Origin: an uncultured Bacillota bacterium
GTDB taxonomy: Bacteria > Bacillota_I > Bacilli_A > RFN20 > CAG-288
DNA: 50,780 bases
NCBI GenBank assembly: GCA_949299015.1
Contig: CASFYT010000002.1
Coordinates: forward strand, 1-50,780
Direction of reading: 5' to 3'
The notes under the pieces were generated by a model. That model was not told the origin of the DNA and did no database searches. It saw only the letters and a list, made by a program, of their open reading frames with translations. Of the stretch, positions 1-50,780 are shown piece after piece; positions within the stretch are counted from its first letter, which is position 1, and every line of letters begins with the position of its first letter. The position numbers and the translations under genes were made by a program.

Positions 1-154
1 TGGCATCCGCGAATTCCGCGTGCTCCGCGTCATGCCCGACGAGATCGGCGTCAACTGGCTCGACGGTCCCGTCCCCTGCGAGAAGGTCTTCCCCAAGACG
101 CGCATCATCGAAGTCAGCCAGGACAAGGTCCACTGGTACAAATATCGTCCCTGA
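1..154 (+). CDS. C-terminal end of an unidentified protein (cut by window edge)
   Basis: An open frame entering from the left edge (first whole codon at base 2) runs 50 codons to a TGA at 152-154. The residues end in HWYKYRP. Codon choice (GTC, CTC, GAC, ATC) matches neighbouring genes, so it is very likely coding. The alternation of short beta-like stretches and the 'R-V-x-P-D-E-I' pattern loosely recall the C-terminal strand of pyridoxamine-5-phosphate-oxidase-like split-barrel proteins, but this is too short to assign. It is followed directly by a hairpin terminator, so it is the last gene of its transcription unit. Confidence 0.6.
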   Translation, partial: GIREFRVLRVMPDEIGVNWLDGPVPCEKVFPKTRIIEVSQDKVHWYKYRP

Positions 155-179
155 GGACGGTAGGAGCGAAAACGAAAAG

Positions 180-203
180 AGCCAGGCCAGGCCTGGCTTT
201 TTT
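180..203. terminator. Intrinsic terminator between convergent genes
   Basis: A perfect 8-bp stem (AGCCAGGC 180-187, loop CAG, GCCTGGCT 191-198) is followed by a T run on the plus strand. On the minus strand the same stem is followed by a C/T-rich, T-containing stretch, so it may serve both the plus-strand gene ending at 154 and the minus-strand gene ending at 222. Confidence 0.85.
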
Positions 204-221
204 GAATCCCCGTTTCGAAGC

Positions 222-605
222 CTAGACGTCCGGGCTCTCGATCTTCCCGAGATCTGCGACCTGATACGTCCGGAAGGAAAAGGACAGGAAGAGGTCCCCT
301 CCTCCACCGAAAAAGGACAAACCTTTCAGGTGGATGAAAAGTTGGTTCTGCACGAGTTCAACCTTTTGAAAGACATAGGAGTCCTGTTCGTCCCCTCGAA
401 CGTCAAAATATTCGACACCATCAAAGGTCACTTGGAACAGGTGGCCGTTCAACCCCTCACAGCAGTGGTCGTCCTCCGTTTCTTCCTCTTCCTTCTCTTC
501 GTCTCCGACGAGAAAAAGGACGACGCGATCGCCGTCCTTCCGATAGCGGATGAAGTCGCATTCCTCGATTCGAAGAACGTCACTCGTCAGTCTTTCCGTC
601 GTCAT
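222..605 (-). CDS. Hypothetical acidic protein, 127 aa
   Basis: Not recognised. The ATG at 605 is preferred over upstream in-frame ATGs because AAAGGA lies just before it and the upstream part overlaps the previous gene with low-quality basic sequence. The protein is soluble, rich in Asp/Glu in the middle (an E/D run near residues 35-46) and ends in alternating hydrophobic residues typical of beta strands (…LFIHLKGLSFF…LFLSFSF). No signal peptide or membrane segment is visible. It overlaps the end of the preceding minus-strand membrane protein by 26 bases and is likely co-transcribed with it and yebC. Confidence 0.6.
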   Translation of the reverse strand: MTTERLTSDVLRIEECDFIRYRKDGDRVVLFLVGDEEKEEEETEDDHCCEGLNGHLFQVTFDGVEYFDVRGDEQDSYVFQKVELVQNQLFIHLKGLSFFGGGGDLFLSFSFRTYQVADLGKIESPDV

Positions 606-966
606 CCTTGTCCTTTGCCTTGGATACGACCGTCTGGCCATGGACGATGACCTTGCGGACCACTTCCTTCTTCTCGATCTTGCGGAAGAAGAGGCGATAG
701 ACGAAGAGCGCCAGAAGAAGGACGTCCAGAATCCAGAACAGGGAGAGAATCGTCACGTCCCAGCTCGTCGGTCCCACGACCTCCGTCTCCTCCCCCGATG
801 CCGATGCCTGGCCGAAAAGCGTCCATCCCTGGGAGAGGGAGACGCTCATGCCGATGGCGAAGTACAGGAGCAGGACGAAGACGACAAAGACGGCGGCGAT
901 GACGATCCACTCGTCTCTGTCGATCTTCCGGAATCGGTCCTTGAGCCAGGTCCAGACGTTCATCAT
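580..966 (-). CDS. Small membrane protein, two predicted TM segments
   Basis: Not assigned to a family. The 128-residue product has a charged N-terminus, a hydrophobic segment at about residues 20-40 (WIVIAAVFVVFVLLLYFAIG), a roughly 30-residue loop probably outside the membrane, a second hydrophobic segment at about 70-92 (ILSLFWILDVLLLALFVYRLFF), then a strongly charged Lys/Asp tail. Both termini would be cytoplasmic. It starts only 3 bases after the yebC stop, so it sits in that operon. A second ATG one codon in (963) is also possible. Confidence 0.65.
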   Translation of the reverse strand: MMNVWTWLKDRFRKIDRDEWIVIAAVFVVFVLLLYFAIGMSVSLSQGWTLFGQASASGEETEVVGPTSWDVTILSLFWILDVLLLALFVYRLFFRKIEKKEVVRKVIVHGQTVVSKAKDKDDDGKTDE

Positions 967-969
967 CTC

Positions 970-1689
970 TTACAGGTCGGCGTTGTGGAAGACGTCCTGG
1001 ACGTCCTCGATCTCGTCGAGCGAATCCAGAAGGTTCTCGATGGTCGAACGGTCCTCGTCCGAAACCGTGACGAGGCTTTGGGGTACGAGGGTGACGGAAG
1101 CCTCGGCGAATTCGCTGACGCCGAAGTCCTTCGTGATCTGCTCCTTGGCCTTCTCGAAGCTCTCGGGAGTGACCTGGACCTCGACCAGGTTCTCGTCCTT
1201 GGTGACGTTCTGGACGTCGACGTCGTTGAAGATCAGGTCTTCCTCGACTTCCTCGACGGTCTTGTCCGTCTCGAAGTCGATGACGCCAAGACGGGTGAAG
1301 TTGAAGGAGGCGCAACCGGAGTTTCCGATATTTCCGCCATGATGGCTGAAGGCGGCGCGGACGGCGGAGAAGGCTCTCTTCTCGTTGTCCGTCAGCGTAT
1401 CGACGACGACGGCGACGCCGCCGGGGCCGAAGCCCTCATAGCGGCCCGAGACGTAGGCGGCCGAATCCTTGGATTGGGCCTTCTTGATGGCGCGGTCGAT
1501 GACGTCGCGCGTGACGTGCTGGGCCTTCCACTTTTCGATGGCGGAGCGGAGGGCCAGGTTATCGTTGGGATCAGGCACACCCGACTTCGCAGCCATGTAG
1601 ATTTCCTTGCTGGCGCGGTTGTAAAGCGCGGACTTGGCGGCGTTGGTCTTCGCGATCTTGGCGGCGCGGACTTCGTGTGCTCTTCCCAT
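970..1689 (-). CDS. yebC: YebC/PmpR (TACO1) family protein
   Basis: The 239 residues match the family end to end: a basic N-terminus beginning MGRAHEVRAAKIAKT, a helical region with the FGREIY-like segment (RASKEIYMAAK), the core RYEGFGPGGVAVVVD near residue 83, and the C-terminal E-D-V-Q-x-V-(Y/F)-H-N-x-D-L signature. The N-terminus (MGRxxE…KTNAAKS) is closer to the YeeI/YrbC type of Bacillus than to the classic AGHSKW type. Family members were described as transcriptional regulators and more recently as factors acting on ribosomes stalled at proline stretches. First gene of a three-gene minus-strand unit, with a good promoter just upstream. Confidence 0.95.
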   Translation of the reverse strand: MGRAHEVRAAKIAKTNAAKSALYNRASKEIYMAAKSGVPDPNDNLALRSAIEKWKAQHVTRDVIDRAIKKAQSKDSAAYVSGRYEGFGPGGVAVVVDTLTDNEKRAFSAVRAAFSHHGGNIGNSGCASFNFTRLGVIDFETDKTVEEVEEDLIFNDVDVQNVTKDENLVEVQVTPESFEKAKEQITKDFGVSEFAEASVTLVPQSLVTVSDEDRSTIENLLDSLDEIEDVQDVFHNADL

Positions 1690-1742
1690 AGTGTTTACCT
1701 CTTTTCTTTCTCAATGAAGCATATCAAAAACGACCAAGAGAT

Positions 1743-1772
1743 ATTATAGGGTTCCGGGAAAAGGAGATACAA
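1743..1772 (-). promoter_or_regulatory. Promoter of yebC operon
   Basis: On the minus strand TATAAT (1743-1748) is preceded by TTGTAT (1767-1772) with an 18-base spacer, about 55 bases before the yebC ATG. AGAGG just before the ATG serves as ribosome site. The promoter lies between yebC and the stop of the upstream lipoprotein gene. Confidence 0.7.
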
Positions 1773-1783
1773 GAGAAGAGCGC

Positions 1784-2296
1784 CTAGCGATAGTACGTCA
1801 GGGTTGCCTCGTCTCCTTCCACGGCGGATTTCATCCCGGATTCGATGTCCGAAAGTAGAGCCTTCGTCTCCGAATCAACGTCATCATAGAGATAGCACTG
1901 GGTCTCGCCCCGATGTTCCACCGCGTAGAGGACCGGAGCAAGAACGTCGTTTGCCAGATCTAGCGGCGGAAGCAGGATGGAGCAGAGGCTTCCCTCCCCT
2001 TCCAGAAGGAGCGTATAGCGGCCCACAGGAACAGAACCCGTCCACGTGCCTTCCTTCCGTTCATAGCCAAGGTCGACAAGCGTGTCTTCCGCGAGACGAG
2101 GATAGAGCCCATTCAGGACACGGCTTTCCACATAGTCCGTTGCATCGGCCGCAAGATCCATGTAGGCATAGTCCTCGCGATCCGATTCCTGATGATAGAC
2201 GACCGTGACGTTGTCGAACTTCGGCGTCTCGCTTCCCGTATCGGAGCAGGACGTCAGAAGAAGGAGAGGAAGAAGGAAAAGATACTTTTTCATCAT
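1784..2296 (-). CDS. Hypothetical lipoprotein
   Basis: The product begins with two Lys, a Leu-rich stretch and the lipobox L-T-S-C near residue 17, then the usual Ser/Asp/Thr linker, so it should be diacylated and anchored outside the membrane. The remaining about 150 residues have no family I recognise; they alternate short strands and helices and have one Cys pair (…LCSI… and …QCYLY…). Length is 170 residues. It has its own promoter with a G8 tract in the spacer and AGGAGG just before the ATG. The next minus-strand gene upstream is the large ABC protein, whose stop lies 106 bases away. Confidence 0.75.
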   Translation of the reverse strand: MMKKYLFLLPLLLLTSCSDTGSETPKFDNVTVVYHQESDREDYAYMDLAADATDYVESRVLNGLYPRLAEDTLVDLGYERKEGTWTGSVPVGRYTLLLEGEGSLCSILLPPLDLANDVLAPVLYAVEHRGETQCYLYDDVDSETKALLSDIESGMKSAVEGDEATLTYYR

Positions 2297-2316
2297 GCGT
2301 TCCTCCTTTTACCAAT

Positions 2317-2348
2317 ATTCTAACCCCCCCCATGACAAACGACGTCAA
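2317..2348 (-). promoter_or_regulatory. Lipoprotein promoter with G8 tract in the spacer
   Basis: Minus strand: TTGACG (2343-2348), 20-base spacer, TAGAAT (2317-2322), then AGGAGG and ATG at 2296. Eight consecutive G (plus-strand C at 2324-2331) lie inside the spacer. The spacer is about 3 bases longer than the 17-base optimum. Confidence 0.6.
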
Positions 2349-2402
2349 AGAAATGATAAAAATTTACAATTCATCCTATTTTTTTCGAATATTTTCGTTT
2401 CT

Positions 2403-5165
2403 TTATTCGCTTTTGAGACAATCGACAGGATCTTGATTGGACGCCTTGAGCGATGGGACGAGGGCGGAAAGGAAACTGATGACCAGGGCGATAAGAAGCA
2501 GGATCACGGCATGAAGGAACGTGAACTGCGCCATCGTCCCTGTCTGGAACGTCGGAAAGGAAGACTCGATGAGCAGATTGATGGGGAAGGTCAGGACATA
2601 GGTGGCCAGAGCGCCGAAGACACCGATGAAGACGCCCGTAAAGAGCGTTTCCGTCTCAAACAGCGAAAGGATGTCCTTCTTTCTTACCCCCAGGGAACGA
2701 AGAAGTCCGATTTCCTTCTTCCGTTCCAGGACGCCGTTCATCGTCAGGATGGCGGTCATCGTGCAGGAGACCAGCAAGGAGATGACCGAGAAGATGACCA
2801 GGATCATGGAGACCATGTCGATGACACCCCCGACTTCCGAAAGCATGGCGCTTCGGTTGAGCGTGGAATAGAAGACCTGCTCCCGGTTGCTGGAAGCGTG
2901 GTCGGAAGAGTCGGGCTGGATCTCGTTGAAGGAATCCAGCCGCAGGAGAAGCTCGTCGCGCACCGAGAGGCTTGTCGGCAGAATCGTGACCGTGTCGATG
3001 AAGGAATAGGCGTTGACGTAAGCCGAAAGGCCGATGCAGTACGAATAGAAAAGGTCCCTGTCCCCCCGTCCCAGGGAGGAAGCGATGTCCTCGACAATCG
3101 CCTGGATCTGGTCCGTGTCCGAAAGGGAGAGTCCGCGCATCGCCTCCGGAAGCAGTTCGATTCCAAGGATCTCCGCCTCATAGGCGAAGGAGGAAAGGGT
3201 ATACGCCGTCCCGCTCTGGTAATCGAAGTAGGCGAAATACCGGTCCAGAAGCGACCGGATGTCCGACGTGGGAAAGACGGTCGTCTCCGAATCAAGAGAA
3301 TTCTCGTACGAGTCAACGATCTCCTGAAGCTCCTGGACAAAGTCGGCGAAGTCCTGGGTCGTACCGCCCGGAGAGAAGACAACATGGCCCATCAGCTCCC
3401 GTGCGAAGGCGCTGTCCCTATTCTCAGAGACCAGATCCTCCTGAAGCTCGGGGAGGAAGCAGAGGGAAGGAGAGAGAAGTCCGTAGGTCGTCTCTTCCTT
3501 CGGCCGCAGGATGCCCGAGATGGTAAGCGTCCTTCCCTGAAGATCGTCCTCGTAGGCCTGCTGAAGGTCGACCGTCGAGTAGAGCTTCATTTCCCTCGTC
3601 TCTCCGAAGGCATCCGTAATCCTTCCTTCCGCCGAAGGGCCATAAAAGGAATCGTTTGGAAAGACCTTATATTTCTTATTCAAGATGGTATCGAATGATA
3701 TCGGCTTGACCTTGCTATCAAGGCTTTGATCCTTTACATCGTCTTGCTTATCCTCTTCATTATAGAATCCCAGGCTCTTGAGGATGTCGAAGGGAATGGA
3801 GTTGTACTCATCGACGACAAGGACAAGCTCGTTCTCGTTCTGCGGCAAGGAACCAACGATCAGATCGTAATCCTCCAGGCTTCCGTAGAGCGAATGAAAG
3901 ATGCTGGTCGGCATGCCGGATGTCGTGGTGATGCTGTTTCCGTTGGTTTTCGTCGTATCGACAAGAACGACTTCGCCCGAGGAGGAACCATCCAGCGATT
4001 GGGGAGTCTCCGTGACCAGGTTCATCGAATAGGAATTTCCGTAGTTGACGACGTATTCCGAGGCAAGGCCTTCCTCGACAAGGGAATCCAGGTAGGAAAA
4101 GTACTTGTCGGTAAAGTTGTTGTAGACGTAGGCCGTGGTCGTTTCCGCGTCGACGCTCGGATAGATCTCCTCGACGTCTGGATAGAGAACGTCGGAATTC
4201 ACCTCATCGTAAGCTTCGCTGTCGCTGATCGTCGTATAGCTCGTCACGATGATGGGCATCGAGCTCGCCGTCGCCCGGTTGATGCGCTGGGAATAGGATT
4301 CAAATCCCGTGTTCAAGGCCAGAAGGAAGCCGATGCCAATCATGCCAAAGGCGTTGGCAATCGTTGTCAGGACCGTCTTTCCCCTCTTCCTCCACAGGTT
4401 TCGGAAGGCCATCCGAACCATGCTCTTGAAAGGAAGACGGCTTTTCCCTTTTCCGAAGACGCGTTCCTTCTTTTCCAAGGCGACGGATTCCCTCTCCGCG
4501 CCGCTCTCCTCGATCCTTCCGTCCTTCATGGTGACGATGCGATTGGAATACTTTCGAGCCAAGTCTTCGTTATGCGTGACGACGAGGACGAGGCGGTCCC
4601 GACTCGCCTCCTTCAGAAGGTCCATCACGAGCGTCGAGTTCTCGCTGTCGAGCGCCCCGGTCGGCTCGTCGCAGAGCAGAAGCCTTGGATTGGTCGAAAG
4701 GGCGCGGGCGACGGCCACCCGCTGGGTTTCTCCACCGGAAAGCTCGTTGCTCCTCTTTTGGGCTAGGTTCTCGATGCGTACCTGCCGCAGGACTTCCCTC
4801 GCCCGCGCTTCGGCTTCCGCGTCGTTCCATCCCTGGATCAGAAGAGGGAGCTTGACATTGTCGAGGACGTCCAGCTGGGGGAGAAGAAAGTATTCCTGAA
4901 AGATGAAGCCGACGTCCTCGTTCCGATAGCGGTCCCTCTTCCTTTCGTCCATCGAGGAAAGGGAGCAGCCATCGATCCGTATCTCACCAAGCGTCGGCGT
5001 ATCCAAGGCACCAATGAGGTTGAGAAGCGTCGTCTTGCCACAGCCGGAAGGGCCGAGGATCGAGACGAAGCCGTGGTCCGGAAGGGAAAGGTTGACATCC
5101 GAAAGGGCCCGATAGGCCGTCTTCTTCGTGCTGTAGTCCTTGAAGAGGTGGACGATGTCAATCAT
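2403..5165 (-). CDS. ABC transporter, ATPase fused to FtsX/MacB-type permease
   Basis: A single 920-residue protein. The N-terminal ATPase has Walker A GPSGCGKTT (about 38-46), Q-loop Gln90, signature LSGGE (142-146), Walker B with DEPTGALD (166-173) and the TH of the H-loop, in the LolD/MacB subfamily. A first membrane segment follows near residue 270, then about 480 residues of extracytoplasmic domain, then three C-terminal membrane segments with the FtsX pattern (VISLLVSC…ERKKEIGLLRSLG). Such fusions work as dimers and move lipoprotein, peptide or lipid substrates by mechanotransmission. The ATG overlaps the stop of the gene upstream by 8 bases. The extracytoplasmic part contains an AT-rich patch at about 3630-3772. 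Confidence 0.9.
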   Translation of the reverse strand: MIDIVHLFKDYSTKKTAYRALSDVNLSLPDHGFVSILGPSGCGKTTLLNLIGALDTPTLGEIRIDGCSLSSMDERKRDRYRNEDVGFIFQEYFLLPQLDVLDNVKLPLLIQGWNDAEAEARAREVLRQVRIENLAQKRSNELSGGETQRVAVARALSTNPRLLLCDEPTGALDSENSTLVMDLLKEASRDRLVLVVTHNEDLARKYSNRIVTMKDGRIEESGAERESVALEKKERVFGKGKSRLPFKSMVRMAFRNLWRKRGKTVLTTIANAFGMIGIGFLLALNTGFESYSQRINRATASSMPIIVTSYTTISDSEAYDEVNSDVLYPDVEEIYPSVDAETTTAYVYNNFTDKYFSYLDSLVEEGLASEYVVNYGNSYSMNLVTETPQSLDGSSSGEVVLVDTTKTNGNSITTTSGMPTSIFHSLYGSLEDYDLIVGSLPQNENELVLVVDEYNSIPFDILKSLGFYNEEDKQDDVKDQSLDSKVKPISFDTILNKKYKVFPNDSFYGPSAEGRITDAFGETREMKLYSTVDLQQAYEDDLQGRTLTISGILRPKEETTYGLLSPSLCFLPELQEDLVSENRDSAFARELMGHVVFSPGGTTQDFADFVQELQEIVDSYENSLDSETTVFPTSDIRSLLDRYFAYFDYQSGTAYTLSSFAYEAEILGIELLPEAMRGLSLSDTDQIQAIVEDIASSLGRGDRDLFYSYCIGLSAYVNAYSFIDTVTILPTSLSVRDELLLRLDSFNEIQPDSSDHASSNREQVFYSTLNRSAMLSEVGGVIDMVSMILVIFSVISLLVSCTMTAILTMNGVLERKKEIGLLRSLGVRKKDILSLFETETLFTGVFIGVFGALATYVLTFPINLLIESSFPTFQTGTMAQFTFLHAVILLLIALVISFLSALVPSLKASNQDPVDCLKSE

Positions 5166-5793
5166 GGGAAGAGGCCGCCTTCTTCAGTGCCTGGTAGAGT
5201 TCCACGCCCGTGAAGGAAAGCTCTTTCTTCAGTCGAAGAAGTTCGCGATAGACCGCCTTGTTCTCCTCCGGAAGGCCTAGGGCGTTCCTCAGGAATTCCT
5301 TGATTTCCCTGTCCATGGCAGGAACGTCCATCAGATGGCTTTCCATGACGAAAAGGGAGGCCTTCATGAAATACATGCCGAAGATTCCGGAGTTCTTGCG
5401 GAAATCCTCCAGGAAAGCCAGGAGCTGTTCCTCGTCCTTCTCCACCGCCTGATACTGCCGCTCGATGTTGAGGAATTGATTGAACTTGGCAAAGTATTTG
5501 GCATCGAGGATGATGGCCTGGACCAGCTTCTTGACCTCGCTCTTGCCCTTTTCCGGATAGAGGGCGAGAAAGCGTTCCACCATCTTCTGATGGCCTTCCT
5601 TCAGGATTTTGTATCGTTCGAAGCCATAGCAGTTTTCCTTGAGGTTGGCATAGCTCCTCCAATCGATTCCCTCCGCCAGGGTCCGATGGAGGAGAACAGG
5701 GAAAAGCTCTTCGAAGGAATGGTAATTCTCCCCTTTGACCATCTTCCAGTTTTCTTGTATGACTTCGATCAATTCATTCATATCCATCTTCAA
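5158..5793 (-). CDS. Hypothetical helical protein, 211 aa
   Basis: Not recognised. The product is almost entirely helical by pattern: repeated amphipathic blocks, many Lys/Glu and aromatic residues (FERYKILKEGHQKM, FAKFNQFLNIERQYQ). No signal peptide or membrane segment. It lies between an alpha/beta hydrolase (ATGA overlap at 5790-5793) and the ABC fusion (8-base overlap), so the three are one translation-coupled unit. A partner or regulator of the transporter is possible but not shown by the sequence. Confidence 0.75.
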   Translation of the reverse strand: MKMDMNELIEVIQENWKMVKGENYHSFEELFPVLLHRTLAEGIDWRSYANLKENCYGFERYKILKEGHQKMVERFLALYPEKGKSEVKKLVQAIILDAKYFAKFNQFLNIERQYQAVEKDEEQLLAFLEDFRKNSGIFGMYFMKASLFVMESHLMDVPAMDREIKEFLRNALGLPEENKAVYRELLRLKKELSFTGVELYQALKKAASSHD

Positions 5794-6677
5794 TCCTCCT
5801 TTAGGAAGTTCATGATGGCTTCCTCGTATTTCTCCCTTTGGTCGTCATAGGTTCGATGGCGTGCCCCGGAAAGAAGGACCCATTTCCTTTCTCCACCGAG
5901 GCTGTCGCGCATCGTCTGGTTGATCCTTGGCGTCGACTCGTCCTCCGTCCCGCTCAGCAGCAGGACGGGAATCGTGATTTCCTTGAGCCGCGACGTCGTG
6001 TCGAAGTCCTTCAGCCTACCCGTCGGCAGGAACTCCGACGGTCCCCAGTTCTGCCGATAGACGATTCGTGCCTGAGGGCTCCGTTTGCGGCGGAGGCATT
6101 CCGGCGCCCTTTCGTCCGCCTCCCTTCCGATGAAGCGAAGGGCGTAGTCCTTCATCGCCCGGTCGAATTCCTTCCCGTCGTAGACCTTCGTCTCCTCGGC
6201 GACCAGAATCGCTTCCCGGTCTTCCTCAGGAAGGAGAAGGAGGAGCCTCTTCGTCTCCTCCTCCCAGAGCCGGGCCGAGGAGAGCGTACTCGAGAAGATC
6301 GCCTTTCGAACGCCCTTGGGCCTTCTCTGAAGCAGGAATTCCTGAAGCAGCATTCCGCCGAAGGAATGTCCCAGAAGATGATAGGAATCCAGGGAGAGCC
6401 TCTCGATCAGGTTCTCCAGCTCTTGGATCCAGGTTCCCATGTCGATGTCCCGGGGATCGATCGCCGTCGCGCTGGACCGGCCGCAGCCGAGCTGATCGTA
6501 GAAGATGAGGGTCCGGTCGTCCTTCTCCCTCAAGTCATCCAAAAGCTCGAAGCTGTCATGCCCGCTGCCGGGCCCGCCGTGAAGAAAAAGAAGGGGCGTC
6601 TTCTTCGATGGAGAGGGAAGGATCCGGCAGTACGTCTTCTCCCGGCCGAATTTCACGAAGATCTCTTTCGTTTCCAT
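5790..6677 (-). CDS. Alpha/beta hydrolase, proline iminopeptidase-like
   Basis: 295 residues with the HGGPG oxyanion motif (about 34-38), the nucleophile elbow GHSFGG (Ser about 105), GTEDE carrying the likely acid, and the C-terminal His in SGARHRTY. HGGPG together with DQLGCGRS is typical of the prolyl iminopeptidase/tricorn-interacting F1 group, which releases N-terminal proline from small peptides in the cytoplasm; other small-molecule esterases share it. No signal peptide. Its stop overlaps the next start (ATGA). The ATG lies only 6 bases after a TACAAT box and no ribosome site is visible, suggesting a leaderless message. Confidence 0.88.
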   Translation of the reverse strand: METKEIFVKFGREKTYCRILPSPSKKTPLLFLHGGPGSGHDSFELLDDLREKDDRTLIFYDQLGCGRSSATAIDPRDIDMGTWIQELENLIERLSLDSYHLLGHSFGGMLLQEFLLQRRPKGVRKAIFSSTLSSARLWEEETKRLLLLLPEEDREAILVAEETKVYDGKEFDRAMKDYALRFIGREADERAPECLRRKRSPQARIVYRQNWGPSEFLPTGRLKDFDTTSRLKEITIPVLLLSGTEDESTPRINQTMRDSLGGERKWVLLSGARHRTYDDQREKYEEAIMNFLKED

Positions 6678-6683
6678 GGCATC

Positions 6684-6689
6684 ATTGTA
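6684..6689 (-). promoter_or_regulatory. -10 box of the hydrolase unit, leaderless arrangement
   Basis: TACAAT on the minus strand ends 6 bases before the ATG at 6677, putting the predicted transcript start at or next to the A of the ATG. The -35 region (TTTCCC near 6707-6712) is weak. Confidence 0.45.
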
Positions 6690-6734
6690 TCAGGAAGAGG
6701 GAGGGAGGGAAAACCGAAGAGGTCGGAGGAATGA

Positions 6735-6764
6735 TGTTGACACAATGTCAACAATCGATATAAT
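6735..6764 (+). promoter_or_regulatory. Promoter with overlapping 19-bp operator palindrome
   Basis: TTGACA (6737-6742), 16-base spacer and TATAAT (6759-6764) make a near-consensus promoter for the alcohol dehydrogenase-flavodoxin unit. TGTTGACA-CAA-TGTCAACA (6735-6753) is a perfect inverted repeat with 8-base arms that covers the whole -35 box, the geometry of a repressor operator. It does not match the Rex, Fnr or CcpA consensus sites known to me. Confidence 0.85.
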
Positions 6765-6770
6765 GGAAAT

Positions 6771-6793
6771 CGCAAGTCGTCCCTTGACTTGCG
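6771..6793 (+). other. 5-prime leader stem-loop of the alcohol dehydrogenase message
   Basis: CGCAAGTC (6771-6778) and GACTTGCG (6786-6793) form a perfect 8-bp stem with a 7-base loop. It begins about 6-7 bases after the TATAAT box, so the RNA would start with this hairpin. Message stabilisation is the simplest role; it could also be a second protein-binding palindrome. Confidence 0.55.
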
Positions 6794-6827
6794 GTTCCGG
6801 AAAATCCCGGAGGAAAGGAAGCAGAAG

Positions 6828-7997
6828 ATGATTGGAAACTTTACGTATTGCAACCCCACGAAGCTCTATTTCGGAAAGGATTCGTTGGACCGTCTCAACG
6901 ATGAGCTTCCCAAGTACGGCCCTCGCGTCCTGCTCGTCTACGGAGGAGGGTCGATCAAGAGGAACGGCATCTACGACGCCGTCCTGATGATCCTCCGCGA
7001 TCACGGAAAGGTCGTTTCCGAAGTCTCCTGCGTCATGCCGAACCCGACGCTGGAAAAGCTCTACGAAGGCCTGAAGGTAGCCCGTGAATCCAACGTCGAC
7101 CTCATCCTTGCCGTCGGCGGCGGATCCGTCTGCGACTATGCCAAGGCCCTCGCGGTCTCCGTCCATTGCGACGAGGATCCTTGGGAGAAGTACTACGTCC
7201 GCTTCGAGGAACCCAGCTGCAGGATCATCCCCGTCGGCTGCGTCCTGACCATGGTCGGGACAGGATCGGAGATGAACGCCGGAGCGGTGATCACCAATCA
7301 GGAGACGAAGCAGAAGATCGGGCACGTCTTCGCAAGCGAGGACGTCATGCCGCGGTTCTCCATCCTGAATCCGCTCTACACGATGACGCTTCCGCACCAC
7401 CAGATGGTGGCCGGAATCTACGACATCTTCAATCACATCTGCGAGCAATACTTCTCGGGCGAGGACGACAGCACCAGCGACTACATCGCCGAGGGCCTGA
7501 TGCGCTCCGTCATCCACTCGAGCCGGATTGCCAACGAGAATCCGAACGACTACGAGGCGCGAAGCAACCTCATGTGGGCGGCAACCTGGGCCCCCAACAC
7601 CCTGATCTCCCGTGGAAAGTCGACCGACTGGATGGTCCACATGCTCGGCCAGGCAGTCGGTGGCTATACCAACGCAACGCACGGCATGACGCTTTCCGCC
7701 GTTTCCCTCGCCTATTACCGGCACATCCTTCCCTATGGAATGAAGAAGTTCGTCCGCTTCGCCACCCAGGTCTGGGACGTCCGTCCCGAAGGAAAGACGG
7801 AAGAGAAAATCGCCTTGGAAGGTCTCGAGGCGATGGAGAACTGGATGAAGGAGCTGGGCCTTTCCCTGAACCTCACCGAACTCGGCGTCAAAAGGGACAT
7901 GGTCGAAAAGATCGCCGACGTCACGATCGTCCTCGACGGCGGGTACAAGAGACTGTCCCGCGAGGAAATCGTCCAGATCTACAAGGAGAGCCTGTGA
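6828..7997 (+). CDS. Iron-dependent alcohol dehydrogenase (YqhD/BdhA type)
   Basis: 389 residues from the ATG at 6828, chosen because AGGAAAGGAA lies upstream and the protein then begins at the family's usual N-terminus (NFTYCNPTKLYFGKD). The nucleotide-binding GGGS motifs (YGGGSIKRNG and AVGGGSVCDYAK) are present. The metal ligands fall at Asp198, His202 (YDIFNH), His271 (MVH) and His285 (ATHG), the same spacing as in the iron/zinc alcohol dehydrogenases of the YqhD group. It would reduce aldehydes to alcohols with NAD(P)H and so re-oxidise cofactor during fermentation. Its stop shares a base with the flavodoxin start (TGATG), so both are coupled. Confidence 0.93.
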   Translation: MIGNFTYCNPTKLYFGKDSLDRLNDELPKYGPRVLLVYGGGSIKRNGIYDAVLMILRDHGKVVSEVSCVMPNPTLEKLYEGLKVARESNVDLILAVGGGSVCDYAKALAVSVHCDEDPWEKYYVRFEEPSCRIIPVGCVLTMVGTGSEMNAGAVITNQETKQKIGHVFASEDVMPRFSILNPLYTMTLPHHQMVAGIYDIFNHICEQYFSGEDDSTSDYIAEGLMRSVIHSSRIANENPNDYEARSNLMWAATWAPNTLISRGKSTDWMVHMLGQAVGGYTNATHGMTLSAVSLAYYRHILPYGMKKFVRFATQVWDVRPEGKTEEKIALEGLEAMENWMKELGLSLNLTELGVKRDMVEKIADVTIVLDGGYKRLSREEIVQIYKESL

Positions 7998-8458
7998 TGA
8001 AGGGAAAGACCTTGGTCGCCTACTTCTCGGCAGAAGGAACGACCGCACAAGTCGCAAGGACGCTGGCAAAGGAGCTGAATGCGGACCTCTTCGAAATCCG
8101 TCCCAAGACGGCCTATACGGCCGCGGACCTGGATTGGAGGAACGTCAGAAGCCGCAGCTCGATCGAGATGTCCCAGGAAGGCTGCCGTCCGGACCTCCTC
8201 GAGGACAAGGACCTCTCTTCCTACGACAACGTCCTCATCGGCTTCCCCATCTGGTGGTACGTCGAGCCCCGCATCGTCGACACCTTCCTCGAGAAGCATG
8301 ACTTTTCCGGAAAGGTCCTCGTTCCGTTTGCCACTTCGGGCGGAAGCGGAATCGAAAAGGCCGTGGAGAGGATGAGGACTCTCTGTCCTTCCGCCCTCCT
8401 CAAGGAGGGAAGGATTCTGCAGGGGAAGGACGTCCTCGCCTTTGCAAGGACCCTGTAG
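7997..8458 (+). CDS. Flavodoxin-like protein
   Basis: 153 residues. It opens with KTLVAYFSAEGTTAQVA, the FMN phosphate-binding loop of flavodoxin-fold proteins, has GFPIWWYVEPR around residue 80 (flavin ring stacking) and PFATSGGSGI near 113, all typical of the Flavodoxin_4 family. It is probably a cytoplasmic FMN electron carrier or small quinone/nitro reductase. The start codon overlaps the alcohol dehydrogenase stop by one base, so the two proteins are made together and share the palindromic promoter. Confidence 0.9.
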   Translation: MKGKTLVAYFSAEGTTAQVARTLAKELNADLFEIRPKTAYTAADLDWRNVRSRSSIEMSQEGCRPDLLEDKDLSSYDNVLIGFPIWWYVEPRIVDTFLEKHDFSGKVLVPFATSGGSGIEKAVERMRTLCPSALLKEGRILQGKDVLAFARTL

Positions 8459-8487
8459 GCCCGGTTTCCGAAGAAGGCGGAAGAAGA

Positions 8488-8528
8488 CCTTTCCAACCCG
8501 AAAGGGGAAGGAAGGGTTTTCTTTTTTT
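8488..8528 (+). terminator. Terminator of the alcohol dehydrogenase-flavodoxin unit
   Basis: CCTTTCC (8488-8494) can pair with GGGAAGG (8505-8511), and alternatively AACCC (8495-8499) with GGGTT (8514-8518); a TTTTCTTTTTTT tract follows at 8517-8528. Confidence 0.65.
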
Positions 8529-8596
8529 GTGGGGATTGGTGGACTTGGAACGACCGGACACTCCTCCCGTCGAATCCGAGGCCTTCGTCGAACACG

Positions 8597-8621
8597 GAAA
8601 AGGGCCGCCTTCCAGCGGCCC
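8597..8621 (-). terminator. Terminator of the hydrogenase operon
   Basis: GGGCCGC (8602-8608) and GCGGCCC (8615-8621) form a 7-bp GC stem with a 6-base loop; read on the minus strand it is followed by TTTTCC. It lies 6 bases after the hydA stop. Confidence 0.85.
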
Positions 8622-8627
8622 TGCGAC

Positions 8628-10430
8628 TTACTTGGTCAACGGCGTCGTCTCCGGAGTCGGATCCGGATAGCACTCCCTCTTGTTGTTGTAGGAAGTGTGG
8701 AGGAGCTTCTCCGCCAAGGGGGAACCCGCGGAGATGAGGTAGTCCTTGTAGAGCTTCTGAATGTCGGGATTCAGATGGCTGCGGCGGATGGGCTTTCCCT
8801 TGTCCTCATCGTAGAGGATCTTGGCCCTCTTCTCGCGATAGGTATACCAGATGTCGGGATCCTCGTTGGGAAGGAAGACCGGGAAGACATAGGGTTGTCC
8901 GCCACCGTTGATGCAGCCGCCGGGGCATCCCATGACTTCGACGAAGTCGTACTTGCACGTGCCCGCCTTCACCTGGTCGAGGATGACCTTGGCGTTCTTC
9001 ATGCCGGAGCAGACGGCGATCTCGATCTTGATGCCGTTGATGGAAAGCGAAGCCTCCTTGATGCCTTCAAGGCCGCGGACCGGAGCAAAGACGACCGGCT
9101 CCATCTCCTCGTTGGTCATGATGTGATAAGCCGTGCGAATCGCCGCCTCCATGACGCCTCCGGTGACGCCGAAGATGACGCCGGCTCCCGTGTTCTCACC
9201 GATGAGGTCATGGTCGAAGTCCTCGTCCGGCAGACGATTCCAGACGATTCCGGAACGACGGATGAGCTGTCCGAGCTCCCTCGTCGTCAGGACGACGTCG
9301 ACGTCGTCGAGGCTTCCGACCTTCTCCTCCGGACGCGACCGCTCGTATTTCTTGGCCGTGCAGGGGACGACGGAGACGACGCAGATGTTGGCCTTGTCGA
9401 TTCCGTTCTTCTCCGCATAGTAGGACTTGATGATGGCTCCCATCATCTGCTGCGGGGACTTGCAGGTCGAAAGGTGCGGAATCAGCTCCGGATAGTTGTA
9501 TTCGATGTAGTTGATCCAGCCCGGAGAGCAGGAGGTCATCATCGGCTTGGGGGCACGCTGGGCGAAGCGCTTGACGAATTCCGTCGCTTCCTCCATGATC
9601 GTCAGATCGGCACCGAAGTTGAGGTCGAAGCAACGATAGAAGCCAAGGCGATGCATCGCCGCGGCCAGCTTCTTGGTGCAGTTGGTCCCGATCCTCTCGC
9701 CGAATTCCTCGCCGATGGCCGCCCGGACGGCCGGAGCGACAAAGGCGATCACCACCTTCTTCTCCTGGAAGGCCTGGTCGAGCTTCGGAAGGTCGTTGTG
9801 CTCCATCAGGGCGCCCGTCGGGCAGACGATGGTGCACTGTCCGCACTGGATGCAGGGGACGGTCGCGAAGGAACGGTTCTCCACCGGACCGACGATGGTG
9901 TTGAAGCCGCGGTTCTGGAAGCCGAGGATGCCGATTCCCTGCGCGTCCTTGCAGGCTTCGATGCACTTTCCGCAGAGGATGCACTTGCTCGTGTCGCGCA
10001 CGATGCCCGGAGCGATCTCGTCTATCGTCGTCTGCGTCTTCTTGCCGACATAGAGCTCCGGACGTGCGCCGACCTCGCGGGCCACTTCCAAGAGCTCGCA
10101 GTGCCCGTTCTTGCGACAGGCCTGGCAGTTGTAGTAATGGTTGGAGAGGAGAAGCTCGACCGAAGTCCGGCGGGCAGCGACGGCCGCCGGGTCGGTGATG
10201 GAGATGTGAAGCCCGTCGCGGACCGGATACGCGCAAGAGGGAACGAGCCTCTTCTCGCCGTCGACATGGACGAGGCAGACGCGGCAGGAAGCCAGGGAGC
10301 ACTTATGGTCGCGCCAATGGCAGAGGTTGGGGATGTTGAATCCGCACGTCTTGGCCGCCTCAAGGATCGACATCCCTTCGTCGACGATGTAGGGATGGTT
10401 CTCGATATAGATTGTGACTTTGTTTGCCAT
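8628..10430 (-). CDS. hydA: [FeFe] hydrogenase catalytic subunit HydA
   Basis: 600 residues from the ATG at 10430, placed 4 bases after the hydB stop. Domains in order: plant-type [2Fe-2S] ferredoxin (Cys spaced as in CGFNIPNLC…CSLASCRVC), the His-Cys3 cluster motif (HYYNCQACRKNGHC), two [4Fe-4S] motifs (CILCGKC…C and CIQCGQC…C), then the H-cluster domain with TSCSPGW (about 297), PCTAKKYE (about 355) and EVMGCPGGCINGGGQP (about 496), and the small-subunit-like C-terminus ending in KLLHTSY. The H-cluster motif before PCTAKK has VV where M is usual. It interconverts protons and H2; with HydB and HydC it should be the NAD- and ferredoxin-linked bifurcating form. Confidence 0.97.
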   Translation of the reverse strand: MANKVTIYIENHPYIVDEGMSILEAAKTCGFNIPNLCHWRDHKCSLASCRVCLVHVDGEKRLVPSCAYPVRDGLHISITDPAAVAARRTSVELLLSNHYYNCQACRKNGHCELLEVAREVGARPELYVGKKTQTTIDEIAPGIVRDTSKCILCGKCIEACKDAQGIGILGFQNRGFNTIVGPVENRSFATVPCIQCGQCTIVCPTGALMEHNDLPKLDQAFQEKKVVIAFVAPAVRAAIGEEFGERIGTNCTKKLAAAMHRLGFYRCFDLNFGADLTIMEEATEFVKRFAQRAPKPMMTSCSPGWINYIEYNYPELIPHLSTCKSPQQMMGAIIKSYYAEKNGIDKANICVVSVVPCTAKKYERSRPEEKVGSLDDVDVVLTTRELGQLIRRSGIVWNRLPDEDFDHDLIGENTGAGVIFGVTGGVMEAAIRTAYHIMTNEEMEPVVFAPVRGLEGIKEASLSINGIKIEIAVCSGMKNAKVILDQVKAGTCKYDFVEVMGCPGGCINGGGQPYVFPVFLPNEDPDIWYTYREKRAKILYDEDKGKPIRRSHLNPDIQKLYKDYLISAGSPLAEKLLHTSYNNKRECYPDPTPETTPLTK

Positions 10431-10434
10431 GGTC

Positions 10435-12333
10435 TCACTCCTTGTAGATGGCGCCGAACTTGCATCCGGCGACACAGGTTCCGCACTTGATGCACTTCGT
10501 CTGGTCGATCTTGAAGGCTTCCTTGCCGACGACGCCGGAGATGGCGTTGACGGGGCAGGACCGGGCGCAGAGAGAGCACTTCTTGCACTTCTCCGGATCG
10601 ATGTGGTAGCTGATCAGGTCCTTGCAGATTCCGGCATCGCATTTCTTGTCGACGATGTGGCGGATGTAGACGTCGTGGAACTTCTCCAGCGTGGAGATGA
10701 TGGGGTTGGCGGCCGTCTGTCCCAGTCCGCAGAGGGCACCGACTTGGATGGATTGGGCAAGTTCATGCAACTTATCGATATCGGAAAGGGTTGCCCTTCC
10801 GCTGGTAATCTTGTCCATGATCTCCAAAAGTCTCTTTGTGCCAATTCGACATTGAGAGCATTTTCCACAAGATTCATCGCAGATGAACTGCATGTAGAAC
10901 TTGGCGACGTCGACCATGCAGTTGTCCTCGTCCATGACGATGGCGCCGCCCGATCCCATCATCGAGCCGTGGGCGACCAGGGAGTCGTAGTCGATGGGGA
11001 CGTCCAGCTCATCGATCGTCAGGCAGCCGCCGGAAGGTCCGCCGGTCTGGATCGCCTGGAACATCTTGTCGTTCTGGATTCCGCCGCCGATGTCATAGAT
11101 GAGCGTGCGGAGGGTCGTTCCCATCGGCACCTCGACGAGACCGACGTTCTTGACCTTTCCTCCGAGGGCGAAGACCTTCGTCCCCTTGGACTTCTCCGTT
11201 CCGATCTTGGCAAACTTCTCCCAGCCTTCGCGCAGGATGTAGGGGACGTTGGCCAAGGTCTCGACGTTGTTGATGATGGTCGGCTTTCCCCAGAGGCCCT
11301 TGACCGCGGGGAAGGGCGGCTTCGGACGCGGCATGCCTCTCTTTCCTTCGATGGAGTTGAGCAGGGCCGTCTCCTCGCCGCAGACGAAGGCGCCGGCTCC
11401 GTAGCGGATGCCGATGTCGAAGTCGAAGCCCGAATTGAGGATGTTCTTTCCCAAAAGGCCGCACTGCCGAAGTTCCTTGAGGGCCGTCTCGACGCGATGG
11501 CAAGCGATCGGATATTCGGCACGGATGTAGAAGTATCCCTGCGTGGCTCCGATGGCATAGCCGGCGATCATCATGCCTTCGATGACGGCGACCGGGTTCC
11601 CCTCGAGGATGGAGCGGTCCATGAAGGCACCGGGGTCGCCTTCGTCGCCGTTGCAGACGACGTACTTGACGTCGCTCTTCTGATCGAGGGCGAACTGCCA
11701 CTTGCGACCCGTGGGGAAGCCCGCGCCTCCTCTGCCCCGCAGTCCCGCCTTGCCGATTTCGTCGATGACTTCCTGGGGTTTCATCGTCAGGGCGCGACGG
11801 AAGGCCTTCATTCCGTCATAGCCGAGGGCTTCGTCGATGTCTTCGGGATTGATGGTTCCGCAGCCGTAGAGGGCGATGCGGACCTGCTTCTTATAGAAAT
11901 TGATGTCGTCCTGACGGGTGACCCTCTTCTTCGTGGCGGGATCGACGTAGAGCAGATCCTCGACGATCTTGTTCCCGATGAGGTCTTCCTCGATGATGCG
12001 CTTGGCATCCTCCGGCTTGACGCCGTGGTAAAGGGTGTCCTCCGGATAGATCTTGACGAAAGGACCCTGCGAGCAGAAGCCGAAGCAGCCGACGAGATTG
12101 ACCGTCACCTTGTCTTCGAGCTTGTGGGCCTTGATCTCCTTCAGGAGTTCATCGTGAATCAGCTGGGAGTTGGACGAGAGGCACCCCGTTCCTCCGCAGA
12201 TGACGATGTGCCTTTTTCCGTCCTTTCCGGAGAATTTCTCCTCCAGCTTCTTCGTCGCCTCGTCCAGGCGCTTGTCCAGCGCCTTGGTATCCTTGATCTT
12301 GACGTCCGTTGTCGCTTTCCTGGGCATCTTCAT
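10435..12333 (-). CDS. hydB: NAD/FMN subunit of trimeric [FeFe] hydrogenase, HydB
   Basis: 632 residues, NuoF-like. An N-terminal thioredoxin-like [2Fe-2S] domain (CGGTGC near 40, then VGCFGFC) precedes the FMN/NADH domain (GRGGAGFPTGRKW and CNGDEGDPGAFMDR), an SLBB segment, a [4Fe-4S] site (CGKCSQCRIG…C), and two C-terminal ferredoxin-type clusters (CKKCSLCARSC, CIKCGTCVAGC). This is the HydB layout of Thermotoga/Acetobacterium-type bifurcating hydrogenases. It lies between hydC (ATGA overlap at 12330-12333) and hydA. The SLBB/cluster segment at about 10738-10878 has AT-rich codons unlike the rest. Confidence 0.96.
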   Translation of the reverse strand: MKMPRKATTDVKIKDTKALDKRLDEATKKLEEKFSGKDGKRHIVICGGTGCLSSNSQLIHDELLKEIKAHKLEDKVTVNLVGCFGFCSQGPFVKIYPEDTLYHGVKPEDAKRIIEEDLIGNKIVEDLLYVDPATKKRVTRQDDINFYKKQVRIALYGCGTINPEDIDEALGYDGMKAFRRALTMKPQEVIDEIGKAGLRGRGGAGFPTGRKWQFALDQKSDVKYVVCNGDEGDPGAFMDRSILEGNPVAVIEGMMIAGYAIGATQGYFYIRAEYPIACHRVETALKELRQCGLLGKNILNSGFDFDIGIRYGAGAFVCGEETALLNSIEGKRGMPRPKPPFPAVKGLWGKPTIINNVETLANVPYILREGWEKFAKIGTEKSKGTKVFALGGKVKNVGLVEVPMGTTLRTLIYDIGGGIQNDKMFQAIQTGGPSGGCLTIDELDVPIDYDSLVAHGSMMGSGGAIVMDEDNCMVDVAKFYMQFICDESCGKCSQCRIGTKRLLEIMDKITSGRATLSDIDKLHELAQSIQVGALCGLGQTAANPIISTLEKFHDVYIRHIVDKKCDAGICKDLISYHIDPEKCKKCSLCARSCPVNAISGVVGKEAFKIDQTKCIKCGTCVAGCKFGAIYKE

Positions 12334-12815
12334 TCCTCCTTGCTTTTCTCGCGGTATTCCTGGATGATCTGAGGAACTTGGGCGAGGGTGACCTTCGGAT
12401 AGACCTTGCCGTTGATGCTCACGGCCGGAGCGATGCCGCAGGCGCCGAGGCAGCGCAGATCATCCAAGGAGAAGAGGCCGTCTTCCGTCGTCTGCCCCGG
12501 CTTGATCTTGAGCATCTCGCCGAACTTGTCGATGATGTTCTGTCCACCCTTGACATAGCAGGCCGTGCCGATGCAGACGCCGATGACGTACTTTCCCTTC
12601 GGCTCCAGGGAGAAGAAGTTGTAGAACGTCACGACACCGTAGATGTCGCTGACCGGGATTCCCGTCTTCGCCGAGATGATCTCCTGGACTTCCAGGGGAA
12701 TGTAACCATATTCCTTCTGAACGTCGCTCAGGATGAGCATCAAAGGGGAGGGCTCGTCCTTGTAGCGGTCGCAGATGTCGATGACGATGTCAATCGCTTC
12801 CTTCCTTAGTTTCAT
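12330..12815 (-). CDS. hydC: [2Fe-2S] subunit of trimeric [FeFe] hydrogenase, HydC
   Basis: 161 residues, NuoE-like thioredoxin-fold protein. The four cluster ligands are visible as Cys81, Cys86, Cys122 and Cys126 (CIGTAC and RCLGAC), the family spacing. The N-terminal helical part (LMLILSDVQKEYGYIP) is also typical. It is the first gene of hydCBA, starts with GGAGGAAA before the ATG, and overlaps hydB by ATGA. It passes electrons between the flavin subunit and the hydrogenase core. Confidence 0.96.
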   Translation of the reverse strand: MKLRKEAIDIVIDICDRYKDEPSPLMLILSDVQKEYGYIPLEVQEIISAKTGIPVSDIYGVVTFYNFFSLEPKGKYVIGVCIGTACYVKGGQNIIDKFGEMLKIKPGQTTEDGLFSLDDLRCLGACGIAPAVSINGKVYPKVTLAQVPQIIQEYREKSKEE

Positions 12816-12844
12816 CGGTTTCCTCCTACATGCATAACGGGAAT

Positions 12845-12905
12845 ATTATATCAAAGAAAGCCAAAGTAAAAGAAAGCCCTTTCTGTAAACAAAAGGTAAC
12901 AAAAA
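12845..12905 (-). promoter_or_regulatory. hydCBA promoter, extended -10, with upstream direct repeat
   Basis: Minus strand TGATATAAT (12845-12853) is an extended -10 box 30 bases before the hydC ATG; no good -35 is present. On the plus strand GTAAACAAAA (12885-12894) and GTAACAAAAA (12896-12905) are near-identical and offset by 11 bases, about one helical turn, just upstream of the promoter. An activator-dependent promoter is a reasonable reading. Confidence 0.6.
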
Positions 12906-12939
12906 GACGAGGCTTTTTTCCAATCGATGAAAACGATTT

Positions 12940-13761
12940 TCAGACCGGAAGCCGTTCGTGCCTCGGTCGGATTCCTTCGACGGAATCCAAGAGGATCAGG
13001 TCATGCCTGCGGGCGAATTCCAGGGCCTCGTACTGGGCGGGAAGAAAACCGACCTGGTCCGGGGCGTGGGCGTCCTGGCCGAAGTAGCACTTGGCCTGAT
13101 ACCGATGGACGAGCGAGAAGAAGTCGTCGGTCGGGTAGATCCAGCGGAAGGAATTCCCGATCGTCCTCCTTCCATGGCGGATGCCGGCGAGGTTGATCTC
13201 CAGGGGGACGTCGTTGGCGACGGCGCACTCGATGATCTCCCTTGAGACCTTGCGGCAGTCGGCGTCGAAGTTGTCGATGGAGGAGAGGAAGTAGTCGGGA
13301 TGGGCAAAGAGGGAGAAGAGTCCCGAGGACAGGGCCTTGACGGCGAGGTCGCGGTAGAGGTAGAGCTCGCTGGCCGAATGGATGTGGGAAAAGCGGTTGG
13401 TGATCTGACGCTGGTCGTTCATGGCCGAGTGATTTCCCAGGATGAGGTAATCCAGGATATGGTTCCCCAGCAGCTCCTGGAAAAAGGGGAAATAGGGAGG
13501 AAAGCTTTCCGCCTCAAAGCCGAGGAAGATCTCGATCTGCCCTTCGTACTTCTTCTGGAGATCTCGGATGGAACGGCAATAGTCCTCGAAGAGGGAATAG
13601 TCTCCTCTCGTGTAGGGCTCCGAAAAATCCGGGAGCATCGCATGATCGGAGAATCCCAGCTGCGTGAATCCCCTGCCGATGGCTTGGAGGACGTATTCCT
13701 CGTCCTTTCCCGTCGCATGTCCGCAGCGGCGGGTATGCGTGTGGTAATTGCAGGTGAACAT
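12940..13761 (-). CDS. PHP-domain phosphatase, histidinol-phosphatase-like
   Basis: 273 residues with the PHP metal-binding motifs: HTHTRRCGHATG at the N-terminus, GFSDHA near residue 38, LGFEAE about 80, LGNHS about 107, FAHPDYF about 165 and FGQDAHAPDQVG near 240. This set matches the HisK-type histidinol phosphatases, which remove phosphate from L-histidinol phosphate in histidine synthesis. No other his gene is near, so the substrate could differ. It is transcribed divergently from the large helicase gene and has its own promoter. Confidence 0.88.
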   Translation of the reverse strand: MFTCNYHTHTRRCGHATGKDEEYVLQAIGRGFTQLGFSDHAMLPDFSEPYTRGDYSLFEDYCRSIRDLQKKYEGQIEIFLGFEAESFPPYFPFFQELLGNHILDYLILGNHSAMNDQRQITNRFSHIHSASELYLYRDLAVKALSSGLFSLFAHPDYFLSSIDNFDADCRKVSREIIECAVANDVPLEINLAGIRHGRRTIGNSFRWIYPTDDFFSLVHRYQAKCYFGQDAHAPDQVGFLPAQYEALEFARRHDLILLDSVEGIRPRHERLPV

Positions 13762-13770
13762 CTTGAGATG

Positions 13771-13800
13771 AGTATAGTGGAAACAAAAGCCCTCTGTCGA
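13771..13800 (-). promoter_or_regulatory. Promoter of the PHP phosphatase gene
   Basis: Minus strand TCGACA (13795-13800), 18-base spacer, TATACT (13771-13776), ten bases before the ATG at 13761. The short leader leaves little room for a ribosome site; CTCAAG is the only purine-containing stretch. Confidence 0.55.
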
Positions 13801-13877
13801 GAAGACGATTCCTCGAAAAGGCCGGACGACGCCAAAAAAGACACCTCTTCTTCTACCGAAGAGACTTTCAATCCACT

Positions 13878-13883
13878 TATAAT
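13878..13883 (+). promoter_or_regulatory. -10 box of the helicase operon
   Basis: TATAAT (13878-13883) lies 32 bases before the ATG at 13916, followed by the strong ribosome site AGGAGGAAA. No clear -35 box is seen at the right distance. Confidence 0.55.
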
Positions 13884-13915
13884 ATTTTCAGGCACGCTCA
13901 CCAGGAGGAAACGAC

Positions 13916-16900
13916 ATGGACAATCCCGAATTTCGACCCGAAATCCGCGTCAAGGCAAAGGTTTCGACCGGTCTCAATCTGCTTTCGATCGTCAACGATC
14001 CCTTGCCCTGTCTCGTTTCCCTTGCCGTCGAGAACCTCTCGGAAAGAGGAATCAAGGACCTGCGCCTCTCCATCCGCTTCGACCCCTCCTTCGGTCAGGA
14101 ACACGAGATCTTCTTCCAGTATCTCGGCCCGAAGTCGACCTCGCTGGTGAGTCCGAACGAGTTGAGAAGGCTGTCCTTCAACCGTCTTTTCTTCTCCCGT
14201 CTCACGGAGGCGACGAAAGGACGCGTCCTGATTTCCATCCGAGGGGAAGGATCGGCCGAACCCCTGCTGGAGGAGAGCTTCGAAATCGACCTCTATCCCT
14301 ACGACACCTTTCTCGGCCGGAGGGAGGGAAGGGAAAGCCAGCTGGCCAGCTACGTGATGCCGAACCTCTCGGGCGTCAAGGACCTGTGCGCCAAGGTCTC
14401 AGAGCGCCTCCGGGAAAAGGACAAAGGCTTCGCCTGCGGCTACCAGGAAGAGGAAAGAGGGGTCCTCGACCAGATCGAGGAGACGTTCCTTCTGCTCCGG
14501 TCGAAGCAGTTCCAGGTCCAAGAGGAGGACCTTTCCCGCATCGACCGAATCTCGATTCCGGACGTCCTCCTCGTCCGGAAGGAAGGGACGGTCCTGGACC
14601 TCGCCCTGCTCTATGCCTCGATCCTCGAGAACATCGGCCTCCATGCCCTTCTTGCCATCAAGGACGAAAAGGCCTACGTCGGATGCTTTTTGGAAGAAGA
14701 TGTCTTCCTGAGCAATTCCATCGAATATAGTCCTAGCCATGTTCAATCATTGATTGAACAAAAAAATCTCATATTGATTGATGTATCAAAACTAAGCAAT
14801 CCCATTTCCGAATTCAAAGAGGCAACAGAATCCATCGAAGAGGCCTTCTTCCAGGGTTTCGACTTCTTCTGCGCCATCGACATCTCCATCTGCCGCGACA
14901 ACGGAATCTTCCCCCTGCCTCTCCATTACGACGAGGCGAGCCAGAGCGTCGTGTATTCGGACCAAAGGAACGTCCTGAGGACATACGGCCACTACGATTC
15001 CCTGACGACGCAGGAAGAGACGCGGAGCGGCTTCGACGTCTGGGAACGCGAGCTTCTCGACCTGTCGATGAACAATCCACTGCTGAACTACCGAATCAAG
15101 AAGTCCCTCTCCTTCCTCTGCGACGACGCCGTCTCCTTCGCTCGTTCCTATCGGAGCGACGACCGGTTCGGCATCACGGCCAGGCCCGCCACGATGACAG
15201 GGACCGTCGACGTCCTCCAGGCCATCGACGACCCGCGCTATGCTTCCTTGGCCGCGGGATCCGTCCAGGGACGGAAGCTCGTCTCGTTCCTGACCGAGAA
15301 CGACCTGCGCGACCGGCTGAAGTACATCTATCGAAAATACCGCGACAACCTCAACGATAAGGGAGCCAACACCCTCTACCTCACCATCGGCCTGCTCCGC
15401 TATTACGAAGTCCAGAACCAGGACAACCTCGGCGCCTATCGCGTCGCTCCGCTCGTCCTTGTCCCGGTCGACCTCGTCAAGGACGGAAAGAGCAAGGGGA
15501 GCTATTCCCTTCGTCTGCGCGACGACGAATGGATGCACAACACCACGCTGATTGAATTCCTGAAGAAGGAGCGCGGCTTCGACCTCTCCGGAATCGAGTC
15601 GATCCTCCCTGGTCCGGACGGCCATCTCGACGTCGAGAGGATCCTCGCCCAGATGGAGAGGACGATCAAGGGTCTTTCCGGCTGGTCCTGCCACCGGAAT
15701 TACCTCGGCCTGGGTTCCTTCGACTTCACGCACTACTGCATGTGGAACGACCTGCGCCTGCGCAAGGAGGCGATGGGAAAGAACCCCATCATCCGTTCCC
15801 TTGCCAGCGGGAGGAAGGAATGGAGCGAGGCCACGTCGAGCCATCCCGTCCGGGAGAGCGACTGCTGCATCCCGCTGGTCGCCGATTCCAGCCAGATCGA
15901 AGCCATCATGAAATGCGCCGACGGCAAATCCTTCATCCTCTTCGGCCCTCCGGGAACCGGAAAGAGCCAGACGATCGTCAACATGATCGCCAACTCCCTC
16001 TATCACGGCAAGAAAGTTCTCTTCGTCTCGGAGAAGCAGGCCGCCCTGGACGTCGTCTACAACCGCCTCAAGCGGATCGGACTGGATCCCTTCTGCCTGC
16101 AGCTTCACTCCGCCAAGGCGAGCAAGGCGATGGTCCTCCGACAATTCTCCAACGCCTTCAAGAATGCCCAGCTCGGCTCCCCCTCCGAGTTCGAGCGCTA
16201 CAAGGAGAGCATCGCGACGAAGCGCACCAAGCTGGAGTACGACATCGAAGTCTTCCACCGCGCCTCCCCCTGCTTCCTCTCCATCAACGACGCCCTGATC
16301 GGCTATGAAAGCGTCAAGGAATCCCGCCAGCTCCCTCCCTTTTCCGACGATTTCCTCCGAAAGCTGACTCCGGAAGACTTCCAGTCGATCAACGACCTCG
16401 CAGAGAGGATCGCCTACCTCGAGGCCTATGGCCACTTCGGGACCTATTTCCAGAACGACCTGATGCCCCTGCGCGGACATGCGTATGGGCTGGAGAAAAG
16501 GGAGAGGCTGTCCGAACAGCTGGACCAGTGGATCAAGAAGGCCCAGATGCTCTCCGCCCGCGTCAACAAGATCAAGGAGGTCTTCCGACCCAACTTCTCC
16601 TTCTCCCGCAGCAACGTCGCCCTCCTGGCCCGCTTCCTGACAAAAGCCCTCGTCGCCGAGGCCCCCGTCCCCCTCGCCTCCAGCATCGTCGACTTCACCA
16701 TCGCGGAAGAGGCGGAGAACATTTCTTCCTTCCTGACGCTGCTGACAGAATACCAGAGCATCCGACAGGAGAAGCTCCTCCCCTACCTGAAGCCCGAGGT
16801 CCTGAAGGACAAGTCGCTTCGGGAAGGCTATTCGGAGGTCAAGTCCATCGACCTTTCCGGCAAAATCTTCCATCGCCAGAAGAGCGCAAGCAAGGCGAAG

Positions 16901-19699
16901 AAGATTCTCCGTCCTTACGAGAAGAACAAGATCAAGGCCTCGCAGGCGACCGCGCTTCTGACGCTGGTCATCCACCTTCAGGACCTTGCTTCGCAGATTG
17001 ACGCTTTCCTTCCTTCCGTCCGAAACGTCTTCCGGGAACAATTCGTCGACATCGACGAAAGCGATGCCGTTGCATTGAAGAAAGAATTCGAATATTCCCT
17101 CTCCCTCTATCAGAGCGTGGACGCCCTGGAGGACCTGCCGAAGAAAAAGCGGCTCCTCTCGGCCTTCCTCTCCGTCCTCCATTCGCTCTCCAGCCTCAAC
17201 GTCAACGCCGTCAACGTCTTCCTCTCCCTCTATCAGGAATTCGAGGATTCCCTGGAGGAGCAGCGGCAGAAGTTCGACTTCGACCTCTCCGTCCTTCCTG
17301 ACCGCAGCGATTACTACGCCTCCCTTCCGGGAAACCTGCAGAAGATCAAGGACAAGCTTTCCTTCGCCCCGGAATGGGCCAACATGAATTCGGCCCTGGA
17401 CGAGCTCAAGGCCCTCGGCCTGGAATCGGCCTGCACGGCGCTCAAGGAGGGAAAGGTCTCCTGCCGCACGCTGAAGGACGCCATCGACTGCCGCATCTAC
17501 CTGGGCATCGCCCTCCTCTCGATCCGCGAGAACAACCTCGAATCCTTCTCGGGCCTGAGCGAAGAGGCGACCATCCGCAAGTTCAACGAAGAATGCGCCC
17601 TCTTCCGCGAGCTCTCCATCGCCATGCTCCGGAGCCGGCTGAGCGAGGACATCCCCAACGAGAGGACGAACGCCTCCCCGACCTCCGAGCTCGGCTTCCT
17701 CAAAAAGGCCATCTCCTCCAACGGGCACGGGAAGGGCATCCGCATGATCCTCGACGGCGCCATCAACCTCGTGAGGACGCTCTGCCCCTGCTTCCTGATG
17801 TCCCCGATGTCGGCGGCGACCTATCTCTCCCCGAACATGGCGCTCTTCGACGTCGTCATCTTCGACGAAGCCAGCCAGATCCCGACCGCCGAGGCCGTCG
17901 GTCCCATCTCCCGCGGCAGAAGCCTCATCGTCTGCGGCGACAGCAACCAGCTCCCGCCGACCTCCTTCTTCAAGCGGGACAACTCGTCCTCCGAGGACAG
18001 CGACTTCCTCAACTCGTCCCTTCCCTCCATCCTGGAGGAATGCAAGGCCATCATGCTGCCCGAACAGGAACTGCGCTGGCACTACCGCAGCCGTTCGGAA
18101 TCCTTGATCGCGTTCTCCAACCACGAATTCTACAACGACTCCCTCTACACCTTCCCCTCGATCGACGACCAGGTCTCGATGGTCCGGTACGTGCCCGTCC
18201 AGTCGGCCTACGACCGGTCCCATTCCCGGACCAACGCCCGGGAGGCGGAAGCCATCGTCAAGGAGGTGCTGAGGCGGAAGAAGGATCCTCGCCTCAAGAA
18301 GGATTCCATCGGCATCGTCTGCTTCTCCCAGGCCCAGAAGGACCTGGTCGAGGACAAGCTGGACGACGCCATGACCGAGGAGCTCAAACAGGAAGACGAG
18401 CAGTCCCTGGAGCCGATCTTCGTCAAGAACCTGGAAAACGTCCAGGGAGACGAACGCGACGTCATCATCTTCTCCATCGGCTACGGCATGGACCGCAACA
18501 GGAAGATGTCGATGAACTTCGGCCCCATCAACGGCATCAACGGCTTCCGGCGCCTCAACGTTGCGATTTCCCGCGCCCGCAAGGAGATGCTCATCTACAC
18601 CAACATCGACCCGGACCTCTACCATGACGAAGACATCGACAACCCGGGCGCTCAGTACCTCTTCCGTTTCCTGCGCTATGCCAAGCACGGCCGAAGCGAA
18701 CTCCAGAACTCCCCTCGGACCCAGGAGAGGAAGAAGGAAGTCCTCGCCGAATCCCTGGCGGCGGAGCTGCGGAAGAAGGGATACGGGGTCCACACCTCCG
18801 TCGGCGATTCCGCCTTCCACCTCCACCTCGCCCTCGCCGACAAGGAACATCCGGAGGACTATCTCCTCGGCGTCATGATCGAAGGAGAGAAGGGAACCGA
18901 CTACCACCTCGTCGACAAGCTCCAGATCCAGCCCGAGGTCCTCAAGTCCCTCGGGTGGAAGACGATCCGCGTCTACGCCATCGACTGGATCAACTCCCCC
19001 AACAGCGTCATCACCGAGATCGAGATCGCCTACCGCAAGGCCTTGGAAGAGAAGAGGGGCCGGGACTTTGCCGGTGCAATGCCCGAGCCCAAGCCCACCG
19101 TCCGCCCGCCGGTCCTGGAAAAGAACGCGAAGCGGACCGGCAAGGGCAAGGACTACGTCCTTCCGCTCTATCACAGCCTGGAACAGAGCCAGCTCAAGGA
19201 GGACGAAATCCAGCACCAGATCGCCATCGTCCTGAAGAACGAAGCGCCGCTGAGCGAACGCCTGCTGCAGAAGAGGATCGCGTCCATCTTCGGAATCACG
19301 CGTCTCCAGGGGGCGGCGAAGGAGCTCTACGACAAGACGGTCGAGAAGTGGAAGGAAGGACATCTCGTCACAAAGAACAAGGACGGCACGTCGTTCTTCT
19401 GGTATGAGGGACAGGACCCCAAAAAGCTGGGATTCTACCGCCGGAGAGGCGGCCGGTCCGACCGCAACCTCGACGACATCCCCAAGGAAGAGATCGCCGT
19501 GGCGATCTACGACATCCTCATGGACCAGTTCGCCATCGACCGCGAAGGCCTGGCCCGTCAGCTCCTGGCCTACTTCGGACTCTCGCGCGATACGGGCAAG
19601 TTCGCGCCGATCATCGAAGAGAGCATCGACTACGCCATCGAAAACAGGACGGACTTCCTGGCCGTCGGCGAAAACGGAACGTTCCTGCTCAAGGATTGA
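13916..19699 (+). CDS. UPF1-like SF1 helicase with TGase-like, nuclease-like and DUF3320 domains
   Basis: 1927 residues, COG1112 type. In order: a beta-rich N-terminal domain (1-140), a transglutaminase-like segment near 225-270 (EGTVLDLALLYASILENIGLH…AYVG), a DUF4011-type region (about 380-600), helicase Walker A GPPGTGKS (677-684), a long helical insertion, DEAS Walker B (1317-1320), GDSNQLPP, motif V (VQGDERDV, about 1509) and motif VI (NVAISRARKE, about 1547), a Vsr/MTES_1575-like endonuclease fold (about 1600-1690), and DUF3320 (about 1755-1925). Related multidomain helicases have been reported in defence-rich gene neighbourhoods. Helicase motifs look intact, while the transglutaminase Cys/His and the nuclease Asp/Glu appear replaced. 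An AT-rich patch lies at 14690-14838. It overlaps the next start by one base. Confidence 0.9.
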   Translation: MDNPEFRPEIRVKAKVSTGLNLLSIVNDPLPCLVSLAVENLSERGIKDLRLSIRFDPSFGQEHEIFFQYLGPKSTSLVSPNELRRLSFNRLFFSRLTEATKGRVLISIRGEGSAEPLLEESFEIDLYPYDTFLGRREGRESQLASYVMPNLSGVKDLCAKVSERLREKDKGFACGYQEEERGVLDQIEETFLLLRSKQFQVQEEDLSRIDRISIPDVLLVRKEGTVLDLALLYASILENIGLHALLAIKDEKAYVGCFLEEDVFLSNSIEYSPSHVQSLIEQKNLILIDVSKLSNPISEFKEATESIEEAFFQGFDFFCAIDISICRDNGIFPLPLHYDEASQSVVYSDQRNVLRTYGHYDSLTTQEETRSGFDVWERELLDLSMNNPLLNYRIKKSLSFLCDDAVSFARSYRSDDRFGITARPATMTGTVDVLQAIDDPRYASLAAGSVQGRKLVSFLTENDLRDRLKYIYRKYRDNLNDKGANTLYLTIGLLRYYEVQNQDNLGAYRVAPLVLVPVDLVKDGKSKGSYSLRLRDDEWMHNTTLIEFLKKERGFDLSGIESILPGPDGHLDVERILAQMERTIKGLSGWSCHRNYLGLGSFDFTHYCMWNDLRLRKEAMGKNPIIRSLASGRKEWSEATSSHPVRESDCCIPLVADSSQIEAIMKCADGKSFILFGPPGTGKSQTIVNMIANSLYHGKKVLFVSEKQAALDVVYNRLKRIGLDPFCLQLHSAKASKAMVLRQFSNAFKNAQLGSPSEFERYKESIATKRTKLEYDIEVFHRASPCFLSINDALIGYESVKESRQLPPFSDDFLRKLTPEDFQSINDLAERIAYLEAYGHFGTYFQNDLMPLRGHAYGLEKRERLSEQLDQWIKKAQMLSARVNKIKEVFRPNFSFSRSNVALLARFLTKALVAEAPVPLASSIVDFTIAEEAENISSFLTLLTEYQSIRQEKLLPYLKPEVLKDKSLREGYSEVKSIDLSGKIFHRQKSASKAKKILRPYEKNKIKASQATALLTLVIHLQDLASQIDAFLPSVRNVFREQFVDIDESDAVALKKEFEYSLSLYQSVDALEDLPKKKRLLSAFLSVLHSLSSLNVNAVNVFLSLYQEFEDSLEEQRQKFDFDLSVLPDRSDYYASLPGNLQKIKDKLSFAPEWANMNSALDELKALGLESACTALKEGKVSCRTLKDAIDCRIYLGIALLSIRENNLESFSGLSEEATIRKFNEECALFRELSIAMLRSRLSEDIPNERTNASPTSELGFLKKAISSNGHGKGIRMILDGAINLVRTLCPCFLMSPMSAATYLSPNMALFDVVIFDEASQIPTAEAVGPISRGRSLIVCGDSNQLPPTSFFKRDNSSSEDSDFLNSSLPSILEECKAIMLPEQELRWHYRSRSESLIAFSNHEFYNDSLYTFPSIDDQVSMVRYVPVQSAYDRSHSRTNAREAEAIVKEVLRRKKDPRLKKDSIGIVCFSQAQKDLVEDKLDDAMTEELKQEDEQSLEPIFVKNLENVQGDERDVIIFSIGYGMDRNRKMSMNFGPINGINGFRRLNVAISRARKEMLIYTNIDPDLYHDEDIDNPGAQYLFRFLRYAKHGRSELQNSPRTQERKKEVLAESLAAELRKKGYGVHTSVGDSAFHLHLALADKEHPEDYLLGVMIEGEKGTDYHLVDKLQIQPEVLKSLGWKTIRVYAIDWINSPNSVITEIEIAYRKALEEKRGRDFAGAMPEPKPTVRPPVLEKNAKRTGKGKDYVLPLYHSLEQSQLKEDEIQHQIAIVLKNEAPLSERLLQKRIASIFGITRLQGAAKELYDKTVEKWKEGHLVTKNKDGTSFFWYEGQDPKKLGFYRRRGGRSDRNLDDIPKEEIAVAIYDILMDQFAIDREGLARQLLAYFGLSRDTGKFAPIIEESIDYAIENRTDFLAVGENGTFLLKD

Positions 19700-20754
19700 T
19701 GGGCAAGCTCCTCGACCTGTTCGACGCGATGGAAAGGGACGGGAAGGAAAGGGCCCGTCTCTCGTCCCTCAACATCGAAACCTCCCTCGACTATTCCCTC
19801 TTCCGCGAAGAAGGGAAGAACGTCTTTCTCCTGGACGGAAGGCGCTACGAGATTCCCGACAACAGCACCCTCTTCGTCCGCCAGGACAAGGTCTTCGTCA
19901 ACAACGTCCCCTTCCCTTCGCTGGAGGAGAGGGAAGAGGACGATCCGCACCAGTCCGTCGAACGCATCCGTCCCTACTACCTTCCGCGGGAGATCGACGT
20001 CGAACACCGCCTCGTCCTGAGGCAGAAGAGGAAGGCGACCTACGACGACCGCATCGACAAGCGGATTCCCCTCTACGTCTACCGCTTCCAGGACAGGGAA
20101 GGAAGGATCTTTCCTGTCCGCGTCTACCGCGGCGGACGGGAGACGAGCCGACGCGGCTTCCTCCACTATGGGACGATGGAGCTCTTCTGCTCCGAGGAGG
20201 ACAGCGACAAGGAGGTCTCGACCTTCGTCGAGTACCTGATCGAAAAGCGGAACCAGGTATACTTCACGCCCTTCTACGACGAAGGAACCCTCTTCTTCTT
20301 CGGCCGAAGGAAGACCGTCACCACGGACTCCAGGAGGCTCTCCGACCCCGACGCCTTCGTCGTCGCCCCAGGAGAGCATCCGATCCGCTCCTACAAGCAG
20401 AACTTCTTCCTCTACCTCAAGAAGAGGATCGTCGAGATCGGAGACCGGATGGGGCTCGACCTGAGGCGCTGGGAAATCAAGGTCAACAACTACCAGGGTT
20501 TCTTCGCCTCCAACAGCAGCGAGAGGGTCTTCCGCTTCGACTACCGGAACTGCGCCTTCCGGCAGGACATCGTCGACGCCCTGATCGTCCACGAGGTCGC
20601 CCATTGCTACGTCCGCAACCACGGCAAGGCCTTCCAGGCCCTCTGCCGCCGCTACTGTCCCGACTACGACCTCCTGGACTACTTCATCGATCAAGGCGTC
20701 CTCAACCCCCAGTACCTGAGCGAAGCGGAACGCCGGAAATACGCGACCCGATAG
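19699..20754 (+). CDS. YgjP/SprT-like zinc metalloprotease with N-terminal extension
   Basis: 351 residues from the ATG at 19699, overlapping the helicase stop (TGATG). The C-terminal third is the YgjP/WLM-type domain: a helical lead-in (LYLKKRIVEIGDRMGLDLRRWEIKV) and HEVAHCYVRNHGKAF near residue 297, giving the HExxH plus downstream His zinc site. YgjP family proteins are usually about 230 residues, so roughly the first 110 residues here are extra and unassigned. Translational coupling to the helicase suggests that the two act in one process, possibly protein or nucleoprotein processing. Confidence 0.82.
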   Translation: MGKLLDLFDAMERDGKERARLSSLNIETSLDYSLFREEGKNVFLLDGRRYEIPDNSTLFVRQDKVFVNNVPFPSLEEREEDDPHQSVERIRPYYLPREIDVEHRLVLRQKRKATYDDRIDKRIPLYVYRFQDREGRIFPVRVYRGGRETSRRGFLHYGTMELFCSEEDSDKEVSTFVEYLIEKRNQVYFTPFYDEGTLFFFGRRKTVTTDSRRLSDPDAFVVAPGEHPIRSYKQNFFLYLKKRIVEIGDRMGLDLRRWEIKVNNYQGFFASNSSERVFRFDYRNCAFRQDIVDALIVHEVAHCYVRNHGKAFQALCRRYCPDYDLLDYFIDQGVLNPQYLSEAERRKYATR

Positions 20755-20807
20755 ATACCTCTCCGGAAGGGGGAAATCCCAGGATTCCTTTCGCTTGCCT
20801 TCCCCTA

Positions 20808-20816
20808 TGCTACAAT
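20808..20816 (+). promoter_or_regulatory. Extended -10 promoter of the Sel1-repeat gene
   Basis: TGCTACAAT (20808-20816) is an extended -10 box 27 bases before the ATG at 20844; AAAGAGG (20829-20835) is the ribosome site. No convincing -35 box. Confidence 0.5.
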
Positions 20817-20843
20817 ATTCGCAGTGACAAAGAGGTCAACAGC

Positions 20844-21989
20844 ATGGACTATCATCGGATCAAGGCCCATTCGGCCGAAGAATTCCTCTCGCTCTACTAC
20901 GACAGGGATTGCCTTCTCGAAGCCATCGACTACGATCCCTCCTTCCTGGAAGAACTCGTCGGACGGGCCCGTGCGCTCGTCAAGGAAGAACCTTCGCCGA
21001 AGAACAACGTCCTGCTCTCCTACCTCCTCATCGAAAAGGAAGACACCGAAGGCATCCGCCTGCTCGACAGCATGGCCCGGACCGGCGAGAGAAGGGCGCT
21101 CTACCTCCTGGGCGAATGCTACCAGAACGGTCATCTCGTCGAAAAGGACATCGACCAGGCCCTCCGCTGCTACGAACTGGCCGCCAGCAAGGGAGAGCCG
21201 ATGGCCCTGACGCGGATCGGCATCTCCTACACCTATGGATTCGGAAAGGAAAAGGACCTCGACAAGGCCGTCCATTGCTTCCAAGAGGCGGCAGATCAAG
21301 GACATCCCGTCGCCCTCTATTCCCTCGGCGTCCTCTTCTCTCTTCCCCAGTACGAACACAAGGACACGAAGAAGGCCCTCTCCTACTTCGAGGAGGCGGC
21401 CAAACAGGGGTCCGTCGAGGCCTTGTCGAGCCTCGGACGCGCCTACAAGTACGGAGACGGCGTTCCGCAGGATTACCGGAAGTCCCTGGAGTACTTCCTC
21501 CAAGCCAGCGAGAAGGGAGACCTCTTCGCCAGCAACAACGTGGGCCTCTACTACGAAAGGGGGCTTGGAGTCGCCTACGACCTCCGGAAGGCCGTCGAGT
21601 ACTATCGGAAGGGAGCAATGGCCAACTATGCCCCCTCCCTCTATCATCTCGGCCTCCTCTACCTGGAAGGAAAGGCCGTCGAGAAGGACGAGGAGAAGGC
21701 CTTCTCCCTGCTGAAGAAGGCGTCGGACCACAACTATCCCCTGGCCTCCTACTACCTCGGAATCCTCTACAAGGACGGGAGGGGAACCAAGAAGGACCTC
21801 GAAAGGGCCTTCTACTGCTTCCGGATCGCCAAGGAGAACGGAATCGCCCACGCCATGTATGAGCTTGGCCTTCTCTACCTGGAAGGACAGGGAACCGAGA
21901 AGGATGTTCCCCTCGCCAAGACCCTCCTTCGCCAAGCGAAGGAACAAGGAGTCGTCGAGGCCGGGGAAAGGCTGAAGGAGATTTCCTAA
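20844..21989 (+). CDS. Sel1-repeat protein
   Basis: 381 residues. After an unassigned N-terminal 85 residues there are about eight Sel1-like repeats of some 36 residues, each with the A-x-x-x-L-G-x-x-Y-x-x-G core followed by D-x-x-K-A-x-x-Y/F (for example ALYLLGECYQNG, SLGRAYKYGDGV, LGLLYLEGKAVEKD). Such solenoids bind partner proteins. No signal peptide or membrane segment, so cytoplasmic. It lies 89 bases after the metalloprotease gene with its own promoter, so it may or may not belong to that unit. Confidence 0.9.
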   Translation: MDYHRIKAHSAEEFLSLYYDRDCLLEAIDYDPSFLEELVGRARALVKEEPSPKNNVLLSYLLIEKEDTEGIRLLDSMARTGERRALYLLGECYQNGHLVEKDIDQALRCYELAASKGEPMALTRIGISYTYGFGKEKDLDKAVHCFQEAADQGHPVALYSLGVLFSLPQYEHKDTKKALSYFEEAAKQGSVEALSSLGRAYKYGDGVPQDYRKSLEYFLQASEKGDLFASNNVGLYYERGLGVAYDLRKAVEYYRKGAMANYAPSLYHLGLLYLEGKAVEKDEEKAFSLLKKASDHNYPLASYYLGILYKDGRGTKKDLERAFYCFRIAKENGIAHAMYELGLLYLEGQGTEKDVPLAKTLLRQAKEQGVVEAGERLKEIS

Positions 21990-22449
21990 TTCTTCCAACC
22001 TTCCTTCAATTGCCAACTTTTCATTGTATTTATTGATTGGAACAAGTAGGACGACTAATGCCAATCAGTCGCTTTTCTGTCATCGAAACAGCTCAGGAAC
22101 GTTGATGATGATTCATTCTCTCAGCCTTCGCTTTGAAGAGGCCTTCTTTCTTCATGGAATACAGAGCCGGGAAGGACGATCTCCGGCTCCCTGTTCTCCA
22201 TCCCCTTTCGTTGGCCCCCTTCCTGAAAAGGAATCCGTCGCTTGTATGGTATTCTAATTTTTTCCTTTTCAACTTATGCTTTTCCGTATTGTCTTAATTT
22301 TTGATGAAGTCTCTGCATCAATCCGGTCTACAGGATCCCGTCCGGGATGCCGTATTCAAAAAGACACGGCAAAAGAGGAACGGGAATGGGAATGGCAATC
22401 GACGCACAGGACCGAGTCGATGCAGGGGCTTCTTGATTTCGTCGTTGGC
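21990..22449. other. 460-base intergenic region without a supported gene
   Basis: AT-richer than its surroundings. It holds several inverted repeats: CGACT/AGTCG (22052-22071, followed by CTTTTCTG, a weak terminator for the Sel1 gene), AGCCGG/CCGGCT with a 12-base loop (about 22165-22190), ATCCCG/CGGGAT (about 22336-22349) and GCCGT/ACGGC directly after it (about 22351-22372). The last pair lies beyond the prs stop and could end its message on the minus strand. Short open frames here lack ribosome sites and codon bias. A small RNA cannot be excluded. Confidence 0.4.
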
Positions 22450-23421
22450 TCAGTTCGCGTACATGTCGTAGGAATGGGAGACGGAGGTATCGGAATTGAT
22501 GGCCGTGATGGCATTGGCGATGATCGGTGCCAAGGAGCAGACGTGAATCGGAATGTTTCGGTCGTTGAGGAATTTCTGCGGAAGCGGAATCGAGTCCGTG
22601 ACGAAGATGTGCTTGAAGACGCCCTTGGAGAGACGGTCATAGGCAGGGTCGGAAAGGACGGGGTGCGTGCAGACGAGGGAGACGTCCTGTGCACCGTTTT
22701 CCTTCAGGGCCGTGGCGGCGGCGGTGACCGATCCTGCCGTGTCGACCATGTCGTCGACGATCAGGCAGTCCTTTCCCTTGACGTCGCCGATGATGTTCAT
22801 GACTTCGGGTTGATAGGCCGCGTTCCTTCTCTTGTCGATGATGGCGATCGGAGTGTTGAGCTTCTCCGCAATCCTGCGGGCGCGATTGACGCCTCCGTGG
22901 TCCGGAGACACCGTGACAAGGTTCTTCTTGTCGATGCTCTCGTCATGAAGGATGACGTGCCCCAGGAAGGGGATGGCGCTCAGGTCGTCCTCGATGCAGG
23001 TGAAGAAGCCTTGAATCTGGGCGGCATGAAGGTCGAAGGTGACGATGCGGTCGGCACCAGCCGTAGAGAAGAGGTCGGCGACGAGCTTCGAAGAGATGGG
23101 TTCTCTCGGCTTGGACTTGCGATCCTGGCGGGCATAGCCATAGTAGGGAACGACGACGTTGATCTCCTTGGCGGAGGAACGGCGCAGGGCGTCGATGAAG
23201 ATCAGGCATTCCATCAAGGTCTCGTTGACCGGAGGGCAGGTGGACTGGATGATGAAGATCTGCTTCCCGCGGACGGTCTCCTCGGGACAGGCAAGGACCT
23301 CCCCCGAAGGGAAATGCGACAGACGAACCTTTCCGAGTTCGACTCCAAGACAACCCGCGACTTTCTGAGCCAGCTCGACATTGGCGGAGAGGGCATAGAC
23401 GACTGCGTTGTTCTTAAGCAC
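22450..23421 (-). CDS. prs: Ribose-phosphate pyrophosphokinase
   Basis: 323 residues, full length. It makes PRPP from ribose-5-phosphate and ATP for nucleotide, histidine and tryptophan synthesis. Seen: FPSGEV, VVPYYGYARQDRK, the flexible-loop region, DLHAAQIQGFF, SPDHGGVNRAR and the PRPP loop CLIVDDMVDTAGS near residue 225. The start is a GTG at 23421 with GGGGGA upstream; this places the N-terminus (MLKNNAVVYAL) at the family's usual position. Likely shares or follows a promoter in the 48-base gap from the esterase gene, where TAGAAT is visible. Confidence 0.96.
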   Translation of the reverse strand: MLKNNAVVYALSANVELAQKVAGCLGVELGKVRLSHFPSGEVLACPEETVRGKQIFIIQSTCPPVNETLMECLIFIDALRRSSAKEINVVVPYYGYARQDRKSKPREPISSKLVADLFSTAGADRIVTFDLHAAQIQGFFTCIEDDLSAIPFLGHVILHDESIDKKNLVTVSPDHGGVNRARRIAEKLNTPIAIIDKRRNAAYQPEVMNIIGDVKGKDCLIVDDMVDTAGSVTAAATALKENGAQDVSLVCTHPVLSDPAYDRLSKGVFKHIFVTDSIPLPQKFLNDRNIPIHVCSLAPIIANAITAINSDTSVSHSYDMYAN

Positions 23422-23469
23422 GGCGATATCCCCCTAAAACGTTACTATTCTATAACAAGCGAAGCTGAT

Positions 23470-24393
23470 TCAAGAAGCATCGGAAGAAAAGTCGGACGAA
23501 TGCCGTCGGAGAAAGTCGAGCGCCTTTTCGTTTGCCGACACGGAAGACGGCTCGTCGACCTCCGTCACGCTCTGGACGTGGCCGAAGGTATCGTCCGGAA
23601 TCAAGACGAACTCCATCGGAAAGCCAAAGCGCCGGAAATCCTCCTTCAAGTCGAAGCTCATCCGGTTCAGGAACGTGTCTCCCGTCGACGTCAAGAGAAA
23701 GGTGGGCGGAAGCCGACGGATCGTGGCGGCGTAGTCGGGGAAGTCGGCCTTGTCATAGAACTCTTTCCCATTTTTTCCGCAATAGAGGCGGAAGAACGTC
23801 CTCCGGGCCCCCTTGTCCATGAACTTCGGCTTGGCGACGAAGGTCATCCGTTTGGGATAGCAGCAAGGATGGTAGAGGAGGAGGGAAGAAAAGGAAATCG
23901 GAAGAGACGGCACCTCGTAGAGCCGTTGAAGCTCTTCGCTCCCATCGATGGCGCAGAGGAGAAGGGCGAGGCCGGCACCCGCGCTGTCTCCGACGATGTG
24001 GGCGTTGTCGACATCGATGTGGAAGCGTTCCGCCTCTTCCCGGAGGAAGGAGAGCGTCCGATAGAGGGATTGGACCATATCTTTGATTGTCCCATCATAA
24101 ATCAAAGGATAGGATGGCATTGCAACATGGAATCCTTGTTCAGCAAACCATTTTCCAAAATCGATGTTGAGATTTTCATCTCCATACATCCATCCTCCGC
24201 CGTGGATGTCCAGAAGCAGTGGTCTTTTTTCCTCAGTCGTGCGCAGGATGTTGACGAAATCCTTGGTCTGCGGAACAGGGAGGTGGGCGACGGCGACGTC
24301 GGGTCTCTTCTTGTTCTTGAGATGTCTCTTCTTATCCGACTTCGCGACGAAATGAAACGTCAGTCGGAAGCCGAGCTCGTAGAATTTGCTCAT
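23470..24393 (-). CDS. Alpha/beta hydrolase, HSL-type esterase/lipase
   Basis: 307 residues. The oxyanion motif HGGGW (about 64-68) and nucleophile motif GDSAGAG (Ser about 136) define the hormone-sensitive-lipase group; TGDTF supplies the likely Asp and FGHV the catalytic His near residue 275. No signal peptide. It probably hydrolyses small acyl esters in the cytoplasm; the natural substrate is unknown. It overlaps ispE by ATGA (24390-24393). The stretch coding for residues 68-110 (about 24062-24195) uses AT-rich codons unlike the rest. Confidence 0.88.
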   Translation of the reverse strand: MSKFYELGFRLTFHFVAKSDKKRHLKNKKRPDVAVAHLPVPQTKDFVNILRTTEEKRPLLLDIHGGGWMYGDENLNIDFGKWFAEQGFHVAMPSYPLIYDGTIKDMVQSLYRTLSFLREEAERFHIDVDNAHIVGDSAGAGLALLLCAIDGSEELQRLYEVPSLPISFSSLLLYHPCCYPKRMTFVAKPKFMDKGARRTFFRLYCGKNGKEFYDKADFPDYAATIRRLPPTFLLTSTGDTFLNRMSFDLKEDFRRFGFPMEFVLIPDDTFGHVQSVTEVDEPSSVSANEKALDFLRRHSSDFSSDAS

Positions 24394-25262
24394 CGCGCGA
24401 GGCAGAACTGGGTCACGTAGGCCTGGTTCCCCTCCTTCTCGAAGACGTGGGCGACACGCTCGAGATGCCTCTTGTCCTTGGAGAGGGCAAAGCAGGCCGA
24501 CCCCGTTCCGGACATTCCGTTGAGCGGAAGCCCCATCGCATTCATCCGCTCCAGGAGCTCGCCAATCAAGGGGAGAGCCTTGATGGCAGGGACGGAGAGG
24601 ACGTTGGCCATCGACTGGCGCATTCCTTCCTCGTCGTCCTTCTTCAAGGCGTCGATCAGCCGTTCGACGTTGGGACGACGAATGGTCTCTTCGATCGTAT
24701 CGAAGGCTTCGTAGACGCTCTTGGTCGACAGGCCGTAGCTCGGCTTGACGATTAGGACATGGTAGGGATAGCCGACTTCGATCGGCGTGAGGACCTCGCC
24801 CTTGCCCTGGACGCGGGAAGGACGGTCGTAGAGGCAGAACGGGACGTCGGAGCCGATTCGGGAAGCCAGCTCCCGGATCCTTTCCTCCTTGTCCTGAGAC
24901 GGAGGGAGGAAGTGGTCGATGGCCCGGATGACGGCCGCCGCATCGGCGGAACCTCCGCCGAGACCTGCTTCGACAGGAATCTTCTTATAGATGAAGATCT
25001 TGAAGGAGCGGGGGAGTTCGAACGACTTCCGCATTTCCTCCAAGGCCTTGTAGGCGAGGTTGGACTCGTCACAGACGATCGTCGGGTTGTCGCAGAAGAG
25101 ATACGTCTCGTAGCCCCGCGGCAGATGCGTGATTTCGATGGAGTCGTGAAGGGTCAAAGGGATGGTCACCATGTCGATGTCGTGATAGTTGTCTTCCCTG
25201 CGTCTGAGGACGTCGATTGCCAGATTGATCTTGGCCAAGGCTTTGATCACTATCGTGTTCAT
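24390..25262 (-). CDS. ispE: 4-diphosphocytidyl-2-C-methyl-D-erythritol kinase
   Basis: 290 residues. The ATG at 25262 is preferred because the protein then begins with the family N-terminus (IKALAKINLAIDVL), and GGAG lies upstream; longer in-frame upstream sequence overlaps the divergent gene. The GHMP-kinase ATP loop PVEAGLGGGSADAAA sits near residue 100, and the C-terminal MSGTGSACFAL motif is present. It phosphorylates CDP-methylerythritol in the MEP route to isoprenoids, which feeds undecaprenyl phosphate. No other MEP gene is in the window. It is coupled to the downstream esterase by a 4-base overlap. Confidence 0.95.
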   Translation of the reverse strand: MNTIVIKALAKINLAIDVLRRREDNYHDIDMVTIPLTLHDSIEITHLPRGYETYLFCDNPTIVCDESNLAYKALEEMRKSFELPRSFKIFIYKKIPVEAGLGGGSADAAAVIRAIDHFLPPSQDKEERIRELASRIGSDVPFCLYDRPSRVQGKGEVLTPIEVGYPYHVLIVKPSYGLSTKSVYEAFDTIEETIRRPNVERLIDALKKDDEEGMRQSMANVLSVPAIKALPLIGELLERMNAMGLPLNGMSGTGSACFALSKDKRHLERVAHVFEKEGNQAYVTQFCLAR

Positions 25263-25334
25263 TTTTTCCGCTCCGTGTTCGTCGTTTTGTATTTTCGCTT
25301 TCGTCTCCTCCAATTGCAAGAGTAAACTATCCTC

Positions 25335-25898
25335 ATGGAAAGACCGCTCACGCGAAAGGAACTCCTCGCTCGGCTGATCCGTCAGGCCGAAGACCCCTTC
25401 TGCACGACCGAGGAGCTCTCCGACCTTCGAAACATCATCTTCCGTTCCGATTCCTTTTCGGGAATGAACCACCTTTACGTCGTCGATCTCTATCTCCGCA
25501 AGGACTTCGACCTCTTTCCCGTCCGCTTCGAAGAGGCCGTCCATCAATGCCAGCTCGCCCTCAAGGAAGGAAACCGAAGAGGATACTTCTATCTCTATCG
25601 CCTTTACCGCGAGAAGGGGCAGGGACCCGAGGCGCGGAACAACCTCCGGCTCTCCTGCGACTTTCAGGATCCCGAAGGCTTTCTTGCCATGGGACGGGAA
25701 CTCCTTGCGGGGGAGCTCTTCCCCAAGGATGAGGGAAAGGCGCTTTCCTACCTGGAACGTGCCGTCCAGTCCGGAAGGAAGGACGGGTATGACGACCTCT
25801 TCTTCTACCATCTCCGAAAAGGAGAACGGAAGGAAGCGGAAGAGATCGCAAGGCAGGCGAAGGAAGACCATCACTTCCTTCCGGGAGTCGTGGAATGA
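25335..25898 (+). CDS. Small Sel1/TPR-like protein
   Basis: 187 residues. The middle contains degenerate Sel1/TPR-like helices (GNRRGYFYLYRLYREKG, GFLAMGRELLAGELFPKDEGKALSYLERAV), enough to suggest a helical repeat fold but not a specific family. No membrane segment. It starts 72 bases from the divergent ispE ATG and its stop overlaps the thiamine pyrophosphokinase start by ATGA, so it is the first gene of a three-gene unit. Confidence 0.75.
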   Translation: MERPLTRKELLARLIRQAEDPFCTTEELSDLRNIIFRSDSFSGMNHLYVVDLYLRKDFDLFPVRFEEAVHQCQLALKEGNRRGYFYLYRLYREKGQGPEARNNLRLSCDFQDPEGFLAMGRELLAGELFPKDEGKALSYLERAVQSGRKDGYDDLFFYHLRKGERKEAEEIARQAKEDHHFLPGVVE

Positions 25899-26551
25899 AG
25901 ACGGCCATCCTCGTCGGCGCTTCCTCGCCATTGGATTCTTCCTTCCTCCAGGATGAAAAGGGCTTCTTCGTCGCCTGCGATAGCGGCTACCGGGCCTTTT
26001 TGGAACAGGGGAAGGAGCCGGACCTGCTCGTCGCCGACTTCGACACCCTCGATCCGTCCCTGGTCCACTCTCCCAAGGACGTCATCCGCCTCTCGCCCGT
26101 CAAGGACGACACGGACGTCTTCTTCGCCTTGAAGTTCCTGTTGGAGAGAGGCTATGAGGAATTCCACTTCTACGGTTGCCTCGGCGGGGCAAGGATCGAA
26201 CACGAAATCGCCAACGTCGTCCTCCTCTCCTACCTCCTGGACCGGAAAAAGAAGGGAATCCTCTATACCAACGACAATCGACAGGAGCTCTTCCTGCTCG
26301 GAAAGGGAAGATACGAATTCACGGAAGAAAGCGGATTCCTCTCCCTCTTCAGCCAGCAAAGAGGAACACGAGTGAGCCTGCATGGGTTAAAATACGAACT
26401 CGACGAAAAGGAGCTCGACCCGACGATTCCCCTCGGCGTCTCCAACGAATTCCTCCCCGGAAGGAAGGCCATCGTCACCCTCCACGAAGGTCGGGTCCTC
26501 GTCGTCAAGGAAAGAAGGAAGAATGAAAAAGAACAAGACATTGATCGATGA
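25895..26551 (+). CDS. thiN: Thiamine diphosphokinase
   Basis: 218 residues. Family features: CDSGYRAFLEQGKEPDLLVADFDTL near residue 28, KDDTDVFFALKF near 70 (the D-x-T-D substrate and metal motif), GCLGGARIEHEIANVVLL near 95 and the C-terminal beta domain. GARIEH stands for the usual GGRxDH, with E for D. It transfers pyrophosphate from ATP to thiamine, giving the cofactor of pyruvate-handling enzymes. The start overlaps the preceding gene by ATGA and the end overlaps the CDF gene by 29 bases. Confidence 0.92.
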   Translation: MKTAILVGASSPLDSSFLQDEKGFFVACDSGYRAFLEQGKEPDLLVADFDTLDPSLVHSPKDVIRLSPVKDDTDVFFALKFLLERGYEEFHFYGCLGGARIEHEIANVVLLSYLLDRKKKGILYTNDNRQELFLLGKGRYEFTEESGFLSLFSQQRGTRVSLHGLKYELDEKELDPTIPLGVSNEFLPGRKAIVTLHEGRVLVVKERRKNEKEQDIDR

Positions 26552-27509
26552 CCTCGAAGAGAAGGAGAAGGAGCCCGTCCGCACCGCCACCCTCGTCGGC
26601 ATCGTCTCCATCGTCCTCAACCTGATCCTCGGACTCTCCAAGATCGTCATCGGAAGGATCATGGGCTTCACCTCCGTCTTCTCCGACGGCGTCCACGGAA
26701 CCGGAGACGTCCTGACCACGGTCATCGCCCTCTGCTCCATCTGGATCGCCGCCCGCAAGAAGAACCGCAAGTACAACTACGGGCACGAACGGTGGTCGTC
26801 CCTGAGCGGAATCGTCCTCGCCGTGATCCTCTTCGCCACCTCCCTGAGCATCGTCACGGAAGCGATTGAAGCCTTGATTCCCGGCGCCTCCGTCCACCAC
26901 GGATCGTCTTCCGCCGACATCGTCGTCGGCACTCCGCTCTTCTACGTCTCCCTGGCGCTCTCCGGCGCCTCCGTCATCCTGAAGCTGATCATGTTCTTCA
27001 TCACCCTCTACGGCGCCAGGAAGGCCCATTCGACCGCGATGAAGGCCGACGCCTGGCACCAGAACGTCGATGCCCTCTCCTCCGTCGCCGCCATCATCGC
27101 CCTCTGCGGATACTACTGGCTGCCTGAGAACAACATCCTCGATCCAATCTTCTCCCTTCCCATCGCCGTCATGGTCATCGTCATCGGCGTCGAGACCTTC
27201 GCCAAGTCCGCCCGAGAGCTGACGGACCACGCCGTCGACGACGAAAGGCTGGAGCAGGTCCGGCACTCCCTGTCCCAAGTCCTTCCCCTGGAACGGGTCA
27301 AGCTCATCCGCTCGCGGATCTATTCCGAGAAGTTCTACCTCGACGTCTTCGTCCTTCTTCCCTCCGATACCTCGCTCAAGGAAGCCGACGACCTCTCCGA
27401 CCGCATCAAGGAAAGGCTCTTCCACGACTTCCAGGACCTCAAGGACGCCTACATCCTGATCGAGCCGGACGACGAAAGGCACCGAAGCCAGGAAGAGACG
27501 ATGCACTAG
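26523..27509 (+). CDS. Cation diffusion facilitator (CDF) metal exporter
   Basis: 328 residues. Six membrane segments are visible between about residues 20 and 215, followed by a cytoplasmic metal-binding-like domain. The membrane metal site is seen as HxxxD twice, in HGTGD (TM2) and HQNVD (TM5), the pattern of Zn/Mn/Fe antiporters. RKYNYGHERW between TM2 and TM3 is also typical of CDF proteins. The charged N-terminus (MKKNKTLIDDLEEKEKEP) lies inside the end of thiN, a 29-base overlap. It would use the proton gradient to export divalent metal. Confidence 0.93.
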   Translation: MKKNKTLIDDLEEKEKEPVRTATLVGIVSIVLNLILGLSKIVIGRIMGFTSVFSDGVHGTGDVLTTVIALCSIWIAARKKNRKYNYGHERWSSLSGIVLAVILFATSLSIVTEAIEALIPGASVHHGSSSADIVVGTPLFYVSLALSGASVILKLIMFFITLYGARKAHSTAMKADAWHQNVDALSSVAAIIALCGYYWLPENNILDPIFSLPIAVMVIVIGVETFAKSARELTDHAVDDERLEQVRHSLSQVLPLERVKLIRSRIYSEKFYLDVFVLLPSDTSLKEADDLSDRIKERLFHDFQDLKDAYILIEPDDERHRSQEETMH

Positions 27510-27523
27510 CCCTCCGCTGGCAC

Positions 27524-27558
27524 AAAAAAATCCGGAAGCTTCCTTCCGGACTTTTTTT
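27524..27558. terminator. Bidirectional terminator between the CDF gene and popT
   Basis: TCCGGAAG (27531-27538), loop CTTC, CTTCCGGA (27543-27550): a perfect 8-bp stem flanked by A7 on the left and T7 on the right, so it works on both strands of these convergent genes. The T run overlaps the popT stop codon. Confidence 0.95.
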
Positions 27559-28576
27559 ACTTTTCCTTCTTTCCGTAGCGGACCAGGAGATTCGAGGCGA
27601 AGAAGCCTCCGACGGTCAGGGGGAGGAAGAGGGCGAAGTCGACGATCATCCTCTTGTCGATTCCTTCCGCCCAGCTGAGGTAGATGCCCAGGCTGTCCGG
27701 ATTGAGGAACATCGCCGCGATCGATCCAATCGACATGCCGACGATGACGCGGAAGACCAGGAGGCGGTTCCAGGAGAAGAGCTTCGTCATCAGCTTCGAC
27801 GTCAGGATGAAGCCGGCGATCAGGGAGACGCCAAGCAGGACGTAGAAGGCGAAGATCTGCGGATAGGCCTTCCAATAGGTCAGGGAGACCGAGTCGACCA
27901 AGGGGCGGAAGAAGCCGATCAGCATCAGGAAGGCCGTCGCCGAGAGACCGGGGATGACCTGGCTGAAGCCCAGGAAGAGTCCGATGGGGATGGCGACGAC
28001 GTAGATCCACCAGGGGAAGTCCCCGAAGCGGGCGATGTAGTCCGTCCCTCCCGACGATTCCGGCGCCAGGCCATAGACCAGGTCGTAGCTGCCGTCGAAG
28101 TAGGCCATGGAGACAGAGACGGCGCCGATGATGAGCGGGATGAGGATGCCGAGAGCCATCAGGATTCCCTTCTTCGTCGTGACCTTGTCGTCCTTGAGCT
28201 CCTCCATGACCGTCGGCAGGGCGCCGACCATCAGGCCGGCGAAGAAGCCGACGAGGCCGAAGGGGATGTAGTCCAGAAGCAGCTTGACCAGGACGAAGCC
28301 GACGGCGAATCCGAGGATTGCGCCGATGGCGATCGGAAGCAGGAAGAGGAAGCACGCCCGGAAGCGGCGGAAGATGTTGGCAAAGGAATAGATCAGCTTG
28401 TCATAGAGGCGGAAGATGATGGCGACGGCCGAACCGGAAATGCCCGGCACGACGATGGCAAGGCCGATGAAAGCACCGAGGAAGAAGCTCTTGAACCACG
28501 ACTTGGCATCGTACTTTCCCAAGTCGAAGACCGGTTCGTCCTTGTTCTCGACTTCTTCCTTCTTTTCTTCATCCAT
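27557..28576 (-). CDS. popT: DUF368 membrane protein, PopT-type undecaprenyl phosphate translocase
   Basis: 339 residues from the ATG at 28576, chosen for the GGAGG before it and because upstream in-frame sequence is the origin region. About eight to nine membrane segments. Family motifs: IGLAIVVPGISGSAVAII near residue 45 and its repeat GFSQVIPGLSATAFLMLIG near 215, the duplicated (V/I)xPGxS(G/A) element of DUF368. DUF368 proteins of other bacteria return undecaprenyl phosphate across the membrane for wall synthesis. Acidic cytoplasmic N-terminus. It is transcribed away from the origin. Confidence 0.9.
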   Translation of the reverse strand: MDEEKKEEVENKDEPVFDLGKYDAKSWFKSFFLGAFIGLAIVVPGISGSAVAIIFRLYDKLIYSFANIFRRFRACFLFLLPIAIGAILGFAVGFVLVKLLLDYIPFGLVGFFAGLMVGALPTVMEELKDDKVTTKKGILMALGILIPLIIGAVSVSMAYFDGSYDLVYGLAPESSGGTDYIARFGDFPWWIYVVAIPIGLFLGFSQVIPGLSATAFLMLIGFFRPLVDSVSLTYWKAYPQIFAFYVLLGVSLIAGFILTSKLMTKLFSWNRLLVFRVIVGMSIGSIAAMFLNPDSLGIYLSWAEGIDKRMIVDFALFLPLTVGGFFASNLLVRYGKKEK

Positions 28577-28604
28577 AGAGAACCTCCAGAAATGAAACGG
28601 AACC

Positions 28605-28613
28605 ATTATACCA
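28605..28613 (-). promoter_or_regulatory. popT promoter, extended -10
   Basis: Minus strand TGGTATAAT (28605-28613), 29 bases before the popT ATG. A DnaA box (28632-28640) lies where the -35 region would be, so DnaA binding could affect popT expression. Confidence 0.6.
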
Positions 28614-28619
28614 TCCTTT

Positions 28620-29076
28620 TTCCTTTCGCTTTTATCCACACCCTCGACATTTGGTGCATTTTCTTTCGTCGTTCCCGCTCCTGCCCCGTGCGTTCCTGAC
28701 AAGGCGTCCCTTCTGTCCGATGCGGATTTCTCGGAAGCGTTTGGGGATAGCGAAAGGGACTTATCCACCGGATATCCACCAAAAAAGGGGTTATGAACAG
28801 GGGTGTGGATAGCGGTTTTCTCGGATGGTGGATTTCTTTGTTTTTCTCCGATTTCATCGCAATTTCTTCTTGTCGATATCTTCGGGGATTGTGGATGGTT
28901 ATCCACTTATCCCCAAGAGAATTGTCCCCAATCGACTTATCCCCAACCTATCCCCATTGGGGATATGGTGGACAAGATCCTCTTCCCACCTTATTTAATG
29001 ATTAGGGCTTTCCGTCCTTGCTGTTGATAACTCGATTTTCCCTTTTTTTCCTCTTCTCTTTTCCGCCTCCTTCTCC
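28620..29076. other. oriC: Replication origin, dnaA-upstream part (DnaA-box cluster)
   Basis: Noncoding region between divergent popT and dnaA. Against the consensus TTATNCACA: TTATCCACA 28632-28640 (perfect), TTATCCACC 28761-28769, ATATCCACC 28772-28780, TTATGAACA 28791-28799, TGTGGATAG 28804-28812 (minus), TGTGGATGG 28890-28898 (minus), TTATCCACT 28899-28907, TTATCCCCA 28907-28915, TTATCCCCA 28937-28945, CTATCCCCA 28948-28956, TGTTGATAA 29022-29030 (minus). Boxes 28890-28956 are almost head to tail. AT-rich stretches at 28991-29005 and 29034-29070 are possible unwinding sites. All genes to the right are on the plus strand. Confidence 0.9.
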
Positions 29077-29082
29077 TATAAT
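29077..29082 (+). promoter_or_regulatory. dnaA -10 box
   Basis: TATAAT (29077-29082), 28 bases before the dnaA ATG and 47 bases after the nearest DnaA box (29022-29030), so DnaA could autoregulate. The -35 region (TTCTCT) is weak. Confidence 0.55.
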
Positions 29083-29110
29083 CAACAGGCAAAACAAGAA
29101 AGACCGCACC

Positions 29111-30478
29111 ATGAGAGAAACCATGAAAGATCGACAGGTCGACGACATCTTCCAAGATCTCTTGTCCCGCATTCGGGAGAACACGCCGCAGAGGCTTTTC
29201 GATACGATGTTTTCCGAGGACAGCTTCGAGCTCAAGTCCCTCGAGAACCAGACGGCGACCTTCCTGGCCGATTCCGCCTCGAGCGCCGCCATCATCAAGA
29301 AGTCCTACCTTCCGACGATCTCGAAGCTTTTGGAGGAGATCACCTCCAACCACTACGAAGTCGAGATCCTCGACCGCGCCTCCTTCCTGAAGCGGAAGGC
29401 GATCGTCGAAGGAGTCCATCAGTCGTTCTTCCAGAACTCCCGCCTCCTGCCCCAGTTCACCTTCGACAACTTCGTTTCCGGAGAGAGCAACAAGAGCGCC
29501 TACCTGGCCTGCATGCTCTCCGTCACCAATCCCGCCATGAACAATCCGATCTTCCTCTATTCCAAGTCGGGACTGGGGAAGACGCACCTGCTCCAGGCGA
29601 CGGGAAACGACTACCTCAGCAAGCATCCCGAAAGCCGCGTCCTCTATATCACCAGCGAGGACTTCCTCTCCGAATTCGTCCGCTTCATCAAGGGGAAGAA
29701 GGACAGCGAGTCGCTCAAGGACTTCTTCCGGACGGTCGACCTCCTCTTGGTCGACGACATCCAGTTCCTCGCCGGCAAGGAAGACACGCAGATCATGTTC
29801 TTCAACGTCTTCAACCTCCTGATCGCCGAGCAGAAGCAGATCATCCTCACTTCCGACCGCAGCCCGAGCGAGCTCAAGGGGCTCCAGGACCGTCTCGTCT
29901 CCCGCTTCTCCGGCGGCCTCTCCATCCACATCACCAATCCCAACAAGGATACCCTGATGGCCATCCTGAAGGAGAAGTGCAAGGCCAATGCCATCCCCGC
30001 GGGCATGATCGAGGACAAGGCTCTTGAATACCTCGCTCTCAACTACTCCAAGAACGTCCGCGAGCTCGAAGGCGCCTTCACCAAGCTCCTCTTCTCCATC
30101 ACGATCGAAAAGCCGACGGGAAAGGTCGACCTCGGCTTCGTCCGGAAGGTCTTCGACGACGACGAGGAACGGCGGGCGAAGAAGGGGAAGGTCGACATCG
30201 ACAAGATCATCGCCGTCGTCGCCGACTACTACTCCCTCACCGAGGGACAGCTCAAGTCGAAGGTCCGAACCAGCCAGATCGCCCTGGCCCGGCAGATCGC
30301 GATGTACCTGGCCCGCGACATGCTCTCCCTCCCCTACCAGGTCATCGGACGCTCCTTCTCCAAGGACCACACGACGGTCCTCTCCAACATCCAGAAGATC
30401 GAAAGGAACAGCGCCAAGGACGCCGGCCTGAGGAAGGCCCTCGACCAGCTGCGGGATCGAATCAAAGGACAGGATTGA
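29111..30478 (+). CDS. dnaA: Chromosomal replication initiator DnaA
   Basis: 455 residues from the ATG at 29111; an ATG four codons later (29123) with GAGAG before it is an alternative. Domain I spans about 1-85, with little or no domain II linker. The AAA+ part has SKSGLGKTH (about 150-158), Walker B LLLVDDIQFL (about 213), sensor DRSPSE and the arginine-containing DRLVSRFSGG. The C-terminal DNA-binding domain has ARQIAMYLARD and the signature IGRSFSKDHTTV. In the P-loop the first Gly of the usual GGVGLGKT is Ser. It binds the flanking boxes and melts the origin. Confidence 0.97.
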   Translation: MRETMKDRQVDDIFQDLLSRIRENTPQRLFDTMFSEDSFELKSLENQTATFLADSASSAAIIKKSYLPTISKLLEEITSNHYEVEILDRASFLKRKAIVEGVHQSFFQNSRLLPQFTFDNFVSGESNKSAYLACMLSVTNPAMNNPIFLYSKSGLGKTHLLQATGNDYLSKHPESRVLYITSEDFLSEFVRFIKGKKDSESLKDFFRTVDLLLVDDIQFLAGKEDTQIMFFNVFNLLIAEQKQIILTSDRSPSELKGLQDRLVSRFSGGLSIHITNPNKDTLMAILKEKCKANAIPAGMIEDKALEYLALNYSKNVRELEGAFTKLLFSITIEKPTGKVDLGFVRKVFDDDEERRAKKGKVDIDKIIAVVADYYSLTEGQLKSKVRTSQIALARQIAMYLARDMLSLPYQVIGRSFSKDHTTVLSNIQKIERNSAKDAGLRKALDQLRDRIKGQD

Positions 30479-30498
30479 GGCGGGAAACCGCCTCTTTT
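30477..30498 (+). terminator. dnaA terminator
   Basis: GAGGCGG (30477-30483), loop GAAA, CCGCCTC (30488-30494), then TTTT. It overlaps the dnaA stop, so dnaA is monocistronic. Confidence 0.92.
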
Positions 30499-30501
30499 CC
30501 T

Positions 30502-30704
30502 TTGCCGGTCGATATCTTTCCCTCCATCCACCGGCCTTGGGGATAGAAAAGAAAAAACAACCTTTCCCCTTTGAGGGGTTGCCTAACGGAGAAGAGGAGA
30601 AAAGAAGGCGAAATCGGCATCTATTGCGATAATGGCGAAGGAGAAATTGGCACTTTATCCACCAATCCACCGGCCCTTATCATTATCATTATTCTGTCTT
30701 TCTG
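30502..30704. other. Candidate second part of the origin, downstream of dnaA
   Basis: ATCCACCGGCC occurs at 30526-30536 and 30665-30675, and ATCCACCGG also at 28763-28771 before dnaA. TTATCCACC (30655-30663) and CAATCCACC (30663-30671) are adjacent DnaA-box-like sites, followed at once by an AT-rich hexamer repeat, TTATCATTATCATTATTC (about 30677-30694). Boxes next to an AT-rich repeat in the dnaA-dnaN gap is the arrangement of the unwinding element in Bacillus-type split origins. Confidence 0.6.
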
Positions 30705-30753
30705 AAGAAAAGAATGCAGCCGACGCACGACAGCCGGCACGGACTGCGAAATA

Positions 30754-31341
30754 ATGGGAAAAGCAAAAACCAAAGGAGTCCCCGACGGATTCACGTTGGA
30801 AGAAGCTGCAAGAAAAATCCCGCCAGGCCGTCGAAGGCGCCAAGAAAGGCTATGCCTCCTTCTGCGAAGCGGGACGGAAGGTCAACGACGGATTCCTGGC
30901 CTGGTTCCATCGCCATGACCAAGGAATCTATCTGACCGTCATCACGATCCTGGCCGTCGTCATGCGGATCCTGCTCTTCCCCTGCGTCCGCGGGCGACTA
31001 TACGGGCTTTCTCCTTCCCTGGTATACCAACCATCTACGAGAGCAGCGCCGCGACCCTCGGGGCGCAGTTTGGCGACTATACCCCGGCCTACAACTACTT
31101 CCTCTACCTGATCAGCCTGACGGGCATCGTCCCGGGCGAGACCTTCGCGCTCGGCGAGTTCGTCGTCGATCCGCTCCTCTTCGAGATCAAGGCCCTCTCC
31201 TTCCGGCTCGGCGGAATCTTCTACCTGACGGCCATCTGCTTCGTCCTGAAGGACTTCTTCGGGGAGCTCAACGAAGAGGAGAAGCGGTACCGGGAAGCGA
31301 TCGAGCGGCCCGGCCAAGCGTTGAAGGAAGGTCAGGAATGA
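30754..31341 (+). pseudogene. Frameshifted, truncated membrane glycosyltransferase fragment
   Basis: Protein-like sequence is spread over all three plus frames. From the ATG at 30754 the frame gives MGKAKTKGVPDGFT, then shifts to WKKLQEKSRQAVEGAKKGY…FHRHDQGIYLTVITILAVVMRILLFPC, then to DYTGFLLPWYTN, then to IYESSAATLGAQFGDYTPAYNYFLYLISLTG…LKDFFGELNEEEKRYREA and a TGA at 31339-31341. The motifs R-I-L-L-x-P, GDYTxFLLPWY and FGDYTPxYxYxL are those of multispanning GT39/GT87-like glycosyltransferases (400-500 residues). At least three frameshifts are needed, and the fragment stops where the family would continue into further membrane segments. A terminator follows. Confidence 0.75.
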
Positions 31342-31344
31342 GGG

Positions 31345-31372
31345 GACGCCCGAAACGGGCGTCTTTTCTTTT
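31345..31372 (+). terminator. Terminator after the glycosyltransferase fragment
   Basis: GACGCCCG (31345-31352), loop AAA, CGGGCGTC (31356-31363), then TTTTCTTTT: a perfect 8-bp stem right after the pseudogene stop. It shows that the remnant was once a transcribed gene. Confidence 0.93.
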
Positions 31373-31392
31373 CCCTGCGGAAGAGACGTCCT

Positions 31393-31434
31393 GAATTGAA
31401 GTTGCTTCAACATTGAATTGAAGTTGAATTGAAG
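31393..31434. repeat. Short direct repeats upstream of dnaN
   Basis: GAATTGAAGTT at 31393-31403 and 31415-31425, followed at once by GAATTGAAG at 31426-31434 (11-base period). Within the first copy TTGAAG-TTG-CTTCAA also makes a small perfect inverted repeat. AT-rich in a GC-rich setting. Confidence 0.75.
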
Positions 31435-31459
31435 CGAGCTGCAGTCAACGTCGAGCCTT

Positions 31460-31484
31460 CCTCCTTCTTGGCGGAAGAAGGAGG
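31460..31484. repeat. Perfect 10-bp inverted repeat upstream of dnaN
   Basis: CCTCCTTCTT (31460-31469) and AAGAAGGAGG (31475-31484) with a 5-base loop GGCGG. No T run on either strand, so it is not a standard terminator. It lies 66 bases before the dnaN -10 box. Confidence 0.75.
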
Positions 31485-31549
31485 GGAGTCGACGGACGAT
31501 TCTTTCGTGGAAGAACTCCTTTCTTCTTCTTGGGAAGGGGGAAAAAGAC

Positions 31550-31555
31550 TATAAT
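31550..31555 (+). promoter_or_regulatory. dnaN -10 box
   Basis: TATAAT (31550-31555) lies 40 bases before the dnaN ATG, with TTCTTG (31527-31532) as a weak -35 at 17 bases. dnaN is thus transcribed independently of dnaA, which ends at its own terminator. Confidence 0.65.
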
Positions 31556-31595
31556 AGATGGAGCTGAAACAAAGCAGAGAACGAGGATTCCAAAA

Positions 31596-32741
31596 ATGAA
31601 ACTGACCATTCAGAGGACGTGCTTCCTGAAGATGCTGAACTTCGCCATCCAGGCGATTCCGGCCAAGTCGGCCGACAGCCAATTCCTCAACTTCCTCCTC
31701 GTCCTGAAGGACGAAGAGGTCTCCGTCGTCTCCAGCGACGGGTCCCTTTCGACCAAGATCGTCCAGGGAAAGAAGGACGAGAAGGGCAAGGACGTCATCC
31801 TCTCCCTGGAGGAGGGATCCATCCAGGTTCCGGCCAAGTATCTCCTCGACATCGTCACCAAGATGGACGGAGACGTCGTCAGCCTCACGATGGTCGACAC
31901 CAACTACCTCAACATCTCCGACGACACCACCAACTTCAACCTGGTCACGAAGGAGGGGGCGGAGTATCCCGACATCGACCTGAACCTTCCCGCCGAGGGC
32001 GGATTCGACCTGCCGATCAAGGACCTCAAGAAGCTCTTCGATACGACCTCCTATGCCGTCGCCACCAAGGGCCCCAAGGAAATCTATTACGGCATCAACG
32101 TCTCCTCCCGCAACGGAAAGGTCTACTTCCTGGCGACGGACTCCTATCGCATGGCCCGCTATGCCGTCCCGGCGCAGGGAGAGGAAAACCGTTCCTTCAC
32201 CTGCCCCGTCAAGGCCCTGCAGATGGTCAGCAACCTGGAAGGAGAGACGTGCCACATCCTCCTCGACAACCAGCGCGCCCTCTTCTCCTCGGGTTCCTGC
32301 GTCATCTCGACGCGTCTGCTGAAGGGAGAGTTCCCGGATGCCGACCGCCTGATCCCGCCTTCCTTCCCCTATCGCGTCCAGGTCGACACCGACGAATTCC
32401 TCGCCGCCGCCGACCGTGTCAAGATCATCTCCTCGGCCGAGGACAAGAATTCCCAGGTCCGGATGACGATCTCGAGGGACTCGGGCGTCACGCTCTATGC
32501 CAAGAGCACCAACTACGGAAACTCCGACGAAGTCCTCCGCAAGGCGACCTTCAGCCTTCCGGAAGGAGAGGAAGTCTTCGAGATCGGGTTCAACGTCGAT
32601 TTTGCCATCGAGGCGGTCAAGGCCCTCGACAGCCGGAAGGTCACCTTCGTCTTCTCGGCCCCGACGCGGATGTTCATGGTTCAGAGCGAAGACGCCGAGA
32701 ACATCCAGATCATCACCCCGATCCGGATCAACACCTTCTGA
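31596..32741 (+). CDS. dnaN: DNA polymerase III beta subunit (sliding clamp)
   Basis: 381 residues from the ATG at 31596 (GAGG upstream; N-terminus MKLTIQRTCFLKML matches the family). Three repeated clamp domains of about 125 residues are visible. Typical segments: VTKEGAEYPDIDL near 120, YATDSYRMAR-like FLATDSYRMARYAVP near 180, and the C-terminus …PTRMFMVQS…IITPIRINTF, close to the universal PMRL end. It forms the ring that tethers polymerase III to DNA. It follows a pseudogene instead of dnaA directly and has its own promoter and terminator. Confidence 0.97.
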   Translation: MKLTIQRTCFLKMLNFAIQAIPAKSADSQFLNFLLVLKDEEVSVVSSDGSLSTKIVQGKKDEKGKDVILSLEEGSIQVPAKYLLDIVTKMDGDVVSLTMVDTNYLNISDDTTNFNLVTKEGAEYPDIDLNLPAEGGFDLPIKDLKKLFDTTSYAVATKGPKEIYYGINVSSRNGKVYFLATDSYRMARYAVPAQGEENRSFTCPVKALQMVSNLEGETCHILLDNQRALFSSGSCVISTRLLKGEFPDADRLIPPSFPYRVQVDTDEFLAAADRVKIISSAEDKNSQVRMTISRDSGVTLYAKSTNYGNSDEVLRKATFSLPEGEEVFEIGFNVDFAIEAVKALDSRKVTFVFSAPTRMFMVQSEDAENIQIITPIRINTF

Positions 32742-32749
32742 GGAAGACG

Positions 32750-32773
32750 GGCTGGTCGAAAGGCCAGCCTTTT
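32750..32773 (+). terminator. dnaN terminator
   Basis: GGCTGGTC (32750-32757), GAAA tetraloop, GGCCAGCC (32762-32769), then TTTT. Eight pairs including one G-T. Confidence 0.9.
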
Positions 32774-32843
32774 CCTTCGGGAAACGATTTTCCTCTTATG
32801 TCGAAAAGAAGAGGAAAATATCGTCTTTTTTCCTGTTTCCGCT

Positions 32844-32849
32844 TATAAT
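32844..32849 (+). promoter_or_regulatory. -10 box of the coiled-coil protein/pepT unit
   Basis: TATAAT (32844-32849) is 26 bases before the ATG at 32876. No clear -35. AGGTG (32866-32870 region) serves as ribosome site. Confidence 0.5.
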
Positions 32850-32875
32850 GGAAGGCATAAAGGCAGGTGACGGAA

Positions 32876-35845
32876 ATGGACAAAGAACAAGCGCTTCGCA
32901 TCTGGGATCGGCTCTTCCCCGGCAGGGAGGTGGCCTATGACTACGCCTCCCACCCTCTGCGCCGAGAGGATTGCCAGAATCGGGAGTCCGCCGAAGGCTG
33001 GGACGTCGACTTCGTCAAGCCGCTCTCGCAAGGGGGGACGACGGCGATGGAGAACCTCCTCCCGGCCGCTTTCTCGACGATCCTTCTCCGCGGAGGAAGG
33101 ACGTCCTTCTCGATCGGCGAGAAGATCTACGAGGTGCGGCGAGGAAGGGCGTACAAGACCTTCGCCCTCTTTGACGTGACCGATCGCCAGCATCCGATCG
33201 ACCTTACGCCGGACGAGGAGAACCAGGATCCGGAATACAACCGGAGAAGGATGGACGAGAGCCTGGGAAAGACCGTCTCCGATCCGCGCCGCAAGGATTT
33301 CAACGCCCCGCTTCGAAACACGCTGCTCGACCGCGTCATCCAAAAGGAAGGCGCCGAGGACCAAGGGGACCTTCCTTCGGAAGGAAAGGCCGAGCAAAGC
33401 CGTCCGATCGACGAAGAAGGAACGAACGGCGTTCCCGAACCGATCCCGGAATCGGTCGAAGGAAGTCCGGAAGAAAGCCGTCCCGCCCTTGAGGAGAGGG
33501 AGAGTCCGATGGAAGAAGAGGCTTTGCCGACGGAAGAAGGGCCGGCCCTGGAAGAGGACCGCACGGAGAAGGAGGACAGGCAAAAGGACGACGAGAGGGA
33601 GAGGATCATCGTCGAACTCCGCGAAGAGATCGAACGTCTCCGTCAGGAACGGGAGCAGAGGGAGGAGGAGTACAAGGCCCTGGAAGAACGTCTGCGCTCG
33701 CTGCAGGAGACCCGGGCAGAGCTCGAATCCCAGCTTCGGCAGCAAGAGGACGAAAAGGAACGAAGCCGCCAGGAACTGGAAGGCCAGATCCTTCGCCTCC
33801 AGCAGTCCAAAGAGGAACTTGAAACAGTAGTCCAGCAAAGAGACGAAGAGGAAAAAGAACTCAAAGAACGGCTTGACAGCTTTGAATTGGAGAGAAACCA
33901 ATATCGTCAAAAAGAAGAAAGTCGGCTTCAAGAGGAAGTAAACCGTCAAGCGGAAATCCAAAGAATCCAGGAGAAGGAAAGGCAGCTCTCCGAGTCCCTC
34001 CAGCACCTGAAGGGAGAGAAGGAAGAATTGCAGACGAAGCTGGAGGAACGGATTCGCGCGCAGGTCCTCTTCGAGGAGCGGACGCGGCAGGAGCAGGAGA
34101 AGAGGGAAGAGGAGTTCCGCTCCCTCCGCTCAGAGAACCAGCAGATCGCCCTGGAAAACGAACGGCTCCGGGAAGAGAGCGCAAAGCTCGCCCAGGAAAA
34201 GGAACAGGGCGAGAGAAGGGAATCCGACGGTCAGGCCGCCTTGGAGAAGGAGCGGGAGGAACGCCGCCTGGAAAGGGAAGGATATCAGGCAAGCCTGGCC
34301 CGGAAAGAGGAAGAAAGCCGTTCCCTGCAGCAGGAGAAGGAGAGGCTTCAGGCTCGGCTTGAAGAGGCCGAGCAGAACCGTCTTTCGGCCGTCGAGGAAT
34401 GGAAGGCCCAGAAGGAGCAGGAAGAACGGCTCCTGAAGGAAAAGGAAGAACAGGACGCCGAGATCACCGGCCTCAACGAGAAGAGCCTGCAGAACGAGGT
34501 GCTCCTTGTCCAGAAGGACGCCCAGCTCCAGAGGCAGCAGGAGGAGATCGAAGGCCTCCGCCAGGAAGCGGAACGGAACCGTCGGGAAAAAGAGGCCTTG
34601 GAGGAGAAGCGGGCCGAGAGCGAACGGGAGGGCAAGAGACTTCAGGAAGTCCTTCTGCTCGTCACGCTCGGCGGAAAGGAAGAGGCCTATTCCGCGATCA
34701 AGGAGGAACTGGGCGGCCGCGGCTTCGCCTACGACCGTGAGAACATCGAGACGATCCTCTCCCTCCATCCCGAATACCTGAAGGAAGACGAAGGTCGGAT
34801 CCTCTTCGTTCCGAAGGCGAGCGAAAGCCAGGTTCAGGAGATTCCGGCCCCCCGAATCGCTTCGCTGGGCGTGGAAGAGGTCCAGGAGCGGCTCGAACGA
34901 TCCAAGGACAAGGAAGAGGCGCTCAGTCTCTTCCATGAACTGGGAAAGGGAAAGGACGTCATCACCGACTTTGCCGGTCGGAAGATCGCGCGGGACTGCT
35001 ATGGAGAAGACGCTCCGGAAGGATGGAATGTCTTCAAGGTCGATGACAAAGACGGGATCGTCGCAAACGTCGCGACGATCAAAGAAATCAAGAAGGATGT
35101 CCCGTTCCTGTCGAATCAACACCTCTTTGAACTCGCCCAGCAGGACGGAAGATGGGCCGTCACCTCCAAGGAGGCGATCGTCAATCCCTACGATCTCCTC
35201 AACGCGATCGAGATCAGCCAGGAGAACAGCGCCCGCCGCTCTCCCTTGATCTATCTCTACGTCAAGGCTGTCGGAACGACCGCCTCGTTCGCGGACCGGA
35301 AGGAGCTTGCCGTCTTCTTCGACCTCCTCGACCGGACGAGCCGCCGCTGCTGCCCCCTCTCCTATCTGCAGATGGAGGTCGAAAGCCAGAAGTTCGACCA
35401 GGCCTTCCTGACCTTCGACGGAACGGTTCCGGGAGCCTACAAGGAAGTCTTCGACTATGCGATCTTGATCAATTCCTATCGGGACGCCTTCCGGAAGCGC
35501 GGCAAGCTCGATGCCATCCTCGTCCTGGACGAGGTCGCCGTGACGCCGGGTCAGAGGCACGACTGCTATGAGCGGCTCTGCGTCTCGACGAAGGATCCCG
35601 ACCTGAACGTCACGCGCCTGAACCTCTGCTTCAGCGGAGCCGTCTCGACGCCGATTCGCCGAACGCTCCACATCGGTCCCAACGTCCTTGGGAAGGTTCC
35701 GATCGCGACCGAACAGCTTCGACCCTCGCGCCTTGGACAGGAATTCTCGAAGGAGAATGCCGACAAGGGTTCGTACATGGAATGCAACTTCATCTACACC
35801 TTGGACGGTGCCGCACAAGAAAAGGAAAAAGGAGAAAACGAATGA
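32876..35845 (+). CDS. Large coiled-coil protein with degenerate HNH-like N-terminus
   Basis: 989 residues from the ATG at 32876; a GTG three codons earlier is an alternative, but AGGTG fits the ATG. Residues about 20-105 follow the layout of an HNH domain (DYAS…GWDVDFVKPLSQGGTTAMENLLPA, then SFSIGEKIYEV), but the catalytic His of the D-H pair is Phe (VDF). An acidic linker (about 130-220) precedes a long coiled coil of roughly 430 residues, Glu/Arg/Gln-rich. The C-terminal 300 residues begin with a second DFAGR…GWNV segment and continue into an unassigned globular domain. Its stop overlaps pepT by ATGA. A structural or DNA-associated role is possible, but I do not recognise the family. Confidence 0.8.
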   Translation: MDKEQALRIWDRLFPGREVAYDYASHPLRREDCQNRESAEGWDVDFVKPLSQGGTTAMENLLPAAFSTILLRGGRTSFSIGEKIYEVRRGRAYKTFALFDVTDRQHPIDLTPDEENQDPEYNRRRMDESLGKTVSDPRRKDFNAPLRNTLLDRVIQKEGAEDQGDLPSEGKAEQSRPIDEEGTNGVPEPIPESVEGSPEESRPALEERESPMEEEALPTEEGPALEEDRTEKEDRQKDDERERIIVELREEIERLRQEREQREEEYKALEERLRSLQETRAELESQLRQQEDEKERSRQELEGQILRLQQSKEELETVVQQRDEEEKELKERLDSFELERNQYRQKEESRLQEEVNRQAEIQRIQEKERQLSESLQHLKGEKEELQTKLEERIRAQVLFEERTRQEQEKREEEFRSLRSENQQIALENERLREESAKLAQEKEQGERRESDGQAALEKEREERRLEREGYQASLARKEEESRSLQQEKERLQARLEEAEQNRLSAVEEWKAQKEQEERLLKEKEEQDAEITGLNEKSLQNEVLLVQKDAQLQRQQEEIEGLRQEAERNRREKEALEEKRAESEREGKRLQEVLLLVTLGGKEEAYSAIKEELGGRGFAYDRENIETILSLHPEYLKEDEGRILFVPKASESQVQEIPAPRIASLGVEEVQERLERSKDKEEALSLFHELGKGKDVITDFAGRKIARDCYGEDAPEGWNVFKVDDKDGIVANVATIKEIKKDVPFLSNQHLFELAQQDGRWAVTSKEAIVNPYDLLNAIEISQENSARRSPLIYLYVKAVGTTASFADRKELAVFFDLLDRTSRRCCPLSYLQMEVESQKFDQAFLTFDGTVPGAYKEVFDYAILINSYRDAFRKRGKLDAILVLDEVAVTPGQRHDCYERLCVSTKDPDLNVTRLNLCFSGAVSTPIRRTLHIGPNVLGKVPIATEQLRPSRLGQEFSKENADKGSYMECNFIYTLDGAAQEKEKGENE

Positions 35846-37032
35846 ACGTCGTTGAACGCTTTTTGAAATACGTTTCCTACGAGACGACGGCGGGAGAGGA
35901 GAAGGAAGACCGATGCTCCGACGACAAGATGCTTCTTCTTGCCGACTATCTGCTCCAGGAGCTCAACAAGCGGAACCCGGACGTCCTCTCCATCAACCGC
36001 TTCGGCGTCATCGACTGCCAGTTCAAAGGAGACGAGCGCAAGAAAGGCGTCGCCTTCCTCTCCCATATGGATACCTCCAACCAGGCGTCCGGAAAGGATG
36101 TCCATCCGACCCTTCTCCGCTATGAGGGCAAGGACATCGTCTTGAAGGACGGCAAGGTCCTCTCCGAGAAAGAGTTCCCGTTCCTGAAGAACGCTCTTGG
36201 CCACGACATCATCGTGACCGATGGCACGACGCTTTTGGGCGGTGACGACAAGGCCGGTATCGCCATCATCATGACCGCCTTAGACGACGCGTTGAAAGAG
36301 AAAGACCACAGGCCGATCGAAATCCTCTTCACGACCGACGAGGAAATCGGCGCCGATGCAGAACATATCTCGATGGAGTGCGTGAAATCCAGCTACGGCT
36401 ATACCGTCGACGGCGGAGACGCCGCCCTGATCGCCATCGAATCCTTCACGGCCTACAGCATGGAAGTCCTCGTCCACGGCAAGTCCATCCATCCGGGCTC
36501 TGCCAAGGACAAGATGGTCCACGCCGCCTCGACTTTGATCGACTTCCACCAGGCTCTGCCTCGCTATCTGAGAGCCGAGCACACGGCAGACAAGGAGCCG
36601 TTCTACCATCTCTGCACCATCTCCGGCACGGAAGAAGAGGCGAAGGGCGAGTACATCATCCGCAGCTTCGACGAGGAAGAGATGAAGAAGCTCATCGAAC
36701 TGGCCCAGTTCACCGCCAAGCGCATGAACGAGCTTTTGGGCTACGAGGCGATCGTCTTGAACATCAAGGAGCAGTACCACAACATGAAGACGGTCCTGGA
36801 CAAGCTCCCGGAGATCCAGGAAGAGATGGAGAAAGTCTACAAGAAGCTCGGCCTTCCTTACGCCTATGAGGCCATCCGCGGCGGCACCACAGGCAGCCAG
36901 CTCTCCTTCAAAGGCCTTCCGTGCCCCAACCTCGGCACCGGCGACTACAACTGTCACGGCCCTTATGAATATGTCGACGTCCAGGAGATGGAGACGATGG
37001 TGAAGGTCGTCAAGGAGCTCATGGTCGGATGA
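35842..37032 (+). CDS. pepT: Peptidase T (tripeptidase)
   Basis: 396 residues. The M20 di-zinc motifs are all visible: SHMDTS (His and Asp near 77), GGDDKAG near 140, TTDEEIG (catalytic and ligand Glu, near 173), DGGD near 195 and the C-terminal CHGPYEYV. RGGTTGSQLSFKGLPCPNLGTG is the PepT signature. It removes the N-terminal residue from tripeptides in the cytoplasm. The start is inside the end of the coiled-coil gene (ATGA) and the stop overlaps the following small gene (ATGA). Confidence 0.96.
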   Translation: MNVVERFLKYVSYETTAGEEKEDRCSDDKMLLLADYLLQELNKRNPDVLSINRFGVIDCQFKGDERKKGVAFLSHMDTSNQASGKDVHPTLLRYEGKDIVLKDGKVLSEKEFPFLKNALGHDIIVTDGTTLLGGDDKAGIAIIMTALDDALKEKDHRPIEILFTTDEEIGADAEHISMECVKSSYGYTVDGGDAALIAIESFTAYSMEVLVHGKSIHPGSAKDKMVHAASTLIDFHQALPRYLRAEHTADKEPFYHLCTISGTEEEAKGEYIIRSFDEEEMKKLIELAQFTAKRMNELLGYEAIVLNIKEQYHNMKTVLDKLPEIQEEMEKVYKKLGLPYAYEAIRGGTTGSQLSFKGLPCPNLGTGDYNCHGPYEYVDVQEMETMVKVVKELMVG

Positions 37033-37337
37033 AAAAGAAGGCCTTCCTTCCTTTAGCCATCGCCCTGGGGGCGCTTACTGTCGGATTCTTCGTCGCCTAC
37101 TTCGTCCTTCTGGGAACAGGAAACGAAAGCTACTGGAAGAACTTCTGCCTCGGCTTGGGCTTAAGCTGCGCCGTCCTTCTTCTCTTCTTTTTCGTCCTCT
37201 TTTGGCTGGAAGGGCGCAAAATGCCCGAAGTGAAGCAGGGCGTCATCTGCCCGAAGTGCAAGACCATCTATCCCAAAGATGCCCGGCGCTGTCCCAAATG
37301 CGGGGAGAAGAACCCTTTTCCGAAGAAAGACCGGTGA
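37029..37337 (+). CDS. Small membrane protein with zinc ribbon
   Basis: 102 residues. Two membrane segments (about 6-28 and 38-60) are followed by a cytoplasmic zinc ribbon with CPKC near residue 74 and CPKCG near 88. The family is not named; such proteins are common in Firmicutes and unassigned. It overlaps pepT by ATGA and is the last gene before the glycosyltransferase cluster promoter. Confidence 0.8.
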   Translation: MKKKAFLPLAIALGALTVGFFVAYFVLLGTGNESYWKNFCLGLGLSCAVLLLFFFVLFWLEGRKMPEVKQGVICPKCKTIYPKDARRCPKCGEKNPFPKKDR

Positions 37338-37357
37338 TAGAGTCTGCGCTTTTCCTG

Positions 37358-37366
37358 TGGTAGAAT
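37358..37366 (+). promoter_or_regulatory. Promoter of the glycosyltransferase cluster, extended -10
   Basis: TGGTAGAAT (37358-37366), 29 bases before the ATG at 37396, with GAAGGGAG as ribosome site. No clear -35. Confidence 0.5.
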
Positions 37367-37395
37367 AGACGCTGGACAGAGAAGGGAGAATTCCA

Positions 37396-38370
37396 ATGAA
37401 AACCGTCAGCATCATTCTTCCGTGTCATAACGAAGAGCAGGTTCTTCCGCTCTATTTCAAAGAGGTCGATCCCGTCCTGAAAGACATTCCGGACTACCGG
37501 TTCGAATTCATCCTGGTCAACGACGGCAGCAAGGACAAGACCTTGTCCGTCATGGAGAACATCTACAAGACGAGAGACGACGTCACGATCGTCAACCTGT
37601 CCCGGAACTTCGGACAGAACCCGGCGCTCAACGCCGGCCTTTCGACGTGCCAGTCGGACTATGCCATCATGATGGATTGCGACCTTCAGGATCCCGTCAC
37701 GCTTCTGAAAAGCATCTGCGAAAAGTTTTCGGAAGGCTACGACGTCGTCTCGCCCCACCGGACGGACCGCCGCAGCGATTCGGTCGGAAAGAGGACGACG
37801 GCCGGATTCTTCTACCGCTTCACCAACTGGTTCGAGGGGAAGAAGGTCCTCCCGGAGAACGTCAACTGCTTCCGGGGTCTTTCAAGAAAAGCCATCGACG
37901 CGATACTGAAGCTTCCCGAAAGCGACAGGCTTCTGGTGGCGGAGATTCCCTTTGTCGGCTTCAAGACCTACTCTCTCGACTTCACAAGGCAGAGCCGCGC
38001 CGCCGGCAAGACGAAGTACAACTACTCGAGGATGTTCTTCTACGCCTTGGACATCATCTCTTCCTCCACCGCCAAACCCCTATACAAACTGATCCTTGTC
38101 GCCTTGGGTGTCACAGGATTCTTCGGCGTCTCAACCATCGCTTTTCTGGTCTGTTACATCCTGAGCCTTACAGGCACAATCGGTTATCTATCGGCGATGC
38201 AGACGTTCTTCATCGTCTCCGCCGTCTTCTTTGCCGTCGGCCTCGTCCTGACGTTCGTGGGAATCCTTGGCATCTATGTCCACAACATCCTCGTCAACAC
38301 GCGAAACAGGCCGAATTTCATGATTCAGGACATCTGCCGCCATGAGGAAAAGGAGTCCGAAAATGAGTGA
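37396..38370 (+). CDS. GT2 glycosyltransferase, polyprenyl-phosphate sugar transferase type
   Basis: 324 residues. The GT-A part begins with [10 protein letters not shown] and has VNDGSKDKT (about 43) and DCDLQDP (about 95), the nucleotide-sugar and metal sites; [12 protein letters not shown] and [14 protein letters not shown] are typical of the DPM1/GtrB/ArnC group. Two C-terminal membrane segments (about 235-265 and 275-300) fit GtrB-like enzymes that load a sugar on undecaprenyl phosphate at the inner face. It overlaps the flavin enzyme gene by 8 bases; both likely work with the following membrane glycosyltransferase. Confidence 0.92.
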
Positions 38371-39913
38371 AAGAAAAGTATTGATCATCGGAGCGGGACC
38401 TGCGGGTCTTACGGCAGCCTATGAGTTTCTGAAGAAGAGCGACGTCAAACCGATCATCTTGGAAGCCGAGGATTTCATCGGCGGCATCTCCAGGACCTTC
38501 GAATACAAAGGCAACCGCATGGATATCGGCGGCCACCGCTTCTTCACCAAGAGCGACCGGGTCAACAAGCTCTGGGAGGAAATCCTTCCGATACAGGGAA
38601 AGCCCAGCCTCGACGACAAGATTCTGGGAACCGACAAAGTCTTCGCCGAGGGCGGCCCCGATCCGGAAGAGACGGACGACGTCATGCTTCTGAGGCACCG
38701 CGTCTCCCGAATCTACTTCCTGAAGAAGTTCTTCGACTATCCGATCTCCCTCAAGGCGAGGACTTTCATCAATATGGGCTTTGCCCGGACGATGAAGTGC
38801 GGCTTCGGCTATATGGCCTCCTGTCTGCATAAGAGAAAGGAGAACAGCCTTGCCGACTTCTACATCAACCGTTTCGGCAAGCCGCTCTACCAGCTCTTCT
38901 TCGAAGACTACACCGAGAAAGTCTGGGGTGTCTCCCCGGACAACCTCTCCCCGGATTGGGGAAGCCAGCGCGTCAAATCCCTCTCCTTGGGAAAGACGAT
39001 CCTCTCGGCGATCACCAAGCCTTTCAAGAAGAACAAGAACAAGACGGAGACCTCCCTCATCGAGCAGTTCGAGTATCCCAAGAAGGGACCTGGCGAGCTC
39101 TATGAGAAGATGGCGGACAGGATCCGATCGATGGGCGGAACGATCCTTCTCAACTCGGCCGTCTCCAGGATCGATGTCGAAAACGGCAAGATCGTCTCTT
39201 TGACGACCAAGGACGGCCGGACCTTCGAATGCGACGCGGTCTTCTCGACGATGCCGATCAAAGACCTCTTCGAGGCTATCGGCAAGGACAAGACGCCTCT
39301 GGACGCCTATCAGGTCGCCACGACGCTTCCTTACAGAGACTTCATCACCGTCGGCCTTCTCTTGGACAAACTGGCTATTCAGAACGAGACCAAGATCAAG
39401 ACCCTCAACAACATCGTCCCGGACAACTGGATCTACGTCCAGGAAAGGGAAGTCCAGATGGGCCGCATCCAGGTCTTCAACAATTGGTCGCCGTACATGG
39501 TGCAAGATCCGCTCCACAAGGTCTGGATCGGCCTGGAATACTTCTGCAACGAAGGCGACAGGAAGTGGAACGCCTCCGACAAGGAATTCATCGACTTCGC
39601 TATCGGCGAGTTGGTGTCGATGGGCATCATCGAAAGCAAGGAGCACGTCCTGGATGCCTGCCGGATCAAGGTGAAGAAAGCCTATCCCGCCTATTTCGGA
39701 AGCTATGACCACTTCGACAAAGTCCGGGCGTATCTGGACACGTTAGCCAACCTCTATTGCATCGGGCGCAACGGACAGCACCGTTACAACAACATGGACC
39801 ACTCGATGCTCTCCGCCCTGACCGCTGTCGACGACTATCTCGCCGGAAAGGAGGGCAAGGACGATGTCTGGAACGTCAATGCGGAAAAGACTTACCACGA
39901 ATCTTCTAAGTGA
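38363..39913 (+). CDS. FAD-dependent oxidoreductase, UDP-galactopyranose mutase-like
   Basis: 516 residues from the ATG at 38363 (AAAAGGAG upstream). It starts with the dinucleotide-binding [16 protein letters not shown], followed by [17 protein letters not shown] and the GGHRFF element seen in Glf- and amine-oxidase-like flavoproteins; [15 protein letters not shown] near the C-terminus is the second FAD contact. The placement between a polyprenyl-sugar transferase and a membrane glycosyltransferase suggests action on a sugar nucleotide or lipid-linked sugar, for example ring contraction or epimerisation, rather than on an amine. The exact reaction is not shown by sequence. Confidence 0.85.
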
Positions 39914-41555
39914 CGAAGCGTACGTCTTCGAAACGAAAGAAGAAAGGACCGTTCCCAACCGTCCCCTTGTCCAGCTTTTTCTGGTCGTCCTCTTCTTTGT
40001 CGTCTCCTTTGTCCTCTATATCGCCGTCCGTCCCTTCAACATGGCCTTTGGAACGCCCGATGGAGCCGTCGCAAAGGCGGTCGGCATCTTCCTGATCTTC
40101 TGGGTCGTGGTCTATTACGTCGTCGAGCGCTTCCGGAAGAAGATGACCTTCGAGAAGACCTTCTACGTGATCTTCTTCCTGGCCTTTTTGATCCATCTCA
40201 CCTATATGCTCTACACCCTCGGGACGACAAGGCAGTACGACACTTGGTCGACCAACAACGACTCCCATTACAACTACGCCCTCAGCTTCTACGAGACGGG
40301 CAAGCTTCCGGATCATCACAACACGGTCGATACGGTCTATCAGTTCTACCACCCGCCTCTGAATGCCTTCATCCAGGGAAACTTCATGCATCTCTTCGAA
40401 ATCCTCTGCCCTGTCGCAAGCCTGGCCGACACGCCCGAGAAGCTCTTCTCCGCCTGCCAAATCCTGGCATGCCTCTATTCGACTCTGACATCCCTCTTCT
40501 TCATGAAGACGATCAATCTGACCAACCTCACGAAGGATGGAAAGATCCTGGCTTTCGCCATCGTCGGTCTTTATCCTCGGCTGGCCGAGTTCTCCGGACA
40601 GCTCAACAACGACGTTTTGGCCACGGCCTTGTCCGCGATCGCCCTCTACTATTTCTGCCGCTGGTTCTTCAAGGAGAGGAAATGGATCGACATCCTCTTA
40701 TGCGGCCTTTTCGTCGGCCTTGCGATGATGGCCAAGATGTCCGCCGCCGCGATCTGCCTGGGCATGGGCATCGTCTTTGCCATCGTCTTCTTCCGCTCTT
40801 TGTTCCATAAGGAGCGGACGAAAGTCTCCCGGCTGATACCGCAGTACATCGTCTTCCTTCTCATCTGCGCGCCTTTGGGACTCTGGTTCCAGTTCTATAC
40901 CCATTTTGTCTGGGGCTTGCCTTTCAATTTCGTCTTCACGAATCTCAATAGCCAGCTTTTCACAGGAACGCGGGATTGGGTCTTGAACAACAAGCCAAAC
41001 GACATCGCTTATTACGATGAGAACAATAGCGGCCTTGTCTATACCGGCACGGCCTACAACATCCTTGTAAGGTACATCCTCCCCTTCTATCCGCCGGATA
41101 TCAACAACCTCTACTGCAACGCTTTCGGAAACTACAACCTCCTCTTCTATTCCCTCCGCTGCTCCATCTTCGGTGAGTTCTCCTATTTCCAAGGCGAAGG
41201 CTTCGCTCTGATCGCTATCCTCTCCCTCTACGTCGCCTACTGGACGATGGTCGTCGGAACGGTGCGCGTGATGCTTGCCAAGAAGCTCAAGCGGGAAGGA
41301 ACGCTCTTCCTCTATCTCTTCCTCGGCATGGTCGCGATGCTGATCTACCTGCAGGTCAAGATGCCTTACGGCTGTTCGATGGACTTCCGCTACATCGTTC
41401 CCATCATCCTCCCGTGCGGCTATCTCTACGGAAGGATGACGGACTATCTCGGAAACGAGAATCGCATCCATTGCGTCGGCAACAAGTTCTTCTGCCAGTT
41501 CGTCGGCGGGATCTTCGTGACCTCGTCCTATCTGTTCTATATGACTGCTATCTAG
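39864..41555 (+). CDS. Multispanning membrane glycosyltransferase (GT39/GT-C type)
   Basis: 563 residues with about eleven to twelve hydrophobic segments. The first extracytoplasmic loop has [26 protein letters not shown] and YQFYHPPL, the acidic and H-P-P-L elements of GT-C glycosyltransferases that take sugar from a polyprenyl-phosphate donor. It probably moves the sugar made by the upstream GT2/flavin pair on to a surface polymer or protein. The start at 39864, inside the preceding gene by 50 bases, is chosen because GGAGGGCAAGG lies just upstream; 39879 is an alternative ATG. Confidence 0.85.
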
Positions 41556-41565
41556 GAGAAAAGAA

Positions 41566-42849
41566 ATGAACGCATCGGATAATGTCCTGATCGATCTTTC
41601 GAAGTCCTATTCCCCCTTCCATGTCGTCGCTCTCTTGAAAGAGCAGCTTCTCGCAAAAGGCTTCGTCGAGCTCTTCGAAAGCGAGAAGCAGGAAGTCGAA
41701 GCCGGCAAGAGGTATTTCGTCACCCGGAACGGCTCTAGCCTCATCGCCTTCAAGGTCCCGAAGGAAAAGACGATCGGCATGCATCTGGCCATGGTCCACA
41801 CCGATTCCCCGACGTTCAAAGTCAAGCCCAATCCGATCATCGAAACCGTCGACGGCACCGTCTTGAACGTCGAGCCTTACGGCGGCATGATCGACTCCAC
41901 CTGGATGGACCGCCCTCTCTCCTTGGCAGGACGTCTTCTCCTTCAGAAGGATGGCCGGATTGCGAGCGTCCTCTTCGCCCCGGACAAAGACCTGCTCTTC
42001 ATCCCCAACCTCTGCATCCATATGAACCGGACGGTCAACGAGGGCATGAAGTTCAACGCTTCTAAGGACATGCTGCCCCTCTTCTCGAAGGACAAGGTGG
42101 ACTTCCTGGAATTCCTTTCGGAAGAGAGCGGCGTTCCAAAAGAAGATATCCTCGCCTTCGATCTGATCCTGGTCAACAGAGACAAGCCTCGGAAAGTCGG
42201 TCTTCACGGGGAATATCTCTCCTCGCCGAAGCTGGACGATCTCTCATCGTGCTATGCGACTTTCGAAGCCTTCTTGCGAAGCGAAGACGAAAGCAACGTC
42301 CCAGTCTTTGCTGCCTTCGACAACGAAGAAGTCGGAAGCTTGACCAAGCAAGGCGCCAACTCCACCTTCTTGAAAGACACGCTCCACCGCCTTTGCAAAG
42401 CCCTGGATATCGATTACGAGCAAAACGTCGCTTCTTCCATCGCCCTCAGCATCGACAACGCTCATGCCAACCATCCCAATCATCCGGAGATCTCCGACTC
42501 CACAACCAAGGTCCTCTTAGGACACGGCATCGCCATCAAGCACAGCGCCAGGCAGTCCTATACGACCGACGCCCTCTCGTGCGCGCTTGTGAAAAGCCTT
42601 TGCCGGAAAGCGGACGTCTCCTATCAGGAATACACCGATCGCAGCGACTTGAGAGGCGGCTCCACCTTGGGCAACATCTCCAATTCCGAAGTCTCGCTTC
42701 TCTCTTGCGATATCGGCATCCCGCAGCTTGCGATGCACTCTTCCAACGAGCTCTGCGCTATCGCGGATATCGAGAGCATGGAAGAGCTTGTCGAATGTTT
42801 CTATAGGAGTGGGATACGGATGCGAAGAGGAGAAATCGAAATCTCATAG
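41566..42849 (+). CDS. M18 family aminopeptidase (aspartyl aminopeptidase-like)
   Basis: 427 residues. M18 motifs: AMVHTDSPTFKVKP near 78 (His and Asp ligands), GGMIDSTWMDRPLSLAGR near 105, AFDNEEVGS (Glu pair, near 245), DNAHANHPNHPE near 300, and MHSSNELC near the C-terminus for the final His. The family cleaves N-terminal acidic residues from peptides; cytoplasmic dodecamer. AGGAG precedes the ATG by 7 bases. It follows the membrane glycosyltransferase by 10 bases. Confidence 0.93.
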   Translation: MNASDNVLIDLSKSYSPFHVVALLKEQLLAKGFVELFESEKQEVEAGKRYFVTRNGSSLIAFKVPKEKTIGMHLAMVHTDSPTFKVKPNPIIETVDGTVLNVEPYGGMIDSTWMDRPLSLAGRLLLQKDGRIASVLFAPDKDLLFIPNLCIHMNRTVNEGMKFNASKDMLPLFSKDKVDFLEFLSEESGVPKEDILAFDLILVNRDKPRKVGLHGEYLSSPKLDDLSSCYATFEAFLRSEDESNVPVFAAFDNEEVGSLTKQGANSTFLKDTLHRLCKALDIDYEQNVASSIALSIDNAHANHPNHPEISDSTTKVLLGHGIAIKHSARQSYTTDALSCALVKSLCRKADVSYQEYTDRSDLRGGSTLGNISNSEVSLLSCDIGIPQLAMHSSNELCAIADIESMEELVECFYRSGIRMRRGEIEIS

Positions 42850-42883
42850 AGCGACGTGTCGCTGGATGTAGCACGATGTAGCA
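42850..42883. repeat. Small hairpin and direct repeat after the aminopeptidase gene
   Basis: AGCGAC-GT-GTCGCT (42850-42863) is a perfect 6-bp inverted repeat; GATGTAGCA occurs at 42865-42873 and again at 42875-42883. No T run follows on the plus strand, so termination is uncertain. Confidence 0.55.
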
Positions 42884-42920
42884 AAAGGAACTTTCAGAAT
42901 ATCTGCAAGAGGTATGCATT

Positions 42921-43263
42921 GTGAAAAAGGAATTGCCGATAGGAGCGGAAGATTTTATCAATGTCAAAAAGAACTACTACTATGTGGATAAGACGCCGCT
43001 TTTGATGGAGGAATTGGCGAAGGCGGGCGATGAACGTGTCTACCTTTTCTTATACTCTGACCAGGACAAGCCTGGAACGGCTGAACAAAAGCTGTCTTTA
43101 TGCGCTGGAGCAGATACATAAGCACCCGTATTTCGAATCCCTCCAACGGCAGGGCGTTTCCAAAATCTATCTTTTCGGCATCGCTTTCGGAAACAAAAGA
43201 GTGCGGATACAGACGGAAGTCGTCGAAAAAGACGAAAGTGGGAAAGATCCGATTTTGTCTTAA
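42921..43263 (+). pseudogene. Internally deleted AAA-ATPase-like/DUF1703 protein remnant
   Basis: GTG/ATG-region at 42921 gives KKELPIGAEDFINVKKNYYYVDKTPLLMEEL, the standard N-terminus of PF09820 AAA-ATPase-like proteins, up to ERVYLF where the family continues into RPRRFGKS (the P-loop). That part is missing. In another frame ERLNKSCLYALEQIHKHPYFESL…YLFGIAFGNKRVRIQTE follows, matching the C-terminal DUF1703 nuclease-like end, and stops at 43261-43263. Full-length relatives have about 500-600 residues; here about 400 internal residues are gone, with a frame change at about 43040-43090. Confidence 0.8.
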
Positions 43264-43297
43264 AGCGCTTCGCACCGATAACAGAATCCTTTTGCCG

Positions 43298-43303
43298 TAT
43301 AAT
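43298..43303 (+). promoter_or_regulatory. uvrA -10 box
   Basis: TATAAT (43298-43303), 23 bases before the uvrA ATG; TTGGAGTG (about 43309-43316) is the ribosome site. No clear -35, and no LexA-type box was recognised. Confidence 0.55.
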
Positions 43304-43326
43304 AATGTTTTGGAGTGTTTGCATTC

Positions 43327-46188
43327 ATGACAGAGAACTATAAGGACTACATCGTCGTCAAAGGCGCACGAGAGAACAACCTCAAGGATATCGACGTGAC
43401 GATCCCGAAGAATTCCCTGGTCGTCTTTTCCGGCGTCTCCGGATCGGGAAAGTCCACCCTGGCCTTCGACACGATCTTCGCCGAGGGACAAAGGCGCTAC
43501 GTCGAGTCCCTCTCAAGCTACGCCCGCCAGTTCCTCGGCGACTTTTCCAAGCCCGACGTCGAGTCGATCGACGGGCTCTCGCCGGCGATTTCCATCGACC
43601 AGAAGACCACGTCCCACAACCCGCGATCGACGGTCGGGACGGTCACCGAGATCTATGATTACCTCCGCCTTCTCTACGCCCGCATCGGCGTCGCCTATTG
43701 CCCGGAGCATCACCTGCCCATCGAAGCCTCCTCCCTGCAGCAGATCTTCAACGCCGTCCGCTCCAACCGGGACGGCGCCAAGGTCACGATCTATGCTCCC
43801 GTGGTCCAGAACGAGAAGGGAACGCACCTGGCGACGTTGAAGAAATTCTTCGACGCCGGCTTTCAGAGGGCGAAGATCGACGACCTTCCCCTCCAGCGGT
43901 ACGAGGACCTTCCCCTGCTGGAGAAGAACAGCAAGCATACCATCTCCTTCGCCATCGACCGCCTGCTCTTGAACAAGGACAACGAGACGCGCCTCTTCGA
44001 TTCCCTGCGCACGGCCCTCGACTTCGCCAACGGCTTCGTCCTGATCGACGTCGACGGCAAGGAACAGCTCTATTCCGAGCATCAGTCCTGCCCCGTCTGC
44101 GGTTTTTCCATCCCCCCTCTGGAACCGCGCCTCTTCTCCTTCAACAACCCTCTCGGCTGCTGCCCGGACTGCAACGGCCTCGGCGTCCGGATCGAAGCCG
44201 ATCCCGGACTTCTCATCACGGATCCGACGCTCTCGATCGACGACGGCGCCATCGGCTGCCTTCCCAAGAAGAACCACGATACGATCGAATGGAACGACTT
44301 CTACGCCATCTTGGCGAAGTACAAGATCTCGACGACCACGCCGTTCAACCGCCTTTCGGAGCGGCAGCGGAACATCATCATTTACGGTCCGCCGGAACCG
44401 GTCAACTACACCTATACTTCTAGCAACGGATCCCTGATCCGCAAGACGGTCACGGAAGGGCTGAAGGCCCGCATCGATCGGCTCTACCTGACGACGAGCT
44501 CGGAGTTCATGAAGGAGTACTACGGATCCTTCATGGCCGCCAAGGAATGCCCGACCTGCCATGGCGCCCGTCTGAGCAGGGAGGTGCTTTCGGTCCGCAT
44601 CGGCGGACTCAACATCTATGAGCTCTGCTCCCTGAGCCTGACCAAGATCTACGACTTCTTCCAGAACCTGAAGCTGACGCCGAAGCAGGAAGCCATCGCG
44701 ACGATGGTCATCAACGAAATCAAGAACCGGATCAAGTTCCTGATCGACGTCGGCCTGGACTACCTGACGCTCGCCCGGAACGCCTCGACGCTCTCGGGAG
44801 GAGAAAGCCAGCGCATCCGGCTGGCGACGCAGATCGGATCCCGGCTGACCGGCGTCCTCTACGTCCTCGACGAACCTTCGATCGGACTCCATCAGCGGGA
44901 CAACGACCGCCTCATCAAGACGCTCAAGGAGATGCGGGACCTCGGGAACTCCCTCATCGTCGTCGAGCATGACGAGGACACGATCCTGGCCGCCGACTAC
45001 GTGGTCGACATCGGAAAGGGGGCGGGGGAGCACGGGGGCGAGATCGTCTACGCTGGCACGCCGGAGAAGTTGATGGAATGCCGGGAATCCCTGACGGGAG
45101 ACTATCTTTCCGGACGAAAGAAGATCCCGACGCCGAAGGTCCACCGTTCCTACGGAAAGTGCCTGGAGATCAGGAAGGCGCGCTGCCACAACCTCAAGAA
45201 CGTCGACGTCAAGATTCCCCTCGGAACCTTTACGGTCGTGACCGGCGTCTCCGGCTCCGGAAAGTCCTCCCTGATCGACGAGGTCCTCTATCGGAACATG
45301 CGCCTCGCGCTGGGGTTCAAGGAGGCGGACCAAGGGGATTGCGACGGAATAGAAAACGCAAAGAAGATCACGAAGGTCATCAATGTTTCTCAGGAACCGA
45401 TTGGAAGGACACCGCGAAGCAACCCCGCAACATATATCAAGGTTTTTGATGATATCCGAACGATTTTCGCCTCCACGCCCGATGCGTTGATGCGCGGGAT
45501 GGACAAATCGAAGTTCTCCTTCAATCTCTCGGGAGGAAGGTGCGAGGCCTGCCAGGGTGCCGGCGTGAAGAGAATCTCGATGAACTTCCTTCCGGACGTC
45601 TACGTCACCTGCGACGTCTGCCATGGCAAGAGGTATTCCGACGACATCCTGCAGATCCGTTACAAGGGAAAGAACATCAGCGACGTCCTGGAGATGACGG
45701 CGGAGACGGCCCTGGATTTCTTCCATGCCAATCCACAGATCCGCCGGAAGCTCCAGACCCTCGTCGACGTCGGCCTGGGCTACATGAAGCTGGGCCAGCC
45801 CTCGACGACGATCTCCGGCGGCGAGGCCCAGAGGGTCAAGCTCGCCTATGAGCTGGAGAAGGTCTCCGACGGCCATACGCTCTACATTCTGGACGAACCG
45901 ACGACCGGCCTTCATCCCTACGACATCAGCAAGCTGGTCCATGTCCTCGACCGGCTGGTCGATGCCGGAAATACGGTCGTCGTCATCGAACACAACCTCG
46001 ACGTCATCAAGTGCGCCGACTGGATCATCGATCTCGGTCCGGAAGGCGGAGACCGCGGCGGACAGCTGGTCTTCCAGGGCCGTCCGGAAGAGCTGATGGC
46101 CCATCCCGAAAGCTATACGGGGGCCTACTTGAAGAGAGAGCTCGAGAAGAAGAAGTACAAGGACGAAGAAAGGGCGGAGACGCTCTGA
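43327..46188 (+). CDS. uvrA: UvrABC excinuclease subunit A
   Basis: 953 residues from the ATG at 43327 (a GTG four codons earlier is the alternative). Two ABC ATPase modules: Walker A GVSGSGKS near 39 and near 645, signatures [12 protein letters not shown] and [12 protein letters not shown], and Walker [13 protein letters not shown] and [12 protein letters not shown]. Zinc-binding Cys motifs CPVCGF…CPDC, CPTC and CEACQGAG…CDVCHG are present. [13 protein letters not shown] is universal in the family. It finds bulky DNA lesions with UvrB in nucleotide excision repair. The segment at 45340-45468 uses AT-rich codons. Confidence 0.97.
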
Positions 46189-46221
46189 GCCCTTCGGGTG
46201 CAAGAGGAACGCCTTTTCCGA

Positions 46222-46227
46222 TATAAT
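46222..46227 (+). promoter_or_regulatory. -10 box of the hprK-lgt-trxB-whiA operon
   Basis: TATAAT (46222-46227), 43 bases before the hprK ATG; GGGAGG (about 46257-46263) is the ribosome site. No convincing -35. Intergenic spacing after uvrA is 82 bases with no clear uvrA terminator. Confidence 0.55.
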
Positions 46228-46270
46228 CTCATAGAGATGGATTCGCGACGAGCGCAGGGAGGTAACGGGA

Positions 46271-47380
46271 ATGTTCACAAGTCTTGATCTGGCAAACCAC
46301 TTCGGCTTCAAGGTCCTCAACGGAGACCTGCAGTCGCTCAAGCGGCCGATCACTGTCGCGGAGCTGGATCGCCCGGGCGTCGAGCTTCTGGGCCAGTTCC
46401 AGTGTCATCAGAAGAACCGCATCATGTTGATCGGCCACAAGGAGACGGCCCTGATCCGGGAGCGGAACGAAGAGGAGGTCTATCGGAACGCCCTCTCCAT
46501 CTGCTCCGCCGATTGTCCCTGCGTCATCGTCACGCACGGAGACGAGTGTCCGGCGCCGATCCTTCGCGCCGCAAAGGAGAACAACTGTCCCCTCTTCTCC
46601 TCCGATGCCGATACCTCGCGCCTGTCCTCCGACATGTACGTCTACCTGACGGAGGCCCTGGCTCCCTCGACGGCCATCCACGCCTGCCTGCTCGAAATCT
46701 TCGGCCTCGGCGTCATCCTCCTGGGGGAGTCGGGCATCGGAAAGTCGGAGATTTCTCTGGACCTGATCAAGAAGGGGCATCGGCTGATCGCCGACGACCG
46801 GGTCAACATCCGCGCCGTCCGCGGCAAGCTGATCGGAAGCTGTCCGGAGTCCATCGCCGGCATGATGGAAGTCCGCGGCATCGGCATCATCGACGTCGCC
46901 CGGATGTTCGGCATCAACGCCCTCTCCAAGAGCGCCGAGATCTCCTTCCTCGTCGACCTGGTCTCCTTCAACAAGAACGAACCGATGGAAAGGGTCGGGA
47001 TGAAGACCGACCGTTACGAAATCCTCAACGAATACGTTCCGATGGTCCGCCTTCCCGTCTCGGCCGCCCGTTCCATGTCCGACATCATTGAGGCGGCCGT
47101 CACCAACTTCAAGCTCAAGGACTACGGCTATGACACGGGATACGAATTCCAGAAGCGTCTTTCCGAGCTTCAGCAAAAGCGGGAGCTCGAAAGAAGAACG
47201 GCGGAGAGGAACGTCCTCGGAAACAAGAGCGAGAAGCCGAAGACGGTCATTTCGATGAATCCCGAGCCGGACAGCGTCTCGAGCGTCAAGGTCGGACTCA
47301 TCAATCCGGAAGCGGAGAGCAGGAAGATGGGGACGGTCGAGCTCGTCGACGACAGCACGAAGGGAGGCGATCGGAAATGA
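46271..47380 (+). CDS. hprK: HPr kinase/phosphorylase
   Basis: 369 residues. His137 (STAIHAC), Walker A GESGIGKS (152-159), the Asp pair in LIADD (about 175) and the signature EVRGIGIIDV (200-209) match the family. It phosphorylates HPr on serine and so drives carbon catabolite control in Gram-positive bacteria. The family normally ends at about 310 residues; here a further 50 or so hydrophilic residues follow (KRELERRTAERN…), predicted partly helical then disordered. Its stop overlaps lgt (ATGA). Confidence 0.96.
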   Translation: MFTSLDLANHFGFKVLNGDLQSLKRPITVAELDRPGVELLGQFQCHQKNRIMLIGHKETALIRERNEEEVYRNALSICSADCPCVIVTHGDECPAPILRAAKENNCPLFSSDADTSRLSSDMYVYLTEALAPSTAIHACLLEIFGLGVILLGESGIGKSEISLDLIKKGHRLIADDRVNIRAVRGKLIGSCPESIAGMMEVRGIGIIDVARMFGINALSKSAEISFLVDLVSFNKNEPMERVGMKTDRYEILNEYVPMVRLPVSAARSMSDIIEAAVTNFKLKDYGYDTGYEFQKRLSELQQKRELERRTAERNVLGNKSEKPKTVISMNPEPDSVSSVKVGLINPEAESRKMGTVELVDDSTKGGDRK

Positions 47381-48414
47381 ACACCCTCGCTTATTGGCAG
47401 GGTCTCTTTCCCGACGCCGACGGCAATCCGATCCTCCGCTTCTATGCCATCTTCATCCTCGTCGGCGCCCTGATCGCCCTCTTTCTGTCCAGCTACCGGG
47501 CCCATAAGGACGGATTCGACTGGACGTTCTTCGGCTCGATCTTCCTCGTGGCCTTCCCCTGCGGCATCGTCGGTGCACGCATCTGGTACGTCATCGCTCA
47601 ATGGCAGGACTTTGCGAGCCATCCCTTTCCGGACATCTTCGAGCTCTGGAACGGAGGACTTGCGATTCAGGGCGGAGCGATCGGCGGCGTCCTGGCCGGC
47701 GCCCTGGTCGCCTTCTTCTTCCGCAAGGGGGTTCCCCTTCTCAAGTGCACCGACTACGCGGTCCCGACGATCCTCGTCGCCCAGGCGGTCGGCCGGTGGG
47801 GAAACTTCTTCAACCAGGAAGTCTTCGGCCATGCGGTGACGCCGCAGTCCTGGTCCTTCCTTCCCTCCTTCATCACTTACAACATGCAGAACGGCAGCCT
47901 TCCGATGGGGAACAGCTTCGTGACGCTCCCGGAGGGGAGCATCGCCGCGCCGCTTTTCCTGATCGAGGGCGTTCTCAACATCGCCTTCTTCGTCCTGATC
48001 ACGAAGGGGCTCACCTCCCTTCTGGGCAGGCGATATCGGGACGGAGACTCGACCTTCGCCTATTTCATCGCCTATGGACTTGTCCGATACCTCATGGAGC
48101 CGATGCGCAATCCGCACTTCATCATGGGTGGGGTGGAGAACCAGCGCTCGACGAACATGGCCTTGGTCTTCCTCGTCATCGGCGCGGTCCTCATCTTCCT
48201 GAACCATCTCCTCCGCTACCTGGATTCGAGGCACCTCTTCGACAAGGTCCCCTTCCTGGGGAACAAGGTCCTTCCCTATCTCAAGAAGAGGGCGGGACTG
48301 GTGCTGGAGATGGAAGTCTCCTCCACGGAGGCGACGGCGGAGGACGAGGCGCTCGACCTGGACAAGATCCGAGCCCTGGAGAAGAGGAAAAAGGATGAGG
48401 AAAAGGAAGAGTGA
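47377..48414 (+). CDS. lgt: Prolipoprotein diacylglyceryl transferase
   Basis: 345 residues, seven membrane segments. Motifs: IRFY-like LRFYAIFILVG at the N-terminus, GGLAIQGGAIGG near 93, and the catalytic-region signature GRWGNFFNQEVFG near 140, plus RYLMEPMR near 235. It attaches diacylglycerol from phosphatidylglycerol to the Cys of lipoproteins, including the one encoded at 1784-2296. A charged cytoplasmic tail of about 60 residues is longer than in most homologues. It overlaps the HAD gene by 20 bases. Confidence 0.96.
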   Translation: MNTLAYWQGLFPDADGNPILRFYAIFILVGALIALFLSSYRAHKDGFDWTFFGSIFLVAFPCGIVGARIWYVIAQWQDFASHPFPDIFELWNGGLAIQGGAIGGVLAGALVAFFFRKGVPLLKCTDYAVPTILVAQAVGRWGNFFNQEVFGHAVTPQSWSFLPSFITYNMQNGSLPMGNSFVTLPEGSIAAPLFLIEGVLNIAFFVLITKGLTSLLGRRYRDGDSTFAYFIAYGLVRYLMEPMRNPHFIMGGVENQRSTNMALVFLVIGAVLIFLNHLLRYLDSRHLFDKVPFLGNKVLPYLKKRAGLVLEMEVSSTEATAEDEALDLDKIRALEKRKKDEEKEE

Positions 48415-49042
48415 CGTCGAGCTGATCGTCTTCGACCTGGACGGGACGCTCCTGGACACGACGCTCTACATCGTCCTGAACTATACCCACCTCTTCGACC
48501 GCTACTCAAGGCCGGTTCCTCCGCTTTCGACCCTCATCTACTTTTCGGGGCCTCCCCTGACGGAGATCCTTCCCCGCTACTTTCCCGACGTTCCCCTTCC
48601 CGAGCTGCTGGAAGAATTCGAACGGTTCTCCCTGGAATGCTCGAATCGGTATTCCACCCTCTACGAAGGGGAGAGAACCGTCCTCTCCCATCTCCGGGAA
48701 GCGGGATACCGCCTGGCCGTGCTGACCAACAAGAGGTCGAGGCCGACGGCGGACAACCTGCGCCATTTCGGGCTCGATTCCTACTTCGACGCCGTCCTCT
48801 GCCTCGATCAGCTCGAAAGGCCCAAGCCCGATCCCGAAGGCGTCTTCCTCCTGCAGGAACGGCTTTCCGTCCAGGGAGGGACCCTCGTCATCGGCAACTC
48901 CGCTGCCGACATCGAATGCGGCCGGAGGGCCAAGGCGCAAACGGGCCTTGTCACCTTCGGACTGAAGAAGACGGACGACATCGTGGCGGACGAACGCTTT
49001 GCCAGCTACGAGGAAATCGAAAGGAGCCTGATCGAAGAATGA
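48395..49042 (+). CDS. HAD-family phosphatase (PpaX/Gph-like)
   Basis: 215 residues. Motif I DLDGTLLDT (Asp14 nucleophile, Asp16), motif II TNK near 112, motif III Lys in RPKPDPEG near 145, and motif IV as GNSAAD near 170, where the usual GDS has Asn for Asp. In Bacillus the equivalent gene in this hprK-lgt cluster is ppaX, a pyrophosphatase that removes PPi made by the HprK phosphorylase reaction; the position here supports the same role. It overlaps lgt by 20 bases and trxB by ATGA. Confidence 0.88.
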   Translation: MRKRKSDVELIVFDLDGTLLDTTLYIVLNYTHLFDRYSRPVPPLSTLIYFSGPPLTEILPRYFPDVPLPELLEEFERFSLECSNRYSTLYEGERTVLSHLREAGYRLAVLTNKRSRPTADNLRHFGLDSYFDAVLCLDQLERPKPDPEGVFLLQERLSVQGGTLVIGNSAADIECGRRAKAQTGLVTFGLKKTDDIVADERFASYEEIERSLIEE

Positions 49043-49968
49043 ACGCCAAGGAAATCGCCATCGTCGGCGCCGGACCCGCCGGCGTCAGCGCCGCCATCTA
49101 TCTCAAGCGCTACGGGATGGTCCCCGTCCTCTTCGAGAAGGAGCTCGTCGGCGGCAAGACCAACTATACGGAGCGAATCGAGAACTATCCGGGCTACCTA
49201 GAGGAGAAGGGCCCCCAGCTGGCCGACCGTTTCTCCGACCAGCTTCGCCGCTTCGGCATCAAGCCGATCTATTCCGCCGTCGAATCCCTGACGAGGAACG
49301 AGGACGGGAGCTTCCACCTCCGCTCCCGGAAGAGGGAAGACGACTTCCGCTACGTCATCCTCGCCAACGGCCTTTCCGAGCGTCCCTACCACCTGCCGGG
49401 AGAAGAGGCGTTCCAGCGCCGGGGCATCAGCCGCTGCGCCATCTGCGACGGGCCCTTCTTCCAGGGGAAGGACGTCCTTGTCATCGGTTCCGGGAACGCC
49501 GCCTTCGAGGAAGCCAACTACCTGGCGACCATCTGTTCCTCGGTCTCCCTGATCGCCCGGAGGACGGCCTTCCGGGCCGACCAGGCCGTCGTCGACACCT
49601 TCCGTCGCTTCGCCAACACGACGATCTACGCCCCCTATGAGGCCGTCTCCTGCCAGGGAAGGGAGAGCCTGGAGAGCGTGACGATCCGAAACAGGGAGAG
49701 CGGGGAGGAAAGGACCCTTTCCTGCGCGGGCCTCTTCCTCTACGTCGGCGCCATCCCGGTCACGGACTATGTCCAGGTCGAGGGCGTCAAGGACGAAAAC
49801 GGATACCTTGTCGCCGATCCCGAGACGATGGAGACGAAGGCGAAGAACCTCTTCGCCGTCGGCGACTGCCGCACGACCGTGCTCCGACAGGTGACGACGG
49901 CCGTCAGCGACGGTTCCCTGGCGGCGACGAAGATCCACGACGACTACCTCCGTGGAGGACAGGACTGA
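49039..49968 (+). CDS. trxB: Thioredoxin reductase
   Basis: 309 residues. FAD loop IVGAGPAGVSAA at the N-terminus, the redox pair CAIC (Cys133/Cys136) inside SRCAICDGPFF, NADPH loop VIGSGNAAFEEA near 150 and the C-terminal FAVGDCR…QVTTAVSDGSLAA all match low-molecular-weight TrxB. It keeps thioredoxin reduced with NADPH. The Arg residues expected for NADPH recognition (ARRTAFRAD) are present. The start overlaps the HAD stop (ATGA); whiA begins 6 bases after its stop. Confidence 0.95.
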   Translation: MNAKEIAIVGAGPAGVSAAIYLKRYGMVPVLFEKELVGGKTNYTERIENYPGYLEEKGPQLADRFSDQLRRFGIKPIYSAVESLTRNEDGSFHLRSRKREDDFRYVILANGLSERPYHLPGEEAFQRRGISRCAICDGPFFQGKDVLVIGSGNAAFEEANYLATICSSVSLIARRTAFRADQAVVDTFRRFANTTIYAPYEAVSCQGRESLESVTIRNRESGEERTLSCAGLFLYVGAIPVTDYVQVEGVKDENGYLVADPETMETKAKNLFAVGDCRTTVLRQVTTAVSDGSLAATKIHDDYLRGGQD

Positions 49969-49974
49969 CGACGC

Positions 49975-50780
49975 ATGGAACGGAAGGAGAATTTCACCCA
50001 GAGCGTCAAGAACGAGCTCTCCTCCTACGACTACACCTTGGAGCAGATGAAATTCATCCTCTCGGGATTTCTCCGCAACGGAGCCTCCTTTTCCTTGGGC
50101 CGGAAGCCGACGCTTCATCTCAGGACGGAAATCGCCCAGACGGCGCGACTGCTCTTCAAGGCGTTGAAGGAGTGCTACGGCCTCAATCCCAAGCTGGTCT
50201 ATGAGCAGCTGACCCGCTTCCGCAAGGGCATCCGCTACGAAGTCCTCGTCTCTTCGGAACGCCTGTACGAAGTCCTGGAGGATCTGGAGACGCTCAAGGA
50301 CGGAATCGAAAGGCTTCCGATGAAGGAGGGACTGCATCGGAAGAACTTCCCCTTCCTGCTGATCGGCCTCTTCCTCTCCTCGGGAAGCGTCAACAATCCT
50401 TCGACGGGAAAGACGTCCTACTTTCTGGAGATGGCGTTCAACCACCGCAGCGACGCCGTTTCGATCCGCAAGAAGCTCCTTTCCTATAAGGAAGAGAAGA
50501 CGATGAACTTCAAGATGATCCAGCGGAGGGAGAAGTACGTCCTCTACCTCAAGCGAAGCGACCAGATCTCGGTCTTCCTCTCCCTGGTCGGCGCCACCGA
50601 AGCGATGTTCTCCTTCGAGAACGCCCGCATCGTCAAGGAGACGATCAACATCAACAACCGCCTCTCCATCTGCGACTCGGCCAACTACGGCAAGACCATC
50701 GAGACGGCGAGAAGGGACATCGAAGGCCTGAAGGAGCTTCTGCAGGTGAAGTCGATCGAGCTGTTCGACGAGCGGACGAG
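49975..50780 (+). CDS. whiA: WhiA DNA-binding protein (cut by window edge)
   Basis: 268 codons of an open frame that leaves the window. It starts with the family N-terminus FTQSVKNELSS, has FLSSGSVNNPSTGKTSYFLEMAF (the LAGLIDADG-like core), LVGATEAMFSFENARIVKE and the NR…C-x-x-ANYGKTIETA segment; the C-terminal helix-turn-helix is just beginning at the edge. WhiA controls cell division and chromosome segregation in Gram-positive bacteria. GGAGGACAGG lies upstream. It is directly next to trxB; rapZ and yvcK, often found before whiA, are missing here. Confidence 0.95.
   Translation, partial: MERKENFTQSVKNELSSYDYTLEQMKFILSGFLRNGASFSLGRKPTLHLRTEIAQTARLLFKALKECYGLNPKLVYEQLTRFRKGIRYEVLVSSERLYEVLEDLETLKDGIERLPMKEGLHRKNFPFLLIGLFLSSGSVNNPSTGKTSYFLEMAFNHRSDAVSIRKKLLSYKEEKTMNFKMIQRREKYVLYLKRSDQISVFLSLVGATEAMFSFENARIVKETININNRLSICDSANYGKTIETARRDIEGLKELLQVKSIELFDERT

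Follow-up and report, generated by a model that had tools for sequence, protein, structure and literature searches.

The gene considered here lies in a 50,780-nucleotide stretch of DNA, analysed as a whole and called the window below. It raises a question of enzymology: what does a large helicase do with two built-in enzyme folds whose active sites both look degenerate, and could the metallopeptidase encoded directly behind it provide the missing chemistry? A first-pass annotation of the sequence had suggested that the two dead folds serve for binding, and that activity comes from the neighbouring enzyme.

A ProA-like helicase of known architecture

The helicase reading frame (Table 1) aligns collinearly and over its full length with the NCBIfam model NF058533, 'anti-phage protein ProA' (residues 27-1891 on profile positions 6-1903 of 1903). 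Its score, 1397.6 bits, lies below the curated cut-off of this equivalog model (1500 bits), as do those of the copies in the three congeneric genomes G004, G006 and G010 (1410-1473 bits); plasmid copies from Klebsiella and Bacteroides reach 2225 and 2197 bits. PADLOC PDC-S37 matches residues 368-1909 (E 4e-291), its match starting after the transglutaminase-like (TG) region, and Hhe (NF042953) matches the helicase-nuclease part at 593.8 bits, far below its cut-off of 2000. The full-length family matches, together with the same layout in the three congeners, establish the reading frame as real. When genome contigs were scanned with the window protein, these congeners were recovered along with mostly distant helicases, and no ProA relative was found on viral contigs. 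The host genome itself is a 1.14 Mb assembly with an estimated completeness of 85%.

From its N-terminus, the protein consists of a strand-rich region, the dead TG domain, DUF4011, RecA1, a stalk, RecA2, a degenerate nuclease and tandem winged helices (wHTH), Pfam recognizing the helicase in two parts, AAA_11 and AAA_12. Its solved relatives by sequence are SMUBP2, Sen1 and UPF1. As the first-pass annotation had stated, the helicase motifs are intact, and all those expected of a UPF1-like SF1 enzyme are present (GPPGTGKS, DEAS, GDSNQLPP, NVQGDERD and RRLNVAISRAR). The C-terminal region finds its fold matches in the winged helices of ESCRT-II, the Rpc5 tWHD and the cullin WHB.

Anantharaman et al. 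(2013, PMC3710099) reported the order TG, SF-I helicase, Vsr REase and wHTH in MTES_1575-type proteins, and suggested that the TG domain, as a peptidase, adds another line of defence. The window protein has the same order of domains, but its catalytic residues are lost, and no HEPN domain was found in it. It likewise shares the whole layout of ProA (N-terminal TG, DUF4011, split SF1 helicase, MTES_1575 nuclease, DUF3320), from which it differs by its lower score, by the degeneracy of both catalytic sites, which the Klebsiella plasmid copy keeps, and by a linked YgjP-like gene. A literature search found no published description of ProA, PDC-S37 or ProAB, and no published account of the chemistry of TG/helicase/Vsr defence proteins was found.

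The hydrogenase-like and PHP genes listed in Table 1 also flank ProA in G004 and G010, which makes vertical inheritance of the locus look more likely than a place in a mobile defence island.

Table 1. Features of the helicase-metallopeptidase locus and its surroundings (positions in the window; residues and codons counted in the helicase)
Feature	Position	Strand	Basis
HydABC-type electron-bifurcating hydrogenase-like genes	8628-12815	-	look-alike reading
PHP-domain gene, beside hydrogenase-like genes	12940-13761		
ProA-like SF1 helicase, 1927 aa	13916..19699	+	ORF; NF058533; PDC-S37; Pfam
N-terminal region, residues 1-138	13916..14329	+	strand-rich, low-confidence AlphaFold2 model
TG domain, residues 139-330, catalytically degenerate	14330..14905	+	Foldseek; weak Transglut_core2; alignment with TG-live relatives
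Codon 226, Val for catalytic Cys; model helix 226-240 begins there	14591..14593	+	alignment, model
Codon 252, Lys for catalytic His; within model strand 252-258	14669..14671	+	alignment, model
Codon 289, Asp, presumed third triad position, retained	14780..14782	+	D/E in 56/70 TG-type homologues
DUF4011, residues 379-549	15050..15562	+	Pfam PF13195 1.9e-30
Walker A GPPGTGKS, residues 677-684, intact	15944..15967	+	sequence
Motif II DEAS, residues 1317-1320, intact	17864..17875	+	sequence
RecA2 (AAA_12), residues 1381-1563	18056..18604	+	Pfam PF13087 3.7e-17
MTES_1575/Vsr-like nuclease, residues 1612-1702, degenerate	18749..19021	+	Pfam PF18741 1.1e-12; fold match 3hrl prob 0.99
Codon 1637, His for first catalytic Asp (IDL)	18824..18826	+	alignment
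Codons 1654-1656, M-I-E for E-x-D	18875..18883	+	alignment
C-terminal DUF3320 / tandem winged-helix region	19193..19696	+	weak Pfam DUF3320; winged-helix fold matches
TGATG, helicase stop overlapping metallopeptidase start	19697..19701	+	sequence
YgjP-like metallopeptidase, 351 aa from ATG	19699..20754	+	PF01863 1.3e-15; YgjP tree
Zinc site HEVAHCYVRNH (HExxH + third His), intact	20590..20622	+	sequence, alignment
Sel1-repeat protein, directly after metallopeptidase gene	20853-21986	+	

Two active sites lost at different times

Homologues of both kinds, TG-type and TG-less, were drawn from the wider phylum and plasmids as well as from 279 host-order genomes, and aligned; the comparison set comprises 69 other TG-type and 18 TG-less proteins beside that of the window. 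A tree was built from the helicase core only, the TG and nuclease columns being left out. Two features of this sample may be mentioned. The Bacteroides finegoldii 'plasmid' record that carries a ProA homologue (L219) also contains rpsA and bglX, and may therefore be a chromosomal fragment, and TG-less relatives occur in genomes of family f11 with many in-frame TGA codons (TGA read as an amino acid, mycoplasma-like).

In the window protein the TG motif reads GTVLDL...DEKAYVG, and in its TG-live sister G004 TCIDL...GHAFVG. Cys is present at column 226 in 51 of the 70 TG-type proteins and His at column 252 in 53, so that the loss of both residues claimed in the first-pass annotation is confirmed (C226V and H252K), and the Cys-His-acid triad is replaced by V226/K252/D289. 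The two closest relatives, G006 and G010, are also dead at these sites, with other residues: in the order G006, G010 and the window genome (G000), column 226 reads A, G, V and column 252 T, K, K. Since the residues differ among three separate genomes, sequencing error is unlikely, and such variation is the pattern expected of drift after inactivation. Replacement catalytic residues elsewhere in the TG domain were looked for, and no new Cys or His common to the dead trio was found.

The fold appears to have outlived the site. AlphaFold2 models, built on alignments of 4 and 9 sequences and of modest confidence overall, retain both a TG and an endonuclease-like fold, with a pLDDT of about 70-93 for the TG core (residues 150-310). 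Among solved structures, Foldseek matches the TG model best to yeast and mouse PNGase, Rad4/XPC and TGase, with a prob of up to 0.93 but an E of 0.0027 and poor global superposition, and the segment is thus predicted still to be a TG fold of the PNGase/Rad4 type.

The nuclease domain carries three substitutions, its motif reading FHLHLAL...YLLGVMIEG: alignment with homologues recovers the Asp to His and Glu to Met changes reported earlier (D1637H, E1654M), together with D1656E. In place of the active-site pattern D...ExD...H it has H1637, M1654, E1656 and T1661. The PF18741 model (REase_MTES_1575) nevertheless recognizes it at 48.2 bits, above the gathering cut-off of 38.2, with an E-value of 1.1e-12 against 8e-25 for a relative that has kept its Asp residues. 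The structural model matches the endonuclease-like 3hrl (prob 0.99), with tandem winged helices after it.

These substitutions have different histories. The Glu of column 1654 is kept in all 18 TG-less proteins and in only 4 of the 69 scorable TG-type ones, all four from proteobacterial plasmids (Paraburkholderia, Rhizobium, Thioclava and Klebsiella), while Leu, Ile or Met stands there in the Bacteroides and Acinetobacter plasmid copies and in every scorable TG-type protein of the host class. Loss of the 'YH' His is, like that of the Glu, common to TG-type relatives across this class. Both losses are therefore old and not special to the window protein. The first Asp (1637), by contrast, is present in 63 of the 69 scorable TG-type proteins and in all 18 TG-less ones, its loss being limited to the genus of the window (Asn in three members, His in the window) and the pair G052 and G493; the second (1656) is Glu in this genus only. 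The alignment thus indicates that the Asp changes are local and the Glu loss ancient, and nuclease loss, which had been presented as a feature of the window protein, is so only for its Asp part. Across the family, the nuclease Glu is never missing from TG-less helicases and never present in TG-type helicases of the host class, a pattern of trade-off between domains.

On the helicase tree, six changes are needed for TG death, two for the nuclease Glu and two for the Asp, counts that are approximate because the tree comes from a quick search without a mixture model. With 19 dead and 50 live TG domains (n=69), Cys/His loss is recent in the window lineage and occurred independently about six times in the family. 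Within the window clade, G004 is the first to branch off, followed by G006, and G010 pairs with G000, an order that is strongly supported. G004 combines a live TG with a degenerate nuclease, and the TG is dead in the other three, whose helicases share only 66-76% identity. Read along this tree, the nuclease Glu was lost first, in the host class, and the TG site later, in the trio.

A duplicated metallopeptidase behind the helicase

The partner gene encodes the zincin core HExxH...H of housekeeping YgjP (PF01863), and the copies of its own genus are its closest relatives. It differs from them by an N-terminal extension of about 115 residues and by its place behind ProA. In a profile search, YgjP matches were found in 231 of the 279 host-order genomes, typically about 215-235 residues long; the long form was found in three of them only (G000, G006 and G010), each time directly behind ProA, and each of these genomes also keeps a second, housekeeping-type copy. 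In the YgjP tree the three partners are sister to twelve housekeeping copies of the same genus (support 97/91), so that the partner is the product of a duplication dating from the stem of the genus or close to it. Secondary matches of the partners are to WLM/SprT families. No homology between the partner and the N-terminus of ProA was found with hhalign, nor were PDB relatives of the partner found by sequence.

The TG-live G004 has no linked YgjP, its sole match being the housekeeping copy; as this genome is a MAG, the absence may reflect a gap elsewhere, but the ProA locus is fully covered. The linked extended peptidase is thus found only with TG-dead helicases. We rejected the broader rule that a dead TG goes with a linked metallopeptidase, as the TG-type loci of the host order show five other independent TG-dead lineages without a YgjP neighbour, and the association between TG death and YgjP is a single evolutionary event.

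Other genes were seen at the same place. In G004, a 244-aa protein without Pfam or NCBIfam match, and unrelated to YgjP, is encoded 1 nt after ProA (L033:12240-12974). Seven ProA loci of genus g27 (L144-L149 and L032) have, within about 15 nt downstream, a gene for a conserved protein of about 292 aa with N-terminal zinc-ribbon-like CxxC pairs, which could be a partner in that clade. No recurrent partner gene was found across the ProA family, downstream genes being common only to close clades.

Where the chemistry may reside

How could such a helicase work? The explanation that we place first, tentatively and at somewhat less than an even chance, is that of a ProA-type defence helicase whose cutting chemistry has left the helicase chain, a peptidase now acting in trans. 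In the ancestor, one protein would have united a TG-like peptidase and a Vsr-like nuclease with an SF1 helicase that translocates. In the host class the metal-binding Glu of the nuclease would then have disappeared, so that, apart from the ATPase, no built-in catalytic domain but the TG was still intact, until, in one lineage of the genus, the TG site died and a duplicated YgjP with a new N-terminal extension came to lie directly behind the helicase. Driven by ATP, the helicase would move along foreign nucleic acid, its winged helices and dead folds offering surfaces that bind nucleic acid or protein; it would present or unfold bound proteins, and the metallopeptidase would cleave them in trans. 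The nuclease fold would most likely serve for binding only. The sequences show the architecture, the residue losses with their order on the tree, the linkage, the origin of the partner by duplication and its intact zinc site; a defence role in the host organism, the formation of a complex and proteolysis as the output are what we infer here.

Several observations count for this explanation. Homology to ProA and PDC-S37 over the whole length supports a defence helicase. The presence of the partner in exactly the TG-dead trio, and its absence from the TG-live G004, suggests that the protease moved to a separate gene, and the intact zinc ligands, the TGATG overlap and the WLM/SprT secondary matches speak for a protease in trans. 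The order of the losses and the kinship of the partner with the housekeeping YgjPs of its genus also count in its favour. Against it count the single event and the five TG-dead lineages without YgjP, as well as the place of the duplicate in the tree, next to the housekeeping copies of the genus taken together, so that it may predate TG loss and simply have been lost from G004. Moreover, in G006, where the flanks have changed, the two genes do not overlap but lie 33 nt apart. The proposal that the metalloprotease supplies the activity is partly supported: linkage, zinc site, overlap and co-occurrence with dead TGs agree with it, but as a general rule it is not supported, resting as it does on one evolutionary coincidence, and in the nuclease the Glu had gone much earlier. 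For the TG in the window lineage, the metallopeptidase in trans is, from this pattern, the best candidate replacement.

A comparable division of labour is described for the helicase FANCJ, which unfolds DNA-bound protein for the SPRTN protease (PMC12279946). FANCJ belongs to a different helicase family, and YgjP is only distantly like the WLM/SprT (SPRTN/Wss1) enzymes, so the likeness is one of analogy; it shows that cooperation between helicase and metalloprotease is feasible. A fuller version, in which effector chemistry was exported stepwise, the nuclease dying before the peptidase, a duplicated housekeeping metallopeptidase being recruited and the dead folds becoming docking or sensing modules, strikes us as rather doubtful. 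If it were true, the working output of ProA-type helicases in the host class would be cleavage of proteins, not of DNA, and nature would here offer a plain case of an enzymatic step passing from a domain to a separate gene. The pattern itself, with the Glu lost class-wide and the TG mostly live but lost in a lineage that has a linked peptidase, suggests that the effector activity is proteolysis.

Alternatively, both folds may be binding or scaffold modules in a helicase that translocates or displaces, the peptidase being an unrelated neighbour or a separate regulator. We regard this as possible, but rank it below the trans-acting peptidase. Rad4/XPC, which is among the top Foldseek matches of the TG model, binds DNA through a papain/TG-type domain without catalytic activity (PMC10318531); it is eukaryotic, has no helicase in the same chain, and at most works alike without being a member of the family. 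By analogy, it is a direct precedent for the reuse of a dead TG fold. Some six independent TG deaths, five of them without linked YgjP, fit this alternative, as does the nuclease, which relative to the RecA core evolves no faster after its residue loss than in relatives. It accounts less well for a peptidase that remains linked in all three TG-dead species despite the divergence of their helicases and the changed flanks of G006, and that in the window overlaps the helicase stop codon, with a conserved zinc site and a lineage-specific extension. Under either explanation, binding roles are made plausible by selection: between G000 and G010, uncorrected pN/pS is about 0.14 for the nuclease and 0.34 for the TG, values that are indicative only, as synonymous sites are near saturation, and by this measure both dead domains seem to remain under purifying selection. 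The earlier suggestion that the dead folds are used for binding therefore stands as a plausible role, with the folds retained.

The nuclease might still be alive, its metal being held by a relocated site or by one of Vsr type. D1631, E1656, E1658 and H1664 do not vary among the four members of the genus and are seldom found outside it, and such ionisable residues could form a new site with D1667, which is conserved in 69 of 69 scorable TG-type proteins. Vsr itself dispenses with the (D/E)xK Glu, for which reason the inactivity of the window nuclease is likely, not certain. We nevertheless consider an active enzyme improbable: Asn or His stands in place of the first Asp, an acid found in almost every PD-(D/E)XK and Vsr site, the YH histidine has gone too, and the domain score drops.

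Equally improbable, in our opinion, is that the TG domain is relaxed and heading to loss, with no function left. Dead TGs do change faster than live ones relative to the RecA core (Mann-Whitney p = 0.046, uncorrected, in one of three comparisons on a small hand-picked set of pairs), the TG/RecA-core ratio being 4.6-6.8 in the trio versus a median of about 2.7 in live pairs. However, three species have kept both the reading frame and the fold, pN is well below pS, and all six dead lineages keep the whole domain, although TG-less forms exist.
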